Assembly (NCBI GenBank): GCA_002021875.1
Contig: CP018627.1
Span: 8,556,001-8,620,000 of the forward strand
Direction: 5' to 3'
DNA from: Streptomyces hygroscopicus
Lineage (GTDB): Bacteria > Actinomycetota > Actinomycetes > Streptomycetales > Streptomycetaceae
Length of the DNA stretch: 64,000 nucleotides
In this document: positions 1-64,000 of the stretch, one piece after another
Position numbering within the stretch: position 1 is the first letter of the stretch
Layout: every line of letters begins with the position of its first letter
Position numbers and translations under genes: made by a program
Notes under the pieces: model-generated
What the model was told of the DNA's origin: nothing
Seen by the model: only the letters and a program-made list of their open reading frames with translations
The model's database searches: none

Positions 1-1
1 C

Positions 2-2215
2 GGCGGCCCGGGCGCGCCGCAGGCCGTCGCCGATACCGCGGGGGCGTCGCCCGGCGCGGGGGACGGTGCTGCCCCGGGCACACGCGCGCCGGGCACCGAC
101 GCCGCGAGCCGGGGTGACACTGGTGCCGCGAGCGCGTCCGCAGGGCCCGGCGCCGACCGGCCCGTGGTGCCGGGTACGCGGCCGGAGGCGACCGGGGACG
201 AGGGCCGCGATCCCCATACGGCGTCTGACGGCGCCCCACCCGCTTCGGAGCCCGGTGCCACGGTCGCCGCCGTCGGTGGGCCGTCCGGGTCGGCCACGCC
301 CGCCGTTTCCGCGCGGGTGCCGCATCCCGCCGGGGGAGAGGCGACCGTGCCGGGTGCCGTACCCGAGGGGGCCGCCACCCGCGATGAGCCCGGTAAGGCC
401 GCGACGGCCGAAGGATCCCCGTGGGTGGCGGATTTGGTGGCCGGGCCCGCGGCGCTGCTGCCCGCCGTAAGGCGGTTGCTCGACGGCATGGTGGTGGTCG
501 GGACCCTGGAGGAAGCCGAGGAACTGCTCACTCGGCGGCCGGAGTTGACGACCGTGACCGCCGAGGGCGATCTGCTCGGGGCGCACTTCGCACAGGGCGG
601 GTCGGCCGGGGCGCCCACGCTGCTGGAGGTGCAGGCGTCCGTCGACGAGGCGGCGGCGCAGCTCGAGCGGCTCGCCGTACGGTGCGAGGAGCTGGCCGGG
701 GCGCAGCGTGCGGCAAAGGAGCGGCGGGCCGAGTGCCTGGTGCTCGTCGAGGAGCTCGGGGGCCGCCGGAGCGCGGCGGACCGGGAGAAGTCGCGGGTCG
801 CGCAGTCGCTGGGCCGGCTGGCCGGGCAGGCGCGGGGGGCCGCCGGGGAGGCCGAGCGGTCGGCCGCGGCCGTCGCCAGGGCAGAGGAGGCGCTGGAGCG
901 GGCGACCGGGGAGGCGGAGGAGCTGGCCGAGCGGCTGGCGGTGGCGGAGGAGCAACCGGGTGAGGAAGAGCCCGACACCTCCGTACGGGACCGGCTCGCG
1001 GCCGACGGCGCCAACGCCCGGCAGACCGAGATGGAGGCGCGGCTCCAGGTCCGTACGCATGAGGAGCGCGTCAAGGGGCTCGCGGGGCGGGCCGACGCGC
1101 TCGACCGGGGCGCGCGCGCCGAGCGCGAGGCCCGGGCCCGCGCCGAGCAGTTGCGCGCCCGGCTGCGCCATGAGGCCCAGGTGGCTTCCGCCGTGGCCTC
1201 CGGCGCCCGCCAGCTGCTCGCCCATGTCGAGGTGTCGCTGGTACGGGCCGGTCAGGAGCGGGACGCCGCGGAGCGCGCCAAGGCCGAGCGCGAGCGGGAG
1301 CTGGACACCGCCCGCGGCCAGGGGCGTGATCTCAAGAGCGAGCTGGACAAGCTGACCGACTCGGTGCACCGGGGCGAGGTGCTGGGGGCGGAGAAGCGGA
1401 TGCGGATCGAGCAGTTGGAGAGCAAGGCGCTGGAGGAGCTGGGGGTCGAACCTGCCGGGCTGATCGCCGAATACGGCCCCGACCAGCTCGTCCCGCCGTC
1501 CCCGCCCGCCGAGGGCGAGGTGCTGCCGGAGGATCCCGAACATCCGCGCAACCAGCCGGTGCGGTATGTGAGGGCGCAGCAGGAGAAGCGGCTGAAGGCC
1601 GCGGAGCGGGCGTACCAGCAGCTCGGCAAGGTCAATCCGCTGGCGCTGGAGGAGTTCGCGGCGCTGGAGGAGCGGCATCAGTTCCTGAGCGAGCAGTTGG
1701 AGGACCTCAAGAAGACCCGGGCCGATCTCCTGCAGGTGGTCAAGGAGGTCGACGAGCGGGTCGAGCAGGTCTTCACGGAGGCGTACCAGGACACGGCGCG
1801 CGAGTTCGAGGGCGTCTTCTCACGGCTGTTCCCCGGTGGAGAGGGGCGCCTGGTGCTGACCGACCCCGAGAACATGCTGACCACGGGCGTGGACGTGGAG
1901 GCCCGGCCGCCGGGCAAGAAGGTCAAGCGGCTGTCGCTGCTGTCGGGCGGTGAGCGCTCGCTGACCGCCGTGGCCCTGCTGGTGTCGATCTTCAAGGCGC
2001 GGCCGAGCCCGTTCTATGTGATGGACGAGGTCGAGGCGGCGCTGGACGACACCAATCTGCAGCGGCTGATCCGGATCATGCAGGAGCTGCAGGAGGCTTC
2101 CCAGCTGATCGTGATCACTCACCAGAAGCGGACGATGGAGGTCGCCGACGCGCTGTACGGCGTCTCCATGCAGGGTGACGGGGTCTCAAAGGTCATCAGC
2201 CAGCGCTTGCGGTGA
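2..2215 (+). CDS. smc: Chromosome segregation protein SMC, C-terminal part (cut by window edge)
   Basis: This is the last 737 codons of SMC, the ATPase of the SMC-ScpAB condensin that organises and segregates the chromosome. The frame is open from the left edge, so the N-terminal ATPase half and first coiled coil lie outside. Residues 1-138 are a low-complexity Gly/Ala/Pro/Asp stretch. The second half of the hinge follows (about 139-215), then a long Glu/Arg/Ala-rich coiled coil (about 215-590). The C-terminal ATPase lobe carries the ABC signature LSGGE and Walker B FYVMDEVEAALDD, and ends ISQRLR. The C-terminal motifs make the identity secure. The hinge insert is unusually long (see findings). 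Confidence 0.96.
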   Translation, partial: GGPGAPQAVADTAGASPGAGDGAAPGTRAPGTDAASRGDTGAASASAGPGADRPVVPGTRPEATGDEGRDPHTASDGAPPASEPGATVAAVGGPSGSATPAVSARVPHPAGGEATVPGAVPEGAATRDEPGKAATAEGSPWVADLVAGPAALLPAVRRLLDGMVVVGTLEEAEELLTRRPELTTVTAEGDLLGAHFAQGGSAGAPTLLEVQASVDEAAAQLERLAVRCEELAGAQRAAKERRAECLVLVEELGGRRSAADREKSRVAQSLGRLAGQARGAAGEAERSAAAVARAEEALERATGEAEELAERLAVAEEQPGEEEPDTSVRDRLAADGANARQTEMEARLQVRTHEERVKGLAGRADALDRGARAEREARARAEQLRARLRHEAQVASAVASGARQLLAHVEVSLVRAGQERDAAERAKAERERELDTARGQGRDLKSELDKLTDSVHRGEVLGAEKRMRIEQLESKALEELGVEPAGLIAEYGPDQLVPPSPPAEGEVLPEDPEHPRNQPVRYVRAQQEKRLKAAERAYQQLGKVNPLALEEFAALEERHQFLSEQLEDLKKTRADLLQVVKEVDERVEQVFTEAYQDTAREFEGVFSRLFPGGEGRLVLTDPENMLTTGVDVEARPPGKKVKRLSLLSGGERSLTAVALLVSIFKARPSPFYVMDEVEAALDDTNLQRLIRIMQELQEASQLIVITHQKRTMEVADALYGVSMQGDGVSKVISQRLR

Positions 2216-2288
2216 CCGATTCAATACTTGAAGTCAAGACATGCCCCCGCGTGTCGCCGTGCTGCAACGATTTCTTCGTCACACTCTA

Positions 2289-2342
2289 TTGACTTCGAAA
2301 CTTGAAGGAATAGTCTCTGCAACGTTGCTTTTACCTTCAAGT
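2289..2342 (+). promoter_or_regulatory. Probable glcP promoter with inverted-repeat operator
   Basis: TTGACT (2289-2294) and TAGTCT (2311-2316) are 16 nt apart and fit a vegetative promoter upstream of glcP. A perfect 9-bp inverted repeat, ACTTGAAGG (2300-2308) and CCTTCAAGT (2334-2342), overlaps the spacer and the start region. A related element, CTTGAAGTCAAG, lies at 2227-2238 just after smc. The arrangement suggests a repressor or activator controlling glucose permease expression. The binding protein cannot be named from the sequence. Confidence 0.55.
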
Positions 2343-2431
2343 GGTGGTCGACGCCTTAGCAGCCTCCGCTGGAAGGGCCAGCCGTCCCCCCACGTCCGGC
2401 AGCGTTGCCGGACGGGCGTCAGGAGTTCACG

Positions 2432-3850
2432 TTGTCCACCACCGTGCAGGCAGAGGGAGCCGAGGGCCGCAAGGCCCAGCCGGACCACCTCGGCCATGTC
2501 ATCTTCATCACCGCCGCCGCCGCGATGGGTGGCTTTCTCTTCGGCTACGACAGCTCGGTGATCAACGGAGCGGTCGAAGCCATCCGGGGCAAGTACGACA
2601 TCGGCTCCGCGGCCCTCGCCCAGGTCGTGGCCATCGCCCTGATCGGCTCGGCCATCGGCGCCGCCACCGCGGGCCGGATAGCCGACCGGATCGGCCGGAT
2701 CCGCGTCATGCAGATCGCCGCCGCCCTCTTCACGATCAGCGCGGTCGGCTCGGCGCTGCCCTTCTCGCTGTGGGACCTGGCGATGTGGCGGGTGCTCGGC
2801 GGTATCGGCATCGGCATGGCCTCGGTGATCGGCCCGGCCTACATCGCCGAGGTCGCCCCGCCCGCCTACCGCGGCCGGCTCGCCTCGTTCCAGCAGGCCG
2901 CGATCGTCGTCGGCATCGCCATCTCCCAGCTCGTCAACTGGGGCATCCTCAACCTCGCCGACGGCGACCAGCGCGGCCAGATCGCCGGTCTGGAGGCCTG
3001 GCAGTGGATGCTCGGCGTCATGGTCATCCCCGCCGTCCTCTACGGGCTGCTGTCCTTCGCCATCCCCGAGTCGCCCCGCTTCCTGATCTCCGCCGGCCGG
3101 ACCGAGCAGGCCAAGCAGGTCCTCGAAGAGGTCGAGGGCAAGACCGTGGACCTCGATGTGCGGGTCGCCGAGATCGACCGGGCCATGCGCAGTGAGGAGA
3201 AGTCGACCTTCAAGGACCTCCTCGGCGGCCGGTTCGGTCTGCTGCCCATCGTCTGGATCGGCATCGGGCTCTCGGTCTTCCAGCAGCTCGTCGGCATCAA
3301 CGTGGCGTTCTACTACTCCTCGACGCTGTGGCAGTCCGTCGGCGTCGACCCGAGCAGCTCGTTCTTCTACTCCTTCACCACGTCGATCATCAACATCCTC
3401 GGCACCGTGATCGCGATGATCTTCGTCGACCGGATCGGCCGCAGGCCGCTCGCGCTCATCGGCTCCGTGGGCATGGCCGTCTCGCTCGGCCTGGTGGCCT
3501 GGGCCTTCTCGGCACACCTGGTCGACGGCAAGCTGCCGCACGCCGAGGGCGTCCTCGCGCTGATCGCCGCCCACGCCTTCGTGCTCTTCTTCGCCCTCTC
3601 GTGGGGTGTGGTGGTCTGGGTCCTGCTCGGCGAGATGTTCCCGAACAAGATCCGCGCCGCGGCCCTCGGTGTCGCCGCCTCCGCCCAGTGGATCGCCAAC
3701 TGGGCCATCACCGCCAGCTTCCCGAGCCTGTCGGAGTGGAACCTGTCGGCCACGTACATCATGTACACAGCCTTCGCCCTGCTCTCGATCCCGTTCATCC
3801 TCAAGTGGGTGCCGGAGACCAAGGGCAAGGCATTGGAGGAGATGGGCTAA
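2432..3850 (+). CDS. glcP: Glucose permease GlcP, MFS sugar porter
   Basis: A 472-residue major facilitator of the sugar porter family with 12 membrane spans, expected to import glucose by proton symport. Sugar-porter hallmarks are visible: GRIADRIGR after span 2, PESPRFL at the end of span 6, QQLVGINV in span 7, DRIGRRPL in the 8/9 loop and VPETKGK after span 12. The TTG at 2432 is chosen because AGGAG lies 6 nt upstream; an in-frame TTG at 2405 lacks a binding site. Length and position next to smc match the GlcP permease of Streptomyces, the main glucose entry route in that genus. It has its own promoter and a terminator shared with the next gene. Confidence 0.9.
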   Translation: MSTTVQAEGAEGRKAQPDHLGHVIFITAAAAMGGFLFGYDSSVINGAVEAIRGKYDIGSAALAQVVAIALIGSAIGAATAGRIADRIGRIRVMQIAAALFTISAVGSALPFSLWDLAMWRVLGGIGIGMASVIGPAYIAEVAPPAYRGRLASFQQAAIVVGIAISQLVNWGILNLADGDQRGQIAGLEAWQWMLGVMVIPAVLYGLLSFAIPESPRFLISAGRTEQAKQVLEEVEGKTVDLDVRVAEIDRAMRSEEKSTFKDLLGGRFGLLPIVWIGIGLSVFQQLVGINVAFYYSSTLWQSVGVDPSSSFFYSFTTSIINILGTVIAMIFVDRIGRRPLALIGSVGMAVSLGLVAWAFSAHLVDGKLPHAEGVLALIAAHAFVLFFALSWGVVVWVLLGEMFPNKIRAAALGVAASAQWIANWAITASFPSLSEWNLSATYIMYTAFALLSIPFILKWVPETKGKALEEMG

Positions 3851-3883
3851 CCCCCCCCGCCGCCCACTCCTCGCACAGGAGAA

Positions 3884-3914
3884 CTGCCCCGCCTCAGTCC
3901 TCGAGGCGGGGCAG
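3884..3914. terminator. Bidirectional terminator between glcP and the convergent oxidoreductase gene
   Basis: CTGCCCCGCCT (3884-3894) and AGGCGGGGCAG (3904-3914) form an 11-bp perfect stem with a 9-nt loop. The right arm lies inside the last codons of the leftward gene, so one hairpin serves both convergent genes. There is no T-tract, as is common in Streptomyces. Confidence 0.7.
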
Positions 3915-4880
3915 CACTCGTTCCGCGAACAGCCGCAGGGACCGCCAGCCCTCCTCGACCGGCATCCCCCCGCACAGCGGATGGAGCACCAGGCTCGCCA
4001 ACTCGCCGCCCTCCGCCGCGTACGCGACGCACTCCTCGGGGGTCACGATGCGGTAGACGCCCTCGCGGCGCAGCGCCTCCACGTCCTCGGCCCGTGAGCG
4101 CACCGCCGAGCGCACCGTGCCCTGCTGCCAGGAGGCATACCTGCGCGCCTCGTACAGCAGATGGGTGCCGTACCGCGCCCAGGCCCGTTCCGGGTCCTCG
4201 GACAGATGCAGCAGCGGGGTGGCCGCCGGGGGCATCAGACACCAGCCCTCGGTGCCGTACTCCGCCCGCCGCGCGTGGTAGTACGCCTCCAGCTCCGGCA
4301 GATGCGCGCTCGGGAAGAACGGCAGGCCGAGGCGGGCCGCGCGGCGGGCCGCCGCCTGTGAACTGCCGCCGACCAGCAGCGGCGGATGCGGCTGGGTGTA
4401 CGGGCGCGGGGTGATCCGGACGGTGCGGCCCCGGTAGTCGAAGGGCTCGCCCGTCCAGGCCGCGAGCAGCGTCTCCAACGCCTCGTCCTGCAGCGCCCCG
4501 CGCCGCTTCCAGTCCTTGTCCTGGGCCGCGTACTCCTCCGGCCGGTAGCCGATCCCCGCCACCGTGATCAGCCGTCCGCCGCTGGCCAGATCCAGCACGG
4601 CGAGATCCTCGGCGAGCCGCAGCGGGTCGTACAGCGGCGCGATCAGCGCCGAGAGGGTGACGGTGATCCGGCGGGTGGCGCCCAGCAGCGTGCCCGCGAA
4701 GGGCAGCGGGGCGGGCAGCCAGTTGTCGGGGGAGCCGTGGTGCTCCTCGGTCTGGAGGGTGGAGATGCCCCGCTCATCGGCGAAGGCCGCCATCTCGAGG
4801 GCGGCACGGTACCGCTCGGACAGGCTGCGCGGGGTCGCGTCGGGATCGACGAGGTTGAGGCGTACGACCGTGACCGGCAT
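3894..4880 (-). CDS. LLM-class (luciferase-like) flavin or F420-dependent oxidoreductase
   Basis: A 328-residue luciferase-like monooxygenase fold protein, a TIM barrel using FMN or F420. Supporting signatures are LQTEEHHG near residue 43, DPLRLAEDLAVLDLASGGR (about 84-102), the GIGYRPEEY segment and PPLLVGGSSQAAARRAARLG, a typical LLM phosphate-binding turn. The ATG is preceded by GGAGGAC about 9 nt upstream. The gene stands alone and converges on glcP, so context gives no substrate. Cofactor and reaction cannot be decided from sequence; many actinobacterial members use F420. Confidence 0.85.
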   Translation of the reverse strand: MPVTVVRLNLVDPDATPRSLSERYRAALEMAAFADERGISTLQTEEHHGSPDNWLPAPLPFAGTLLGATRRITVTLSALIAPLYDPLRLAEDLAVLDLASGGRLITVAGIGYRPEEYAAQDKDWKRRGALQDEALETLLAAWTGEPFDYRGRTVRITPRPYTQPHPPLLVGGSSQAAARRAARLGLPFFPSAHLPELEAYYHARRAEYGTEGWCLMPPAATPLLHLSEDPERAWARYGTHLLYEARRYASWQQGTVRSAVRSRAEDVEALRREGVYRIVTPEECVAYAAEGGELASLVLHPLCGGMPVEEGWRSLRLFAERVLPRLED

Positions 4881-5083
4881 GGCGGATGTCCTCCTTCGTC
4901 GCGGCTGTGGCAGCCGGACCGTAACTGACGGGCCGTCAAATCACCACCCGCATGGGCCGTTCGGCCCACCGCCCGGGCACGGCCGGGACGGATGACTCAT
5001 GTGCCTGGGACGCGGGGCGGCCGATCGTAAGGGTCGGCCCGCCCCATGGGCCGCAGCCCACAACGCCAACTGAGGAGGGGTGC

Positions 5084-5482
5084 GTGACAATCAGCACGGG
5101 GGAATCACTCATCACCGCGGCCGACATCGACGACCTCATCGTCCGGGTCCGGCTGACCGCGGGCGACCCCGGGGACCTGGAATCCGCCAAGGCCGCGCTC
5201 TTCTCCGGCGCCGCCCCGGACCCCGAGGCCGCGCGGCTCATCCGGCAGCGGCTGCTGGTGACCGCCCTGCACCACGGGGGCGCGCTGCTGGCCAAGCTGC
5301 TCAGCCGGCTGAGCCCCCGCGAAACCGCGATGGTGCGCCGGTACGCACACCGGCTCGCCAACTTCCTGGACACGCTGGAGGTCTGGGCGGCGCAGCCCAT
5401 CATGCTCGCCCTGATGCGCTTCGGACTGCCTTACGAAGAGGCCGAGACGATCGCCGTCGCCGTACTGGTGCTCGTCTGGTGA
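5084..5482 (+). CDS. Small helical protein of unknown function
   Basis: This gene encodes 132 residues and matches no family I recognise. The GTG at 5084 follows AGGAGGGG closely and gives a sensible start; upstream in-frame codons lack a binding site. The protein is almost wholly predicted helix: an acidic N-terminal third (ITAADIDDLIVRV), a basic middle with a HH pair, and a hydrophobic C-terminus ending VLVLVW. No signal peptide is apparent. It is 136 nt upstream of a small secreted protein and a histidine kinase on the same strand and may belong to that unit. Confidence 0.7.
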   Translation: MTISTGESLITAADIDDLIVRVRLTAGDPGDLESAKAALFSGAAPDPEAARLIRQRLLVTALHHGGALLAKLLSRLSPRETAMVRRYAHRLANFLDTLEVWAAQPIMLALMRFGLPYEEAETIAVAVLVLVW

Positions 5483-5618
5483 GCATCCGGCCCCGGCGCC
5501 GCCGACGGGATACGGAACGGGGGTGCTAGGAGGTCACCGGTTCGGGTGGGGCGCGGCATCCACGCACTTCACGGCCGCGGCGGCGGGTAGGGCTCGGGCG
5601 AGACCAAGGAGAACGACC

Positions 5619-5927
5619 ATGCGCCCTACCCGAATCCGCACGGCGATCGCACTCGGCCTGAGCGCCGGGGCCGTCGTGTGGACCGCGGCCGCCTCACCCG
5701 CCACCGCCTCCTCCCCGGCCGCCACCTCCGAGGACACCGCCTGGCGGGAGGCGGGGCACTACGACACCACCGCGGCCTGCAAGCGCGCGGGCAAGGCGGG
5801 CATCGAGCGGCACAAGTGGGACGAGTACAAGTGCCGCCCCGGCCGCAACGACAACTACGTCACGCTGTGGGCCAGAGGCGGCTCCGGCGCGGCGCGCGCC
5901 CTGACCGCCGGGCCGGCCGTCGGCTGA
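5619..5927 (+). CDS. Small secreted protein with one cysteine pair
   Basis: A 102-residue precursor. The ATG at 5619 has AAGGAG upstream. A signal peptide is clear: MRPTRIRT, a hydrophobic core (AIALGLSAGAVVW), then small residues ending ATAS, cleaved near residue 31. The mature chain of about 70 residues has exactly two cysteines, in AACKRAG and EYKCRPG, which could form a disulfide. The HYDTTAAC segment resembles short secreted actinobacterial proteins of unknown role. Its stop is 1 nt before the kinase start, so the two are translationally coupled. A signalling role is inference only. Confidence 0.75.
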   Translation: MRPTRIRTAIALGLSAGAVVWTAAASPATASSPAATSEDTAWREAGHYDTTAACKRAGKAGIERHKWDEYKCRPGRNDNYVTLWARGGSGAARALTAGPAVG

Positions 5928-5928
5928 G

Positions 5929-8061
5929 ATGCGACATGCCGCACTGCCGAAGGACCGCGCCGTGCGCGCCGCGGGCGGGGTATCGGCACTGATCGTGGTG
6001 GTCCTGGCCGGATGGGTGGCCGGGATGCTGAGGGTCAACGACCAGTGGCTCGCGCTCGCCTATCCCCACCCCCGGGGCGCCACCGTGCTGACCCGGGTCG
6101 CCGTGGGCGTCCCGGTGCTGGGCGTCGGAGTGCTGCTGCTGGCCGAGCGCGAGGCCCGGCGCTACGGCGGCGTCCTGCTGGTGGCCGGCGGCCTGTGGCT
6201 GCTGCCCTCGGCCGCGGCCGGTCTGCTGGGCCTGGCCGACCTGGGCACCACGGGCGCCGTGCTGTCCCTGCTGCTCGCCGCCGCCAAGATGGCCTGCCGC
6301 CCGCTGACCGTGCTGCTGCTGCCGCTGTGGCTGTTCCCGCGGGGCGGGCGCCGGCGGTGGCAGTGGTGGGTGATCAGCCTGGGCGCGTCCGGCTACTGGC
6401 TGGGGTACTCGGGGCTGTGGCTGATCAGCGAGCCCCGGGTGGGCTCCGTGCTCAACCCGGCGTTCGCCACCGCGGGCGGCCAGTGGGCCTTCGACCACCT
6501 CGACACCTACGCCGAAGCCGAGCCCTGGGTGCTGCGCAGCGTCGCGGCGGCCGTGACCGCCGCCCTGTGCTGCCGCGCGGCCCTCTCGCGCGGCGCCGAG
6601 CGGCGCGACTGGGCGCTGCTGGCCGCCGCCTATCCCGCCTGTGTCTCGCTCCTCCTGTCCCAGTGGGGCGAGGGCGTGCCCACCATCGTGGCCCGCACCG
6701 TCGGCAGCGCCGTATGGGCCGCCGCGATCTGCCTCGGCGTCGCCCGCACCGGCATATGGCGGCTGGACCGCTCCACCAGCCACCGCCTCGCCCGCGCCTT
6801 CGTACTCACCTCACTGGCGGCCGTGGTGGTCTGCGCGGTCGTCGCCGTCCAGGCCGGACTCCCCTCCGTACGGAGCGGGGCCACCACCGTCACCGCCGGG
6901 TGCGCCCTGGTGCTGGGCTGGGGGCTGCGGCCCAGCGCCCGCTGGCTCACCCTCTGCGTCGAGCGCGCCTTCTACGGTCCCCGGGCCCGCCCGCACGAAG
7001 CCGTGAGCGCCCTCGCCGTAAGGCTGCAACAGGCCCCGCACCCCGGCGAGGTGCCCCAGCAGATCTGCCGCAGCGCCGTGGAGGACCTCGGCGTCTCGGG
7101 CGCCGCCGTCAGCGTCGACACCCGCGCCGGGCCCCGGCGGCTGGCCTCCGAGGGGGCGCCGCTGACCGGCCCGGTCCAGACGTTCGTGCTGCGCCACCAC
7201 GGCCGCACCGTCGGCCGCTTGGAGGTCTCCCGCGACGGCTCCGGCACCCCGGCGGAACGCGACAGCGGACTGCTCTCCGTCCTCGCCGACCAGGCCGCCC
7301 CCGCGCTCGCCGCGCTGCGCCTGGCCGAGGAGGCCCAGGCCGCCCGGGAGCGGCTGGTGCTCGCCCGCGAAGAGGAGCGCCGCCGGCTGCGCTGGGAGAT
7401 CCACGACGGACTCGGCCCCCAACTGGCCGCCGTGAGGCTGCGCCTGGACATCGCGCAGACCTCCTGTCCGCCCGGTCACCCCGCCACCCCGCAGCTGTGC
7501 GAGGCCGCCGAGACGCTCGCCGAGGCCCTGGTCGAGGTGCGGCGGATCACCGCGGGCCTGGCGCCTGCCGCGCTGGCCGAGCGCGGACTGGCCGGTGCGG
7601 TCCGGGACCTGGCACACCGGCTGGGCGTCGCCGGGCTACGGGTCAGCGTCGCCAGCCTCCCCGCGGCACTGCCTCCGCTGTCGCCCGGCGTCGAGACGGC
7701 GGCGTACCGGATCGCGGCGGAGTCGCTGACCAACGCCGTACGACACGCCAGGGCGCGCCAGGTGAGCGTCGAGCTGACCGCGGGCCCGGACACCCTAGAG
7801 GTCAAGGTCACCGACGACGGGAGCGGACTGCGCGAGACCGCGGTGCCCGGGGTCGGCCTCGCGTCGGTCACCGAACGGGCCGAGGAGATCGGCGGCTCCT
7901 GCTCGGTGACCGGATCGGCGACCGGCACGGTGGTCCACGCGGTACTGCCGCTCGCCGGACCGGGCGAACACGGCAACCCCGAGGAGCACCGGAAGCCCAC
8001 GGGGCACGAGGCGTGCCGGGCGCTGCTCAAGACAAGCAGACCGATGAGCCGGGCGCCTTAG
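5929..8061 (+). CDS. Multi-membrane-span sensor histidine kinase, NarL/ComP type
   Basis: A 710-residue sensor kinase. The N-terminal 340 residues contain about eight to ten hydrophobic spans with no large extracellular domain, an architecture like peptide sensor ComP. A GAF-like linker follows (about 350-460). The HisKA_3 domain has the H-box EIHDGLGPQLAAVRLRLD with phospho-acceptor His492. HATPase_c follows, with N-box ESLTNAVRHA, DDGSGL and GVGLASVTERAEEIGG. The start ATG is 1 nt after the stop of the secreted protein gene. The probable partner is the NarL-type regulator at 8469, 407 nt downstream beyond repeats. The ligand is unknown. Confidence 0.9.
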   Translation: MRHAALPKDRAVRAAGGVSALIVVVLAGWVAGMLRVNDQWLALAYPHPRGATVLTRVAVGVPVLGVGVLLLAEREARRYGGVLLVAGGLWLLPSAAAGLLGLADLGTTGAVLSLLLAAAKMACRPLTVLLLPLWLFPRGGRRRWQWWVISLGASGYWLGYSGLWLISEPRVGSVLNPAFATAGGQWAFDHLDTYAEAEPWVLRSVAAAVTAALCCRAALSRGAERRDWALLAAAYPACVSLLLSQWGEGVPTIVARTVGSAVWAAAICLGVARTGIWRLDRSTSHRLARAFVLTSLAAVVVCAVVAVQAGLPSVRSGATTVTAGCALVLGWGLRPSARWLTLCVERAFYGPRARPHEAVSALAVRLQQAPHPGEVPQQICRSAVEDLGVSGAAVSVDTRAGPRRLASEGAPLTGPVQTFVLRHHGRTVGRLEVSRDGSGTPAERDSGLLSVLADQAAPALAALRLAEEAQAARERLVLAREEERRRLRWEIHDGLGPQLAAVRLRLDIAQTSCPPGHPATPQLCEAAETLAEALVEVRRITAGLAPAALAERGLAGAVRDLAHRLGVAGLRVSVASLPAALPPLSPGVETAAYRIAAESLTNAVRHARARQVSVELTAGPDTLEVKVTDDGSGLRETAVPGVGLASVTERAEEIGGSCSVTGSATGTVVHAVLPLAGPGEHGNPEEHRKPTGHEACRALLKTSRPMSRAP

Positions 8062-8249
8062 GACGGCATGGAGCCTCCGGATGCTGGGGTCTTCGGGCCG
8101 GGGGCCGCCGTTTTGGGCCGTTTGGCTGAGCGGAAGGGCACCGTAGGGCTTCCGGATGCTTGGCCTTACCGGCCGGGGGTGCCTGCCAGCGGCAACCAAG
8201 GCGAGTCGAAGGATGCCCCTGCGCATCGGGCGCTTGGGTCTTCGGGCCG

Positions 8250-8276
8250 GGGGCACCTCCCAGCGGTAGCTGGGGG
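8250..8276 (+). repeat. Streptomyces intergenic hairpin element, copy 1
   Basis: The sequence GGGGCACCTCCCAGCGGTAG followed by CTGGGGG forms a stem of TCCCAGC with GCTGGGG around a GGTA loop. This element is familiar between genes in many Streptomyces genomes. It shares 26 consecutive bases with the copy at 8390, so the two derive from one source. Confidence 0.8.
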
Positions 8277-8389
8277 CGAGCCGAAGGGGCGCGTCGCTGT
8301 CGAAAGGGAGAGCGCGCGCAGGGAGCGAGGGCTGCGATCGATATGCGGCTCCGCCGCGTGGGCGACCGAGCACGGTCGACCGTCGACAG

Positions 8390-8419
8390 GGGGCACCTCC
8401 CAGCGGTAGCTGGGGGAGG
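8390..8419 (+). repeat. Streptomyces intergenic hairpin element, copy 2
   Basis: Second copy of the same element. CCTCCCAGC (8396-8404) pairs with GCTGGGGGAGG (8409-8419) around GGTA, a longer stem than in copy 1. It lies 50 nt before the response regulator and could act as a terminator or processing site in the kinase-regulator transcript. Confidence 0.8.
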
Positions 8420-8468
8420 CTGAGGCGCCCCGGAGGCGAACCGAGCCTCGAAAAAGAAGGAGCATAGC

Positions 8469-9119
8469 GTGCCGCAGTGGCGGGTACTGCTGGTGGACGA
8501 TCATCCCCTCTTCCGTGAGGGTCTGGCCGCCGCCGTCAATCTCGATGACGCGTTCGCCGTCGTCGGCCAGGCGGCCTGCGCGGACGGGGCGATAACCGAG
8601 GCCGTGCGCACCGCGCCGGATCTGGTGGTGATGGATCTCGGGCTGCCGGGCCGCTCCGGTCTGGAGGCGACGCGGCGGATCTTGTGCGATCACCCTGAGA
8701 TCCGGGTGCTGGTCATGACGATGTCCGAGGATGACGACAGCCTTTTGGCCGCCGTGCGCGCGGGGGCCCGCGGCTATCTGCTCAAGGGCGCGGGCCGGGA
8801 CGAGATCCTGCGGGCGCTGCACACCGTGGCGCGCGGCGGCGCGGTCTTCAGCCCGCGGATGGCCGAGCGGCTCGGCGCGCTGGTCGGCGCCTCCGGTTCG
8901 GCGTCCGCCAAGGAGGCGTTCCCGACTCTGACGGCCCGGGAGCGGGAGGTGCTGGACCTGCTCGCGGCCGGTCTCGGCTACCGTCAGATCGCCCAGCGGC
9001 TGATGGTCACCGACAAGACGGTGCGCAATCACGTCGGCTCGATCTTCGCCAAGCTCCAAGTGCGCGACCGCGCCCAGGCGATCGTGCGTGCCCGGCAGGC
9101 CGGGCTGGGAGGCGAATGA
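8469..9119 (+). CDS. NarL/FixJ-family response regulator
   Basis: A 216-residue two-domain regulator. The receiver has the acidic pair Asp10-Asp11, phospho-acceptor Asp56 in VVMDLGLPG, and Lys105 in YLLKGAG. The C-terminal LuxR-type helix-turn-helix (about 150-212) reads LTAREREVLDLLAAGLGYRQ and continues into the TDKTVRNHVGSIFAKLQV recognition helix region. The GTG start has AAGGAG 7 nt upstream. By type it should be phosphorylated by the HisKA_3 kinase at 5929 despite the repeat-filled gap. Targets are unknown. Confidence 0.93.
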   Translation: MPQWRVLLVDDHPLFREGLAAAVNLDDAFAVVGQAACADGAITEAVRTAPDLVVMDLGLPGRSGLEATRRILCDHPEIRVLVMTMSEDDDSLLAAVRAGARGYLLKGAGRDEILRALHTVARGGAVFSPRMAERLGALVGASGSASAKEAFPTLTAREREVLDLLAAGLGYRQIAQRLMVTDKTVRNHVGSIFAKLQVRDRAQAIVRARQAGLGGE

Positions 9120-9153
9120 CTCGCTCCCCCTCGTGGCTGATACTGGGGGCGTT

Positions 9154-10374
9154 ATGGAATACCTCATCCTTGCCGTAGTCATCGCTGTGGTCGCGGTCGC
9201 CGCGATCAGCGGGCTCGTGATCAGCGGCCGCAAGAAGAAGCGGCTGCCCCCGCCCCCGCCCAGCAGCCCCACCGTCACCGCGCCGCCCGCCGAACCGCAC
9301 GTCGGCGAGGAGGCCGAAACCCCGCGTGAGGAACCACGCAGAACCATCGAGGAGGTGGACCTTCCGGGGACCGAGGCCCCGGCCGCGGAGGCACCCGCCG
9401 CCGCCCCGCCCGAGGTTCCGCCGATCGAGGTCCCGGAGCCGACCGCCGGCCGGCTGGTCCGGCTGCGCGCCCGGCTGTCCCGCTCCCAGACCACTCTGGG
9501 CAAGGGGCTGCTGACGCTGCTGTCCCGGGAGCACCTCGACGACGACACCTGGGAGGAGATCGAGGACACGCTGCTGACCGCCGACGTCGGTGTGGCGCCG
9601 ACCGAGGAGCTGGTCGAGCGGCTGCGCGAGCGCGTCAAGGTGCTCGGCACTCGTAGCCCCGACGAGCTGCGCGGTCTGCTGCGTGAGGAGCTGCTGCGCC
9701 TCATCGGCACCGAGGCCGACCGTTCGGTGCACACCGAGAGCGGTGTGGGCGCGAACGGTGAGGAGAAGCCGGGCGTCGTCATGGTCGTCGGCGTCAATGG
9801 CACCGGTAAGACCACCACGACCGGCAAGCTGGCCCGGGTGCTCGTCGCGGACGGCAAGTCCGTGGTGCTCGGCGCGGCCGACACCTTCCGCGCCGCCGCC
9901 GCCGATCAGCTGCAGACCTGGGGCGAGCGGGTCGGCGCCCGTACGGTCCGGGGGCCGGAGGCCGGCGACCCGGCGTCGGTCGCCTTCGACGCGGTGAAGG
10001 AGGGCATCGCGGAGAGCGCGGATGTCGTCCTGATCGACACCGCCGGGCGGCTGCACACCAAGACCGGTCTGATGGACGAGCTGGGCAAGGTCAAGCGGGT
10101 CGTGGAGAAGCACGGCGCGGTGGACGAGGTGCTGCTCGTCCTCGACGCCACGACCGGGCAGAACGGCCTGGTGCAGGCGCGGGTGTTCGCGGAGGTCGTG
10201 GACATCACCGGCATCGTGCTGACCAAGCTGGACGGCACCGCCAAGGGCGGCATCGTCGTCGCGGTCCAGCGTGAGCTGAAGGTCCCGGTCAAGCTGGTGG
10301 GGCTGGGCGAGGGCGCGGATGATCTCGCGCCGTTCGAGCCGGAGGCGTTCGTCGACGCGCTGATCGGCGGCTGA
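9154..10374 (+). CDS. ftsY: Signal recognition particle receptor FtsY
   Basis: FtsY docks SRP-ribosome complexes at the membrane by forming a GTPase twin with Ffh. The 406-residue protein starts at ATG 9154 with a true N-terminal transmembrane segment (LILAVVIAVVAVAAISGLVI), an actinobacterial feature unlike E. coli FtsY. A Pro/Glu-rich linker follows (about 30-105), then the NG domain. GTPase motifs are visible: GVNGTGKTTTTGKLA (213-227), DTFRAAAADQL, DTAGRL and TKLDGTAKGG. Its partner ffh is 8 kb downstream in this window. Confidence 0.97.
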   Translation: MEYLILAVVIAVVAVAAISGLVISGRKKKRLPPPPPSSPTVTAPPAEPHVGEEAETPREEPRRTIEEVDLPGTEAPAAEAPAAAPPEVPPIEVPEPTAGRLVRLRARLSRSQTTLGKGLLTLLSREHLDDDTWEEIEDTLLTADVGVAPTEELVERLRERVKVLGTRSPDELRGLLREELLRLIGTEADRSVHTESGVGANGEEKPGVVMVVGVNGTGKTTTTGKLARVLVADGKSVVLGAADTFRAAAADQLQTWGERVGARTVRGPEAGDPASVAFDAVKEGIAESADVVLIDTAGRLHTKTGLMDELGKVKRVVEKHGAVDEVLLVLDATTGQNGLVQARVFAEVVDITGIVLTKLDGTAKGGIVVAVQRELKVPVKLVGLGEGADDLAPFEPEAFVDALIGG

Positions 10375-10404
10375 GGCCGTGGTGGGGGGGATCACCCGTA
10401 TCGC

Positions 10405-10441
10405 GCCGGACGGGCCGGGGTTGACTCCCGGCCCGTCCGGC
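10405..10441 (+). terminator. Terminator after ftsY
   Basis: GCCGGACGGGCCGGG (10405-10419) and CCCGGCCCGTCCGGC (10427-10441) form a perfect 15-bp stem with a 7-nt loop, 30 nt after the ftsY stop. It also lies downstream of the convergent Prim-Pol gene and may stop both. Confidence 0.8.
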
Positions 10442-10507
10442 GTTCGCGTAGGGCTTTCACGGCGTCCGCGTACGGGGCGCTCGCGTAGGACTGGCGTAAG
10501 AGGGGAA

Positions 10508-10543
10508 CTGCGGGTGCTCGCGTAGCTGCGGGTGCTCGCGTAG
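10508..10543 (+). repeat. Two tandem copies of an 18-bp unit
   Basis: CTGCGGGTGCTCGCGTAG occurs twice head to tail between the ftsY terminator and the Prim-Pol stop. Degenerate GCTCGCGTAG pieces occur just upstream (10440-10495), so this is the end of a decayed tandem array. No function is evident. Confidence 0.8.
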
Positions 10544-10554
10544 GGGGAGCTGCC

Positions 10555-11226
10555 TCAGGCCCCGGCCCGGTGGCTCAGATAGGCGAGGGTGCCAAGGACC
10601 AGCCGGGCGTGCGGCGGGCGGCCCGCGGTGTCGAGGGTCGGCGGGCGCAGCCAGCGGACCGGTCCGAGGCCGCCGAGGTCCGAGGGCGGGGCGGTGATGT
10701 GGTCGTCGGGGCCCAGACAGCGCAGATCGAGGTCGGCGTCGTCCCAGCCCATGCGGTACAGCAGCTCGGGGAGTTCGGCGGCGGCGCCGGGGGCGACGAA
10801 GAACTGGGCGCGCCCGTGCGGGGTGACGGCCACCGGGCCGAGGGGCAGCCCCATCCGCTCCAGCCGGACCAGCGCGTGTCCGCCCGCGTACTCCGCGACC
10901 TCCAGGACGTCGAACGAGCGGCCCACGGGCAGCAGCACGGCCGCCCCCGGGACCTGCTCCCACGCGGCCGCGGCGGCGTCCAGCGTGGCGCCCGCCGGGA
11001 CGCCGGGGGCGAAGGAGAGCGGATGCGCGCCGGGAGAGGGACAGCCGTGGTCACCGCATGAACATTCGTTTCTGCCGCCCCCCGAGCTCCGTGCCGCCCG
11101 CGCGCCCGGCACCACGTCCCAGCCCCACAGACCGGTGTACTCCGCCACCGTCGTGGACTCGGACGTACGGCCGCGGCGCCGTGAGCCGGACCGCATGTCC
11201 CGGTTGCCGCCGATCGTGAAGCCCAT
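10555..11226 (-). CDS. Bifunctional DNA primase/polymerase (Prim-Pol) N-terminal domain protein
   Basis: A 223-residue stand-alone Prim-Pol-like domain. Recognisable parts are TGLWGWDVVPGA near the N-terminus, the Cys cluster CSCGDHGCPSPGAHP (about 55-69), GRSFDVLEV in place of the catalytic acidic motif, PHGRAQFFV, and DHITAPPSDLGGLGPVRWL near the end. The acidic catalytic pair of active Prim-Pols is not clearly conserved, so activity is uncertain. Homologues sit between ftsY and nsdA in other Streptomyces. It is transcribed divergently from nsdA. A primase role is family inference only. Confidence 0.75.
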   Translation of the reverse strand: MGFTIGGNRDMRSGSRRRGRTSESTTVAEYTGLWGWDVVPGARAARSSGGGRNECSCGDHGCPSPGAHPLSFAPGVPAGATLDAAAAAWEQVPGAAVLLPVGRSFDVLEVAEYAGGHALVRLERMGLPLGPVAVTPHGRAQFFVAPGAAAELPELLYRMGWDDADLDLRCLGPDDHITAPPSDLGGLGPVRWLRPPTLDTAGRPPHARLVLGTLAYLSHRAGA

Positions 11227-11677
11227 GCCCCCTCCAACGGGTCCCGCTCTGGATGGTTACGAGCCGGAACGTCGCGATGACGCTCCGTCGTCGATGAGGC
11301 GCGGCAGAGTGCGCTCCGATGTGACGGAGGTGGTGAGGCGTGACCCGTGCGCCCCCGCCTGCACCCCTTCACCTGTTTCCCGTCGCCCCGGTGTCAAGTG
11401 AATCGTGCGAACCGGTAACCGGGTTCATTCGAAGGGGTGGCGAATGGTGGCGTTTTCGGGAACCGCCTCGCCGGGGGCGTGATCGTAGGATTACTTTCAG
11501 TGCACAGTCCCTGGATGTGGTGCTCGCTCGAACGCGAGCTGACGACGGGCGGAGTACGGATCGGTACATGCCCCTGGCATGAGGCGGTTCCCTGTCGGGA
11601 CGGTTGATACGTCGCATCCCGGGGACAACTGACCGTGACAGAAGGCATTCTGGTGGCGGTTCGGGAAGATTCGTGGG
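11227..11677. promoter_or_regulatory. Divergent control region of the Prim-Pol gene and nsdA
   Basis: This 451-nt region has no supported gene. It must hold the promoters of both divergent genes. An inverted repeat, GAACC (11409-11413) and GGTTC (11422-11426), spans an 8-nt centre and is a possible operator. TAGGAT near 11485 could be a -10 element. None is strong enough to assign firmly. Confidence 0.45.
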
Positions 11678-13192
11678 ATGGGGGCGTTCCGGGTGGGCGA
11701 CGGCGGCGGCGGTGCTGGGAAGCGCCCCAATGCGCAATTGCAGTCGTGGTTCGTGCGCAGCGGCTGGTCAAAGGGGGAGCTGGCGCGCCAAGTCAACCGC
11801 AGAGCGCGGCAGTTAGGCGCCCACCACATCAGCACGGACACCTCGCGGGTGCGCCGCTGGCTGGACGGCGAGCAGCCCCGGGAGCCGATTCCGCAGATTC
11901 TCTCCGAATTGTTCTCCGAGCGCTTCGGCTGTGTGGTCGGCATCGAGGACCTCGGGCTGCGCGCCGTCCACCGGTCACCGTCCGTGTCCGGTGTGGATCT
12001 TCCCTGGGCCGGGCCCGAAACGGTCGCGCTGATCGGCGAGTTCTCCCGCAGCGACCTGATGCTCGCCCGCCGCGGCTTCCTCGGCACCTCGCTCTCGCTG
12101 TCCGCGGGCCCCGCCCTCATCGAGCCGATGCAGCGCTGGCTGGTGCCCTCCACGAGCGGACAGCTTGGCGGCGCCAAGGCGGCGGACGCCGGGCGCGCGC
12201 GCCGGGTCTCCCGGCTCTCCGAGCCGGAGCTGGAGCTGCTGGAATCCACCATCGTGATGTTCCGCGCCTGGGACGCCCAGTGCGGCGGCGGGCTGCGCCG
12301 CAAGGCGGTGGTCGGCCAGCTGCACGAGGTCACCGACCTGCTCCAGGAGCCGCATCCGGAGGCCGTCTCCCGGCGGCTGTTCAAGGTCGCGGGCGAGCTC
12401 GCCCAGCTGGCCGGGTGGATGAGCTATGACATCGGGCTCCAGCCCACCGCGCAGAAATACTTCGTGCTCGCCCTGCACGCCGCCAAGGAGTCCGGGGACC
12501 GCCCCCTCGGCTCGTACATCCTCTCCGGCATGAGCCGCCAGATGATCCACGTCGGCCGGCCCGACGACGCGCTGGAGCTGATCCACCTCGCGCAGTACGG
12601 CAGCCGGGAGAACGCCACCCCGCGCACCCAGGCCATGCTGTATGCGATGGAAGCCCGCGCCTACGCCAATATGGGCCAGCCCAGCAAGTGCCACCGCGCG
12701 GTGAAGATGGCCGAGGACACCTTCGCCGACTGCGCCAAGGGCGACAGCGACCCCGACTGGATCCGCTTCTTCTCCGAGGCCGAGCTCAACGCGGAGAACG
12801 CCCACTCCTACCGCGATCTCGCCTATGTCGCCGGCCGCAGCCCCACCTACGCCAAGATGGCCGACCCGGTGATGCGCCAGGCCGTGAAGCTCTTCGGCCA
12901 GGAGGCGGAGAACGACGCGGGCCCCCAGCGTTCGTATGCGCTCAACCTGATCGGCATGGCCACCGTCCATCTCCTCCAGAGGGAGCCGGAGCAGGCCGCC
13001 GGGGTCGCCCGCCTGGCGCTGCCGCTCGCCAAGCGGGTGCGCTCGGAGCGGGTCAACAACCGGCTGCGCAAGACCGTGGACACGGCGGTGCGCCAGTTCG
13101 GCGACGTGCCGGAGATCGCCGATCTCGGCGAGCGGCTGGCCACCCTCATGCCCGATACGCCGGGAGCTGCGGGGCCCGGCCAGGCCGTCTGA
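11678..13192 (+). CDS. nsdA: NsdA, negative regulator of development and antibiotic synthesis
   Basis: A 504-residue protein matching NsdA of Streptomyces, whose loss raises sporulation and antibiotic production. The N-terminal part (about 15-90) resembles a DNA-binding region (LQSWFVRSGWSKGELARQVN, then RVRRWLDGEQP). Residues about 180-480 are helical TPR-like repeats (YFVLALHAAKESGDRPLGSY; QAMLYAMEARAYANMGQPSK). The ATG at 11678 has only a weak GGGAAG upstream. Codon 46 is TTA (11813-11815), so translation should need the bldA tRNA. The gene stands alone between the Prim-Pol gene and amtB. Confidence 0.88.
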   Translation: MGAFRVGDGGGGAGKRPNAQLQSWFVRSGWSKGELARQVNRRARQLGAHHISTDTSRVRRWLDGEQPREPIPQILSELFSERFGCVVGIEDLGLRAVHRSPSVSGVDLPWAGPETVALIGEFSRSDLMLARRGFLGTSLSLSAGPALIEPMQRWLVPSTSGQLGGAKAADAGRARRVSRLSEPELELLESTIVMFRAWDAQCGGGLRRKAVVGQLHEVTDLLQEPHPEAVSRRLFKVAGELAQLAGWMSYDIGLQPTAQKYFVLALHAAKESGDRPLGSYILSGMSRQMIHVGRPDDALELIHLAQYGSRENATPRTQAMLYAMEARAYANMGQPSKCHRAVKMAEDTFADCAKGDSDPDWIRFFSEAELNAENAHSYRDLAYVAGRSPTYAKMADPVMRQAVKLFGQEAENDAGPQRSYALNLIGMATVHLLQREPEQAAGVARLALPLAKRVRSERVNNRLRKTVDTAVRQFGDVPEIADLGERLATLMPDTPGAAGPGQAV

Positions 13193-13260
13193 GCGGTCCC
13201 GGCGGTGGTTGCGACACGATAACGGAGGGCTCCGCCCTGACAGCCGCGGTTCATCGGCAC

Positions 13261-13296
13261 GTAACACTCCCGCGGCCTTCGTCACTGCGGTGAAAC
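13261..13296 (+). promoter_or_regulatory. GlnR-type binding boxes upstream of amtB
   Basis: GTCAC, six bases, then GAAAC (13281-13296) is a full match to the actinobacterial GlnR site pattern gTnAC-n6-GaAAC. A weaker box, GTAAC-n6-GCGGC, lies 20 nt upstream (13261-13276), and another GAAAC is at 13313. GlnR activates amtB-glnK-glnD under nitrogen limitation in Streptomyces, so the position 100 nt before amtB fits. Confidence 0.7.
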
Positions 13297-13399
13297 ATCG
13301 GGCGGCATCGGCTGAAACGGTGCTGCGCCAACCTCGAGGCGAATACCGGCCCCCCGATGTCCTGCCCGCACGGGCCGTCGTTTCGAGGAGACGTCCACA

Positions 13400-15021
<1,622 letters not shown>

Positions 15022-15093
15022 GGGCCGGGCCGGACGCCCTCCGAGGGCCCGGCACGAGCCGGACAACCAGTCGCACGCTGACAGGGAGCCGAG

Positions 15094-17709
15094 TTGACGG
15101 AAAGCCTCGAGACCACGACCGACACCACCGACTCGGGGCCCGGCGGCTACGCGGCGGCCCGGCTGCGACTCCTCCAGGAGGGGTCGCGGTCCGGGCCGCC
15201 GCGCCGTTCCGCCCTGGCCGAACTCACCGACCAGTGGCTCGCCGCGCTGCTCACCGGCGGGGCACAGACCGCCGGGATCGGCCAGGGCGTCGCCCTGGTG
15301 GCGGTCGGCGGCTACGGACGCGGCGAACTCTCCCCGCGCAGCGACCTGGATGTGCTGCTGCTGCACGACGGCTCCGCCGACCGCTCGGCCCTCGCCGCGC
15401 TCGCCGACCACGTCTGGTACCCGGTCTGGGACATGGGCCTCGCCCTCGACCACTCGGTGCGCACCCCCGACGAGGCCCGCGCGACCGCCGCCGAGGAGCT
15501 GAAGGTCCAGCTCGGTCTGCTCGACGCCCGCCACATCGCGGGCGACCAGGCGCTCACCGCCGATCTGCGCACCACCGTCCTCGCCGACTGGCGAGCCCAG
15601 GCCCCGCGGCGGCTGCCCGAGCTCCACGCGCTGTGCCAGGAGCGCGCCGAGCGCCACGGTGAGCTGCAGTTCCTGCTCGAACCCGATCTGAAGGAGGCCC
15701 GCGGCGGGCTCCGCGACGCCACCGCGCTGCGCGCCATCGCCGCCTCCTGGCTCGCCGACGCGCCTCGCGAGGGCCTCGACGACGCGCGGCGCCGGCTGCT
15801 GGACGCCCGCGACGCGCTCCATCTGTCCACCGGCCGCGCCGCCGACCGCCTCGCGCTCCAGGAACAGGACCAGGTCGCGGGCGCCCTCGGGCTGCTGGAC
15901 GCCGACGCCCTGCTGCGCCAGATCTACGAATCCGCCCGGATCATCTCCTACGCGAGCGATGTCACCTGGCGCGAGGTCGAGCGGGTGCTGCGCGCCCGCT
16001 CGGCCGCCCGGCCCCGGCTGCGCGGACTGCTCGGCGGCCTCGGCGGGCGCTCGGGCGGCCGTGGGGGCGCCGGAGGCGGCGCGGACACGGGGGAGCGCAG
16101 CCCGCTCGCCGAGGGCGTCGTGGAACAGGACGGCGAGGTGGTGCTGGCCCGCACCGCGCGCCCCGACCGTGACCCCGTGCTCACCCTGCGGGCCGCCGCG
16201 GCCGCCGCCCAGGCCGGACTTCCGCTGTCGCCGCACGCCGTAAGACGGCTGTCCGCCGCCGCCCGGCCGCTGCCCGTGCCGTGGCCGCCCGAGGCCAGGG
16301 AGCAGCTGATCACGCTGCTGGGCGCGGGCGAGTCCACCGTCGGCGTGTGGGAGGCACTGGAGGCCGAGGGGCTGATCACCCGGCTGCTGCCGGACTGGGA
16401 GCGGGTGCGCTGCCGTCCGCAGCGCAACGCCGTCCACCGCTGGACCGTGGACCGGCATCTGGTCGAGACCGCGGTCCGGGCCAGCGCGCTCAGCCGCCGG
16501 GTCGGCCGCCCCGATCTGCTGCTGGTCGCCGCGCTGCTGCACGACATCGGCAAGGGCTGGCCCGGCGACCACTCGGTGGCCGGGGAGACCATCGCCCGCG
16601 ACGTCGCCGCCCGTATCGGCTTCGACCGTGCGGATGTCGCGGTCCTCGCCACCCTCGTACGCCACCATCTGCTGCTCGTCGAGACCGCCACCCGGCGCGA
16701 CCTGGACGACCCGGCCACGGTGCGCTCGGTCGCCGAGGCCGTCGGCGGCGCCATCACCCTGGAACTGCTGCACGCCCTCACCGAGGCCGACGCGCTCGCC
16801 ACCGGCCCCGCGGCCTGGAGCGCCTGGCGCGGCTCCCTCGTCGCCGACCTGGTCAAACGGGTCTCGGCGGTGCTCGCGGGCGAACCCGCCGACGACTGGT
16901 CCACCCCGCAGCAGACGACGGCCGAACAGGAACGCCTCGCGATCGAGGCATGGCGCACCGGCGGCCCGGTGCTGGCCCTGCACGCACGCTCCGAGGCGCT
17001 GGCACCGGGCGGGGCGGGTCTCCTTACGGGCGGCCGCCCAACAGACGGAGCCCTTACGGGCGCCGCCGAAGGGCCGCCGGAGGACGAGGCCACCGGCCCC
17101 GAGCCGATCGGCGTGGAACTGCTCATCGCCGTCCCCGACCAGCCCGGCGTCCTTGCCGCGGCGGCCGGCGTCCTGGCCCTGCACCGCCTTACGGTGCGCG
17201 CGGCGGACCTGCGCGCCCTCGAGCTGCCGTCGGAGCTGGACGCGGCGGGCGCGGCGGGCGGCGTGCTGCTGCTGAGCTGGCGGGTCGCGGCCGAGTACGG
17301 TTCCCTGCCGCAGGCCGCCCGACTCCGGAACGACCTGCTCCGCGCCCTGGACGGCTCGCTCGACATCGTCGCCCGCCTCGCCGAACGCGAGGCCGCCTAC
17401 CGCAAGTACCCACGCCGCCGCGGGGTGCACGCCCCACCACCACGGGTGACGGTCGCACCCGGCAGCTCCCAGCTCGCCACGGTGATCGAGGTCCGCGCCC
17501 AGGACGCCCCCGGTCTGCTGCACCGGATCGGCCGTGCCCTGGAGGACACCGGCGTCGCGGTGCGCAGCGCCCATGCCTCCACCCTCGGCGCCAACGCCGT
17601 GGATGCGTTTTATGTCACGGACAGCTCCGGCGCCCCCCTGAAACCCATGCACGCGGCCGAGGTGGCCCAAAAGGTCGAGCGAGCGCTGACCAGCCCGTCC
17701 GACGCTTGA
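15094..17709 (+). CDS. glnD: PII nucleotidyltransferase GlnD
   Basis: An 871-residue bifunctional enzyme that modifies and demodifies GlnK in response to nitrogen state. Domains in order are: nucleotidyltransferase with GGYGRGELSPRSDLDVLLLH (about 70-90), GlnD linker, HD hydrolase with LLHDIGKGWPGDHS (about 480-495), and two ACT domains sensing glutamine (about 672-740 and 798-865). The TTG start follows ACAGGGAG. A Gly/Arg-rich insert at about 310-330 and a spacer at about 640-670 make it longer than the E. coli protein is in these parts. It is third in the amtB operon. Confidence 0.95.
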   Translation: MTESLETTTDTTDSGPGGYAAARLRLLQEGSRSGPPRRSALAELTDQWLAALLTGGAQTAGIGQGVALVAVGGYGRGELSPRSDLDVLLLHDGSADRSALAALADHVWYPVWDMGLALDHSVRTPDEARATAAEELKVQLGLLDARHIAGDQALTADLRTTVLADWRAQAPRRLPELHALCQERAERHGELQFLLEPDLKEARGGLRDATALRAIAASWLADAPREGLDDARRRLLDARDALHLSTGRAADRLALQEQDQVAGALGLLDADALLRQIYESARIISYASDVTWREVERVLRARSAARPRLRGLLGGLGGRSGGRGGAGGGADTGERSPLAEGVVEQDGEVVLARTARPDRDPVLTLRAAAAAAQAGLPLSPHAVRRLSAAARPLPVPWPPEAREQLITLLGAGESTVGVWEALEAEGLITRLLPDWERVRCRPQRNAVHRWTVDRHLVETAVRASALSRRVGRPDLLLVAALLHDIGKGWPGDHSVAGETIARDVAARIGFDRADVAVLATLVRHHLLLVETATRRDLDDPATVRSVAEAVGGAITLELLHALTEADALATGPAAWSAWRGSLVADLVKRVSAVLAGEPADDWSTPQQTTAEQERLAIEAWRTGGPVLALHARSEALAPGGAGLLTGGRPTDGALTGAAEGPPEDEATGPEPIGVELLIAVPDQPGVLAAAAGVLALHRLTVRAADLRALELPSELDAAGAAGGVLLLSWRVAAEYGSLPQAARLRNDLLRALDGSLDIVARLAEREAAYRKYPRRRGVHAPPPRVTVAPGSSQLATVIEVRAQDAPGLLHRIGRALEDTGVAVRSAHASTLGANAVDAFYVTDSSGAPLKPMHAAEVAQKVERALTSPSDA

Positions 17710-17779
17710 GCAGGGGGACCCGGGCGGCTGGGCCCTGCCGCCCAGCCAAGGTGCCGCTTCCTGGCCTCTCCGGCGTTTT

Positions 17780-18060
17780 CCCAGCCTCTCCGGTGCTTGA
17801 GGAGCGGGTCCGGGACCGAGAGGCACCATTTCCCAGCCCGTCCGGTGCTTGAGGAGCGGGTCTGGGGTGGGCAGGTCACTTCCCAGCCCCTCCGGCACTT
17901 GAGGAGCGGGTCCGGGGCGGGCAGCCACTTCCCAGCCTCTCCGGCGTTTGAGGAGCGGGTCTGGGGTGGGCAGGTCACTTCCCAGCCTCTCCGGCGTTTG
18001 AGGAGCGGGTCCGGGGCGGGCAGGCCACTTCCCAGCCCCTCCGGCGTTTGAGGAGCGGGG
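17780..18060 (+). repeat. Six tandem copies of a ~50-bp Streptomyces intergenic repeat
   Basis: Units begin with CCCAGCC at 17780, 17832, 17882, 17931, 17981 and 18031, a period of 49-52 bp. Each contains CTCCGGCGTTTGAGGAGCGG or a close variant, then GTCYGGGGYGGGCAGGTCAC. The core resembles a short palindromic element common between Streptomyces genes (CTCC and GGAG arms), but here it is amplified in tandem. Copies 4 and 5 are nearly identical, which points to recent duplication. Confidence 0.9.
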
Positions 18061-18061
18061 T

Positions 18062-18128
18062 CCGGGGCGGAGCCCCGGCGGGGGTGCGGGGCGGAGCCCC
18101 CGGAACGGGGCCCGGGGCGCAGCCCCGG
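18062..18128 (+). repeat. Three GC hairpins of the GGGGCGGAGCCCC type
   Basis: CCGGGGCGGAGCCCCGG (18062-18078), GGGGCGGAGCCCC near 18089-18101 and CCGGGGCGCAGCCCCGG (18112-18128) are near-palindromes in a row. This is the other common half of the Streptomyces intergenic repeat. Together they could terminate glnD transcription. Confidence 0.8.
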
Positions 18129-18264
18129 TTCGGGAAGGGGCGGGGTGGGGAAAGACGCCCCGTCCGGGCGTCGCACGCCCGGGGGCAGACCGTTCCCGCG
18201 ACGGGCGGATACCCTTGGAGCCCGACCACCGACCCGACATCCGACCGAAGGATTCGCGACCACC

Positions 18265-19809
18265 GTGTTCGATACCCTCTCCGATCGCCTCGCAGCGACT
18301 TTCAAGAACCTCCGGGGCAAGGGACGCCTCAGCGAGGCGGACATCGACGCCACGGCACGCGAGATCCGGATCGCCCTGCTCGAGGCCGACGTGGCGCTGC
18401 CCGCCGTCCGGTCGTTCATCAAGCAGGTCAAGGAGCGGAGCCTCGGGGCCGAGGTCTCCCAGGCGCTCAACCCCGCCCAGCAGGTCATCAAGATCGTCAA
18501 CGAGGAGCTGATCGGCATCCTCGGCGGCGAGGAGCGGCGCCTCCGCTTCGCCAAGCAGCCGCCGACCGTGATCATGCTCGCGGGTCTGCAGGGTGCCGGT
18601 AAGACCACGCTCGCCGGAAAGCTCGGCCGCTGGCTGAAGGGCCAGGGCCACGCCCCGCTGCTCGTCGCCTGTGACCTCCAGCGCCCCAACGCCGTCAACC
18701 AGCTCTCGGTGGTCGCGGAGCGGGCCGGCGTCGCCGTCTTCGCCCCCGAGCCGGGCAACGGCGTCGGCGACCCGGTCAAGGTGGCGCAGGACTCGATCGA
18801 GTTCGCCCGGACCAAGCAGCACGACGTCGTGATCGTCGACACCGCGGGCCGGCTCGGCATCGACGAGGAGCTGATGCGGCAGGCCGCCGACATCCGCGAC
18901 GCGGTCCGCCCGGACGAGGTCCTCTTCGTCGTCGACGCGATGATCGGCCAGGACGCGGTGAACACCGCGGAGGCGTTCCGCGACGGCGTCGGCTTCGACG
19001 GTGTGGTGCTCTCCAAGCTGGACGGCGACGCGCGCGGCGGTGCCGCGCTGTCCATCGCGCATGTCACCGGCCGCCAGATCATGTTCGCCTCCAACGGCGA
19101 GAAGCTGGACGACTTCGACGCGTTCCACCCGGACCGCATGGCGTCCCGCATCCTCGGCATGGGCGACATGCTCAGCCTGATCGAGAAGGCCGAGCAGACC
19201 TTCAGCCAGCAAGAGGCCGAGAAGATGGCGGCCAAGCTGGCGAAGGGCCCCAAGGAGTTCACGCTCGACGACTTCCTGGCGCAGATGGAGCAGGTCCGCA
19301 AGATGGGCTCCATCTCCAAGCTGCTCGGCATGCTGCCGGGCATGGGCCAGATGAAGGACCAGATCAACAACCTGGACGAGCGGGAAGTGGACCGCACCGC
19401 GGCCATCATCAAGTCGATGACCCCGGGCGAGCGCCAGGACCCCACGATCATCAACGGCTCGCGCCGCGCCCGTATCGCCCGCGGTTCCGGCGTCGAGGTG
19501 AGCGCGGTCAAGAACCTGGTGGAGCGGTTCTTCGACGCGCGCAAGATGATGTCGAAGATGGCCCAGGGCGGCATGCCGGGGATGCCCGGGATGCCGGGTA
19601 TGCCGGGCGTGGGTGGCGGAAAGCGCAAGGGCAAGCAGCAGAAGAAGGCCAAGGGGAAGCAGCGCAGCGGAAATCCGTTGAAGCGCGCTCAGCAGGAGCA
19701 GGAAGCCGCGGCGCGCCGCGAGCAGGGCGGCGCGTTCGGGCTGCCCAGTGGCGGACAGGACGGACAGAACTTCGAACTCCCCGACGAGTTCAAGAAGTTC
19801 ATGGGCTGA
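18265..19809 (+). CDS. ffh: Signal recognition particle GTPase Ffh
   Basis: The 514-residue SRP54 homologue binds SRP RNA and signal sequences of nascent chains. The N domain (1-90) is followed by the G domain with GLQGAGKTTLAGKLG (107-121), DTAGRLG and SKLDGDARGG. The Met-rich M domain (about 300-440) contains GMLPGMGQMK and the RNA-binding SRRARIARGSG. The tail has a GMPGMPGMPGMPG repeat (about 434-446), a Lys-rich patch and ends FKKFMG. The GTG at 18265 is chosen because the N domain begins there (MFDTLSDRL). It pairs with FtsY at 9154. Confidence 0.97.
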   Translation: MFDTLSDRLAATFKNLRGKGRLSEADIDATAREIRIALLEADVALPAVRSFIKQVKERSLGAEVSQALNPAQQVIKIVNEELIGILGGEERRLRFAKQPPTVIMLAGLQGAGKTTLAGKLGRWLKGQGHAPLLVACDLQRPNAVNQLSVVAERAGVAVFAPEPGNGVGDPVKVAQDSIEFARTKQHDVVIVDTAGRLGIDEELMRQAADIRDAVRPDEVLFVVDAMIGQDAVNTAEAFRDGVGFDGVVLSKLDGDARGGAALSIAHVTGRQIMFASNGEKLDDFDAFHPDRMASRILGMGDMLSLIEKAEQTFSQQEAEKMAAKLAKGPKEFTLDDFLAQMEQVRKMGSISKLLGMLPGMGQMKDQINNLDEREVDRTAAIIKSMTPGERQDPTIINGSRRARIARGSGVEVSAVKNLVERFFDARKMMSKMAQGGMPGMPGMPGMPGVGGGKRKGKQQKKAKGKQRSGNPLKRAQQEQEAAARREQGGAFGLPSGGQDGQNFELPDEFKKFMG

Positions 19810-19853
19810 GCCGCCCCGGCGCCCCCCCCCGAGGCGTCCCCGTACGAACGAAC

Positions 19854-19895
19854 CGTAAGGCCCCTGCGCGCATGGCGGATTCCAGGGGCCTTACG
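19854..19895. terminator. Bidirectional terminator between ffh and methyltransferase gene
   Basis: CGTAAGGCCCCTG (19854-19866) and CAGGGGCCTTACG (19883-19895) form a perfect 13-bp stem with a 16-nt loop, placed midway between the two convergent genes. It should end transcripts from both sides. Confidence 0.85.
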
Positions 19896-19907
19896 TGACG
19901 GTCCCGT

Positions 19908-20816
19908 TCAAACGCGGCAGATCAGATAGCGGAAGACATTCGGCATCCACACCGTGCCGTCCGCGCGCTGATGCGGATGGAGCGCCTCGGTGATCTCCTT
20001 GCGGATCTGGATGGGATCCGTGACCCGCTCCGCCGCGTCGAACAGCCCCGTCGACAGCAGCCCGCGCACCGCGCTGTCCATGTCGGCGTACCCGAACGGG
20101 CAGGCCACCCGGCCCGATCCGTCGGGCCGCAGCCCGGCCGGCGCGGCCAGTTCCTCCAGGTCGTCGCGGCCGCACGGCCACCAGCGCGCGGCGGGGGGCG
20201 CCTCAGCCTCCTGGTGGTGGCCGGGGGAGCCCATCGGATCGGCGAGCCGGGCGCCCACCCGCAGCACCCCGGAGGTGGCGCAGCGCTCCGGCGGCCCCCA
20301 TCCGGCGAGCACCACGGCCCCGCCGCGCTCGGTGCGCGCCGTGGCGGCCGCGAGGGCGGACGCCGCGGCGGACACCTCCGCCCCGGGGCCTATCCCGCCC
20401 GGGGTCGACAGCGGCTCGAAGGCGGTCACCACCGTGAAGGCCGACTCCGCCGCGGCCTCCCGTACGCAGGGGCTCTCCGGGCCGCCGAGGCCCAGCCGGG
20501 CGGGCACCGCCGGGCCGCCCGGCGCGCCCACGGCCGTCAGCCGCCGGCGCGCGAGGTCCAGGCGCCGCTCGTCCGTGTCCACCCCGCAGACCGTGGCGCC
20601 GCGCGCGGCCGCCATGAGGAGGGCGAGCCCGGAGCCGCAGCCCAGGCCCAGCAGCCGGGTCCCGGCGCCGACGTCCAGCCGTTCGTACACGGCCTCGTAC
20701 AGCGGGACCAGCATCCGCTCCTGGATCTCCGCCCAGTCGCGGGTGCGGGCGTGGGCGTCCGTCGTCCGCGACGAGGAGGGGTGCGGGCGGTGCCGCTGTA
20801 CGAGCGTAGATGTCAT
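19908..20816 (-). CDS. Class I SAM-dependent methyltransferase
   Basis: A 302-residue protein with a Rossmann methyltransferase core. Motif I is LLGLGCGSGLALLMAA (about 57-72), followed by the acidic end of strand 2 in VCGVDTDERRLDLARR. The second half has FPFGYADM-like CPFGYADMDSAVRGLLSTG and ends YLICRV. The substrate cannot be told; the sequence resembles small-molecule methyltransferases of the UbiE/type-11 group. The ATG at 20816 has no good binding site, so the start is uncertain. It converges on ffh and is divergent from proS. Confidence 0.8.
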   Translation of the reverse strand: MTSTLVQRHRPHPSSSRTTDAHARTRDWAEIQERMLVPLYEAVYERLDVGAGTRLLGLGCGSGLALLMAAARGATVCGVDTDERRLDLARRRLTAVGAPGGPAVPARLGLGGPESPCVREAAAESAFTVVTAFEPLSTPGGIGPGAEVSAAASALAAATARTERGGAVVLAGWGPPERCATSGVLRVGARLADPMGSPGHHQEAEAPPAARWWPCGRDDLEELAAPAGLRPDGSGRVACPFGYADMDSAVRGLLSTGLFDAAERVTDPIQIRKEITEALHPHQRADGTVWMPNVFRYLICRV

Positions 20817-21123
20817 CGAAAGGGCCCCAATCAGCGAAGAGCAGTGCCGTCGTCAGATTCGGTGTCACATCCGCCGTTGCGCGTTGTGACGTCCCACCCC
20901 CAAATGCCAGGGAACTCCGCATCCGTCCCCGAGTCCAGAGGTTTCACGGCCGTGCTTGCGTGCCCCCTTTGTGCGCCCCCGTACACCTGTGCGTACCTCT
21001 CGCTCCCCGAACCGCCCCCTGAACTCCGCCGGGCTGGTGGCCGGTGTCGGGCGATGGCCGGCAATGATCGGCTCGTTTTGCCTGATTCACGGTTCGGTAC
21101 CCCACCGCCGTACGATCGGCGCC
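20817..21123. promoter_or_regulatory. Divergent region of methyltransferase gene and proS
   Basis: This 307-nt region holds a possible 38-codon leftward ORF (20831-20947) just upstream of the methyltransferase, and the proS promoter. TACGAT at 21111-21116 lies 7 nt before the proS ATG and there is no ribosome binding site, so proS is probably translated from a leaderless transcript. Confidence 0.55.
20831..20947 (-). CDS. Possible 38-residue small protein with a GIWGWDV motif
   Basis: A GTG at 20945-20947 opens a short acidic peptide that ends 14 nt before the methyltransferase start. It contains DAEFPGIWGWDVTTRNGG, which resembles VAEYTGLWGWDVVPGA at the N-terminus of the Prim-Pol protein at 10555. 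The match covers about ten of thirteen positions and includes both tryptophans. It may be a leader peptide, a real small protein or a decayed fragment. No clear ribosome binding site is seen, so confidence is low. Confidence 0.35.
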   Translation of the reverse strand: MKPLDSGTDAEFPGIWGWDVTTRNGGCDTESDDGTALR

Positions 21124-22539
21124 ATGGCCAAGGCTCCCGTGCTCACCCCGCGGGCGGAGGACTTCCCCCGCTGGTACCAAGATGTGATCAACAAGGCCGA
21201 GCTGGCCGACAACGGCCCGGTGCGCGGCACCATGGTGATCCGACCGTACGGGTACGGGCTGTGGGAGCGGATGCAGCAGGACATGGACGCCCGCATCAAG
21301 GCGGTCGGCGTCCAGAACGCGTACTTCCCACTCTTCATCCCGCAGTCGTATCTGGCCAAGGAAGCCGATCACGTCGAGGGGTTCGCGCCGGAGCTCGCGG
21401 TCGTCACCCATGGCGGCGGTAAGGAGCTCGAGGAGCCGGTCGTCGTCCGGCCCACCTCCGAGACGATCGTCAACGAGTACTTCTCCAAGTGGGTGCAGAG
21501 CTACCGCGATCTGCCGCTGCTGATCAACCAGTGGGCCAATGTGGTGCGTTGGGAGCTGCGGCCGCGGCTGTTCCTGCGGACGACCGAGTTCCTGTGGCAG
21601 GAGGGGCACACCGCGCACGCGTCGTACGAGGACGCCAGGGACTTCGCCGGCCGGATCCACCGCGAGGTCTACGCCCGGTTCATGGAGGACGTCCTGGCGA
21701 TGGACGTGGTCCTGGGCCGCAAGACCGCCCGGGAACGGTTCGCCGGCGCCCTCAACACCCTCACCCTCGAAGGGATGATGGGCGACGGCAAGGCGCTGCA
21801 GCTGGGCACCAGCCATGAGCTCGGACAGAACTTCGCCCGGGCCTTCAACACCAGCTATCTGTCCAAGGACGGCGAGCAGGAGCTGGTCTGGCAGACCTCC
21901 TGGGGCAGCACGACCCGGATGGTCGGCGCGCTGGTGATGATGCACGGCGACGACAACGGCCTGCGGATTCCGCCGAGGCTGGCCTCGATCCAGGTCGTGG
22001 TGCTGGCGATCAAGGGCGACGACGCGGTGCTCGCCAAGGTCCGCGAGATCGGCGAGCTGCTCTCCGCGGCGGGCGTGCGGGTCCACGTCGACGACCGCAC
22101 GGACACCCCCTTCGGCCGCCGCGCGGTCGACTGGGAACTCAAGGGCGTGCCGGTCCGGGTCGAGGTCGGCCCGCGTGACCTGGAGGGCGGCACCGCGATG
22201 GTGGCCCGGCGGATCCCCGGCGGCAAGGAGCCGGTGCGCGCCGAGCTGCTGCCGGAGCTGCTGCCCAAGGTCCTGGAGGAGGACCAGGCGCTGCTGCTGC
22301 GGCAGGCCCGTGAGCGCCGTAAGGCGCGCACCACGGAGGTGGCGACCATGGAGGAGGCCGCCGAGGCCGCGGTGGCGGGCGGCTGGGCCCGTATCCGGTG
22401 GGCGGACCTGGGGCCGGAGGGCGAGGCGGCGCTCGCCGAGCGATCCGTGTCCGTCCGGTGTCTGGTCACCGAGGACGGGGCGGTGCCGGACGCCGACGAC
22501 GCTCCCGGTAACGTCGCGATCGTCGCGAGGGCCTACTGA
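21124..22539 (+). CDS. proS: Prolyl-tRNA synthetase, archaeal/eukaryotic-like type
   Basis: A 471-residue class II synthetase charging tRNA-Pro. It lacks the 180-residue editing insert of ordinary bacterial ProRS. It carries the archaeal/eukaryotic-type motif 2, RPRLFLRTTEFLWQEGHTAH, and motif 3, HGDDNGLRIPPRLASIQVV, and ends with the type-specific C-terminal tyrosine (VARAY). The PTSETI loop is intact. Only one cysteine remains in the C-terminal domain, so the zinc site of archaeal relatives is missing. The ATG at 21124 fits the family N-terminus; transcription is probably leaderless. Confidence 0.94.
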   Translation: MAKAPVLTPRAEDFPRWYQDVINKAELADNGPVRGTMVIRPYGYGLWERMQQDMDARIKAVGVQNAYFPLFIPQSYLAKEADHVEGFAPELAVVTHGGGKELEEPVVVRPTSETIVNEYFSKWVQSYRDLPLLINQWANVVRWELRPRLFLRTTEFLWQEGHTAHASYEDARDFAGRIHREVYARFMEDVLAMDVVLGRKTARERFAGALNTLTLEGMMGDGKALQLGTSHELGQNFARAFNTSYLSKDGEQELVWQTSWGSTTRMVGALVMMHGDDNGLRIPPRLASIQVVVLAIKGDDAVLAKVREIGELLSAAGVRVHVDDRTDTPFGRRAVDWELKGVPVRVEVGPRDLEGGTAMVARRIPGGKEPVRAELLPELLPKVLEEDQALLLRQARERRKARTTEVATMEEAAEAAVAGGWARIRWADLGPEGEAALAERSVSVRCLVTEDGAVPDADDAPGNVAIVARAY

Positions 22540-22698
22540 GGCGGTACGTACCGGCTTGATGCACGGTGCGTGGCTCATCCACACATTTACGCACCCGCCC
22601 CTCGTCGTCGTACATCACCGTGAACTGACTGGTACGTGCAAATTATTTGGGATGCCCCGGAATCGGAACACCGGACCGGTCCTGCTCGTTAGCACGAC

Positions 22699-23292
22699 GT
22701 GAGCACGACACCACCTGTTCTCGCCGCAGAGCTGGCGCAGGCGTGGGCCGACATTCAACGGCACCACTCCGAGCTGCCAGATCTCGCCGCGCCCGAATCG
22801 CTGATCGGAGAGTCGTCGTCCGCATGTGGCGCCGAGCTCTCCTTCGAACGGCTGCTGCATGAGGCAGTCCATGGGATCGCCGCCGCCCGCGGTGTCCGTG
22901 ACACCTCACGCGCCGGCCGCTACCACAACCGCCGGTTCCTGGCGATCGCCGAGGAGCTGGGGCTCGACCACCCCGAGGAGCCGCATCCCAGTAGCGGCTT
23001 CTCGCTGGTCACCCTCAGCCCCGAGGCGAGAAAGCGGTACCGGACCACGATCGACCGCCTCCAGCGCGCGCTGAAGGCGCACACCGTGGCGACCACCGCC
23101 GAGACCTCCCGCACCTTCCGCGGGCCCGCCGCGCGCCACGGCTCGTCCGGTGGCGGGGTCCGGGTCAAGGCGGTGTGCGACTGCGGGCGCAATGTCCGGG
23201 TCGTCCCGTCGGTGCTGGCCCAGGCGCCGATCATGTGCGGTGGATGCGGTAAGCCCTTCCGCATTCCGGAGGCGGTGGCCGCGGTCGGCTGA
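22699..23292 (+). CDS. SprT-like zinc metallopeptidase-domain protein with C-terminal zinc ribbon
   Basis: This 197-residue protein has a zincin motif, HEAVH (His54, Glu55, His58), followed by [19 protein letters not shown], where His76 would be the third ligand. That layout matches SprT-like proteins, including phage-type ones. The C-terminus has two cysteine pairs, CDC (160, 162) and CGGC (180, 183), forming a zinc ribbon. Substrate and process are unknown; SprT/SPRTN relatives act on DNA-protein crosslinks in eukaryotes. The GTG start is supported only by frame and family length. It sits alone before rpsP. Confidence 0.7.
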
Positions 23293-23447
23293 CCTGTCCC
23301 GGTGTGGCAGAATGGTCTGCTGTACTCGACAGTCGACCAGGACCCCTCTCTCCTCCGGCTGACGCGTCCATCGGGCACTCGGGTACCGCAACCCCACGCG
23401 GCACGTCGCAGTGCTCAACCACGTCAAGACCAGGAGACACCACTTCC

Positions 23448-23891
23448 GTGGCAGTCAAGATCAAGCTGAAGCGTCTGGGCAAGATCCGTTCGCCTCACTA
23501 CCGCATCGTCGTCGCCGACTCCCGCACCCGCCGTGACGGCCGGGCGATCGAGGAGATCGGCCTGTACCACCCGGTGCAGAACCCGTCGCGCATCGAGGTC
23601 GACTCGGAGCGTGTGCAGCACTGGCTGAAGGTCGGCGCGCAGCCGACCGAGCCCGTGCTGGCCATCCTGAAGGTCACCGGCGACTGGCAGCAGTTCAAGG
23701 GTCTGCCCGCCCCGGCTCCGATGAAGGTCGCCGAGCCGAAGGCCGACAAGCGCGCCCTGTTCGAGGCGGCCGCCAAGGACGCCGGAGACGAGCCGAAGGG
23801 TGAGGCGATCACCCAGAAGGCGAAGAAGGCCGAGAAGAAGTCGGACGAGGCGGCTGACTCCGCTGAGTCCACCGCGTCGACTGAGGCCTGA
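23448..23891 (+). CDS. rpsP: 30S ribosomal protein S16
   Basis: S16 binds 16S rRNA and stabilises the small subunit. The conserved core occupies residues 1-85 ([34 protein letters not shown]). At 147 residues it carries an actinobacterial Ala/Glu/Lys-rich tail (about 95-147). The GTG at 23448 follows CAGGAG by 11 nt. It heads the rpsP-khpA-rimM-trmD operon; the khpA start is 2 nt after its stop. Confidence 0.97.
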
Positions 23892-23893
23892 GG

Positions 23894-24133
23894 ATGCTCG
23901 AGGAAGCCCTCGAGCACCTGGTGAAGGGCATCGTCGACAACCCCGACGACGTGCAGGTGGCCTCGCGCACCCTGCGGCGTGGGCGTGTGCTGGAGGTCCG
24001 GGTGCACCCCGATGACCTCGGCAAGGTGATCGGCCGCAACGGCCGCACCGCACGCGCCCTGCGCACCGTCGTGGGCGCCATTGGCGGCCGCGGGATCCGC
24101 GTCGACCTCGTCGACGTCGATCAGGTCCGCTGA
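23894..24133 (+). CDS. khpA: KH-domain RNA-binding protein KhpA
   Basis: A 79-residue single KH domain with the GxxG loop in GKVIGRNGRTARALRTVV. KhpA proteins bind RNA and are usually encoded between rpsP and rimM, as here. The ATG is 2 nt after the rpsP stop, indicating translational coupling. In other bacteria it partners KhpB in RNA-level control; the role in Streptomyces is less clear. Confidence 0.93.
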   Translation: MLEEALEHLVKGIVDNPDDVQVASRTLRRGRVLEVRVHPDDLGKVIGRNGRTARALRTVVGAIGGRGIRVDLVDVDQVR

Positions 24134-24214
24134 GGCGATCAAGAAGAGCACCGGCACGGGCCGGGGAGGGCTTTGGGCCGTCCCCGGCCCGTGTGTGTGA
24201 AGGGACATCGCATC

Positions 24215-24862
24215 GTGCAGTTGGTTGTCGCGCGGATCGGCCGTGCCCATGGCATCAAGGGCGAGGTCACCGTCGAGGTGCGGACGGACGAGCCGGAGCT
24301 GCGGCTCGGCCCGGGTGCCGTGCTGACCACCGAGCCCGCCTCGGCCGGGCCGCTGACCATCGAGACCGGCCGGGTGCACAGCGGCCGGCTGCTGCTGCGC
24401 TTCGAGGGCGTACGCGACCGCAGCGCCGCGGAGGCGCTGCGCAACATCCTGCTGATCGCGGAGGTCGACCCCGAGGAACTCCCCGAGGATCCCGAGGAGT
24501 TCTACGACCATCAGCTGATCGACATCGACGTGGTCACCGTGGACGGCACCGAGGTCGGGAGGATCTCCGAGATCTCCCATCTGCCGTACCAGGACCTGCT
24601 GATCGTGAAGCGCCCCGACGGGGGTGAGGTGATGGTCCCGTTCGTCTCCGAGTTCGTGCCGGAGATCGATCTGGAGGCGCAGCGCGCCGTGATCGACCCG
24701 CCGCCGGGCCTGCTCGACGAGGCCGAGGCGGAGATCGCGGGCAGCCGTAAGGACGAGACCGCGGGTGGCCGTAAGGACGAGGCCGCCGACAGTCGTACGG
24801 GCGAGACCGACGGCAGCCGTAAGGGCGACACCACGAGCGGCCGTGAGGACGAGTCGTCATGA
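24215..24862 (+). CDS. rimM: Ribosome maturation factor RimM
   Basis: RimM binds S19 and helps mature the 30S head. The 215-residue protein has the N-terminal barrel ([20 protein letters not shown]) and PRC barrel ([32 protein letters not shown]) up to about residue 172. A 40-residue tail of degenerate decapeptide repeats based on SRKDET follows, which E. coli RimM lacks. The GTG at 24215 has GAAGGGA 9 nt upstream. The stop overlaps trmD as ATGA. Confidence 0.95.
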
Positions 24863-25689
24863 GGCTCGACGTCGTCACGATCTTCCCCGAGTACCTGGAG
24901 CCGCTGAACGTCTCGCTGGTCGGCAAGGCACGCGCCCGCGGCCAACTCGACGTGCGGGTCCACGATCTGCGCGGCTGGACGCACGACCGGCACAACACGG
25001 TCGACGACACCCCGTACGGCGGCGGCCCCGGCATGGTCATGAAGCCCGAGCCCTGGGGCGAGGCACTTGACTCGATCATGGAGTCGGGCGAGGCGGAGGG
25101 GCTGGTCAAGCCCACGCTGATCGTGCCGACCCCGAGCGGCCGTCCGTTCACCCAGGCCCTCGCCGTCGAGCTCGCCGAGCGCCCCTGGCTGGTCTTCACG
25201 CCCGCCCGCTACGAGGGCATCGACCGTCGGGTGATCGAGGAGTACGGCGAGCGGCTCGAGGTCCACGAGGTCTCGATCGGCGATTACGTGCTGGCCGGCG
25301 GCGAGGCCGCGGTGCTGGTGATCACCGAGGCGGTGGCCCGGCTGCTGCCGGGCGTGCTGGGCAACGCCGAATCGCATCGCGACGACTCCTTCGCCCCCGG
25401 CGCGATGGCCGACCTCCTGGAGGGGCCCGTCTACACCAAGCCTCCCGAGTGGCGCGGCCGCTCCATCCCGGAGGTGCTGATCAGCGGCCACCACGGCAGG
25501 GTCGGCCGCTGGCGCCGGGACGAGGCGTTCCGCCGCACCAGCGAGAACCGCCCCGATCTGATCGAGCGCTGCGACCCGGCGACGCTCGACAAGCACGACC
25601 GCGCGCTCCTGGCCGAGCTGGGCTGGGAGGAGCTCCCTGGGACCGGCGGGGCCCGATTTGGGCGGCCGGACCGGGCCGTGGAAGAATAG
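24859..25689 (+). CDS. trmD: tRNA (guanine-37-N1)-methyltransferase TrmD
   Basis: TrmD methylates G37 next to the anticodon and prevents +1 frameshifting. The 276-residue SPOUT enzyme shows [13 protein letters not shown] at the N-terminus, [18 protein letters not shown], the knot loop [12 protein letters not shown] and [19 protein letters not shown]. It starts within the rimM stop (ATGA). A C-terminal extension of about 30 residues is rich in Gly/Arg. The enzyme is essential in many bacteria. Confidence 0.97.
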
Positions 25690-25781
25690 GCCGCTGCCGT
25701 ACGTCCGGGTGTGCGCCCCTGCCACAGGGGGACCGACGCCCACCCGATGAGGGCGGCACTCCAAATCATCATCCGATATGC

Positions 25782-25805
25782 CGCTGATGACCTGTGGCAT
25801 CAGCG
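25782..25805 (+). promoter_or_regulatory. Hairpin in the rplS leader next to its ribosome binding site
   Basis: CGCTGATG (25782-25789) and CATCAGCG (25798-25805) form an 8-bp perfect stem with the loop ACCTGTGG. The right arm runs into GAGGAA, the rplS ribosome binding site (25805-25810). The position suggests autoregulation by L19, as known for leaders of this gene in other phyla. This is inference. Confidence 0.5.
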
Positions 25806-25821
25806 AGGAAAGCAGACGATC

Positions 25822-26172
25822 ATGTCTCACCTGCTCGACACCGTCGACTCCGCGTCGCTGCGCAGCGACATCCCGACCTTCCGCCCCGGCGACACGGTCA
25901 ACGTCCACGTCCGCGTCATCGAGGGCAACCGCTCCCGTGTCCAGCAGTTCAAGGGCGTCGTCATCCGCCGCCAGGGCTCCGGTGTCCGCGAGACCTTCAC
26001 CGTCCGCAAGGTGAGCTTCAGCGTCGGCGTGGAGCGCACCTTCCCGGTGCACACCCCGATCGTCGAGAAGATCGAGGTCGTCACCCGCGGTGATGTGCGC
26101 CGGGCGAAGCTGTACTACCTGCGCGACCTCCGCGGCAAGGCCGCCAAGATCAAGGAGAAGCGCGACAACTGA
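25822..26172 (+). CDS. rplS: 50S ribosomal protein L19
   Basis: L19 lies at the interface of the two subunits. The 116-residue protein has the family core ([60 protein letters not shown]). The ATG at 25822 is preceded by GAGGAA; an upstream in-frame extension is not supported. It follows trmD by 132 nt with a leader hairpin between. Confidence 0.97.
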
Positions 26173-26206
26173 GATCGCGGCGATTTTGCGCGACTACTGA
26201 GCTACC

Positions 26207-26221
26207 GCCGGATCATCCGGC
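26207..26221 (+). terminator. Short hairpin after rplS
   Basis: GCCGGATCATCCGGC is a 6-bp stem with a 3-nt loop, 35 nt after the rplS stop. It may end the rpsP-rplS transcript, but it is short and lacks a T-tract. Confidence 0.45.
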
Positions 26222-26244
26222 CGGGCCGGATAGGCTCTGGCCCG

Positions 26245-27081
26245 ATGAACACCGAAGGACAGCTCGCGGAGCGCGACCGCTCCCGGGGCTCCGAGAAGGA
26301 GCGCGAGGGGCGGTCGCGCTCTTCGCATGCTCCGGCACGGGCCGCGGAGCCCTCGTCCGCCGGGCGGCTGCCGCGATGGCTGACCGGCGGCGGGCGATGG
26401 CGGCGCGGGGCGCTGCTCGCGGCGGCCTGCGCCGCGCTCGTGCTGCTGGTGAGCGGCTTTGTGCTGCAGCCGTTCCTGATCCCCAGCGGTTCGATGGAGA
26501 ACACCCTCCGTCCCGGGGACCGGGTACTGGTGAACAAGCTCGCCTACCGTTTCGGGGACGATCCGCGCCGCGGCGACGTTGTCGTGTTCGACGGAGCCGG
26601 TTCCTTCGGTGAGGAGGAGCCGTCCGGAAACCCGGTGACCGGTCTGCTGCGCAAGGCTGCCGCGGCGGTCGGGCTGGCCGAACCGGCCGAGTCCGACTAC
26701 GTCAAGCGCGTGGTGGGCATCGGTGGTGACCGGGTCACCTGCTGCGACAAGCGGGGGAGGATCGAGGTGAACGGCCGGCCGGTGGACGAGCACTATCTGC
26801 ACCCCGGGGACAGCCCCTCGCGGGTGCCCTTCGACATCGTCGTGCCCGAGGGGCGGCTGTGGGTCATGGGCGACCACCGCGACGCCTCCCGGGACTCACG
26901 GGACTATCTGGGCGCGCCGGGCGGGGGCACGGTCCCCGTCGACAAGGTGATCGGCCGCGCCGCATGGATCGCCTGGCCGTTCGGCCGCTGGTCCGGTGTG
27001 CCCCGTACGGACGCCTTCGCGGGCGTGCCCGCGGCGCCCGGCGCCATACCCTCCGATGCCCCCGGTGGTGCCCATGGGTAG
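26245..27081 (+). CDS. sipW: Type I signal peptidase SipW
   Basis: First of four consecutive signal peptidases that remove signal peptides at the outer face of the membrane. The 278-residue protein has one clear N-terminal span (about 52-74). Catalytic Ser83 is in IPSGSMENTLRPGDRVLVNK and Lys154 in YVKRVVGIGGDRV; GDHRDASRDSRDY (box E) is intact. No ribosome binding site precedes the ATG, and TAGGCT lies 8 nt upstream, so the transcript may be leaderless. It lacks the second C-terminal span seen in SipY and SipZ. Confidence 0.93.
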   Translation: MNTEGQLAERDRSRGSEKEREGRSRSSHAPARAAEPSSAGRLPRWLTGGGRWRRGALLAAACAALVLLVSGFVLQPFLIPSGSMENTLRPGDRVLVNKLAYRFGDDPRRGDVVVFDGAGSFGEEEPSGNPVTGLLRKAAAAVGLAEPAESDYVKRVVGIGGDRVTCCDKRGRIEVNGRPVDEHYLHPGDSPSRVPFDIVVPEGRLWVMGDHRDASRDSRDYLGAPGGGTVPVDKVIGRAAWIAWPFGRWSGVPRTDAFAGVPAAPGAIPSDAPGGAHG

Positions 27082-28264
27082 CCGCGGGCGGCCTCGTGCC
27101 AAGGCGCGCCAGGTGGCGGGTCCGCCCGCCGGTGTGGACGCCACCCGTGCGCCGGGCGAGCGCCGGGTGGGCGGGCGCGCGGAGCGGCGCAGGATCCAGC
27201 GCCGTATCAAGCGCAGGCGGCGCCGTTCGGCCGTCAAGGAGATACCCATCCTGGTGGGCGTGGCGCTGGTGATCGCGCTCGTCCTGAAGACCTTCCTGGT
27301 GCAGGCGTTCGTCATTCCGTCCGGTTCGATGGAGCAGACCATCCGGATCGGCGACCGGGTGCTGGTGGACAAGTTCACCCCGTGGTTCGGCTCGAAGCCG
27401 GAGCGCGGCGATGTGGTGGTGTTCAAGGACCCCGGGGGCTGGCTGGAGGACGAGCGCAAGCCCCCCAAGGACGACCCGCCGGTCATCAAGCAGGGCAAGG
27501 AGTTCCTGACCTTCATCGGCCTGCTGCCGTCCTCCGACGAGCAGGACCTGATCAAGCGGGTGGTCGCGGTGGGCGGCGACACGGTGGCGTGCTGCGATAC
27601 GAACGGTAAGGTCACCGTCAACGGGACCCCGCTGAACGAGCCGTATCTGCACCCCGGGAACCCGCCGTCGCAGCGGCAGTTCAAGGTGACCGTCCCTCAG
27701 GGGCGGATGTTCGTCATGGGCGATCACCGGTCCAACTCGGCGGACTCCCGTGTCCATCTCGACGAGCCCTATCAGGGCACGGTCCCGGACAACATGGTGG
27801 TCGGCCGCGCCGTGGTGATCGCATGGCCGTTCGGGCATATGCGGCGGCTCGAGGAGCCGGACACCTACGCTTCCGTCAAGGACGCGCCGAGTGGGGCGAC
27901 ACAGGCCCAGGGCGCGGCGCATAGGCTGTCCCCCATGGATCAGCAAGGAATGGTCCAGCTCCCGACCCCTGCGGAACTCCCGCTCGTTATGGGAGTGGTG
28001 ATCCTGCGCCGTTCGTGGGGCAGGCGGCAGTCAGGCGTGAGGAGTGGATGTGGGGGATTTGGCGGTCGGCGCACGATCCGGTCACGAAGAGCCCGAGAGG
28101 CAGCCCGGGACGACGGGAGAGCACCCCACGGACGGGACGGACGAGGCGCCCGAAGCCGGTGTACCCACGGACAAGGCGGCCGGCCGCCCCAGGGCGTCCG
28201 ACCCACACGGAGCCGATGGCGGGCAGGATCCCTCCGGCCCCCCGGACGGACCCGGCGCCACTGA
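27074..28264 (+). CDS. sipX: Type I signal peptidase SipX with long overlapping tail
   Basis: Catalytic Ser85 lies in IPSGSMEQTIRIGDRVLVDK and Lys161 in DLIKRVVAVGGD; GDHRSNSADSRVH is intact. One N-terminal span (about 59-82) follows a very basic stretch (RRIQRRIKRRRRR). The ATG at 27074 overlaps the sipW end by 8 nt; ATG 27056 is an alternative. The expected C-terminus is near residue 290, but the frame stays open to residue 396 and overlaps sipY by 215 nt with an Arg/Gly-rich tail. This may be real or follow a lost stop (see findings). Confidence 0.88.
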   Translation: MGSRGRPRAKARQVAGPPAGVDATRAPGERRVGGRAERRRIQRRIKRRRRRSAVKEIPILVGVALVIALVLKTFLVQAFVIPSGSMEQTIRIGDRVLVDKFTPWFGSKPERGDVVVFKDPGGWLEDERKPPKDDPPVIKQGKEFLTFIGLLPSSDEQDLIKRVVAVGGDTVACCDTNGKVTVNGTPLNEPYLHPGNPPSQRQFKVTVPQGRMFVMGDHRSNSADSRVHLDEPYQGTVPDNMVVGRAVVIAWPFGHMRRLEEPDTYASVKDAPSGATQAQGAAHRLSPMDQQGMVQLPTPAELPLVMGVVILRRSWGRRQSGVRSGCGGFGGRRTIRSRRAREAARDDGRAPHGRDGRGARSRCTHGQGGRPPQGVRPTRSRWRAGSLRPPGRTRRH

Positions 28265-29147
28265 CCCGTCCGGGTCCGAGGACGGGGCACCGGCGGAGCC
28301 GGGCCCCGGGATGCCCGGCGGGCCCGGGAAGCTCGGGAAGCCGAAGAAGGTGCGCTCCTTCTGGAAGGAGCTGCCGATCCTGGTCATCATCGCGCTGGCT
28401 CTGGCGCTGCTGATCAAGACCTTCCTGGTGCAGGCGTTCTCCATCCCGTCCGACTCCATGCAGAACACCCTGCAGCGGGGCGACCGGGTGCTGGTGGACA
28501 AGCTCACCCCGTGGTTCGGCTCCGAGCCGGAGCGCGGCGAGGTGGTCGTCTTCCATGACCCGGGCGGCTGGCTCGGCGAGACGCAGACGACTGACTCCGG
28601 CCCGGTCGCCGAGGGCATCCAGAAGGCGCTCAGCTTTATCGGGCTGATGCCTTCGGCGGAGGAGAAGGACCTGATCAAGCGGGTCATCGCGGTCGGTGGG
28701 GACACCGTCTCCTGCAAGCGCGGCGGCAAGGTCGTGGTCAACGGCAAGCCGCTGGACGAGCCGTACATCTTCCCCGGGAACACCCCCTGTGACGAGAAGC
28801 CGTTCGGCCCGATCAAGGTGCCCGAGGGCCGGATCTGGGTGATGGGCGACCACCGCCAGGACTCGCTGGACTCCCGCTACCACCAGAACCTGAACAACGG
28901 CACGGTCTCGGTGGACGATGTCGTCGGGCGCGCGTTCGTCGTCGCCTGGCCGATCGACCGCTGGTCCACCCTGCCGGTGCCGGGCACCTTCGACCAGCCG
29001 GGTCTGGGCGCGGCCGCCGCGATGGCCCCCTCGGCCGTGGGGCTCGCGGGTGCGCTGCCGATCGTGCTGTGGCGCCGCCGCAGGCTGATCGCCAAGGTCC
29101 GGGCCGAGGCCGAGGTCCGGCCGGATCGGCTGACCGCCGACTGCTGA
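28050..29147 (+). CDS. sipY: Type I signal peptidase SipY
   Basis: A 365-residue signal peptidase with a long Pro/Gly/Asp-rich cytoplasmic N-terminus (1-90), a span (about 104-127), catalytic Ser136 in IPSDSMQNTLQRGDRVLVDK and Lys210 in DLIKRVIAVGGD. A second span near the C-terminus (AAAAMAPSAVGLAGALPIVL) is followed by RRRR, giving the two-span form typical of SipY. GTG 28050 is chosen because GAGGAG (28039-28044) ends 5 nt before it. The start is buried in sipX. Confidence 0.93.
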   Translation: MGDLAVGARSGHEEPERQPGTTGEHPTDGTDEAPEAGVPTDKAAGRPRASDPHGADGGQDPSGPPDGPGATDPSGSEDGAPAEPGPGMPGGPGKLGKPKKVRSFWKELPILVIIALALALLIKTFLVQAFSIPSDSMQNTLQRGDRVLVDKLTPWFGSEPERGEVVVFHDPGGWLGETQTTDSGPVAEGIQKALSFIGLMPSAEEKDLIKRVIAVGGDTVSCKRGGKVVVNGKPLDEPYIFPGNTPCDEKPFGPIKVPEGRIWVMGDHRQDSLDSRYHQNLNNGTVSVDDVVGRAFVVAWPIDRWSTLPVPGTFDQPGLGAAAAMAPSAVGLAGALPIVLWRRRRLIAKVRAEAEVRPDRLTADC

Positions 29148-29243
29148 CGGGGCTCGTACCGCCGGGTAAGGTGCGGTCCCGTGTGCCCCAGGGCACACGG
29201 AACCTGATCTTCTACGTCTGTTGCGTACGGCGGGAGCACTGGA

Positions 29244-30014
29244 ATGAGCGGAGCCCAAGGGGTCGGGGGCGGCACATCGCGGCGCACCCCGGGCAGCGTG
29301 CTGTCCGGGGTGGCGGTGGCCCTCGGGTGTGTGCTGTTCCTCGGAGGCTTCGTCTGGGGCGCGGTGCTCTACAAGCCGTACACCGTCCCGACCGACTCCA
29401 TGGCGCCGACGATCGCCAAGGGCGCCCGGGTGCTGGCGCAGCGGGTCGACGGCGGCGAGGTGCGCCGCGGCGATGTGGTGGTCTTCCGCGACCAGGTGTG
29501 GGGCGATCTGCCCATGGTGAAGCGGGTCATCGGGGTCGGCGGCGACCGGATCGAGTGCTGTGACAAGCAGGGCCGGCTGCGGGTCAACGGCAAGGTCTTC
29601 GAGGAACCGTATCTGAGCTCGGGGGAGCAGGCGTCCTCGACGGTTTTCTCCACCACCGTGCCCAAGGACCGGCTGTTCCTGATGGGCGACCACCGCAGCG
29701 ACTCCCTCGACTCACGGGTGCATCTCACCGACGAGGCGGGCGGCGCCGTGGAGCGGGGCGCGGTGGACGCCCGGGTGGACGCCACGGCCTGGCCGCTGGG
29801 GGCCTGGGGGACCGTGGGGCGGCCCGACGCCTTCAAGGCGCTGCCGGGCGGGATCTCGCAGCCGGGGCCGCTGGGGCCGATCCTGATCGCGGTCGTCACC
29901 GGCGCCGTGCTGATCCTGGGGGGAGCGGCCTACGGGCCCGTCGTCCGGCGCAGGGCGGGCGGCGGCGCACGGCGGGACCAGGCGGCGAAGGGAAAGGTGG
30001 CCGCGCGTGGCTGA
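29244..30014 (+). CDS. sipZ: Type I signal peptidase SipZ
   Basis: A 256-residue signal peptidase with an N-terminal span (about 18-38), Ser52 in VPTDSMAPTIAKGARVLAQR, Lys93 in MVKRVIGVGGDRI, GDHRSDSLDSRVH, and a C-terminal span (ILIAVVTGAVLILGGAAYG). The ATG has CGGGAG 7 nt upstream. It begins 96 nt after sipY, enough for its own promoter; in S. lividans sipZ and the following mutT-like gene form a separate operon. It overlaps the Nudix gene by 8 nt. Confidence 0.94.
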   Translation: MSGAQGVGGGTSRRTPGSVLSGVAVALGCVLFLGGFVWGAVLYKPYTVPTDSMAPTIAKGARVLAQRVDGGEVRRGDVVVFRDQVWGDLPMVKRVIGVGGDRIECCDKQGRLRVNGKVFEEPYLSSGEQASSTVFSTTVPKDRLFLMGDHRSDSLDSRVHLTDEAGGAVERGAVDARVDATAWPLGAWGTVGRPDAFKALPGGISQPGPLGPILIAVVTGAVLILGGAAYGPVVRRRAGGGARRDQAAKGKVAARG

Positions 30015-30537
30015 GGGGGCCGACGGAGCCGGGCCGACCGGCGCGGACGAGCGGCGGCTGCGGAAGGTCGCCCGGGTGGTGCTGCTGGATCCGCAGGACC
30101 GCATCCTGCTGCTGCACGGCTTCGAACCGGACGATCCCTCGTCGACGTGGTGGTTCACCCCGGGAGGCGGCCTGGAGGGCGAGGAGAGCCGTGAGCAGGC
30201 GGCGCTCAGGGAGCTCGCGGAGGAGACCGGGATCACCGATGTGCGCCTCGGCCCGCTGCTGTGGCAGCGGATCTGCTCCTTCCCATTCGCCGGGCGGCGC
30301 TGGGACCAGGACGAGTGGTACTACCTGTGTCGTACCCAACAGACCACGGCACGGGCCGGCGGCGGGCTGACGGAGCTGGAGCGGCGCAGTGTGGCCGGGC
30401 TGCGGTGGTGGACGGCGGATGAGCTGGCCACGGCCACCGAGCCGGTGTACCCGACACGGCTGGCGGAGCTGTTGCGTACGCTGCTCGTCGAGGGACCCCC
30501 GGGTGCACCGGTGATCCTGGAGACTGAGCGCGTCTGA
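30007..30537 (+). CDS. Nudix hydrolase
   Basis: A 176-residue Nudix-fold pyrophosphohydrolase. The Nudix box is complete: GGGLEGEESREQAALRELAE followed by ETGI, with all three metal-binding glutamates. The N-terminal strand reads RKVARVVLLDPQDRILLLHG. The substrate is not predictable; candidates are oxidised nucleotides or nucleotide sugars. The GTG start lies within the end of sipZ, so both are co-translated, the same arrangement as the mutT-like gene after sipZ in S. lividans. Confidence 0.9.
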   Translation: MAEGADGAGPTGADERRLRKVARVVLLDPQDRILLLHGFEPDDPSSTWWFTPGGGLEGEESREQAALRELAEETGITDVRLGPLLWQRICSFPFAGRRWDQDEWYYLCRTQQTTARAGGGLTELERRSVAGLRWWTADELATATEPVYPTRLAELLRTLLVEGPPGAPVILETERV

Positions 30538-30576
30538 CGCACAATGGGGGGACGCACGGCTGAAGGGGAACATGCC

Positions 30577-30885
30577 ATGAGCGCCGAGGACCTCGAGAAG
30601 TACGAGACCGAGATGGAGCTGAAGCTCTACCGGGAGTACCGCGATGTCGTCGGTCTGTTCAAATATGTGATCGAGACCGAACGCCGCTTCTATCTCACCA
30701 ACGACTACGAGATGCAGGTGCACTCGGTCCAGGGTGAGGTCTTTTTCGAGGTGTCGATGGCCGACGCCTGGGTCTGGGACATGTACCGCCCGGCCCGTTT
30801 CGTGAAGCAGGTACGGGTTCTCACGTTCAAGGACGTGAATATCGAGGAGCTGAACAAGAGCGACCTCGACCTTCCGAGTGGCTGA
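30577..30885 (+). CDS. DUF2469 family protein
   Basis: A 102-residue conserved actinobacterial protein of unknown function: EDLEKYETEMELKLYREYRD, FKYVIETERRFYLTNDYEMQ, SMADAWVWDMYRPARFVKQV. It is soluble, acidic and aromatic-rich, with no membrane span. AAGGGGA precedes the ATG. Its place between the signal peptidase cluster and yraN is conserved across actinobacteria. Confidence 0.9.
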   Translation: MSAEDLEKYETEMELKLYREYRDVVGLFKYVIETERRFYLTNDYEMQVHSVQGEVFFEVSMADAWVWDMYRPARFVKQVRVLTFKDVNIEELNKSDLDLPSG

Positions 30886-30978
30886 GTTGTCCACAGCCGG
30901 GCGTCCGTCCACAGGAATTCTCCAAGATCCCTGAGCGGGGTGCGGGGGCGTCACAGTCGGTGCCGGAGGTGGTGCCGA

Positions 30979-31338
30979 ATGAACGCCCGAGGAGCGCTGG
31001 GCCGCTACGGCGAGGATGTGGCGGTCCGCAGGCTGGCGGAAGCCGGGATGACCGTCCTGGAGCGCAATTGGCGGTGCCGGGACGGCGAGATCGACATCGT
31101 CGCGCTCGACGCCGGTGCGCTGGTGGTGTGCGAGGTCAAGACGCGCCGCGAGGGTGGCTACGAGCATCCGATGGCGGCCGTCGGACCGGACAAGACCGAG
31201 CGGCTGCGGCGGCTGGCGGAGTGCTGGCTGGAGCGGCACGGCGGCCCGCCGCCGGGCGGAGTGCGGATCGACGTGGTGGCGGTGGTGCTGCCCCGCCGGG
31301 GCGCGCCCGTGGTCGAGCATGTGCGAGGGGTGGCCTGA
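30979..31338 (+). CDS. yraN: YraN/UPF0102 family endonuclease-like protein
   Basis: A 119-residue protein with a Holliday-junction-resolvase-like PD-(D/E)xK fold. The active-site pattern is visible as [16 protein letters not shown] and VVCEVKTRR. The ATG at 30979 has GGAGGT 9 nt upstream. Its stop overlaps the next ATG (TGATG), so it is coupled with the comM-like gene and dprA in a DNA-processing operon. A nuclease role is family inference. Confidence 0.92.
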
Positions 31339-32960
31339 TGGGGTTCGCCCGCACCTGCTCGGTGGCGCTGGTCGGGGTCGAGGGCGTCGTGGTCGAGGTC
31401 CAGGCCGATCTGGAGCCGGGAGTGGCCGCCTTCACGCTCGTCGGGCTGCCCGACAAGAGCCTGGTGGAGAGCCGGGACCGGGTCCGCGCGGCCGTCGTCA
31501 ATTCCGGCGGCGAATGGCCGCAGAAGAAGCTCACGGTCGGGCTCAGCCCGGCATCCGTCCCCAAGGGCGGCAGCGGCTTCGACCTGGCCGTGGCCTGTGC
31601 GGTGCTCGGCGCGGCCGAGCGTGTGGATCCGCGTGAGATCGCCGATCTGATGATGATCGGGGAGCTGGGCCTGGACGGCCGGGTCCGGCCGGTCCGCGGG
31701 GTTCTGCCCGCCGTGCTCGCCGCCTCCGAGGCGGGGTACCGCCAGGTCGTGGTTCCCGAGCAGACGGCGGCGGAGGCGGCCCTGGTGCCGGGCGTCTCGG
31801 TGCTGGGCGTGCGGAGCCTGCGCCAGCTGATCGCGGTGCTGACGGACGAGCCGGTGCCCGAGGAGGAGGAGACACAGGAGCTGGGCCGCCCCGATCCGAT
31901 GCTGGCGGGGCTCACCGTGCCCGGCGCCGGTATGGGCACCGGTGTCGCCGCCGTGCCCGGGACCGGCGCGGGGCGGCCCGATATGGCCGAGGTCGCCGGG
32001 CAGCGGGCCGCGCGCACCGCCCTGGAGGTCGCGGCCGCGGGCGGGCACCACCTCTTCCTCAGCGGGCCTCCGGGCGCCGGGAAGACCATGCTGGCCGAGC
32101 GGCTGCCGGGGCTGCTGCCGCCGCTCACCCAGCAGGAGGCCCTGGAGGTCACCGCGGTCCATTCGGTCGCCGGGGTCCTCCCGCCGGGCCAGCCGCTGGT
32201 GGAGAGCCCGCCGTACTGCGCCCCGCATCACTCGGCCACCATGGCCGCGCTTGTCGGCGGGGGAAACGGCCTGCCCAGACCCGGCGCGGTCTCGCTCGCC
32301 CACCGCGGAGTGCTCTTTCTGGACGAGGCTCCCGAGTTCAGCGGGAAGGCGCTGGACGCCCTGCGGCAGCCCCTGGAGTCGGGGCATGTGGTGGTGGCCC
32401 GGTCGGCCGGGATGATGCGGATGCCGGCGCGTTTCCTGCTGATGCTGGCGGCCAACCCCTGCCCCTGCGGGCGCTATGGGCTGGTGGGCGATGTCTGCGA
32501 GTGCTCGCCCACCACGGTCCGCCGCTACCAGGCGAGGCTGTCGGGGCCGCTGCTGGACCGGGTGGACCTGCGTGTCCATGTCGAAGCGGTGAGCCGGGCC
32601 GAGCTCACCGGGGCGCGTGCCGGGGCGGAGGACAGCGCGTCCGTCGCGGCCCGGGTCCGGGAGGCCCGGGAGCGGGCCGCCGCCCGCCTCCAGGACACCC
32701 CTTGGCGGCTGAACAGCGAGGTGCCGGGCCATGAGCTGCGCACCCGCTGGCAGCCGTTCCCCGGTGCGCTGCGCGAGGCCGAGCGCGATATGGAGCGCGG
32801 GTTGCTCACCGCCCGAGGGCTCGACCGGGTGCTGAGGGTTGCCTGGACCGTCGCCGACCTGGCCGGGCACGACCGACCCGCGGCGCCGGACATCGCCCAG
32901 GCGCTGCAGTTACGCACCGGGCTCAGCCGTGGGGTGCCGGTCGCGGCGGGGGAGTGCTGA
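31338..32960 (+). CDS. comM: ComM/YifB-type AAA+ magnesium-chelatase-like ATPase
   Basis: A 540-residue protein. The N-terminal Lon-like fold (about 20-145: FTLVGLPDKSLVESRDRVRA) is followed by the Mg-chelatase AAA+ domain with Walker A GPPGAGKTML and Walker B GVLFLDEAPEF, then NPCPCGRYG and the C-terminal helical domain. ComM-type helicases promote branch migration when foreign DNA recombines. The ATG overlaps the yraN stop and the stop overlaps dprA. Codon 525 is TTA (32910-32912), a bldA-dependent codon near the C-terminus. Confidence 0.93.
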   Translation: MGFARTCSVALVGVEGVVVEVQADLEPGVAAFTLVGLPDKSLVESRDRVRAAVVNSGGEWPQKKLTVGLSPASVPKGGSGFDLAVACAVLGAAERVDPREIADLMMIGELGLDGRVRPVRGVLPAVLAASEAGYRQVVVPEQTAAEAALVPGVSVLGVRSLRQLIAVLTDEPVPEEEETQELGRPDPMLAGLTVPGAGMGTGVAAVPGTGAGRPDMAEVAGQRAARTALEVAAAGGHHLFLSGPPGAGKTMLAERLPGLLPPLTQQEALEVTAVHSVAGVLPPGQPLVESPPYCAPHHSATMAALVGGGNGLPRPGAVSLAHRGVLFLDEAPEFSGKALDALRQPLESGHVVVARSAGMMRMPARFLLMLAANPCPCGRYGLVGDVCECSPTTVRRYQARLSGPLLDRVDLRVHVEAVSRAELTGARAGAEDSASVAARVREARERAAARLQDTPWRLNSEVPGHELRTRWQPFPGALREAERDMERGLLTARGLDRVLRVAWTVADLAGHDRPAAPDIAQALQLRTGLSRGVPVAAGEC

Positions 32961-34363
32961 TGTCCGCTCCTTCGGCGGGTGGCCGCGGCGCCGCCGTCCC
33001 CGCCCTGTTCGCCGAGCCCTGGCAGGGACAGGGCGCCCCGGATGAGGCGCGGAGAGCCCTGGACGAGGGAGGGCAGGGTGTCCCGGACGCGGGGCACGGC
33101 GTCTCGGGCGAGGAGCACGGGGCCGTGGACGCGGGGCACGGTGCCCCGGACGGGGCGCAGGGGCTCCCCGAGGGGCACGGCGTCCCGGACGAGGAGCGGC
33201 TGGCGCGGGCGGCGCTCACCCGGCTCGTGGAGCCCGGGGACCATGCGGTGGGGCGCTGGCTGCGTCGCATGGGGCCGGTGGCGCTGTGGCGGGCGCTCAC
33301 CGGGAAGGGCAAGCCCCCGCCCGGGGCGAGCGGGGACCGGCTGGCCGGATGCGCGCTGCGGGCGGCCGGGCTGGACCCGGCCGCCGACCTCGCGCTGATC
33401 GACCGGCGCGAAGGTCGGTTCATCTGCCCCGGGGATCTGGACTGGCCCGGTCAGCTCGACGATCTCGGGGACGCTCGCCCGGTCGGGTTATGGGTGCGCG
33501 GCCCGGCCGGCTTGCGGATGTGGGCGCTGCGCTCGGTCGCTGTGGTGGGAGCGCGGGCCTGCAGTGACTACGGCGCGCATGTCGCGGCGACGCTCGGCGC
33601 CGGGCTGGCCGAGCGGGGCTGGGTGGTCGTCTCCGGTGCGGCCCATGGCGTGGACGGCGCGGCTCACCGAGGGACGCTCGCCGCGGGCGGGGCCACCATC
33701 GCGGTGCTCGCCTCGGGTGTGGACGTCCCCTATCCGCGAGGGCATGCCGAGTTGATCGAGCGCATCGCGGAACAGGGTCTGGTACTGGCCGAGTTGCCGC
33801 CCGGTGCGCATCCGACGCGCCCCAGATTCGTGCTCCGCAACCGGGTCATCGCCGCGCTCACCCGAGGCACGGTCGTGGTCGAGGCCCAGTTCCGCAGCGG
33901 ATCGCTGGTCACCGCGCGCCGGGCACAACAGCTCGGGCGGTCCACCATGGGGGTGCCGGGCCCGGTGACCAGCGGGCTGTCCGCCGGGGTGCATGAACTG
34001 CTGCGCGGTGAGGCGGTCCTGGTCACCGATGCCGCCGAAGTGGCCGAGCTCATCGGCGGCATCGGAGACCTCGCCCCGGAGCGGCGAGGCCCGCTGGTCG
34101 AGCGAGACCTTCTCGATCCCGTGACGGCACGGGTGCTGGAAGCGTTGTCGGCACGAGGCGGCAACGACCTGCGGGAGGTGGCCCGGGAATCCGGGACCGG
34201 CTGCGACGAGGCCCTGGGCCGGCTCCATGAACTGCTCGCCCTGGGCTTTGTCGAACGTCATGGCGATCGATGGGAGTTGGTCCGTCCCGTGAGCCCGAGC
34301 GATGGCGCACGGCGAGGCGATCCCCCGAATCGGGGCAATCGGGTGAAAGGGTTGAGGCGATGA
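32960..34363 (+). CDS. dprA: DNA processing protein DprA with N-terminal repeat insert
   Basis: DprA binds single-stranded DNA and loads RecA during recombination of incoming DNA. The Rossmann core is clear: VAVVGARACSDYGAHVA, VVSGAAHGVDGAAHRGTLAA, AVLASGVDVPYPRGHAELIE, FVLRNRVIAALTRGTVVVEA. The C-terminus has a winged-helix segment (about 400-450). Residues about 20-75 are a degenerate repeat of GQGVPD/GHGAPD type, placed before DEERLARAALTRL where most family members begin. The length is 467 residues. Codon 177 is TTA (33488-33490). GGGGAG precedes the ATG, which overlaps the comM stop. Confidence 0.93.
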   Translation: MSAPSAGGRGAAVPALFAEPWQGQGAPDEARRALDEGGQGVPDAGHGVSGEEHGAVDAGHGAPDGAQGLPEGHGVPDEERLARAALTRLVEPGDHAVGRWLRRMGPVALWRALTGKGKPPPGASGDRLAGCALRAAGLDPAADLALIDRREGRFICPGDLDWPGQLDDLGDARPVGLWVRGPAGLRMWALRSVAVVGARACSDYGAHVAATLGAGLAERGWVVVSGAAHGVDGAAHRGTLAAGGATIAVLASGVDVPYPRGHAELIERIAEQGLVLAELPPGAHPTRPRFVLRNRVIAALTRGTVVVEAQFRSGSLVTARRAQQLGRSTMGVPGPVTSGLSAGVHELLRGEAVLVTDAAEVAELIGGIGDLAPERRGPLVERDLLDPVTARVLEALSARGGNDLREVARESGTGCDEALGRLHELLALGFVERHGDRWELVRPVSPSDGARRGDPPNRGNRVKGLRR

Positions 34364-34492
34364 CCGTATCCGCACACCGCCGAGCCGAAGCCCTTCGCAT
34401 ACCGCGACGCCGCAGTCACGCTACGCTCACAAGGTTTCCGGCGGAAGCGTACGTCCTCACCCATGTCATGGCAGAACGGCTCAAGGCGACGA

Positions 34493-35326
34493 ATGCCCCA
34501 GCACATCTCCGGGTCTGATAGCGCGGCGCCGCCCGCGGCCCGCGGCGCGGTGCGCCCTGCCGCGCCCTCATCGCTCGACGAGCTGTGGCGGTCGTACAAG
34601 ACCACGGGCGACGGCCGGCTGCGGGAGCAGCTGATCCTGCACTACTCACCGCTGGTGAAATATGTGGCCGGCCGGGTCAGCGTCGGGCTGCCCTCCAACG
34701 TCGAGCAGGCGGACTTCGTCTCGTCCGGGGTCTTCGGACTCATCGACGCCATCGAGAAGTTCGACCCCGAGCGCGCCATCAAGTTCGAGACCTACGCGAT
34801 CACCCGGATCCGCGGCGCGATGATCGACGAGCTGCGGGCACTGGACTGGATCCCGCGGTCGGTCCGTCAGAAGGCCCGGGCCGTGGAGCGGGCGTACGCC
34901 ACGCTGGAGGCCCAGCTGCGCCGCACCCCCTCGGAGGCCGAGGTGGCGGCCGAGATGGACATCAGCATCGAGGAACTGCACGGCGTTTTCAGCCAGTTGT
35001 CGCTCGCCAATGTGGTCGCTCTGGAGGAGCTGCTGCATGTCGGCGGCGAGGGCGGCGACCGGCTCAGCCTCATGGACACCCTCGAGGACACCGCCGCGGA
35101 CAACCCGGTCGAGGTGGCCGAGGACCGGGAGCTGCGCAGGCTGCTCGCCCGAGCGATCAACACCCTCCCGGAGCGGGAGAAGACCGTGGTCACGCTCTAC
35201 TACTACGAGGGGCTCACGCTCGCCGAGATCGGCCAGGTGCTCGGCGTCACCGAGAGCAGGGTCAGCCAGATTCACACCAAGTCGGTGCTCCAGCTGCGGG
35301 CGAAACTCGCCGACGTCGGCCGCTGA
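34493..35326 (+). CDS. whiG: RNA polymerase sigma factor WhiG
   Basis: WhiG, a FliA-class sigma factor, commits Streptomyces aerial hyphae to sporulation. The 277-residue protein has region 2 ([40 protein letters not shown]), region 3 ([20 protein letters not shown]) and region 4 ([40 protein letters not shown]). The start MPQHISGSD matches the known N-terminus; an upstream in-frame ATG at 34463 is less likely. In S. coelicolor the dprA-whiG interval is, from memory, occupied by inserted genes, while here they are adjacent. Confidence 0.96.
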
Positions 35327-35377
35327 ATCGTCCCTCCGGCATCGCCCTTCCGGTGGCCTCTTCCGTAGAGTGGTCGG

Positions 35378-35959
35378 GTGCCCAGGATTCGAGCGGCCTC
35401 AGTGGCCGAGCACCGAACGATGCAGCGCGCGGCCCTGCTGGAGGCCGCCCGCACCCTGCTGTCCGAGGGCGGCACGGAGGCGCTGACCTTCCCCGCCCTC
35501 GCCGAGCGCACGGGACTCGCACGGTCCTCCGTCTATGAGTACTTCCGCTCCCGCGCCGCCGTGGTCGAGGAGCTGTGCGCCGTCGACTTCCCGGTCTGGG
35601 CCGCCGAGGTCGAGGCCGCCATGGAACGGGCCGACGGGCCGGAGGCGAAGATCGAGGCGTATGTGCGCCGGCAGCTGGCGCTCGTCGGCGACCGCCGGCA
35701 CCGCGCGGTCGTGGCGATCTCCGCCGGTGAGCTGGACTCGGGCGCGCGGGAGAAGATCCGCGCCGCCCATGGCGGACTGATCGCCATGGTGGTCGAGGCC
35801 CTCGCGACCCTGGGGCATGAGCAGCCGCGGCTCTCGGCCGTGCTGCTCCAGGGCGTGGTGGACGCCGCGGTCCGGCGCATCGAGCTCGGCGCGGCCGAGG
35901 ACCCCGAGCGGATTACCGAGGCGGCCGTCGCCATGGCCCTGCGCGGCGTCCGGGGCTGA
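35378..35959 (+). CDS. TetR-family transcriptional regulator
   Basis: A 193-residue regulator with an N-terminal TetR helix-turn-helix (about 18-63: LLEAARTLLSEGGTEALTFP, LAERTGLARSSVYEYFRSRA) and a helical ligand domain. GTG 35378 has no ribosome binding site, but TAGAGT (35366-35371) sits 6 nt before it, which suggests a leaderless transcript. It lies 51 nt after whiG. More than two thirds of the gene is overlapped on the other strand by the M23 peptidase frame. The ligand is unknown. Confidence 0.88.
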   Translation: MPRIRAASVAEHRTMQRAALLEAARTLLSEGGTEALTFPALAERTGLARSSVYEYFRSRAAVVEELCAVDFPVWAAEVEAAMERADGPEAKIEAYVRRQLALVGDRRHRAVVAISAGELDSGAREKIRAAHGGLIAMVVEALATLGHEQPRLSAVLLQGVVDAAVRRIELGAAEDPERITEAAVAMALRGVRG

Positions 35960-36882
35960 CCTCCGCCGGTCCCTTCCACTCCACCGGGTGCGGGGGCACG
36001 GCCCAGGCGGATCCGGGCCCAGAAGGATGCCGCCACCAGCGCCGCGGCCACCGGCAGCCGGGTGCCCCCGGCGGGGGAGGCAAGGGCGGAGACCGTCGGC
36101 GCGTCGCGCACCCCGAACACCGGAAGCAGCCGGGAGGGCCCGTCCCGCAGCATCGACGGCGGCAGCAGCGACAGGGGGTCGAGATAGCGGTCCGCGCGCC
36201 GCAGCCCCCAGTGCAGACAGCCGGACCGGCAGTGGAAGGGGCCCGGCGCCACCACGCCGACCACCTGCCCTGCGGCCACCCGCTCACCCTTGGCCACCGT
36301 GGCGCGTACCGGTTCGTAGGTGGTGCGCAGCGGAGGGGAGCCGGTCCCGGACACCTCGATCACCAGCACCCCACGGCCCGCGACCGGACCCACGAAGCTC
36401 ACCCGCCCCGCGCCCGCCGCCCTGACCCGCTCGCCCGGGCGCGCCGCGAGATCGACCCCGCGATGCCCCGCCGCCCAGGGAGCCGGAGGCGGTTGCCAGC
36501 CCCTCAGCACGGCCGGCCGCACCGCGCCGGGCACACCGTCGACCGGCCACGACCGCTCCCCGCCCGGCCTCGTCCTCGGCGCGCGTCCCTCAGCCGGACG
36601 GGACGCCACGGCCGTCGCCGATACCCCGCCGGGATCCGGCATCCGGCCCGGACCCGGCCCCCCGTCCGGACCCGGCACTCGCCCCAGTCCCGGCACCCCG
36701 CCCGGACTCGGCACCCCGTCCGGACCCGGCGCCGCGCCCGGGTCCGCCGCCGCGGCCCGCGCCGCCGAAAGAGGCACCGTCGGAAGAGGCGCCGTCGGCT
36801 CCGGCAGCATCGACAGCACCGGCAGCGCCAGAATCACCAGGGCAAGAGCCCGCCCCACCACAAGCCTTCGCATGTCCTCCAC
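35533..36882 (-). CDS. Secreted M23 (LytM-like) peptidase-domain protein, probably inactive, with overlapping tail
   Basis: A 449-residue frame. It starts with a signal sequence (ALALVILALPVLSMLP), then a collagen-like Pro/Gly repeat (about 46-89: GVPSPGGVPGLGRVPGPDGG), then an M23 domain (about 140-243). HxxxD is present as HRGVD, but the HxH motif reads CLH, so the expected catalytic histidine is cysteine. Downstream of the domain the frame runs on antisense through tetR for 427 nt, so the true C-terminus may be near 35960. GTG 36882 and ATG 36873 are possible starts. The role is probably cell-wall binding or amidase activation, as for EnvC-type relatives. Confidence 0.75.
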   Translation of the reverse strand: MEDMRRLVVGRALALVILALPVLSMLPEPTAPLPTVPLSAARAAAADPGAAPGPDGVPSPGGVPGLGRVPGPDGGPGPGRMPDPGGVSATAVASRPAEGRAPRTRPGGERSWPVDGVPGAVRPAVLRGWQPPPAPWAAGHRGVDLAARPGERVRAAGAGRVSFVGPVAGRGVLVIEVSGTGSPPLRTTYEPVRATVAKGERVAAGQVVGVVAPGPFHCRSGCLHWGLRRADRYLDPLSLLPPSMLRDGPSRLLPVFGVRDAPTVSALASPAGGTRLPVAAALVAASFWARIRLGRAPAPGGVEGTGGGQPRTPRRAMATAASVIRSGSSAAPSSMRRTAASTTPWSSTAESRGCSCPRVARASTTMAISPPWAARIFSRAPESSSPAEIATTARCRRSPTSASCRRTYASIFASGPSARSMAASTSAAQTGKSTAHSSSTTAARERKYS

Positions 36883-37187
36883 GATGACCCGGCGACCCGA
36901 GACGGGTGGATCATGGACGGAATCGGGGGACTACTCACGGGTTGTGGATAACGCCGTCACCCGGCACCGTACCCGTCCCGTACACTTCTTATGGCGATCC
37001 GGGTCACCGGATCGACTTCGCACGCCCCGCCACCGACGCTCCGATCGCGCATCGGTCAGCTCGGTGGCCGCGCCCCTCGGTCCTTGGACGACCCCCGAAA
37101 GGGCCTCGTCCGTGGCAGGCGCGTCGGGACGTCAGGAGCGGCGGCCGCCCGGCCGCCGTGGAACCGAGTACCTCAAGGAGTACGGCC
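36883..37187 (+). promoter_or_regulatory. rpsB leader and promoter region
   Basis: This 305-nt gap carries the promoter and long leader of rpsB. TACACT (36981-36986) is a good -10 candidate without an obvious -35 match. About 10 nt downstream is a 7-bp hairpin, GATCCGG (36996-37002) with CCGGATC (37007-37013). A roughly 170-nt leader is then left before AAGGAG at 37175, room for S2-mediated autoregulation. No ORF is supported. Confidence 0.55.
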
Positions 37188-38153
37188 ATGGCCGTCGTCA
37201 CGATGCGGGAGCTGCTGGAGAGCGGCGTCCACTTCGGGCACCAGACCCGCCGCTGGAACCCGAAGATGAAGCGCTTCATCTTCACCGAGCGCAACGGCAT
37301 CTACATCATTGACCTGCTCCAGTCGCTGTCGTACATCGACCGCGCCTACGAGTTCGTCAAGGAGACCGTCGCCCACGGCGGCTCCATCATGTTCGTCGGC
37401 ACGAAGAAGCAGGCGCAGGAGGCCATCGCCGAGCAGGCGACCCGCGTCGGCATGCCGTACGTCAACCAGCGCTGGCTGGGCGGCATGCTCACCAACTTCT
37501 CGACCGTCTACAAGCGCCTGCAGCGCCTGAAGGAGCTCGAGCAGATCGACTTCGAGGATGTGGCCGCCTCCGGCCTCACCAAGAAGGAGCTCCTGGTCCT
37601 CTCCCGCGAGAAGGCCAAGCTGGAGAAGACCCTCGGCGGTATCCGCGAGATGCAGAAGGTGCCGAGCGCCGTCTGGATCGTCGACACCAAGAAGGAGCAC
37701 ATCGCCGTCGGTGAGGCGCGCAAGCTCCGGATCCCGGTCGTCGCGATCCTCGACACCAACTGCGACCCGGACGAGGTCGACTACAAGATCCCGGGCAATG
37801 ACGACGCGATCCGCTCCGTCACCCTGCTCACCCGGGTGATCGCCGACGCCGTCGCCGAGGGCCTCATCGCCCGTTCCGGCGTCGCCACCGGTGACGAGAA
37901 GGCCGACAAGGCCGCGGGCGAGCCGCTGGCCGAGTGGGAGCGCGACCTGCTCGAGGGCGAGAAGAAGGCTGACGAGGCCGAGGCCAAGCCCGCCGAGGAC
38001 GCCAAGCCTGCCGAGGCCGCTGCGGACAAGCCCGCCGAGGATGCTGCGGACAAGCCCGCCGAGGCCGCCGCGGACAAGCCCGCTGAGGACGCCAAGCCCG
38101 CCGAGGACGTCGCTCCTGCCGAGGCCCCCGCCGCGGGCACCGAGCAGGGCTGA
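37188..38153 (+). CDS. rpsB: 30S ribosomal protein S2
   Basis: S2 of the small subunit. The 321-residue protein has the core up to about residue 240 ([60 protein letters not shown]). The tail from about 262 is a run of [16 protein letters not shown] repeats, four or five copies, extending it beyond the E. coli length of about 240. AAGGAG lies 7 nt before the ATG. Confidence 0.97.
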
Positions 38154-38182
38154 CCACTCAGACGTCACTCAGACGGTGTATG

Positions 38183-38220
38183 ACGGCGGGGGACGGTGCC
38201 GATGGCGCCGCCCCCGCCGT
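38183..38220 (+). terminator. Strong hairpin between rpsB and tsf
   Basis: ACGGCGGGGG (38183-38192) and CCCCCGCCGT (38211-38220) form a 10-bp perfect stem. The enclosed segment pairs further (CGGTGCC with GGCGCCG, one mismatch). It can act as a partial terminator that lowers tsf relative to rpsB. Confidence 0.65.
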
Positions 38221-38263
38221 TCACCCGTAGAGCTTTCGACTTTCGAGAAGAGATTTACAGATC

Positions 38264-39100
38264 ATGGCGAACTTCACCGCCGCTGACGTCAAGAAGCTCC
38301 GTGAGCTGACCGGCGCCGGCATGATGGACTGCAAGAAGGCGCTGGACGAGGCCGAGGGCAACGTCGACAAGGCCGTCGAGATCCTGCGCGTCAAGGGCCA
38401 GAAGGGCGTGGCCAAGCGGGAGAGCCGCAACGCCGAGAACGGCGCTGTCGTCTCCCTCATCGCGGACGACAAGACCTCCGGCGTGCTGGTCGAGCTGAAG
38501 TGCGAGACGGACTTCGTCGCCAAGGGCGACAAGTTCGTGGCCGTCGCCGACGCCATCGCCGCCCACGTCGCCAAGACCTCCCCGGCCGACCTGGACGCCC
38601 TGCTCTCCTCCGAGATCGAGGCGGGCAAGACCGTTCAGGCGTTCGTCGACGAGGCCAACGCGACCCTCGGCGAGAAGATCGTCCTGGACCGCTTCGCGCA
38701 GTTCTCCGGCGGTTACGTCGCGGCGTACATGCACCGCACCAGCCCGGACCTGCCGCCGCAGGTCGGCGTCCTGGTCGAGCTGGACAAGGAAGACGCCACG
38801 GTCGCCAAGGACGTCGCGCAGCACATCGCCGCCTTCGCCCCGAAGTTCCTCACCCGCGACGAGATCTCGGCCGAGACGGTCGAGAACGAGCGCCGCGTCG
38901 CCGAGGCCACGGCCCGCGAGGAGGGCAAGCCCGAGGGCGCCCTGCCGAAGATCGTCGAGGGTCGCGTCACCGGCTTCTTCAAGGAGAACGTCCTGGTGGA
39001 CCAGCCGTTCGCCAAGGACAACAAGAAGTCCGTCCAGAAGGTCCTGGACGAGGCCGGTGTCTCGCTCAAGCGCTTCGCCCGTTTCCGCGTCGGCGTCTGA
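38264..39100 (+). CDS. tsf: Elongation factor Ts
   Basis: EF-Ts exchanges GDP for GTP on EF-Tu. The 278-residue protein has the UBA-like N-terminus (FTAADVKKLRELTGAGMMDC), the conserved core (VLVELKCETDFVAKGDKF) and a C-terminal domain ending KRFARFRVGV. AGAGATTTACAGATC precedes the ATG. It forms a conserved pair with rpsB, separated here by a strong hairpin. Confidence 0.97.
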   Translation: MANFTAADVKKLRELTGAGMMDCKKALDEAEGNVDKAVEILRVKGQKGVAKRESRNAENGAVVSLIADDKTSGVLVELKCETDFVAKGDKFVAVADAIAAHVAKTSPADLDALLSSEIEAGKTVQAFVDEANATLGEKIVLDRFAQFSGGYVAAYMHRTSPDLPPQVGVLVELDKEDATVAKDVAQHIAAFAPKFLTRDEISAETVENERRVAEATAREEGKPEGALPKIVEGRVTGFFKENVLVDQPFAKDNKKSVQKVLDEAGVSLKRFARFRVGV

Positions 39101-39255
39101 GCCGAGCAGCGAATGACCGTCGACCCCGATAGGGTCGTAGTCAGCCAACCGTCAACCGGTCGGCCGCAGATGTGACGAGGAGGCCATTGCCGCAGAGGTC
39201 GTAACAGGACCCGTCCGGCAGTGGCCTTCTTCGTATGTGCACGAGGAGATCTCCA

Positions 39256-40038
39256 ATGAATCACGGCGCGGACGCCAAACAGGCCGCCGACGACAAGAAC
39301 GCGCACGGTGCGGCCAAGCATGGTCGCTTCATGCTGAAGCTGTCCGGCGAGGCGTTCGCCGGAGGCGGGGGACTCGGCGTCGACCCCGATGTCGTGCACG
39401 CCATCGCCCGCGAGGTCGCCGCCGTGGTCAGGGACGGCGCCGAGATCGCCATCGTCATCGGTGGCGGTAACTTCTTCCGCGGTGCGGAGCTGCAGCAGCG
39501 CGGTATGGACCGGGCCCGCTCGGACTACATGGGCATGCTCGGAACCGTCATGAACTGCCTCGCCCTCCAGGACTTCCTGGAGAAGGAGGGCATCGACTCC
39601 CGCGTCCAGACCGCCATCACCATGGGCCAGGTCGCGGAGCCGTACATTCCGCTGCGTGCGGTGCGCCACCTGGAGAAGGGGCGCGTGGTCATCTTCGGCG
39701 CGGGTATGGGCATGCCGTACTTCTCCACGGACACCACCGCGGCCCAGCGGGCGCTGGAGATCGACGCGCAGGCCCTGCTCATGGGCAAGAACGGTGTGGA
39801 CGGGGTCTATGACTCCGACCCCGCCCGCAACCCCGACGCGGTGAAGTTCGACGCCCTGGAGTACGGCGAGGTGATCACCAGGGACCTGAAGGTCGCCGAC
39901 GCCACCGCGATCACCCTCTGCCGGGACAACAAGCTGCCCATCCTCGTCTTCGAGCTCCTGGCCGAAGGAAATATCGCGCGCGCGGTGAAGGGTGAGAAGA
40001 TCGGCACGCTGGTGAGCGACCAGGGCTCCCGGGCCTGA
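39256..40038 (+). CDS. pyrH: Uridylate kinase (UMP kinase)
   Basis: PyrH converts UMP to UDP in pyrimidine synthesis. The 260-residue amino-acid-kinase-fold enzyme shows [60 protein letters not shown] and [20 protein letters not shown]. The start at 39256 is supported by CGAGGAGA; an upstream start at 39235 would overlap that site. A basic/acidic N-terminal extension of about 25 residues is typical for actinomycetes. frr follows after 104 nt. Confidence 0.96.
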
Positions 40039-40142
40039 CGGCTCGAACGGGGGATGGACAACGGCCTGCCGGTCGGACACCGTGCAGGAGAAGACGCACG
40101 CAGGGGCGAGGCTCTGCTTACTGATAACACCAGGAGCAAGTG

Positions 40143-40700
40143 GTGATCGAAGAGACCCTCCTCGAGGCCGAGGAGAAGATGGAGAAAGCCGTTGTGGTCG
40201 CCAAGGAGGACTTCGCCGCGATCCGCACCGGGCGTGCGCACCCGGCGATGTTCAACAAGATCGTGGCGGACTACTACGGTGCGCTGACGCCGATCAATCA
40301 GCTCGCGTCGTTCTCGGTGCCGGAGCCGCGCATGGCCGTGGTCACGCCGTTCGACAAGACCGCGCTCCGCAATATCGAGCAGGCGATCCGGGACTCGGAT
40401 CTGGGCGTCAACCCGAGCAATGACGGCAACATCATCCGGGTGGTGTTCCCCGAGCTCACCGAGCAGCGCCGTAAGGAGTTCATCAAGGTCGCCAAGGCCA
40501 AGGGCGAGGACGCGAAGATCTCGATCCGCAGCGTCCGGCGCAAGGCCAAGGAGTCCATCGACAAGCTGATCAAGGACGGCGAGGTCGGCGAGGACGAGGG
40601 GCGCCGCGCCGAGAAGGAGCTCGACGACACCACGGCGAAGTATGTCGCGCAGGTGGATGAGCTGCTCAAGCACAAGGAAGCCGAGCTGCTCGAGGTCTGA
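40143..40700 (+). CDS. frr: Ribosome recycling factor
   Basis: RRF splits post-termination ribosomes with EF-G. The 185-residue length is exactly that of the family. Signatures are [60 protein letters not shown] and [20 protein letters not shown]. Of two adjacent GTGs, 40143 is preferred because CAGGAG ends 6 nt before it. The stop overlaps the cdsA ATG. Confidence 0.97.
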
Positions 40701-41878
40701 TGAACGACTCTTCCTGGGGGGCCCCACCAAGCGCCGGATTCCGGGCACCGGGCGGTCAGGGCACCTCCCCCGGCTACGGCTGGGTGGCGGCGCCTTCTTC
40801 GGCGGGTCCCGCGCACGAGGTGGGCGAAGCGGCGCAGACTCGCCCCATGCCCACCGTGCCCCACGCGGGCGGCGACTCCGGCGAGGACGCCGACCGTGAC
40901 CGGGGGGCCGCTCGGCTGAGCGGCCCCCTCTTCCGCGACGAGCGGGAGCCGCAGCCCGGACCCCGGCCGCCCGCCGGGCGCCCGCCGACGCCCCCCGACC
41001 CCGCGCCCGACCCGGCCTCGGCCGACGGCGGCGCGCGCGGGGCCGGTGCCGCGCAGGGGAAGAAGAGCGCGGGCCGTAATCTGCGCGCCGCGATAGGGGT
41101 GGGCATCGGCCTCGGCGTGATCATCGTGGCCTCGCTCTTCATCTACAAGCCCGTGTTTGTCGGCGTGGTGGCGGTCGCGGTGGTGGTCGGGCTCTGGGAG
41201 CTGACCTCACGGCTGACCGAGCGCAAGGACATCCGGGTCCCGCTGGTGCCGCTCGCGGTCGGCGGGGTCGCCATGATCGTCGCCGGCTATGTGCGCGGTG
41301 CCCAGGGCGCGGTGGTGGCGGTGGCGCTCACGGCGCTCGCGGTGCTGGTCTGGCGGATGACCGAACCGCCCGACAACTACCTCAGGGATGTCACCGCGGG
41401 CGTCTTCGCCGCCTTCTACGTGCCGTTCCTGGCCACCTTCGTGGCGCTCATGCTCGACACCGGGGACGGCCCGTGGCGGGTCCTCACCTTCCTGCTGCTG
41501 ACCGTGGTCAGCGACACGGGGGCGTACGCGGTGGGCTGGCGCTTCGGCAAGCATCCGCTGGCGCCGCGGATCAGCCCCGGCAAGACCCGCGAGGGGCTGC
41601 TGGGCGCGGTGACCTTCGCGATGGTCGCGGGCGCGCTGTGCATGCAGTACCTCATCGACGACGGCGTCTGGTGGCAGGGCCTGCTGCTCGGCCTCGCCGT
41701 CGCGGTCAGCGCGACCCTGGGCGACCTCGGCGAGTCCATGATCAAGCGGGACCTCGGCATCAAGGACATGGGCAAGCTGCTGCCCGGCCATGGCGGGATC
41801 ATGGACCGGCTCGACTCGCTGCTGCCCACCGCGCCGGTCGCGTGGCTGCTGCTGGTGATCTTCGTGGGCGGCGGCTGA
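40700..41878 (+). CDS. cdsA: Phosphatidate cytidylyltransferase CdsA
   Basis: CdsA makes CDP-diacylglycerol for all phospholipids. The 392-residue membrane protein has a Pro/Gly-rich cytoplasmic N-terminus (1-125) and about eight spans. The CDS signature is intact near the end: SATLGDLGESMIKRDLGIKD, then PGHGGIMDRLDSLL. ISPGKTREGLLGAV is also typical. The start overlaps the frr stop by one base, so the two are coupled. A strong terminator follows. Confidence 0.95.
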   Translation: MNDSSWGAPPSAGFRAPGGQGTSPGYGWVAAPSSAGPAHEVGEAAQTRPMPTVPHAGGDSGEDADRDRGAARLSGPLFRDEREPQPGPRPPAGRPPTPPDPAPDPASADGGARGAGAAQGKKSAGRNLRAAIGVGIGLGVIIVASLFIYKPVFVGVVAVAVVVGLWELTSRLTERKDIRVPLVPLAVGGVAMIVAGYVRGAQGAVVAVALTALAVLVWRMTEPPDNYLRDVTAGVFAAFYVPFLATFVALMLDTGDGPWRVLTFLLLTVVSDTGAYAVGWRFGKHPLAPRISPGKTREGLLGAVTFAMVAGALCMQYLIDDGVWWQGLLLGLAVAVSATLGDLGESMIKRDLGIKDMGKLLPGHGGIMDRLDSLLPTAPVAWLLLVIFVGGG

Positions 41879-41891
41879 CGAGGCCGCCCAC

Positions 41892-41921
41892 GGGCCCCGC
41901 GCCACGCATGGCGCGGGGCCC
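41892..41921 (+). terminator. Terminator after cdsA
   Basis: GGGCCCCGCGCCA (41892-41904) and TGGCGCGGGGCCC (41909-41921) form a perfect 13-bp stem with a 4-nt CGCA loop, followed by TTCG. It ends the pyrH-frr-cdsA unit just before rlmN. Confidence 0.85.
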
Positions 41922-41949
41922 TTCGTACGTCTGCGACACTGGGTGAATC

Positions 41950-43056
41950 ATGCCTAAGCCCGGAGAACTCACCTTCGCCGCGCCGCGCGGGGCCAAGAAG
42001 CCCCCGCGGCATCTTGCCGACCTCACACCCGCCGAGCGCCGGGAGGCCGTCGCCGCCCTCGGGGAGAAGCCCTTCCGGGCCAGTCAGGTGTCGCGTCACT
42101 ACTTCGCGCGGTACGTCGACGACCCCGCACAGTGGAGCGACATACCGGCCGCCGCGCGCGAGAAGCTGGCCGCCGGGCTGCTGCCGGAGCTGATGAGCGT
42201 GGTGCGCCACGTCAGCTGCGACGACGACACCACGCGCAAGACCCTGTGGCGGCTCTTCGACGGCACGCTCGTGGAGTCCGTACTGATGCGCTACCCGGAC
42301 CGGGTCACCATGTGCATCAGCTCACAGGCGGGCTGCGGGATGAACTGCCCGTTCTGCGCCACCGGCCAGGCGGGGCTGGACCGCAATCTGTCCACCGCCG
42401 AGATCGTGCACCAGATCGTCGACGGAATGCGGGCCCTCCGCGACGGTGAGATCCCCGGCGGGCCGGCCCGGCTGTCCAACATCGTCTTCATGGGCATGGG
42501 CGAGCCGCTGGCCAACTACAACCGCGTCGTCGGCGCCATCCGCCGGCTCACCGACCCCGAGCCCGACGGCCTCGGCCTTTCGCAGCGCGGGATCACCGTC
42601 TCGACCGTCGGCCTCGTGCCGGCGATGCTGCGGTTCGCCGACGAGGGGTTCAAGTGCCGGCTCGCGGTGTCGCTGCACGCGCCCGACGACGAGCTGCGCG
42701 ACACCCTCGTGCCGGTCAACACCCGCTGGAAGGTGCGCGAAGTCCTGGACGCCGCGTGGGAGTACGCGGAGAAGTCCGGCCGCCGGGTCTCCATCGAGTA
42801 CGCGCTGATCAAGGACATCAACGACCAGGCGTGGCGCGCCGATCTGCTCGGCCGGCTGCTCAAGGGCCGCCGGGTGCATGTGAACCTCATTCCGCTCAAC
42901 CCGACGCCCGGCTCCAAGTGGACGGCGTCCCGGCCCGAGGACGAGAAGGCGTTCGTGGCGGCCCTGGAGGCCCACGGGGTGCCGGTGACCGTCCGGGACA
43001 CCCGTGGCCAGGAGATCGACGGGGCCTGCGGGCAGCTGGCGGCTTCTGAGCGCTGA
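41950..43056 (+). CDS. rlmN: 23S rRNA/tRNA adenine-C2 methyltransferase RlmN
   Basis: A radical SAM enzyme that methylates A2503 of 23S rRNA and A37 of some tRNAs. The 368-residue protein has the CX3CX2C cluster as Cys129, Cys133, Cys136 in [12 protein letters not shown]. Further hallmarks are [40 protein letters not shown] and the C-terminal DGACGQL, whose cysteine (about 360) resolves the methyl intermediate. The ATG is near the cdsA terminator, and the gene has little upstream room for a promoter. Confidence 0.96.
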
Positions 43057-43133
43057 GGACCGGCTGATACGGTGCCTGAGCGTCGTCGCATCATGCGGTC
43101 GTCGTAAAACTGAATATCCGTACAAGTGAACAT

Positions 43134-43222
43134 TCCGACAGGGGAGCGCTCAGAGCGCTGAGAGTGCGGCACGGCCGCAGACCCTCGGACCTGATCCGGG
43201 TCATACCGGCGTAGGGAGTCAG
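43134..43222 (+). promoter_or_regulatory. TPP riboswitch (THI element) controlling thiBPQ
   Basis: The element has the conserved TPP-aptamer blocks GCTGAGAGTGCGG with CCGCAGACCCT (43157-43184), CCTGATCCGGGTCATACCGG (43190-43209) and GCGTAGGGAGTC (43210-43221). The closing P1 helix pairs GAC near 43136 with GTC at the end. GGGAG in the 3' part is also the likely ribosome binding site of thiB, so TPP binding should block translation. Confidence 0.95.
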
Positions 43223-43229
43223 CATCACC

Positions 43230-44303
43230 ATGAACAGCCAGCTTCGGCGTGCCATCTCAGCCGCCCTTTTCGGCTCACTGGCGTTGGGCGCGCTCGTCGG
43301 CTGCGGCGAGGATTCCAAGAGCGGCGCGGACTCCAAGACGGTCACCCTGGTCACGCACGACTCGTTCGCGGCCTCCAAGGCGGTCCTCAAGGAGTTCACC
43401 AAGGAGACCGGCTACAAGGTGCGGGTGCAGGCCGGGGGCGACGCCGGAGCCGCCGTCAACCAGGCGATCCTGTCCAAGGGCCACCCCCAGGGCGATGTGT
43501 TCTTCGGCGTCGACAACACCCTGCTCTCCCGGTCGCTCGACAACGACCTGTTCACCCCCTACACGGCCAAGGGCCTCGACAAGGTCCCGGCGGCCCTTCA
43601 GCTCGACCGGGCCGAGCACCGCGTCACCCCCGTCGACTTCGGCGACATCTGCGTCAACTACGACCGTGAGTACTTCGCCGACAAGAAGCTGGCGCCGCCC
43701 CGGACGCTGGAGGATCTGACCAAGCCCGCCTACAAGAACCTCCTCGTCACCGAGAACGCGGCCACCTCGTCCCCCGGCCTCGGCTTCCTCCTCGCCACGG
43801 CCGCCAAGTACGGCGACGACGGCTGGAAGGGCTACTGGAAGAAGCTGCGGGCCAACGGTGTCGAGGTCGTCGACGGCTGGGAGCAGGCGTATTACGACCG
43901 GTTCTCCGGCTCGGCCGGCGGCGGCAAGGGCGACCGGCCGCTCGTCGTCTCCTACGCCTCGAGCCCGCCCGCCGAGGTGGCCGACGCCAAGACCAAGCCC
44001 GCCAAGGCCCCCACCGGGGTGGCGACAGGCACCTGCTTCCGGCAGGTGGAGTTCGCCGGGCTGCTGAACGGAGCGGGCAACGCCAAGGGCGGCAAGGCGC
44101 TGCTGGATTTCCTGCTGAGCAAGCGGTTCCAGGAGGACGTCCCGCTGAACATGTACGTCAACCCGGCGCGCGAGGACGCCAAGCTGCCGGAGCTGTTCAC
44201 CCGGTACGGGGTCAGGATCGCCGACTCCGCCACCCTGGCGCCGCAGAAGATCGCCAAGAACCGTGAGCCGTGGGTCAAGACATGGTCCTCGCTGGTCCTG
44301 TAG
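43230..44303 (+). CDS. thiB: Thiamine ABC transporter, substrate-binding lipoprotein
   Basis: A 357-residue solute-binding protein for thiamine or its phosphates. The signal ends in the lipobox LVGC with Cys25 as lipid anchor. The ThiB pattern is seen in VTLVTHDSFAASKAVLKEF, GDVFFGVDNTLLSRSL, VDFGDICVNYDREYFADKKL and YASSPPAEV. The ATG is 7 nt after the TPP riboswitch, whose P1 strand holds the ribosome binding site. The gene overlaps the permease start. Confidence 0.95.
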   Translation: MNSQLRRAISAALFGSLALGALVGCGEDSKSGADSKTVTLVTHDSFAASKAVLKEFTKETGYKVRVQAGGDAGAAVNQAILSKGHPQGDVFFGVDNTLLSRSLDNDLFTPYTAKGLDKVPAALQLDRAEHRVTPVDFGDICVNYDREYFADKKLAPPRTLEDLTKPAYKNLLVTENAATSSPGLGFLLATAAKYGDDGWKGYWKKLRANGVEVVDGWEQAYYDRFSGSAGGGKGDRPLVVSYASSPPAEVADAKTKPAKAPTGVATGTCFRQVEFAGLLNGAGNAKGGKALLDFLLSKRFQEDVPLNMYVNPAREDAKLPELFTRYGVRIADSATLAPQKIAKNREPWVKTWSSLVL

Positions 44304-46012
44304 AGCCCCGCGAGAACCGTAAGACGGCCGACGGCCACCGTAAGGCCGACAGGGCAGCCGGCGGCGGCCGTCGCGCGCTCGCTCTGCGGCTCGCCCTGAT
44401 GGCGGTGCCGCTCGCCTTCTTCGCGGTCTTCTTCGCCTATCCCGTGGCCGCCATCGTCACCCGGGGGCTGCGCGTCGGCGGGCAGTGGCGGTTCGGCCGG
44501 ATCACCGAGGTGGTGACCGATCAGGCGACGCTGGACGTCCTGTGGTTCACCTGCTGGCAGGCGGTCGCGTCGACCGCCCTCACGCTCGCGGTCGCGCTGC
44601 CCGGCGCCTATGTCTTCGCCCGCTTCGACTTCCCCGGCAAGGGGCTGCTGCGGGCCGTGGTGACCGTGCCGTTCGTGCTGCCGACCGTCGTCGCCGGATC
44701 CGCCTTCCTGGCTCTGCTCGGCCGGGGCGGGCTGCTGGACGAGCTGTGGGGGGTGCGGCTCGACACCTCCGTCTGGGCGATTCTCCTGGCCCATGTCTTC
44801 TTCAACTACGCGGTCGTCGTCAGGACCGTCGGCGGGCTGTGGGCCCAGCTCGACCCGCGCCAGGAGGAGGCCGCGCGGGTGCTCGGCGCGAGCCGGCTGT
44901 CGGCCTGGCGCCGGGTGACGCTGCCCGCGCTGGCCCCCGCGGTCGCCGCCGCCGCGCTGATGGTGTTCCTGTTCACCTTCACTTCCTTCGGCGTGATCCA
45001 GATCCTCGGCGGTCCCCGCTACGCCACCCTGGAGGTGGCGATCTACCGGGAGACCGCACAGCTGCTCGACCTGCCCACGGCCGCTGTGCTCACCCTCGTC
45101 CAGTTCGCCGCGGTCGCGGCCGTGTTGGGCCTGCACGCGTGGACCGTAAGGCGCCGGGAGAGCGCCCTGCGGCTCGTCGACCCCGGCCGCACGGCGCGCC
45201 GGCCGAACGGCCCGGCGCAGTGGGCGCTGCTGTGGGGCGTGCTGGCGGTGGTCGCCCTGCTGATCGTGACACCGCTCGCGGTGCTGGTGGAACGCTCGCT
45301 GAACGGACCGGACGGCTACGGATTCACCTACTACGAGGCGCTCAGGTCGGCCGCCGACAGCGGCGGCACCTTCTTCGTGGCCCCCATGGAGGCCATCGGG
45401 AACTCCCTGCGGTACGCGGCGGTCGCCACCGTATTCGCCCTCGCCGTGGGCGGCCTCGCCGCCGCCGCGCTCACCCGTAAGGCGGGCAGGCTGGTTCGGG
45501 GCTTCGACGCGCTGCTGATGCTGCCCCTGGGCACCTCGGCCGTCACCGTGGGATTCGGGTTCCTGATCGCCCTCGACGAGCCCCCGCTGGATCTGCGTGC
45601 CTCCTGGTTCCTGGTGCCCCTCGCCCAGGCCCTGGTGGGCGTGCCCTTCGTCGTGCGGACCATGCTGCCCGTGCTGCGGGCGGTGGACCACCGGCTCCGG
45701 GAGGCGGCGGCCGTGCTCGGGGCGTCCCCGTGGCGGGTCTGGCGGGAAGTGGACCTGCCGCTGGTCGGGCGGGCCGTGGCGGTCGCGGCGGGCTTCGCGT
45801 TCGCCGTCTCCCTGGGCGAGTTCGGGGCGACCGTCTTCATCGCGCGCCCCGACCAGCCGACCCTCCCGGTGGCCATCGCCCGTTTCCTGGGCCGGGCCGG
45901 ACAGCTCACCTACGGGCAGGCGATGGCCCTGAGCACGATCCTGATGCTGGTCTGTGCCGGATCGCTGCTGGCACTCGAGCGCATCCGCACCGACCGTTCC
46001 GGAGAGTTCTGA
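44282..46012 (+). CDS. thiP: Thiamine ABC transporter, double-domain permease
   Basis: A 576-residue permease with two fused halves, each with about six spans and an EAA loop: EEAARVLGASRLSAWRRVTL and REAAAVLGASPWRVWREVDL. This fused architecture is that of ThiP. ATG 44282 is chosen; GTG 44270 is an alternative. Both overlap the thiB end. The first 35 residues are basic and cytoplasmic. It works with ThiB and ThiQ under the shared riboswitch. Confidence 0.93.
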   Translation: MVLAGPVEPRENRKTADGHRKADRAAGGGRRALALRLALMAVPLAFFAVFFAYPVAAIVTRGLRVGGQWRFGRITEVVTDQATLDVLWFTCWQAVASTALTLAVALPGAYVFARFDFPGKGLLRAVVTVPFVLPTVVAGSAFLALLGRGGLLDELWGVRLDTSVWAILLAHVFFNYAVVVRTVGGLWAQLDPRQEEAARVLGASRLSAWRRVTLPALAPAVAAAALMVFLFTFTSFGVIQILGGPRYATLEVAIYRETAQLLDLPTAAVLTLVQFAAVAAVLGLHAWTVRRRESALRLVDPGRTARRPNGPAQWALLWGVLAVVALLIVTPLAVLVERSLNGPDGYGFTYYEALRSAADSGGTFFVAPMEAIGNSLRYAAVATVFALAVGGLAAAALTRKAGRLVRGFDALLMLPLGTSAVTVGFGFLIALDEPPLDLRASWFLVPLAQALVGVPFVVRTMLPVLRAVDHRLREAAAVLGASPWRVWREVDLPLVGRAVAVAAGFAFAVSLGEFGATVFIARPDQPTLPVAIARFLGRAGQLTYGQAMALSTILMLVCAGSLLALERIRTDRSGEF

Positions 46013-47050
<1,038 letters not shown>

Positions 47051-47091
47051 CGCCTGGAGTACGGCGCGCCGGGGTGCGGTCCTCATGCTGG

Positions 47092-47126
47092 GGCCTCCGG
47101 CGCGGGAGCTCTCCCACGCCGGGGCC
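47092..47126. terminator. Terminator between thiQ and the convergent LOG gene
   Basis: GGCCTCCGGCGCGGGAG (47092-47108) pairs with CTCCCACGCCGGGGCC (47111-47126) with one bulge and one wobble, then TTCTTG. It lies between the two convergent stops. Confidence 0.65.
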
Positions 47127-47140
47127 TTCTTGACGTCGGG

Positions 47141-48238
47141 TCAGCCCAGCAGCGACAGCAGCGCCTCGGGTGCCTCGTCCACCGAATCCACCAGTGCGAT
47201 ACGGGCCTTCATGGGCCGTCCCTCCGCGAGCGCTTCGAGCAGCGGCCAGGTCGGCAGCCGCCGGGTCCAGTGGTCCCGGTCCACCAGCACCATCGGGGTG
47301 GGCTCACCGCGCGACTCGTAGTAGTTCGGCGTCGCGTTGTCGAAGATCTCCTGGACGGTCCCGGCGGCGCCCGGCAGGAAGACCACGCCCGCGGTCGAGC
47401 GCGCCAACAGCCCATCCTCCCGGGTGGCGTTGGCGAAGTACTTCGCGATGTGCGAGGCGAACGCGCTCGGTGGCTCGTGCCCGTAGAACCAGGTGGGGAT
47501 GCCGACCGACGCCCCGCCGTCCGGCCAGCGTTCGCGAACCGCGAAGGCGGCCTCGGCCCATGCCCCGATGGACGGCCGGAACGAGGGCGTCTTGCCGAGC
47601 AGTTCGAGCGCCTCGTCCAGCATCGCGTCCTCGTGCGGAGCGGCGTAGGCGCCCAGGTTCGCGGCCTCCATCGCGCCCGGCCCGCCGCCCGTCGCGACCG
47701 TGAGACCGGTCCGCGCCAGGGCCCGTCCGAGGCGCGCGGCGCCCGCGAACCCGTCGGAGCCGCGCTCCAGCGCGTGGCCGCCCATGACGCCCACCACCCG
47801 CGTCCCGACGAGGAATTCGTCGAGCGCGTCGGAGACCGCGTCGTCGTGGATGGAGCGCAGCATGGAGGCGAAGATGTCGCCGTCCGTCTTGGTCCGCTGG
47901 AACCAGGCGTAGGCGAGCGCGTCCGGCGTCCGCGCGTAACCGTGCTCCGTGAGGCCCTCGAAGAGCTCCGCGGGCGAGTAGAGGGTGCCGCGGTACGGAT
48001 CGAAGGGCAGATCCGGCACCGGCGGGAACACCAGCGCACTCCCGGCCCGGACCTTCGCGGCCGCCTCGGACTCCATCGGGCAGCCGAGGAAGACCGCCTC
48101 GCTGGTGTCGGTGGAGAGGAGCGCGGCCGTACGGCTCGTCAGGTCCACGGACTGGACCCGGAACCCGGCCAGGGTGCCGCGGGCGACGACCTGGTCGAAC
48201 TCCTCGATGGACTCTATTTCCCGGTCTGGTTCCTGCAC
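47141..48238 (-). CDS. LOG-family protein (lysine decarboxylase-like / nucleotide phosphoribohydrolase)
   Basis: A 365-residue Rossmann-fold protein with the LOG motifs GGGPGAMEAANLGAY and PGAAGTVQEIFD. The LOG fold occupies about 140-340; the N-terminal 130 residues form an extra domain. LOG proteins often cleave cytokinin-like nucleotides, but larger members such as this have no proven substrate. The GTG at 48238 has no binding site; TAGCAT lies 6 nt upstream on the coding strand, so the transcript may be leaderless. Confidence 0.85.
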   Translation of the reverse strand: MQEPDREIESIEEFDQVVARGTLAGFRVQSVDLTSRTAALLSTDTSEAVFLGCPMESEAAAKVRAGSALVFPPVPDLPFDPYRGTLYSPAELFEGLTEHGYARTPDALAYAWFQRTKTDGDIFASMLRSIHDDAVSDALDEFLVGTRVVGVMGGHALERGSDGFAGAARLGRALARTGLTVATGGGPGAMEAANLGAYAAPHEDAMLDEALELLGKTPSFRPSIGAWAEAAFAVRERWPDGGASVGIPTWFYGHEPPSAFASHIAKYFANATREDGLLARSTAGVVFLPGAAGTVQEIFDNATPNYYESRGEPTPMVLVDRDHWTRRLPTWPLLEALAEGRPMKARIALVDSVDEAPEALLSLLG

Positions 48239-48343
48239 GCCGACATGCTAATCACACCGGAGGTGGGGGGCTGTGGATTGCGGCAAACGTGACCGGGCCG
48301 CTTGGTCGCACAATCCAGGCATGGACACCAACACCCGAGATTT

Positions 48344-49597
48344 TCAGCGGCGGAACGGCATCGCCGTGAGATGCGCCACCACCCACACCAGCGGCACCAG
48401 CAGCGCCAGCAGGGCCGTCGCGCGCAGCGCGGCCGCCCCGTGGAGCAGCCGGGCCGGTGCGCCGAGGCGGAGCAGCGCGGCCGTTGTGCGCTCGCGCGCG
48501 CTCCTCGCCTCCACGGCCGCGGTCAGGGTGGTGGCCGCGGCGCACAGCGTGACCAGTGCCGCGCCCAGACCGGTGAGCGGGCCGAAGGCATGGGCGCCGG
48601 ACGGCCCGGAGGCCCTTCCGTACAGCTCCAGGACGGTGTATCCGGCGGAGGCCAGGGCGCACAGCGCGCCGAGCGGACGTCCGATAAGACCGGCCTCCTG
48701 CTGGAGCATGCGCCCGGCCAGCAGCCGCAGCACGCCGGGCCGCCCGATGGCCAGCAGCCTGCCGCACAGATGGGTGAGGCCGGGCCCGGCCAGCACCAGC
48801 CCGAGCGCCGCCAGCGCCCAGCCGCCCACCACACCGAGCGGGTTGCCGCCGAGCCGGCCCGGCACGGCGAGCAGGGCGTCGGGGTGCGGGGGAGCGTCGC
48901 CGCTCGCGTATGCCTGCAGGGCGAGTCCGGCCGCGGTCAGGGCGATGCCCCACGGGAGGCCGGAGGTGGCCCGGTGGGGCCAGGGCGCGACCGGCCCCGT
49001 CACGACGGTGGGCGGGGCCGGGACCGCCGGGCGGCGGGCGCCTCGTGGTTCGCGGGCCGGCTGGTGTCCGGCCCGCGGCTGCCGGGGCCACAGTCCGGCC
49101 GCACACGCCGCGCCCACCAGCACGGGGACGACGGCGAGCAGCGTCACGGTGCCGGCCAGGGGCAGCGGCCGACCGCCGCCGAGCTGCCGGCCGTCCGCCC
49201 CGCTTCCGGCCCAGTCCAGCCAGGATCCGAGGTCGCCGCGCAGATGCAGGAAGACCAGCAGCGCCAGCACACCGCCGAGCGCGCAGGCGGCCGCCATCGA
49301 GACCGCCGCGAGCAGTGCCGCACGGGCGGGGCCGAGCCCGGCCGCGGCGAAACCGGGGCCCGGCCCGGTGCTGGGGTCGGCGCGGCCCACGGCGACGGCC
49401 AGATGGACGGTCGCGGCCAGTGGCACGAGGCACCACAGCAGCCGCCCCACCGCGCCCTGCGAGTCGGCCGGATGGCCCGAGGCGAACCCGAGGGCGCTCA
49501 GCAGCAGAAAGCTCGCGCCCGCCGCCGCGACGGTGACCAGCGCCCGCCGCAGCAGCACCGATGGGCGGGCACCGCGGATCAGACGGAGGCTGAGCAC
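48344..49597 (-). CDS. Membrane subunit of a putative ABC exporter
   Basis: A 417-residue integral membrane protein with about eight to ten spans (for example ALVTVAAAGASFLLLSALGF, ALLAAVSMAAACALGGVLAL, LPWGIALTAAGLALQAYASG). It is partnered with the ATPase at 49579, which it overlaps by 19 nt. The arrangement of spans at both ends around a middle loop resembles FtsX/MacB-like permeases, but I cannot place it in a named family. Cargo is unknown. Confidence 0.75.
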   Translation of the reverse strand: MLSLRLIRGARPSVLLRRALVTVAAAGASFLLLSALGFASGHPADSQGAVGRLLWCLVPLAATVHLAVAVGRADPSTGPGPGFAAAGLGPARAALLAAVSMAAACALGGVLALLVFLHLRGDLGSWLDWAGSGADGRQLGGGRPLPLAGTVTLLAVVPVLVGAACAAGLWPRQPRAGHQPAREPRGARRPAVPAPPTVVTGPVAPWPHRATSGLPWGIALTAAGLALQAYASGDAPPHPDALLAVPGRLGGNPLGVVGGWALAALGLVLAGPGLTHLCGRLLAIGRPGVLRLLAGRMLQQEAGLIGRPLGALCALASAGYTVLELYGRASGPSGAHAFGPLTGLGAALVTLCAAATTLTAAVEARSARERTTAALLRLGAPARLLHGAAALRATALLALLVPLVWVVAHLTAMPFRR

Positions 49598-50304
49598 GCG
49601 GCCCTGCCTTCCGCCTCGGAGGGGTCCGAGCCCACCCGGCGCCCGTCGAGCAGGGCGACGGTGCGGTCGGCGAGGGTGGCCACCTCCTGGTCATGAGTCG
49701 CGAGGACGACGGTGATGCCGTGGGAGCGGGCCGCCGAGGTGAGGGTGCGCAGCACCTGGGCGCGGTCGGCCTGGTGCAGCGGGGCGGTGGGCTCGTCGGC
49801 GAAGAGCACGCTCGGCCCGGCGGCCAGGGCACGAGCGATGGCGACCCGCTGGCGCTGCGACTGCAGCAGTGCGGCGGGCCGCACCCGGGCGCATTCGCCG
49901 ACGTCGAGCCGGTCCAGCCACTCGGACGCGGCGCTCTTCGCGGCGCGCCGCCCGGTGCCGCGCAGCATCAGGGCGAGCGCGGCGTTCTCCCAGGCGGTGA
50001 GCTCGGGGACGAGATGGGGTTCGGTGCCGATCCAGCCGAAGTGGTCGCGCCGCAGCCGTTCGAGACCGAGTGGAGGAAGGCTGTGCACGGGGACGCCCTT
50101 GAACCACACCTCCCCGCCGTCCGGGACGAGTTGGCCCGCCAGGCAGCTGAGGAGGGTGGTCTTGCCGCAGCCCCGCGGACCGGTGACGGCGAGGATCTCG
50201 CCCTCTCGGGCGCCGAGGGAGACCCCGAGGAGGGCGGGTGAGCCGCCGTAGGCATACGACACGGTGCGTGCCGCGAGCATGTCGTCGTCCGGCGGAGCCA
50301 CCAT
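49579..50304 (-). CDS. ABC transporter ATP-binding protein with degenerate signature
   Basis: A 241-residue ATPase. Walker A is intact (GPRGCGKTT), Walker B is VLFADEP and the H-loop is THD. The signature reads LLQSQRQRVAIARAL where LSGGQ is expected, the D-loop reads APLHQ, and the Q-loop glutamine is missing (GWIGTEPHLVP). Activity may be low or require another partner. ATG 50304 is preferred (GAGGTG 6 nt upstream); GTG 50313 is possible. It is operonic with the membrane subunit downstream. Confidence 0.82.
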   Translation of the reverse strand: MVAPPDDDMLAARTVSYAYGGSPALLGVSLGAREGEILAVTGPRGCGKTTLLSCLAGQLVPDGGEVWFKGVPVHSLPPLGLERLRRDHFGWIGTEPHLVPELTAWENAALALMLRGTGRRAAKSAASEWLDRLDVGECARVRPAALLQSQRQRVAIARALAAGPSVLFADEPTAPLHQADRAQVLRTLTSAARSHGITVVLATHDQEVATLADRTVALLDGRRVGSDPSEAEGRAACSASV

Positions 50305-50442
50305 CCCGAGCACCTCGCCTTACCTGCGATCGTCTCATTCCCCCGGTTGGGGGAACGAGCGCGAAGCCAATGGGTCACTGGCACGGTAAGGACTCGGGTG
50401 GGGGCCCGCGCCCAGGCTCGGCGCGGGTGGCCCCCATTTCCT

Positions 50443-50487
50443 CCGATCAGCCCTGATCGGGGTCGGGCTCCGATCAGCGCTGATCGG
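50443..50487 (-). repeat. Two tandem GATCAG-type palindromes after the ThDP enzyme gene
   Basis: CCGATCAG-CC-CTGATCGG (50443-50460) and the perfect 18-bp palindrome CCGATCAGCGCTGATCGG (50470-50487) lie 27 bp apart; the second overlaps the ThDP enzyme stop. They lie upstream of the ABC ATPase. They may be paired operators or terminators for the leftward operon. Confidence 0.7.
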
Positions 50488-52150
50488 GTCCGGGGCTGTC
50501 ATCGGGGCCGCCGTCGGCGAGCCGGTCGAGGTGGGTGGGCGCGAACATCCGCAGCAGCGCGGGCAGCACCACGACCGACGGCCCGGGGGCCGCGAGGGCG
50601 CCGGCGAGGTCCGCGCGCAGCCGCTCGGGTGTGGTACGGACCGCCGGGACGCCGAAGGACTCGGCCAGCGTGGCGAAGTCCGGGCGGGACAGCTCGGTGG
50701 CGGTCGCCTCGCCGAACGTGTCCGTCATGTACTCGCGCAGGATGCCGTAGCCGCCGTCGTCCACGATCAGCCAGGTGACGGGGAGCCGGTACTGGTGGGC
50801 GGTGGCGAGTTCGGCGATCGAGTACATCGCCCCGCCGTCACCCGACACGGCCAGCACCGGCCGGCCGGGATCAGCGGCGGCGGCCCCGAGGGCGGCGGGG
50901 AAGCCGTAGCCGAGACCGCCCGCGCCCTGCGCCGAGTGCAGGGCGCCCGCACGGCAATCGAAGGCCGACCAGGCCCAGTAGGAGAGGATCGTCATGTCCC
51001 AGAAGCTGGGGGAGTCATCGGGCAGCGCGTCCCGCACCGCGTCCAGCACCCGCTGCTCCAGCTCCAGACCTTGCGCGTCGATCCGCTCCCGCACCCGGGT
51101 GAGCAGCCCGGCCGCGGACTTGGCCGCCGTGCCCGGCGGGCGCGGCGTGACGGCCTCGGCGAGGGCGGCCAGCGCCTCGCGGGCGTCGGCGTGGATGCCG
51201 AGGGCCGGATGGTTGGACTCCAGCTTGCCGAGGTCGGCCTCGATCTGGACCAGGCGGCCGCGCGGGCGGAACGTGTGGTAGTTGGAGGAGAGTTCGCCCA
51301 GTCCGGAGCCGACGACCAGCAGGACGTCGGCGTCCTCCAGGAACTCGGTGGTGTGCGCGTCCTCCAGCCAGGACTGGAGCGAGAGCGGATGATCCCACGG
51401 GAACGCGCCCTTGCCGCCGAAGGTCGTCGCCACGGGCGCGTCCAGCGCCTCGGCCAGAGCCCGCAGCTCCTGCCGCGCCCCGGCGCGCACCACTCCGCCC
51501 CCGGCCAGGATCACCGGACGCTCGGCGGCGCTCAGCAGCCGCGCGGCCTCCGCCGTCAGCTCGGGCCGGGGCGGCAGCGGACGGGGCTCGGCGCGCAGGG
51601 AGGTCACCGGCGGCACGGAGACCGGTGCGAGCAGCACGTCCTGCGGGATCTCCAGCCACACCGGCCCGGCGGGGGCCTCCAGCGCGGACGCCCAGGCGGC
51701 GGCGACCGCGGAGGGGATCTGGGAGGCGGTACGGACCGTGTGGACGGACTTGACGACGTCGCGGAACGACGCCTTCTGGTCGACGAGTTCATGGAGATAG
51801 CCCTTGCGCCCGCCGCCGAGCCCCGCGGTCGGCACCTGGCTGCCGATGGCCAGGACAGGCGCGGAAGCCGCCGCCGACTCCTGCAGCGCGGCGAGCGTCA
51901 TGAGCGCCCCCGGCCCGGTGGACACCAGCAGCGGTGCCACCGTGCCGGTGACACGGGCGAAGGCGTCGGCGGCGAACCCGGCGTTGTTCTCCACCCGCAG
52001 TCCCACATAGGTGAGCCCGGACCGTCGCAGCGCGTCGAACGCCCCGAGAGCGTGCTGCCCGGGAAGCCCGAACACGGTGCTCGCCCCGAGCGCGGTGAGG
52101 GACTCCACGACGAGATCGCCGCCGTGACGCGCGCGCTGTGCGGTGGGCAT
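50474..52150 (-). CDS. Thiamine-diphosphate-dependent enzyme, acetolactate synthase-like
   Basis: A 558-residue three-domain ThDP enzyme. The N-terminal domain has the catalytic Glu context RVENNAGFAADAFARVTG. The C-terminal domain has the ThDP motif SGDGGAMYSIAELATAHQ followed by the VDDGGYGILRE closing part. The middle domain is FAD-site-like. Substrate specificity (acetolactate, benzoylformate, oxalyl-CoA or other) cannot be told. It lies downstream of the symporter gene on the same strand (87-nt gap), so it may process the imported compound. Confidence 0.88.
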   Translation of the reverse strand: MPTAQRARHGGDLVVESLTALGASTVFGLPGQHALGAFDALRRSGLTYVGLRVENNAGFAADAFARVTGTVAPLLVSTGPGALMTLAALQESAAASAPVLAIGSQVPTAGLGGGRKGYLHELVDQKASFRDVVKSVHTVRTASQIPSAVAAAWASALEAPAGPVWLEIPQDVLLAPVSVPPVTSLRAEPRPLPPRPELTAEAARLLSAAERPVILAGGGVVRAGARQELRALAEALDAPVATTFGGKGAFPWDHPLSLQSWLEDAHTTEFLEDADVLLVVGSGLGELSSNYHTFRPRGRLVQIEADLGKLESNHPALGIHADAREALAALAEAVTPRPPGTAAKSAAGLLTRVRERIDAQGLELEQRVLDAVRDALPDDSPSFWDMTILSYWAWSAFDCRAGALHSAQGAGGLGYGFPAALGAAAADPGRPVLAVSGDGGAMYSIAELATAHQYRLPVTWLIVDDGGYGILREYMTDTFGEATATELSRPDFATLAESFGVPAVRTTPERLRADLAGALAAPGPSVVVLPALLRMFAPTHLDRLADGGPDDSPGPDQR

Positions 52151-52237
52151 GGGTTGGTGCCTTTCTGACGGGGTGTATGAGACGCGGAAGAGGGAGGGGA
52201 ACGTATGGCGGTGCCGGTGTGGGGGCGCGAGACCGTG

Positions 52238-53710
52238 TCAGGCGCCCGCGGTGGCCGGGGTGGTCTCGGAGGCGGGGGTGGCCGGTTCACCGGCGAGTCG
52301 GCGCCGCCAGGCGTCGAGGATCGCCGCGTCGGTCGGCTTGGTGGCGAGGCTGACCGCCACATACGCCACCAGCGAGGCCAGCAGCCCGAAGTAGATGGGT
52401 TCGTTGGCGAGGATGCCCTTCCACCCCATCAGCGCGATGACCGTAAGGCCGCCGATACCGACCGAGGCCAGGGCGCCCGCGCCCGTGCCGCGCTTCCACA
52501 ACAGCCCGCCCAGGATCGGCATCAGCAATCCGCCGACCAGCACGTTGTAGGCGACGGTCAGCGCCTCGACGACGTTGTTGAGCGCGACGGAGATGCCGAT
52601 CACGGCGATACCCATGATGAGGATGAAGACACGGTTGCCGCCGACCTCGTCGTGGGAGCCACCGGCCGTACGGAGCGTACGGCCGCGCAGCCGGGCCCAG
52701 ATGTCGTTGTTGGCCACCGTCGCGCAGGCGATGAGCGCGCCCGAGGAGGTGGACATCACCGCGGACAGCGCGGCGGCCAGCACCAGCCCCTTCACGCCCA
52801 CCGGGAGGGAGTCCTTGACGATGGTCGCGAACGCGTCGTCCGGGGCGTCCAGCTTGGGGTACAGCACCCTCGCCGCCGTGCCGATGACCGCGCCCGCGAC
52901 CGCGTAGGCCAGGCAGTACGTACCGGCCGCGGTGCCGCCGCGGCGGGCCACCTTGTCATCGCGGGCGGTGAAGACCCGCTGCCAGATGTCCTGGCCGATC
53001 AGCATGCCGAAGGAGTAGATGAGCACATAGGTGAAGACGGTCTGGCCGCCGATGCCCATGGGGGAGAAGTAGCCGTGGGGAAGTTCGGACTTCATCGCGC
53101 CGAAGCCGCCCGCCTTCACCACCGCGATCGGCAGCAGCAGGAGCAGCACGCCCACCGTCTTGACCACGAACTGCACCATGTCGGTGAGGGTGATCGACCA
53201 CATGCCGCCGAGCGTCGAGTAACAGACCACGATCGCCCCGCCGAGCACGATGGCGATGACCCGGTCCAGGCCGAAGATCACGTCGAAGATGGTGGCGTAG
53301 GCGATGGTCGAGGTGACCGCGAGCATCAGGGTGTAGCCCCACATCACGATGCCCGAGATCAGCCCGGAGGAGCCGCCGTAGCGCAGATCCAGCATCTGGC
53401 TGACCGTGTAGACCTTGAGGCGGGCGATGCGCGCCGAGAAGAAGACCGACAGCGCCAGCAGCCCCAGGCCGATGGCGATGACCATCCAGGCGCCGGAGAG
53501 CCCGTACTGGTAGCCGAGCCCGACGCCGCCGATGGTGGACGCGCCGCCGAGCACGATCGCGGCCATCGTCCCGGAGTACATGAACGGCCCCAGCCGCCGG
53601 CCCGCGACGAGGAAGTCGCTGGTGGACGTGGTGCGGCGCATCCCCCACCAGCCGAGCGCGAGCATGCCCGCGAGATAGACGACGATCACGGTGTAGTCGA
53701 CAGCGGTCAT
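52238..53710 (-). CDS. Sodium:solute symporter (SSS family)
   Basis: A 490-residue transporter with about 13 spans. The SSS pattern is visible: DFLVAGRRLGPFMYSGTMAA, GGASTIGGVGLGYQYGLSGA, YGGSSGLISGIVMWGYTLML and the AALSAVMSTSSGALIACATV segment for the sodium site. GAGGAG precedes the ATG. It is divergent from the PucR regulator, which probably controls it. The substrate may be a purine, amino acid or polyamine-related compound; sequence does not decide. Confidence 0.92.
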   Translation of the reverse strand: MTAVDYTVIVVYLAGMLALGWWGMRRTTSTSDFLVAGRRLGPFMYSGTMAAIVLGGASTIGGVGLGYQYGLSGAWMVIAIGLGLLALSVFFSARIARLKVYTVSQMLDLRYGGSSGLISGIVMWGYTLMLAVTSTIAYATIFDVIFGLDRVIAIVLGGAIVVCYSTLGGMWSITLTDMVQFVVKTVGVLLLLLPIAVVKAGGFGAMKSELPHGYFSPMGIGGQTVFTYVLIYSFGMLIGQDIWQRVFTARDDKVARRGGTAAGTYCLAYAVAGAVIGTAARVLYPKLDAPDDAFATIVKDSLPVGVKGLVLAAALSAVMSTSSGALIACATVANNDIWARLRGRTLRTAGGSHDEVGGNRVFILIMGIAVIGISVALNNVVEALTVAYNVLVGGLLMPILGGLLWKRGTGAGALASVGIGGLTVIALMGWKGILANEPIYFGLLASLVAYVAVSLATKPTDAAILDAWRRRLAGEPATPASETTPATAGA

Positions 53711-53824
53711 GGCAGTGCTCCTCGGTCCGGCGGGGGTCGGGTAGCGGTCGGGAGGTCGGGGGAGCGGAGCCGCACGGGATCGGGGAGGTCCCGGCGATCC
53801 GCGGGGATCGGGTCGTGGAAGTTC

Positions 53825-53874
53825 GGGGAGTGGGGGAGGCGCGGGGGAGTACGGGGCGTGCGGGGAATGTGGGG
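53825..53874 (+). other. Run of six G-tracts, possible G-quadruplex
   Basis: G-tracts of four or five bases start at 53825, 53832, 53843, 53853, 53862 and 53871, with 3-6-nt spacers. This satisfies the G4 pattern on the plus strand, in the control region between the symporter and PucR genes. Confidence 0.65.
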
Positions 53875-53978
53875 AGTGACGCAGACCCTAGGTGTCGCTG
53901 GAGCGTCCGGGAAGTGTACGTTTCCTCCACTCCCGATCCCCAGGATGTACGAACCATCCCTACGCGAGGCCCGCCGTG

Positions 53979-55523
53979 ATGAACGACCGCGTACCCCCGA
54001 CGGCCCCCGTCCCCCTCGCCACCCTCCTCGGCCACCCCGCCCTCGGGCTGCGGCAGGTCGCGGGGGCGCGCGAGGCGGACACGCCCGTGTACTTCGTCCA
54101 CACCAGCGAAATGGAGGACCCCGTCCCGTATCTGCTGGGCGGCGAGCTGCTGCTCAGCGCGGGGGTGCACTGCCCGGAGGCGGCGGGCGCCGGCACCTAC
54201 TGGGACCGCTATGTGGCCCGTACGGTCCAGGCGGGCGCGGCGGCGCTCGGCTTCGGCATCGCGCCGGTGCACGACACGGTGCCCCGCGCGCTGGTCGAGG
54301 CGTGCGACCGGCATGGGCTGCCGCTGGTCGAGGTGCCGCGGCAGACGACCTTCACGGCCGTCGCGAGCGCCGTCTGGGACGCGATGGCCGAGCGCCGCCA
54401 CCATGAGCTGCGGAGCGTCACCGAGGCACAGCAGTCGCTGGCGACGGCCGCGGCGCGCCCGCACCCCGTACCGGCCGTGCTGCGGCAGCTGGGCCAGCAC
54501 CTCGGGGCGTGGACGGTGCTCTACGGCCCGGACGGCGCGGAACTGGCGGCCGCGGGGCCGCGCCCGTCGCGGGAGGTCCGTACGGCGCTTGGCGCGCTCG
54601 CGGCGCGGCTGCGCTCGGGCCCGTCCTCGGCGGCGGGCAGGGCGGCCGGCGCGGCCGGTGAGGAGCTGCAGCTGACCGCGTACGGGCTGGGCGGCCCGGC
54701 CGGGCCGGAGGACCGGCTCGCACTCGGCGTCTGCGCTCCCCGGCGGGACGGCGCGGACGGGGCGATCGTGGGGGTGGCCGTGGTGCTGCTGTCGCTGCTG
54801 ACGGCGCGGCGGGTGGTCGGGGCCGAGGCCGAGCGCACGGCGGCGCTGGTACGGCTGATGCTCGGCGCCGAACCGGCACGGGTGGCCGGACTGCTGAGCC
54901 GCTCGCCGGGGCAGGCGGGGACGCCCTCCGATACGCGATCCGGGCCCCCGGAGGGCGGCGGGCTGTGGACCGTGGTGCACGGGCGGCGGCGCGGCCGCGG
55001 CCGGGACGACGGACTGCTGGCCACGGCGGCGCTCGCGGCCGGGCTCGGGACGCCGCTGGTCGACCTCGACGGGGACGCGCTGTGCGCCCTCGTGCCGGGT
55101 GAGGGGGAGGTACGGGCGCAGCCCGGCTGGACCCTGGGCGTCGGGGCGCCGGTACCCGCCGCGGAGCTGCCGCGTGGCGGCGCCGACGCCGCCCGTGCGC
55201 TACGGCGGGCCGTCGCCGAGCGGGTGCCGCTGGTGCGGCACGGCCCGGCCCGCGCGGGCGGCGTCGTCTCGCTGGTGGACCCGGCCGAGGCGGGGGCGCA
55301 CGGCCGGGCTCTGCTCGCGCCGCTCGACGGCGCACCGGCGCTGCTGGAGACGGTGCGGGTGTGGCTGTCACTGCACGGCAGCTGGGACCGTACGGCGGTA
55401 GCACTGGAGGTGCACCGCAATACGGTCCGTCAGCGGATCGCCCGCGCCGAGGCCCTGCTGGATGTGGACCTGGGCGACGCGGACGTCCGGATGGAGCTGT
55501 GGTTCGCCCTTAAGTGGGCGTGA
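53979..55523 (+). CDS. PucR-family transcriptional regulator
   Basis: A 514-residue regulator with the PucR N-terminal domain (about 10-130: TPVYFVHTSEMEDPVPYLLG) and a C-terminal PucR helix-turn-helix (SWDRTAVALEVHRNTVRQRI). PucR regulators commonly control purine, amine or polyamine use. It is divergent from the symporter gene, its likely target. ATG 53979 is chosen, with GAGG upstream; GTG 53976 adjoins it. The stop codon is the first base triplet of a 17-bp tandem repeat array. Confidence 0.9.
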   Translation: MNDRVPPTAPVPLATLLGHPALGLRQVAGAREADTPVYFVHTSEMEDPVPYLLGGELLLSAGVHCPEAAGAGTYWDRYVARTVQAGAAALGFGIAPVHDTVPRALVEACDRHGLPLVEVPRQTTFTAVASAVWDAMAERRHHELRSVTEAQQSLATAAARPHPVPAVLRQLGQHLGAWTVLYGPDGAELAAAGPRPSREVRTALGALAARLRSGPSSAAGRAAGAAGEELQLTAYGLGGPAGPEDRLALGVCAPRRDGADGAIVGVAVVLLSLLTARRVVGAEAERTAALVRLMLGAEPARVAGLLSRSPGQAGTPSDTRSGPPEGGGLWTVVHGRRRGRGRDDGLLATAALAAGLGTPLVDLDGDALCALVPGEGEVRAQPGWTLGVGAPVPAAELPRGGADAARALRRAVAERVPLVRHGPARAGGVVSLVDPAEAGAHGRALLAPLDGAPALLETVRVWLSLHGSWDRTAVALEVHRNTVRQRIARAEALLDVDLGDADVRMELWFALKWA

Positions 55524-55653
55524 GCCTCATGCAGACCTGAGCCTCATGCAGACCTGAGCCTCATGCAGACCTGAGCCGCACGTGAGCCTGAGTCTCATGC
55601 AGACCTGAGCCTCATGTGGACCTGAGTCTCAACTGGACCTGAACCACGCGGCC
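55521..55653 (+). repeat. 17-bp tandem repeat array abutting the PucR gene stop
   Basis: Units of TGAGCCTCATGCAGACC start at 55521, 55538, 55555, 55572, 55589, 55606 and 55623, with a partial eighth at 55640. Period is exactly 17 bp. Three units are identical; others vary (for example TGAGTCTCAACTGGACC). TGA at the start of unit 1 is the PucR stop codon. Confidence 0.92.
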
Positions 55654-55726
55654 TTGAGTTGCCGAAACAAGCCTCACTCTCAAGTGGGCCCGGCCACGCC
55701 GCCTTGGGCTCCGAGACGACCGACCC

Positions 55727-57088
55727 TCAGAGCTTGGTCCACGCCTCCGTCAGCACTGCCCGCAGGATCTGCTCGATCTCGTCGAAGAGCGCCTGGTCGG
55801 CGATCAGCGGCGGCGCCAGCTGCACGACCGGGTCGCCGCGGTCGTCGGCCCGGCAGTACAGCCCGTTCTCGTACAGCGCCTTGGAGAGGAAGCCGTAGAG
55901 GATCCGCTCGGTCTCCTCCTCGTCGAAGGACTCCTTGGTGGCCTTGTCCTTCACCAGCTCGATGCCGTAGAAGAAACCATCTCCCCGGACATCGCCGACG
56001 ATCGGCAGATCGTGCAGCCGCTCCAGCGTGGACCGGAACGCGCCCTCGTTGTCCAGCACATGCTGGTTGAGGCCCTCCCGCTCGAAGATGTCGAGGTTGG
56101 CTACGCCGACCGCGGCCGAGACCGGGTGGCCGCCGAAGGTGTAGCCGTGGAGGAAGGTGTTGTCGCCCTCGTAGAACGGCTCGGCGAGCCGGTCGGAGAT
56201 GATGCACGCGCCGATCGGAGAGTAGCCCGAGGTCATGCCCTTGGCGCAGGTGATCATGTCCGGGACGTAGCCGAACTTGTCACAGGCGAAGATCGTGCCC
56301 AGCCGTCCGAAAGCGCAGATGACCTCGTCCGAGACCAGCAGCACGTCGTACTTGTCGCAGATCTCGCGGACCCGCTGGAAGTACCCGGGCGGCGGCGGGA
56401 AGCAGCCGCCCGCGTTCTGCACCGGCTCCAGGAAGACCGCGGCCACGGTGTCCGGGCCCTCGAAGAGGATCTGCTGCTCGATCTGGTCGGCGGTCCAGCG
56501 GCCGAACGCCACGGGGTCGTCGCCGAAGATCGGGGCGCGGTAGATGTTGGTGTTGGGGACCTTGTGGGCACCGGGGACCAGCGGTTCGAAGGGGGCCTTG
56601 AGCCCCGGCAGCCCGGTGATCGACAGGGCTCCCTGCGGGGTGCCGTGGTAGGCCACCGCCCGGGATATGACCTTGTGCTTGGTGGGCTTGCCGGTGAGCT
56701 TGAAGTACTGCTTGGCCAGCTTCCATGCGGTCTCGACGGCCTCGCCGCCGCCCGTGGTGAAGAAGACCTTGTTCAGGTCGCCGGGCGCGTAGCCCGCGAG
56801 CCGCTCGGCGAGTTCCACGGCCTTGGGGTGGGCATAGCTCCACACCGGGAAGAAGGCGAGCTCCTGGGCCTGCTTGTAGGCCGTCTCCGCCAGCTCGACC
56901 CGGCCGTGGCCCGCGTTGACCACGAACAGGCCGGCCAGGCCGTCGATGTACCGCTTGCCCTTGTCGTCGTAGATGTACGTGCCCTCACCGCGCACGATCG
57001 TCGGCACGGGGGAGTTCTCGTACGACGACATGCGGGTGAAGTGCATCCACAAGTGGTCGTACGCCGTCTTGGAGAGGTCGGCGCTCAT
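55727..57088 (-). CDS. Class III PLP-dependent aminotransferase
   Basis: A 453-residue omega-aminotransferase. The PLP-lysine context is DMITCAKGMTSGYSPIGACI, and the cofactor-binding EVICAFGRLG and YHGTPQGALSITGL segments are intact. Beside the aminobutyraldehyde-type dehydrogenase and PucR regulator, it probably transfers amino groups from a diamine such as putrescine or from beta-alanine/GABA-type amines. The ATG is 2 nt from the AsnC/Lrp stop, so the two genes are coupled. Confidence 0.9.
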   Translation of the reverse strand: MSADLSKTAYDHLWMHFTRMSSYENSPVPTIVRGEGTYIYDDKGKRYIDGLAGLFVVNAGHGRVELAETAYKQAQELAFFPVWSYAHPKAVELAERLAGYAPGDLNKVFFTTGGGEAVETAWKLAKQYFKLTGKPTKHKVISRAVAYHGTPQGALSITGLPGLKAPFEPLVPGAHKVPNTNIYRAPIFGDDPVAFGRWTADQIEQQILFEGPDTVAAVFLEPVQNAGGCFPPPPGYFQRVREICDKYDVLLVSDEVICAFGRLGTIFACDKFGYVPDMITCAKGMTSGYSPIGACIISDRLAEPFYEGDNTFLHGYTFGGHPVSAAVGVANLDIFEREGLNQHVLDNEGAFRSTLERLHDLPIVGDVRGDGFFYGIELVKDKATKESFDEEETERILYGFLSKALYENGLYCRADDRGDPVVQLAPPLIADQALFDEIEQILRAVLTEAWTKL

Positions 57089-57090
57089 TG

Positions 57091-57570
57091 CTATCTCGTT
57101 CCCCAGGTATAGGTCTGCTTCCGGAGCTTGAGGTAGACGAAGCTCTCGGTGGAGCGCACACCGGGCAGCGTGCGGATCCGCTTGTTGATCATTTCGAGGA
57201 GGTGATCGTCGTCCTCGCAGACGATCTCGATCAGGAGATCGAAGGAGCCCGCGGTGACGACCACGTACTCGACCTCGTCCATGGCGGTCAGCGCGTCCGC
57301 GACCGGGTCGAGATCGCCCTCGACGTTGATGCCGACCATCGCCTGCCGCCGGAACCCCACGGTGAGAGGATCGGTGACGGCGACGATCTGCATCACGCCC
57401 TGGTCGAGCAGCTTCTGTACGCGCTGCCGCACGGCGGCCTCGGAGAGCCCCACGGCCTTTCCGATGGCGGCGTACGGCCGGCGGCCGTCTTCCTGGAGCT
57501 GCTCGATGATCGCCAGGGATACGGAGTCGAGGGTCGTGCCGTTCTTGTCAGGTGTGGCCACGACCCTCAC
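57091..57570 (-). CDS. Lrp/AsnC-family transcriptional regulator
   Basis: A 159-residue regulator. The AsnC helix-turn-helix (about 15-60: DGRRPYAAIGKAVGLSEAAV, RQRVQKLLDQG) is followed by an ACT-like ligand domain (YVVVTAGSFDLLIEIVCEDD). GTG 57570 is chosen (GAGG about 11 nt upstream); GTG 57561 is an alternative. It lies first in an operon with the aminotransferase and divergent from the dehydrogenase. It may bind TTCATCGATGAA in the shared region. Confidence 0.92.
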   Translation of the reverse strand: MRVVATPDKNGTTLDSVSLAIIEQLQEDGRRPYAAIGKAVGLSEAAVRQRVQKLLDQGVMQIVAVTDPLTVGFRRQAMVGINVEGDLDPVADALTAMDEVEYVVVTAGSFDLLIEIVCEDDDHLLEMINKRIRTLPGVRSTESFVYLKLRKQTYTWGTR

Positions 57571-57600
57571 TGTGCACGAGCCTCGCCCGTGTCGCAACCC

Positions 57601-57612
57601 TTCATCGATGAA
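57601..57612. promoter_or_regulatory. Palindromic operator candidate between lrp-type regulator and dehydrogenase
   Basis: TTCATCGATGAA is a perfect 12-bp palindrome 31 nt upstream of the regulator start. Lrp/AsnC proteins favour such AT-richer palindromes. A promoter for the dehydrogenase, TTCCGT-17-TATGTT, ends near 57672 on the other side. Confidence 0.55.
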
Positions 57613-57739
57613 TTTCGTCGTTAAGGGGCTCTAAAAACACTGATTCCGTTGTTCTGGTGTGGCGGGTATGTTGAAAGCGCAGCCCCGGCGACTACTGTGG
57701 GTGTCTCACCCATCGGACAGCTGACAGGAGGGGTGGCAC

Positions 57740-59191
57740 GTGACCACCGAACTGCGTCGTCTGCGCAACTACATTGACGGAGCGTTCCGGGACGCCGCGG
57801 ACGGGCGGACCACGGAGGTGGTCAACCCGGCCACGGGCGAGCCCTACGCCACCGCGCCGCTGTCGGGCGCCGCGGACGTGGACGCGGCGATGGCCGCCGC
57901 CGAGGCCGCCTTCCCGACCTGGCGCGACCTGGTGCCCGGCGAGCGCCAGAAGGCACTGCTCAAGATCGCCGACGCGTTCGAGGCGCGGGCGGAGGAGCTG
58001 ATCGCCGCCGAGTCCGAGAACACCGGCAAGCCGATCGGTCTCACGCGGGACGAGGAAATCCCGCCGATGATCGACCAGATCCGCTTCTTCGCGGGCGCGG
58101 CCCGGATGCTGGAGGGCCGCTCGGCCGGTGAGTACATGGAGGGGCTCACCTCGATCATCCGGCGTGAGCCGGTCGGGGTCTGTGCCCAGGTCGCACCGTG
58201 GAACTATCCGATGATGATGGCCGTATGGAAGTTCGCCCCGGCCCTCGCCGCGGGCAATACGGTCGTCATCAAGCCCTCGGACACCACCCCCGCCTCCACC
58301 GTGCTGATCGCCGAGATCATCGGCGGAGTGCTGGCGGAACTGGGCCATCCGCAGGGCGTCTTCAACGTGATCTGCGGCGACCGCGAGACCGGCCGGCTGA
58401 TGGTCGAGCACTCCGTGCCCGCCATGGCGTCCATCACCGGCTCGGTGCGGGCCGGCAAGCAGGTCGCCGAGAGCGCCTCGAAGGACGTCAAGCGAGTGCA
58501 TCTGGAGCTCGGCGGCAAGGCCCCCGTGGTCGTCTTCGAGGACACCGACATCCCCAAGGCGGTCGAGGACATCTCGGTCGCGGGCTTCTTCAACGCGGGC
58601 CAGGACTGTACGGCCGCCACCCGGGTGCTGGTCCACGAGTCGATCCACGACGAGTTCGTGAGCGCGCTCGCCAAGGCCGCCGCCGAGACCAAGACCGGCG
58701 CGCCCGACGACGAGGACGCGCTGTACGGGCCGTTGAACAACGCCAACCAACTGGCCCAGGTCTCCGGCTTCATCGACCGGCTCCCCGCCCACGCCAAGGT
58801 CGAGGCGGGCGGCCACCGGGTCGGCGACAAGGGCTTCTTCTACGCGCCCACCGTGGTCTCCGGACTCAAGCAGGACGACGAGATCATCCAGAACGAGGTC
58901 TTCGGCCCGGTCATCACCGTGCAGCCCTTCTCCGAGGAGGCGCAGGCGATCTCGTACGCCAACGGCGTGGAGTACGCGCTGGCCTCGTCGGTGTGGACCA
59001 AGGACCACGCCCGCGCGATGCGGATGTCCAAGGCCCTGGACTTCGGCTGTGTATGGATCAACACTCACATCCCGCTGGTCGCCGAGATGCCGCACGGCGG
59101 CTTCAAGAAGTCCGGCTACGGCAAGGACCTCTCCGCCTACGGCTTCGAGGACTACACCCGCATCAAGCACGTCATGACGTCGCTGGGCTGA
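57740..59191 (+). CDS. Aldehyde dehydrogenase, aminobutyraldehyde/GabD type
   Basis: A 483-residue NAD(P)-dependent aldehyde dehydrogenase. Signatures are VELGGKAPVVVFEDTD-like HLELGGKAPVVVFED, catalytic Cys in NAGQDCTAATR, and NYIDGAFRDAADGRTTEVVN at the N-terminus. The pattern fits gamma-aminobutyraldehyde dehydrogenases of putrescine breakdown. AGGAGGGG precedes the GTG. It is divergent from the AsnC/aminotransferase pair, with which it would form two consecutive steps. Substrate preference is inference. Confidence 0.9.
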   Translation: MTTELRRLRNYIDGAFRDAADGRTTEVVNPATGEPYATAPLSGAADVDAAMAAAEAAFPTWRDLVPGERQKALLKIADAFEARAEELIAAESENTGKPIGLTRDEEIPPMIDQIRFFAGAARMLEGRSAGEYMEGLTSIIRREPVGVCAQVAPWNYPMMMAVWKFAPALAAGNTVVIKPSDTTPASTVLIAEIIGGVLAELGHPQGVFNVICGDRETGRLMVEHSVPAMASITGSVRAGKQVAESASKDVKRVHLELGGKAPVVVFEDTDIPKAVEDISVAGFFNAGQDCTAATRVLVHESIHDEFVSALAKAAAETKTGAPDDEDALYGPLNNANQLAQVSGFIDRLPAHAKVEAGGHRVGDKGFFYAPTVVSGLKQDDEIIQNEVFGPVITVQPFSEEAQAISYANGVEYALASSVWTKDHARAMRMSKALDFGCVWINTHIPLVAEMPHGGFKKSGYGKDLSAYGFEDYTRIKHVMTSLG

Positions 59192-59242
59192 TCCCGGGCC
59201 GATTCCCAAGCCGATCCCGGCCGATTCCCGCGCCGGGCTTGT

Positions 59243-59280
59243 CACTTGGTCATGGCAGGATCCCCTGTCATGACCAAGTG
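59243..59280 (+). promoter_or_regulatory. Long hairpin over the start codon of the lipoprotein gene
   Basis: CACTTGGTCATG (59243-59254) and CATGACCAAGTG (59269-59280) are perfect 12-bp arms. Inside, CAGG and CCTG also pair around ATCC, with one G-T position between, so the stem reaches about 17 pairs with a 4-nt loop. The arms cover GGCAGGA, the ribosome binding site, and the ATG at 59270. Confidence 0.85.
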
Positions 59281-60559
59281 GGGGAAATCCGGACGTCTGT
59301 GGATCGCGGCGGTCGCCGCGATCCTGCCGGCCATCGGGGGCTGCGGCGAGAAGAAGCCGGGCGGCCCGGCCGCGTCCGAGCTGGGGTTCCGGCATTACGC
59401 CGGAGCGGTGCAGTACCCGGCGATCACCAAGGACAGCGGCGGTGAGCACGGGCTCGACGCGCTCGTGCCGTACGGCGACTGCGTCCTCGGCGTCGGCACG
59501 TACAGCAACGGCCACCGCGACGTGGGCGTCAACTGGACCGGCGACGCGGCCTGTACGAAGCTCTCGCTCCATCCGGCGCCGGAGACCCGGGCCACCCCCG
59601 GCGAGGTGCCCGGGGACATGGCTCCGGGAAACGGCGCCGAGGGCTGGGGTGGCGGCGGGCTCGCCGGGAGGGCGGTGCTGCCCGGCGAGGACGGCTCGGT
59701 GTACGCGGGGGGTACATCCCTCTCGCGCCTCGACCGCTCGGGGCGCGTCCACCGGCTGGCCGACCTCGAGGTCCCGCCCATGGAGCCGGATCCGGATGCC
59801 GAACCGGGCGCCCGGCACCCGGGCGGCGCGGCCGTCATGGTGCGCAGTGGGCAGCGGCTGGTCCTCGGCGGTTCGGTGACCGAGAAGCGGCGGCTCGTAC
59901 CGACGGTGTGGATCTCCGCGGACCAGGGAAGGACCGTCCGGCGCCAGCGGCTCCCGGAGCTGCCCGCCGCTTCGGGCGCCTCCCTCACCAGGACGGGCGT
60001 CCTGGCCATGGCCGCCGAGGGCCGCCGGATCGTGGCCATCGGCGGCAACGCCCAGGGCCAGGGGCGGCCACCGCTGCCGGTATGGGCGTCCACGGACGGC
60101 GGACGCACCTGGCGGGCCGCGCTCACCCCCCGGCTGCACGGCTACGCCCCGGTGAGCGGCGTGCTGTGGCACGACGGCCGGTGGATCGCCTACGGCGCCC
60201 GGTCCTACGGCGGCCGCGAGGACTACGGCAAGCCCGACCGGCCGTCCGTGCTGACCAGCGCGGACGGCCTGCACTGGACGGTCGAGGACACCTCGGCGCT
60301 GGGCGAGGGGCGAATACGGGGCGCGAGCGTCGACGGCTCGGGCGCGCTGGTGCTCCTCGGCCTCCGCAGCGGGGAGCACATCTTCTGCGGCATGGTGTGG
60401 ACCGGAGGCTTCGGCGAGGACGCCGAGCGGGCCGAGCTCGGCTGCGGCGATTCGCTGCCCTCGGCCATCACCACCCGCGCCGACGGGAAGGTCGTCATCG
60501 CGGGCAGCAATGACCTGTGGGTGGGCGGCGCCTCCGCCCGCCGCGGGGTCAGCCGCTGA
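59270..60559 (+). CDS. Secreted lipoprotein with Asp-box (sialidase-like) repeats
   Basis: A 429-residue lipoprotein. The signal ends AIGGC with Cys25 as the lipid site. The body looks like a beta-propeller: Asp-box motifs SADQGRTV, STDGGRTW and SADGLHW recur about every 60-100 residues. No catalytic residues of sialidases can be recognised, so a binding or structural role is likelier. ATG 59270 is buried in a long hairpin; in-frame TTG 59246 and ATG 59252 are alternatives. It converges on the GDPD gene with an 11-nt overlap. Confidence 0.85.
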   Translation: MTKWGKSGRLWIAAVAAILPAIGGCGEKKPGGPAASELGFRHYAGAVQYPAITKDSGGEHGLDALVPYGDCVLGVGTYSNGHRDVGVNWTGDAACTKLSLHPAPETRATPGEVPGDMAPGNGAEGWGGGGLAGRAVLPGEDGSVYAGGTSLSRLDRSGRVHRLADLEVPPMEPDPDAEPGARHPGGAAVMVRSGQRLVLGGSVTEKRRLVPTVWISADQGRTVRRQRLPELPAASGASLTRTGVLAMAAEGRRIVAIGGNAQGQGRPPLPVWASTDGGRTWRAALTPRLHGYAPVSGVLWHDGRWIAYGARSYGGREDYGKPDRPSVLTSADGLHWTVEDTSALGEGRIRGASVDGSGALVLLGLRSGEHIFCGMVWTGGFGEDAERAELGCGDSLPSAITTRADGKVVIAGSNDLWVGGASARRGVSR

Positions 60560-61238
60560 GCAGAAGTGCCGCCAGGGCGCCGACCCGGTTGGTGGTGATG
60601 CCGTCGACGCCCGCCCGCAGCAGCCGGGACATCGACCGCCGGGTGTCGGCGGTCCAGGCGGAGACCAGCAGCCCGTCGGCGTGATGGCGGGCGACCAGCT
60701 CCCGGGAGACCAGCCCGAAGCGGTAGTTGAGCCACCGGGGTCGCAGCGCCGCCAGCAGCGCCGGACCCGGCGGGGCGAGCGTGGTCCAGGTCAGCGCTAT
60801 CTCGGCGTGCGGTTCCGCGCGGCGCACGGCGTGCAGGGCGGCCAGGGCGCCGCAGTAATACACCTGGTCGCCCGCCCCGCTCTCCCGCACCTCGGCGACG
60901 GCGGCGGGTGCGGCCGACGCGTCCGGCAGATCGATCAGCAGCCGGGTGGAGCCGGCGCATGCGAGGGCCTCGCGCAGGGTCGGGACGCCCCCGCCGGTCA
61001 GTTGCCGCACCTCGTCGGCGGTCAGCCCGGACAGCGGCCGGTCCCGGCCCCACAGCCGCTTCAGCGTGGCGTCGTGGAGCAGCACCGGCACACCGTCCCG
61101 GGTCAGCCGTACGTCGATCTCGACCGCGCCCGCCCCCGCGCGCACCGCGGAGCGGATGGAGGGCAGGGTGTTCTCGCGGCACACATACGGGTCGCCGCGG
61201 TGGCCGACCGGGACGCATCGCGCCCCCGCCGCCCTCAT
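60549..61238 (-). CDS. Glycerophosphodiester phosphodiesterase
   Basis: A 229-residue TIM-barrel GDPD that splits glycerophosphodiesters into glycerol-3-phosphate and an alcohol. Motifs are GHRGDPYVCRENTLPSIRSA (catalytic His, metal-binding Glu-Asn-Thr), VEIDVRLTRDGVPVLLHD, and AWTADTRRSM near the end. No signal peptide is seen, so it acts in the cytoplasm. The start overlaps the deaminase stop as ATGA, so the two are coupled. A link to menaquinone is not evident. Confidence 0.92.
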   Translation of the reverse strand: MRAAGARCVPVGHRGDPYVCRENTLPSIRSAVRAGAGAVEIDVRLTRDGVPVLLHDATLKRLWGRDRPLSGLTADEVRQLTGGGVPTLREALACAGSTRLLIDLPDASAAPAAVAEVRESGAGDQVYYCGALAALHAVRRAEPHAEIALTWTTLAPPGPALLAALRPRWLNYRFGLVSRELVARHHADGLLVSAWTADTRRSMSRLLRAGVDGITTNRVGALAALLLSG

Positions 61239-62257
61239 CGGCCCGCGACCGCCGTGTAGGCGTCGATCTCCGCGGCGAGCCGCGCCTTGCCCTCGGCGTC
61301 CAGGAAGGACGCCTCGACGGCGTTCTTCGCCAGGGCCGCGACGCCCACCGCGTCCAGGTCGAGCAGCCGGGCCGCGACCTGGTACTCGGTGTTGAGGTCG
61401 GTGCCGAACATCGGCGGGTCGTCGCTGTTGATCGTGACGATCACCCCGGCATCGACCATCTGCTTCAGGGGGTGCTCATCGAGCGTGGCGACGGCGCGCG
61501 TGGCGAGGTTGGAGGTCGGGCAGACCTCCAACGGAATGCGATGCTCCGCGAGATGGGCGAGCAGCTTCGGGTCCTGGACGGCGCTGGTGCCATGGCCGAT
61601 GCGCTCGGCCCGCAGCTCGATGAGGGCGTCCCAGATCGTCTGCGGTCCGGTGGTCTCGCCCGCATGCGGCACGCTGCGCAGCCCGGCGGCGATGGCGCGG
61701 TCGAAGTACGGCTTGAACTGAGGGCGCGGCACCCCTATCTCCGGGCCGCCGAGGCCGAAGCCGACCAGCCCCTCGGGGCGCAGCTCACAGGCGATCCGGG
61801 CGGTCTCCTCGGCGGCCTCGAGACCGGCCTCGCCGGGAATGTCGAAGCACCAGCGCAGCACCGTGCCGAACTCCGACTCGGCCGCCTTACGGGCGTCCTC
61901 GATCGCCTCGACGAAGGCGGTGTCCGGGATGCCGCGCCGGGTCGAGCTGTAGGGGGTGACGGTCAGCTCGGCGTAGCGGATGTTCTGCCGGGCCATGTCG
62001 CGGGCGATCTCGTAGGTCAGCAGCCGGACGTCCTCGGCGTCGCGGATCAGGTCCACCACGGAGAGATAGATCTCGATGAAGTGCGCGAAGTCCCGGAAGA
62101 CGAAGTACTCGGCGAGGGCCTCGGGGTCGGTGGGCACCTTGGAGTCGGGGTGCCGGGCGGCCAGTTCGGCCACGATGCGCGGGGACGCCGACCCCACGTG
62201 GTGCACATGGAGCTCCGCCTTGGGCAGCCCGGCGATGAAGGTGGTCAGATCGGTCAA
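61235..62257 (-). CDS. Adenosine-deaminase-family enzyme, probable 6-aminodeoxyfutalosine deaminase
   Basis: A 340-residue COG1816 amidohydrolase. Metal-binding His in ELHVHHVGSASP, SVPHAGETTGPQTIWDAL, ERIGHGTS and INSDDPPMFGTD are all present. From general knowledge the related S. avermitilis protein Sav2595 deaminates 6-aminodeoxyfutalosine in the futalosine menaquinone pathway, and this protein shows the same HVHHVGS variant of the usual HLDG-type motif as I recall it. Adenosine deaminase activity is the alternative. It begins an operon with the GDPD gene. Confidence 0.8.
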   Translation of the reverse strand: MTDLTTFIAGLPKAELHVHHVGSASPRIVAELAARHPDSKVPTDPEALAEYFVFRDFAHFIEIYLSVVDLIRDAEDVRLLTYEIARDMARQNIRYAELTVTPYSSTRRGIPDTAFVEAIEDARKAAESEFGTVLRWCFDIPGEAGLEAAEETARIACELRPEGLVGFGLGGPEIGVPRPQFKPYFDRAIAAGLRSVPHAGETTGPQTIWDALIELRAERIGHGTSAVQDPKLLAHLAEHRIPLEVCPTSNLATRAVATLDEHPLKQMVDAGVIVTINSDDPPMFGTDLNTEYQVAARLLDLDAVGVAALAKNAVEASFLDAEGKARLAAEIDAYTAVAGR

Positions 62258-62369
62258 CGAAACCTCCGGGAGACGCCCGCCGACGGCGGGTTCCGGTCAT
62301 CGTATGGTGTGTCGCCGACGGGTTCGCCACAGGCCGTAGCATGGGCGGACGTCTTTGTGGGGGAGCTTC

Positions 62370-63293
62370 ATGGCCGACCAGCACGACCCGTCCGAGCCGC
62401 AGGATGAGCCACGGCGGCCCGGGCAGCCGAGGCAGCCCGAACCGCGCGAGCGCGATCCCTGGGCTCCTCCGGCGCAGCGGGTCGCGATGGACAAAAGCCC
62501 GATGGACCAGGCGGCGGCCGAACAAGGGCAACCGGCTCCCCGCACCCCGGTGGCCGAGCAGCCGACCCTCACCTCCTATACCGCCATGCCGGGCCCGACG
62601 CCCCCGCCCCCTGCGCCGCCCCCGCCGGGCCCCGTGGCCGCGCCGGGTGCGGTGCCCCCACCGCCGCCCGCGCCGACCGGCCCCGGGACGCCCAGCGCCT
62701 ATCCGGCCGCCGGGCCGTACGGCTCGGCGGGCTACGGGCCGACCGGATACGCCCAGCCGGGATACGGCCAAGCCGGATACGGGCAGCAGGCGCCCCCCAA
62801 GCAGTCCCCGTACGGCGGGGTGCCGGGCTATCCCGGCTACGGCTACCCGGGCACCGCCCAGCCGGGCTCGGGATACTCCGGCTCCGGATATCCGGGCGCC
62901 GCCTACCCCGGCGCCGCCTACCCCGGAGGGACGTACGGCCAGGGCTGGCCGGGCGGGACGTATGTGCCGAACAACGGCCATGGCACGGCCGCCCTGGTGC
63001 TCGGCATCATCGGCCTGGTCCTCTCCCCGAGCGTCGTGCTCGGCATCATCCTCGGTGTGCTCGCGATCGTCTTCGGGGTGCTCGGCCGCGCCAGGGCGGC
63101 AAGCGGCGAGGCGACCAACGGCGGTTCGGCGCTCGCCGGGGTGATCCTCGGGGTGGTCGCCGTGGTGGCGAGCGTCGTCATGGTCTTTGTCTACATCGCC
63201 ACCGGGGACGACGGCTCGGGCAGCGGTGACGATCCGGGCTATGCCGATGTCTCGGCCGCGGTGGTGCTCCCGCTCGCCGATATCAGCGGCTGA
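62370..63293 (+). CDS. DUF4190-like membrane protein with Pro/Gly/Tyr-rich head
   Basis: A 307-residue protein. Residues 1-210 are disordered and Pro-, Gly- and Tyr-rich, with repeats such as YGPTGYAQPGYGQAGYGQQ and GYPGAAYPGAAYPGGTYG. Two spans follow (ALVLGIIGLVLSPSVVLGII; ALAGVILGVVAVVASVVMVF) around a basic loop, as in DUF4190 proteins. GGGAG precedes the ATG. Function is unknown; such heads suggest a scaffold at the membrane. It is divergent from the deaminase. Confidence 0.85.
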   Translation: MADQHDPSEPQDEPRRPGQPRQPEPRERDPWAPPAQRVAMDKSPMDQAAAEQGQPAPRTPVAEQPTLTSYTAMPGPTPPPPAPPPPGPVAAPGAVPPPPPAPTGPGTPSAYPAAGPYGSAGYGPTGYAQPGYGQAGYGQQAPPKQSPYGGVPGYPGYGYPGTAQPGSGYSGSGYPGAAYPGAAYPGGTYGQGWPGGTYVPNNGHGTAALVLGIIGLVLSPSVVLGIILGVLAIVFGVLGRARAASGEATNGGSALAGVILGVVAVVASVVMVFVYIATGDDGSGSGDDPGYADVSAAVVLPLADISG

Positions 63294-63446
63294 CGCCCCT
63301 CCCACAACGCGGCCGGCCTCCCGGGACGCTCCCACCTCTCACCGACAGGCGCCGCCGACAGCGGTGCCGACCTGGGCAATCGAGCTGTCCCGGGATGCGG
63401 CATGCCCATAACATTGCCGGACGTTTACCAGGAGGGGAGACCACCG

Positions 63447-63869
63447 ATGTCCAGCGCCATGCCCGGCCCGCCGCAGGATCCGTACGACCCCCAGGCCAAT
63501 CCCTACGCCACGCCCCCGCCGCCGGCCCAGCCACCGCAGTACCCCGGAGCCGGCTACCCCGCCGCGCCGCCCGTCTACCCGGGGGCGGCCGGGATGCCGA
63601 TGCGGTTGAACAACGGCATGGGCACGGCCGCGCTGGTCTGCGGCATCGTCGGCCTGGTCTGCGGGATCACCTACTTCCTGTGGGTCTTCGCGGTCATCCT
63701 CGGCATTCTGGCGATCATCTTCGGCGCCATAGGCAAGGGGAAGGCCGGCCGGGGTCAGGCGAACAACGGAGGCTCGGCCACCGCCGGTCTGGTCTGCGGA
63801 ATCATCGGCATGGTGCTCCCGGTGATCTACGTCGCGGCGGTGGACGCCGCCATCGACTCCATCTTCTAG
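63447..63869 (+). CDS. DUF4190-like membrane protein, short paralogue
   Basis: A 140-residue paralogue of the preceding protein. It has a shorter Pro-rich head (PYDPQANPYATPPPPAQPPQ), then NNGMGTAALVCGIVGLVCGI and a second span, with ARA-like loop GKGKAGRGQANNGGSATAGL. AGGAGGGG precedes the ATG. The NGG(S)A loop and span layout match the larger neighbour, so tandem duplication is likely. The stop is directly followed by a 12-bp repeat array. Confidence 0.88.
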   Translation: MSSAMPGPPQDPYDPQANPYATPPPPAQPPQYPGAGYPAAPPVYPGAAGMPMRLNNGMGTAALVCGIVGLVCGITYFLWVFAVILGILAIIFGAIGKGKAGRGQANNGGSATAGLVCGIIGMVLPVIYVAAVDAAIDSIF

Positions 63870-63941
63870 ACCGACATCCGGACCGACATCCGGACCGACA
63901 TCCGGACCGACGTCCGAGCCGGGCATCCGGACCGGCGTCCA
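63869..63941 (+). repeat. 12-bp tandem repeat array after the last gene
   Basis: Three perfect GACCGACATCCG units start at 63869, 63881 and 63893, then GACCGACGTCCG at 63905, followed by decayed 12-13-bp units to 63941 and weaker traces to about 63980. The first base is the last base of the TAG stop. Confidence 0.9.
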
Positions 63942-64000
63942 GCCCGGCTGTCCAAACCGTCGGTCCGGACCGGGATCCGGCGCGGAAACGGTGACGCCGG

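Follow-up and report, generated by a model that had tools for sequence, protein, structure and literature searches.

The protein DprA handles single-stranded DNA and loads RecA. A gene with a TTA codon is one whose expression Streptomyces can delay until development. If dprA belongs to this class, a single synonymous codon would provide a simple handle for asking whether uptake or recombination of DNA is part of development. According to the accessible part of one survey, Streptomyces genomes carry 51 to 505 TTA genes, with a mean of 177, and most of these codons are poorly conserved; genes for replication, recombination and repair are enriched among them in 119 of 213 species (PMC10327506). 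TTA codons of streptomycetes are biased towards gene starts, as stated in the accessible part of another study (PMC4255298).

The window, that is, the whole stretch of DNA that was analyzed, comprises 64,000 nucleotides and corresponds to positions 8,556,001-8,620,000 of the 12.01-Mb chromosome of Streptomyces hygroscopicus. Genes were called with a codon model whose training set consisted of the window and 40 other stretches of the same genome. The model predicts 56 genes, of which 53 are free of TTA. The gene calls agree with the preliminary description, which had reported a single TTA in nsdA, comM and dprA and in no other gene of the window. The genome also encodes a tRNA-Leu with the anticodon TAA, which is of the bldA type and reads UUA (ARAGORN, locus L203). 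The features considered here are as follows.

nsdA, 11678 to 13192, plus strand: gene named in the preliminary description; no Pfam match; TTA codon 46 at 11813-11815
yraN (UPF0102), 30979 to 31338, plus strand: upstream neighbor used as a control; PF02021, E 8.5e-27; TTA in 1/64 genomes outside the group defined below
comM, 31338 to 32960, plus strand: YifB/ComM-type AAA+ protein of 540 residues; PF13541, PF01078 and PF13335 in order
comM TTA codon 525, 32910 to 32912, plus strand: 15 codons downstream of it; recent, not conserved
dprA, 32960 to 34363, plus strand: 467 residues; PF02481 (DNA_processg_A), E 1.2e-61, 208 bits, residues 148-356
dprA TTA codon 177, 33488 to 33490, plus strand: present in the whole S. 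violaceusniger-type group; one change on the tree
whiG-type sigma factor gene, 34463 to 35326, plus strand: downstream neighbor used as a control; TTA in 0/71 genomes

The ChlI, Mg_chelatase and Mg_chelatase_C domains of the comM product follow each other in the order expected for ComM. The DNA_processg_A domain identifies the next gene as dprA, and with the gene calls it places the TTA in frame within a genuine gene. The sequence shows a one-base overlap between the dprA ATG and the comM stop codon. The TTA is codon 177 when counted from this ATG at 32960, and codon 179 if counted from a GTG at 32954. The gene downstream is presumably whiG, judging by its position and translation. In the group to which the window genome belongs, the N-terminal part of the translated DprA includes a low-complexity stretch made up of degenerate GHGAPD-like repeats (about 33020-33184 in the window), and the number of residues ahead of TTA177 varies among group members. 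A wide conservation of the TTA46 of nsdA is not supported, the codon being present in only two of the 30 best orthologue loci, those of the window genome itself and of genome G055.

Loci of relatives were compared in two sets. The first consists of the best 80 of 169 relatives, where S. niphimycinicus is among the nearest to the window genome. The second consists of 80 of the 163 genomes with a dprA match, taken mostly from the top of the list and hence from nearer relatives. Five loci of the second set (L144, L153, L160, L161 and L178) were dropped because their identity over part of dprA marked them as duplicates of first-set loci. L124 (genome G150) duplicates L003, both being S. niphimycinicus, and was dropped as well. 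L173, whose sole TTA lies beyond the alignment, was not counted. A tree of 153 rows was built from comM and whiG with FastTree, excluding L012 and L023, which have too little sequence.

Codon 177 of dprA is TTA in the window and in 14 related first-set loci (L003-L016), 15 out of 15, and three further distinct carriers in the second set bring the count to 18/18 in the group and 0/137 outside it. The group was delimited on the tree as the smallest set that includes every TTA177 row, and 18/18 therefore means that no loss has occurred within it; from the species names of the relatives we take it to be the S. violaceusniger group. Outside, the codon is CTG, CTC, CTA or TTG in all 66 first-set genomes and likewise in the second set. 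The 17 TTA177 rows on the tree fall into one group with a single change; the codon was gained once and then retained. A pattern search for dprA TTA177 across 392 genomes of the genus gave 11 matches, of which five are known group members and the other six are pattern matches only.

The TTA of comM has a different history. Only two genomes, that of the window and that of S. niphimycinicus (L003), have TTA at codon 525; comM sequence is missing from L012. The near relative L123 has TTG there, and all other members of the group with readable comM have CTG, so that the comM orthologues share no conserved TTA position. The site pattern of comM TTA525 is found in the window genome only among the 392 genomes, which is a lower bound because at least one known carrier, G150 (TTA525 in L124), escaped the search. 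Comparison of orthologues, which the preliminary description had proposed as a check on both codons, thus upholds the dprA codon across its group and confines the comM codon to two genomes. Because one codon is private and the other group-wide, they represent two events of different age and not one operon-wide signal, and the paired signal read from the two genes in the preliminary description was rejected. The comM TTA525 is a recent synonymous change with no established consequence that probably lies next to dprA by coincidence. It would have been over-read from this genome alone; a TTA found in a single genome calls for a check of orthologues.

In another member of the group, Streptomyces sp. 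NEAU-Y11, comM is split by a 5.3-kb insert (L016:3946-9248) between residues 329 and 330, within GVLFLD|EAPEF, a stretch that we take to be the Walker B motif. The insert encodes two Phage_integrase proteins and a DUF6262 protein, presumably a Tn554-like trio. The comM gene is an insertion target of resistance islands in Acinetobacter.

The preliminary description considered two adjacent genes with one TTA each unlikely by chance. A sample of 40 stretches of 20 kb from the same genome has 596 predicted genes, edge pieces counted, of which 17 carry TTA; the codon accounts for 18 of the 221,802 codons. The probability that comM and dprA, as a pair named beforehand, would both contain TTA is about 0.0016, so that in this sense the statement holds. 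Otherwise it does not, as about 0.045 adjacent TTA pairs are expected in a window of 56 genes but about 7 in the whole genome; the 40 stretches contain one clear pair (L092) and perhaps another (L104). The adjacency is mildly unusual within the window, but it is weak evidence and does not show joint control. The pairing is most likely coincidental.

Outside the group, dprA gains TTA repeatedly. The codon is present in the aligned part of dprA in 17 of the 137 outside genomes (4/66 in the first set and 13/71 in the deduplicated second set), at ten codon positions, and the aligned dprA of the other 120 has none. TTA presence in dprA requires 15 parsimony changes on the tree. When each codon is counted alone, six changes fall on codon 279, three on codon 133 and two on codon 110. 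TTG, a minor codon one transition away from TTA, is strongly conserved at codon 279, where it stands in 81 of the 137 outside genomes and in 15/15 of the group.

The neighbors of dprA are nearly free of TTA. In the same 71 second-set genomes, the 13 carriers of dprA TTA compare with 3 of 462 copies of seven neighboring genes: comM 2/71, whiG 0/71, yraN 1/64, lepB2 0/65, lepB3 0/64, lepB4 0/65 and nudix 0/62, where the four lepB-like queries could match one and the same copy. DUF2469, which is outside the 462 copies, has TTA in 0/71. The third-position GC content (GC3) of dprA, 0.880, is close to the 0.886-0.889 of lepB2, nudix and yraN. TTA and CTA occur in the ratio 15:14 in dprA, compared to 3:35 in the seven controls (p 7.5e-5), and for TTA and TTG the ratios are 15:269 and 3:426 (p 1.7e-4); both tests assume independent genomes, an assumption that does not hold. 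In the first set, outside the group, TTA was found in one of 1212 copies of twenty other neighbors (summed by hand), with comM (2/65) counted separately.

The outside TTAs are concentrated near the start of the gene. The first 18% of the aligned dprA holds 10 of the 19 TTAs, compared to 956 of 5727 leucine codons (p 3e-4) and 64 of 507 TTG codons (p 5e-5). When the early TTAs are tallied by hand as events, the count is 9 of 18 (p 0.001). CTA (7/24) and ATA (17/54) also lean early, but less than TTA, and the early stretch is variable in amino acid. TTA177 itself is not close to the start.

The retention of TTA177 in the group was considered as proof of selection and rejected, because about one fifth of the columns with other A-ending codons of the window are fixed as well. 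In columns that have one amino acid throughout the group, fixation is seen for 15 of the 71 A-ending fourfold codons of the window, for 3 of the 15 in dprA, and for 5 of the 7 twofold A-ending codons of dprA. Pointing the other way, 0/7 leucine columns holding CTA and 0/46 holding CTT are fixed; for those holding TTG the count is 8/50.

Three other genes were compared using 30 loci each, the best-scoring among 101 (comEC), 41 (recN) and 41 (radA) genomes searched. TTA is present in comEC in 6 of the 30 genomes, as the last sense codon in one of them (G064, L323); some of the comEC reading frames take in open sequence upstream of the gene. The 502 codons read from the window genome's own comEC, a part of the gene, contain no TTA. 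Neither recN nor radA has TTA in any of its 30 loci, and their flanks have it in 1 of 140 gene pieces; with GC3 values of 0.919 and 0.936, respectively, recN and radA have a stronger codon bias than dprA and hence are not matched controls. PF06144 matched in only 1 of 41 genomes and was unusable as a further control. Genome G064 has TTA in dprA, comM and comEC, but the comEC and dprA TTAs mostly do not coincide: among the five comEC-TTA genomes with a fetched dprA, G064 is the only one to have both.

The repeated independent gains in dprA, together with the TTAs in comEC, give some support to the idea that DprA is bldA-gated. A TTA in dprA would make the completion of DprA dependent on the bldA tRNA. 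UUA would then limit DprA output, and single-stranded DNA handling and RecA loading would be held back until that tRNA becomes abundant in late growth. That DprA synthesis has in this way repeatedly become bldA-dependent, and that selection favored the arrangement, is a proposition for which the chances appear about even. A broader version, in which the DNA-uptake pathway as a whole (the ComEC channel and DprA as recombination mediator, whether relict or working) has repeatedly come under bldA translational control, would restrict uptake or single-stranded DNA recombination to late growth, when neighboring hyphae lyse; this appears unlikely, though not negligible.

The main competing explanation is that codon selection on dprA, and also on comEC, is relaxed. 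Both genes would be little expressed and nearly dispensable, and rare codons would drift in and out, especially by TTG to TTA changes, with no regulatory purpose; the bldA dependence would be real in principle but unselected. Codon bias in dprA is indeed weak as a whole, with the rare codons TTG, AGA and ACA two- to five-fold more frequent than the genome average, and comEC has a similar profile (83 TTG and 30 AGA per 10k, GC3 0.871). The pooled TTA:TTG ratio of dprA, 19:507, equals that of the window genome, 18:561 (p 0.74), so that measured against the genome average there is no TTA excess relative to TTG, and the six separate changes at codon 279 occur where TTG predominates. Furthermore, 6 of the 169 genomes have no dprA match at the threshold used, and three (G083, G093 and G127) have two separate matches each, possibly from broken or split genes, although assembly gaps might account for such cases. 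In Kitasatospora viridifaciens, according to the accessible part of PMC9500057, DNA uptake was not seen in walled cells, and the comEA and comEC homologs, whose role is described there as unknown, are dispensable for uptake by L-forms. However, relaxed selection does not readily explain the TTA excess over CTA in dprA next to GC3-matched neighbors that are nearly TTA-free, nor the early bias of TTA, which TTG does not share. Moreover, whiG, the only control matched to dprA for TTG, is almost equally rich in this codon and has no TTA. Relaxed selection is thus a serious candidate, with a probability somewhat below even. The gene dprA is either repeatedly bldA-gated or, with almost the same probability, a gene under weak constraint that collects rare codons.

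Two further explanations involve the neighbors of dprA. The preliminary description proposed that TTA is present in both comM and dprA so that the whole DNA-processing operon starts late. Outside the group, dprA indeed has TTA in three of the four genomes with a comM TTA, compared to 14 of the 132 others (Fisher p 0.006). The three genomes are L032 (S. scopuliridis), L128 and L145, and their codons differ from those of the window. However, the tree offers five independent pairs, one or two of which change in the same way and none in the opposite way, too few for a test. The four outside genomes with a comM TTA, two in each set, use four different codons; comM525 is private to its two carriers, and a stop at this position would cost ComM only its last 16 residues. 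Coordinated control of this kind is improbable. Still less probable, and close to negligible, is a polar effect, in which ribosomes stalled at the dprA UUA would expose the transcript and reduce read-through into whiG, tuning the sporulation sigma factor. The whiG-type gene begins about 100 bases past dprA in the window, and a whiG match is present on all 160 dprA loci scanned, a count of presence and not of order or spacing. However, nothing in these data supports a reliance of whiG on transcription through dprA, and TTA is absent from dprA in the majority of genomes.

The preferred reading, bldA-gated synthesis of DprA, can be compared with what has been described elsewhere. The domain content of DprA and ComM and the adjacency of yraN, comM and dprA resemble those of the natural-transformation proteins. 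No paper linking dprA to TTA or bldA was found among open-licence articles, judging from titles, the openings of abstracts and counts of terms; a word search of the main text of PMC4255298 does not find dprA, and the gene is not named in the displayed part of the list of conserved TTA orthogroups in PMC10327506. Like the DNA-handling genes of the category enriched in that survey, dprA acts on DNA. However, the genes mentioned in the accessible part of PMC10327506 are transposases, nucleases and helicases, for which horizontal transfer is suggested, whereas dprA is a chromosomal gene beside comM and whiG that gains its TTA in place. What dprA shares with bldA-dependent TTA genes, such as adpA and the genes in which TTA is frequent (PMC4255298, Table 2, as far as accessible), is a TTA in frame where the genome also encodes the UUA-reading tRNA, a skew towards the gene start (in dprA, outside the group) and recurrence in orthologs. 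Unlike dprA, whose TTA is confined to a minority of genomes and falls on many different codons, adpA has TTA in all streptomycetes analyzed in the accessible part of that study.
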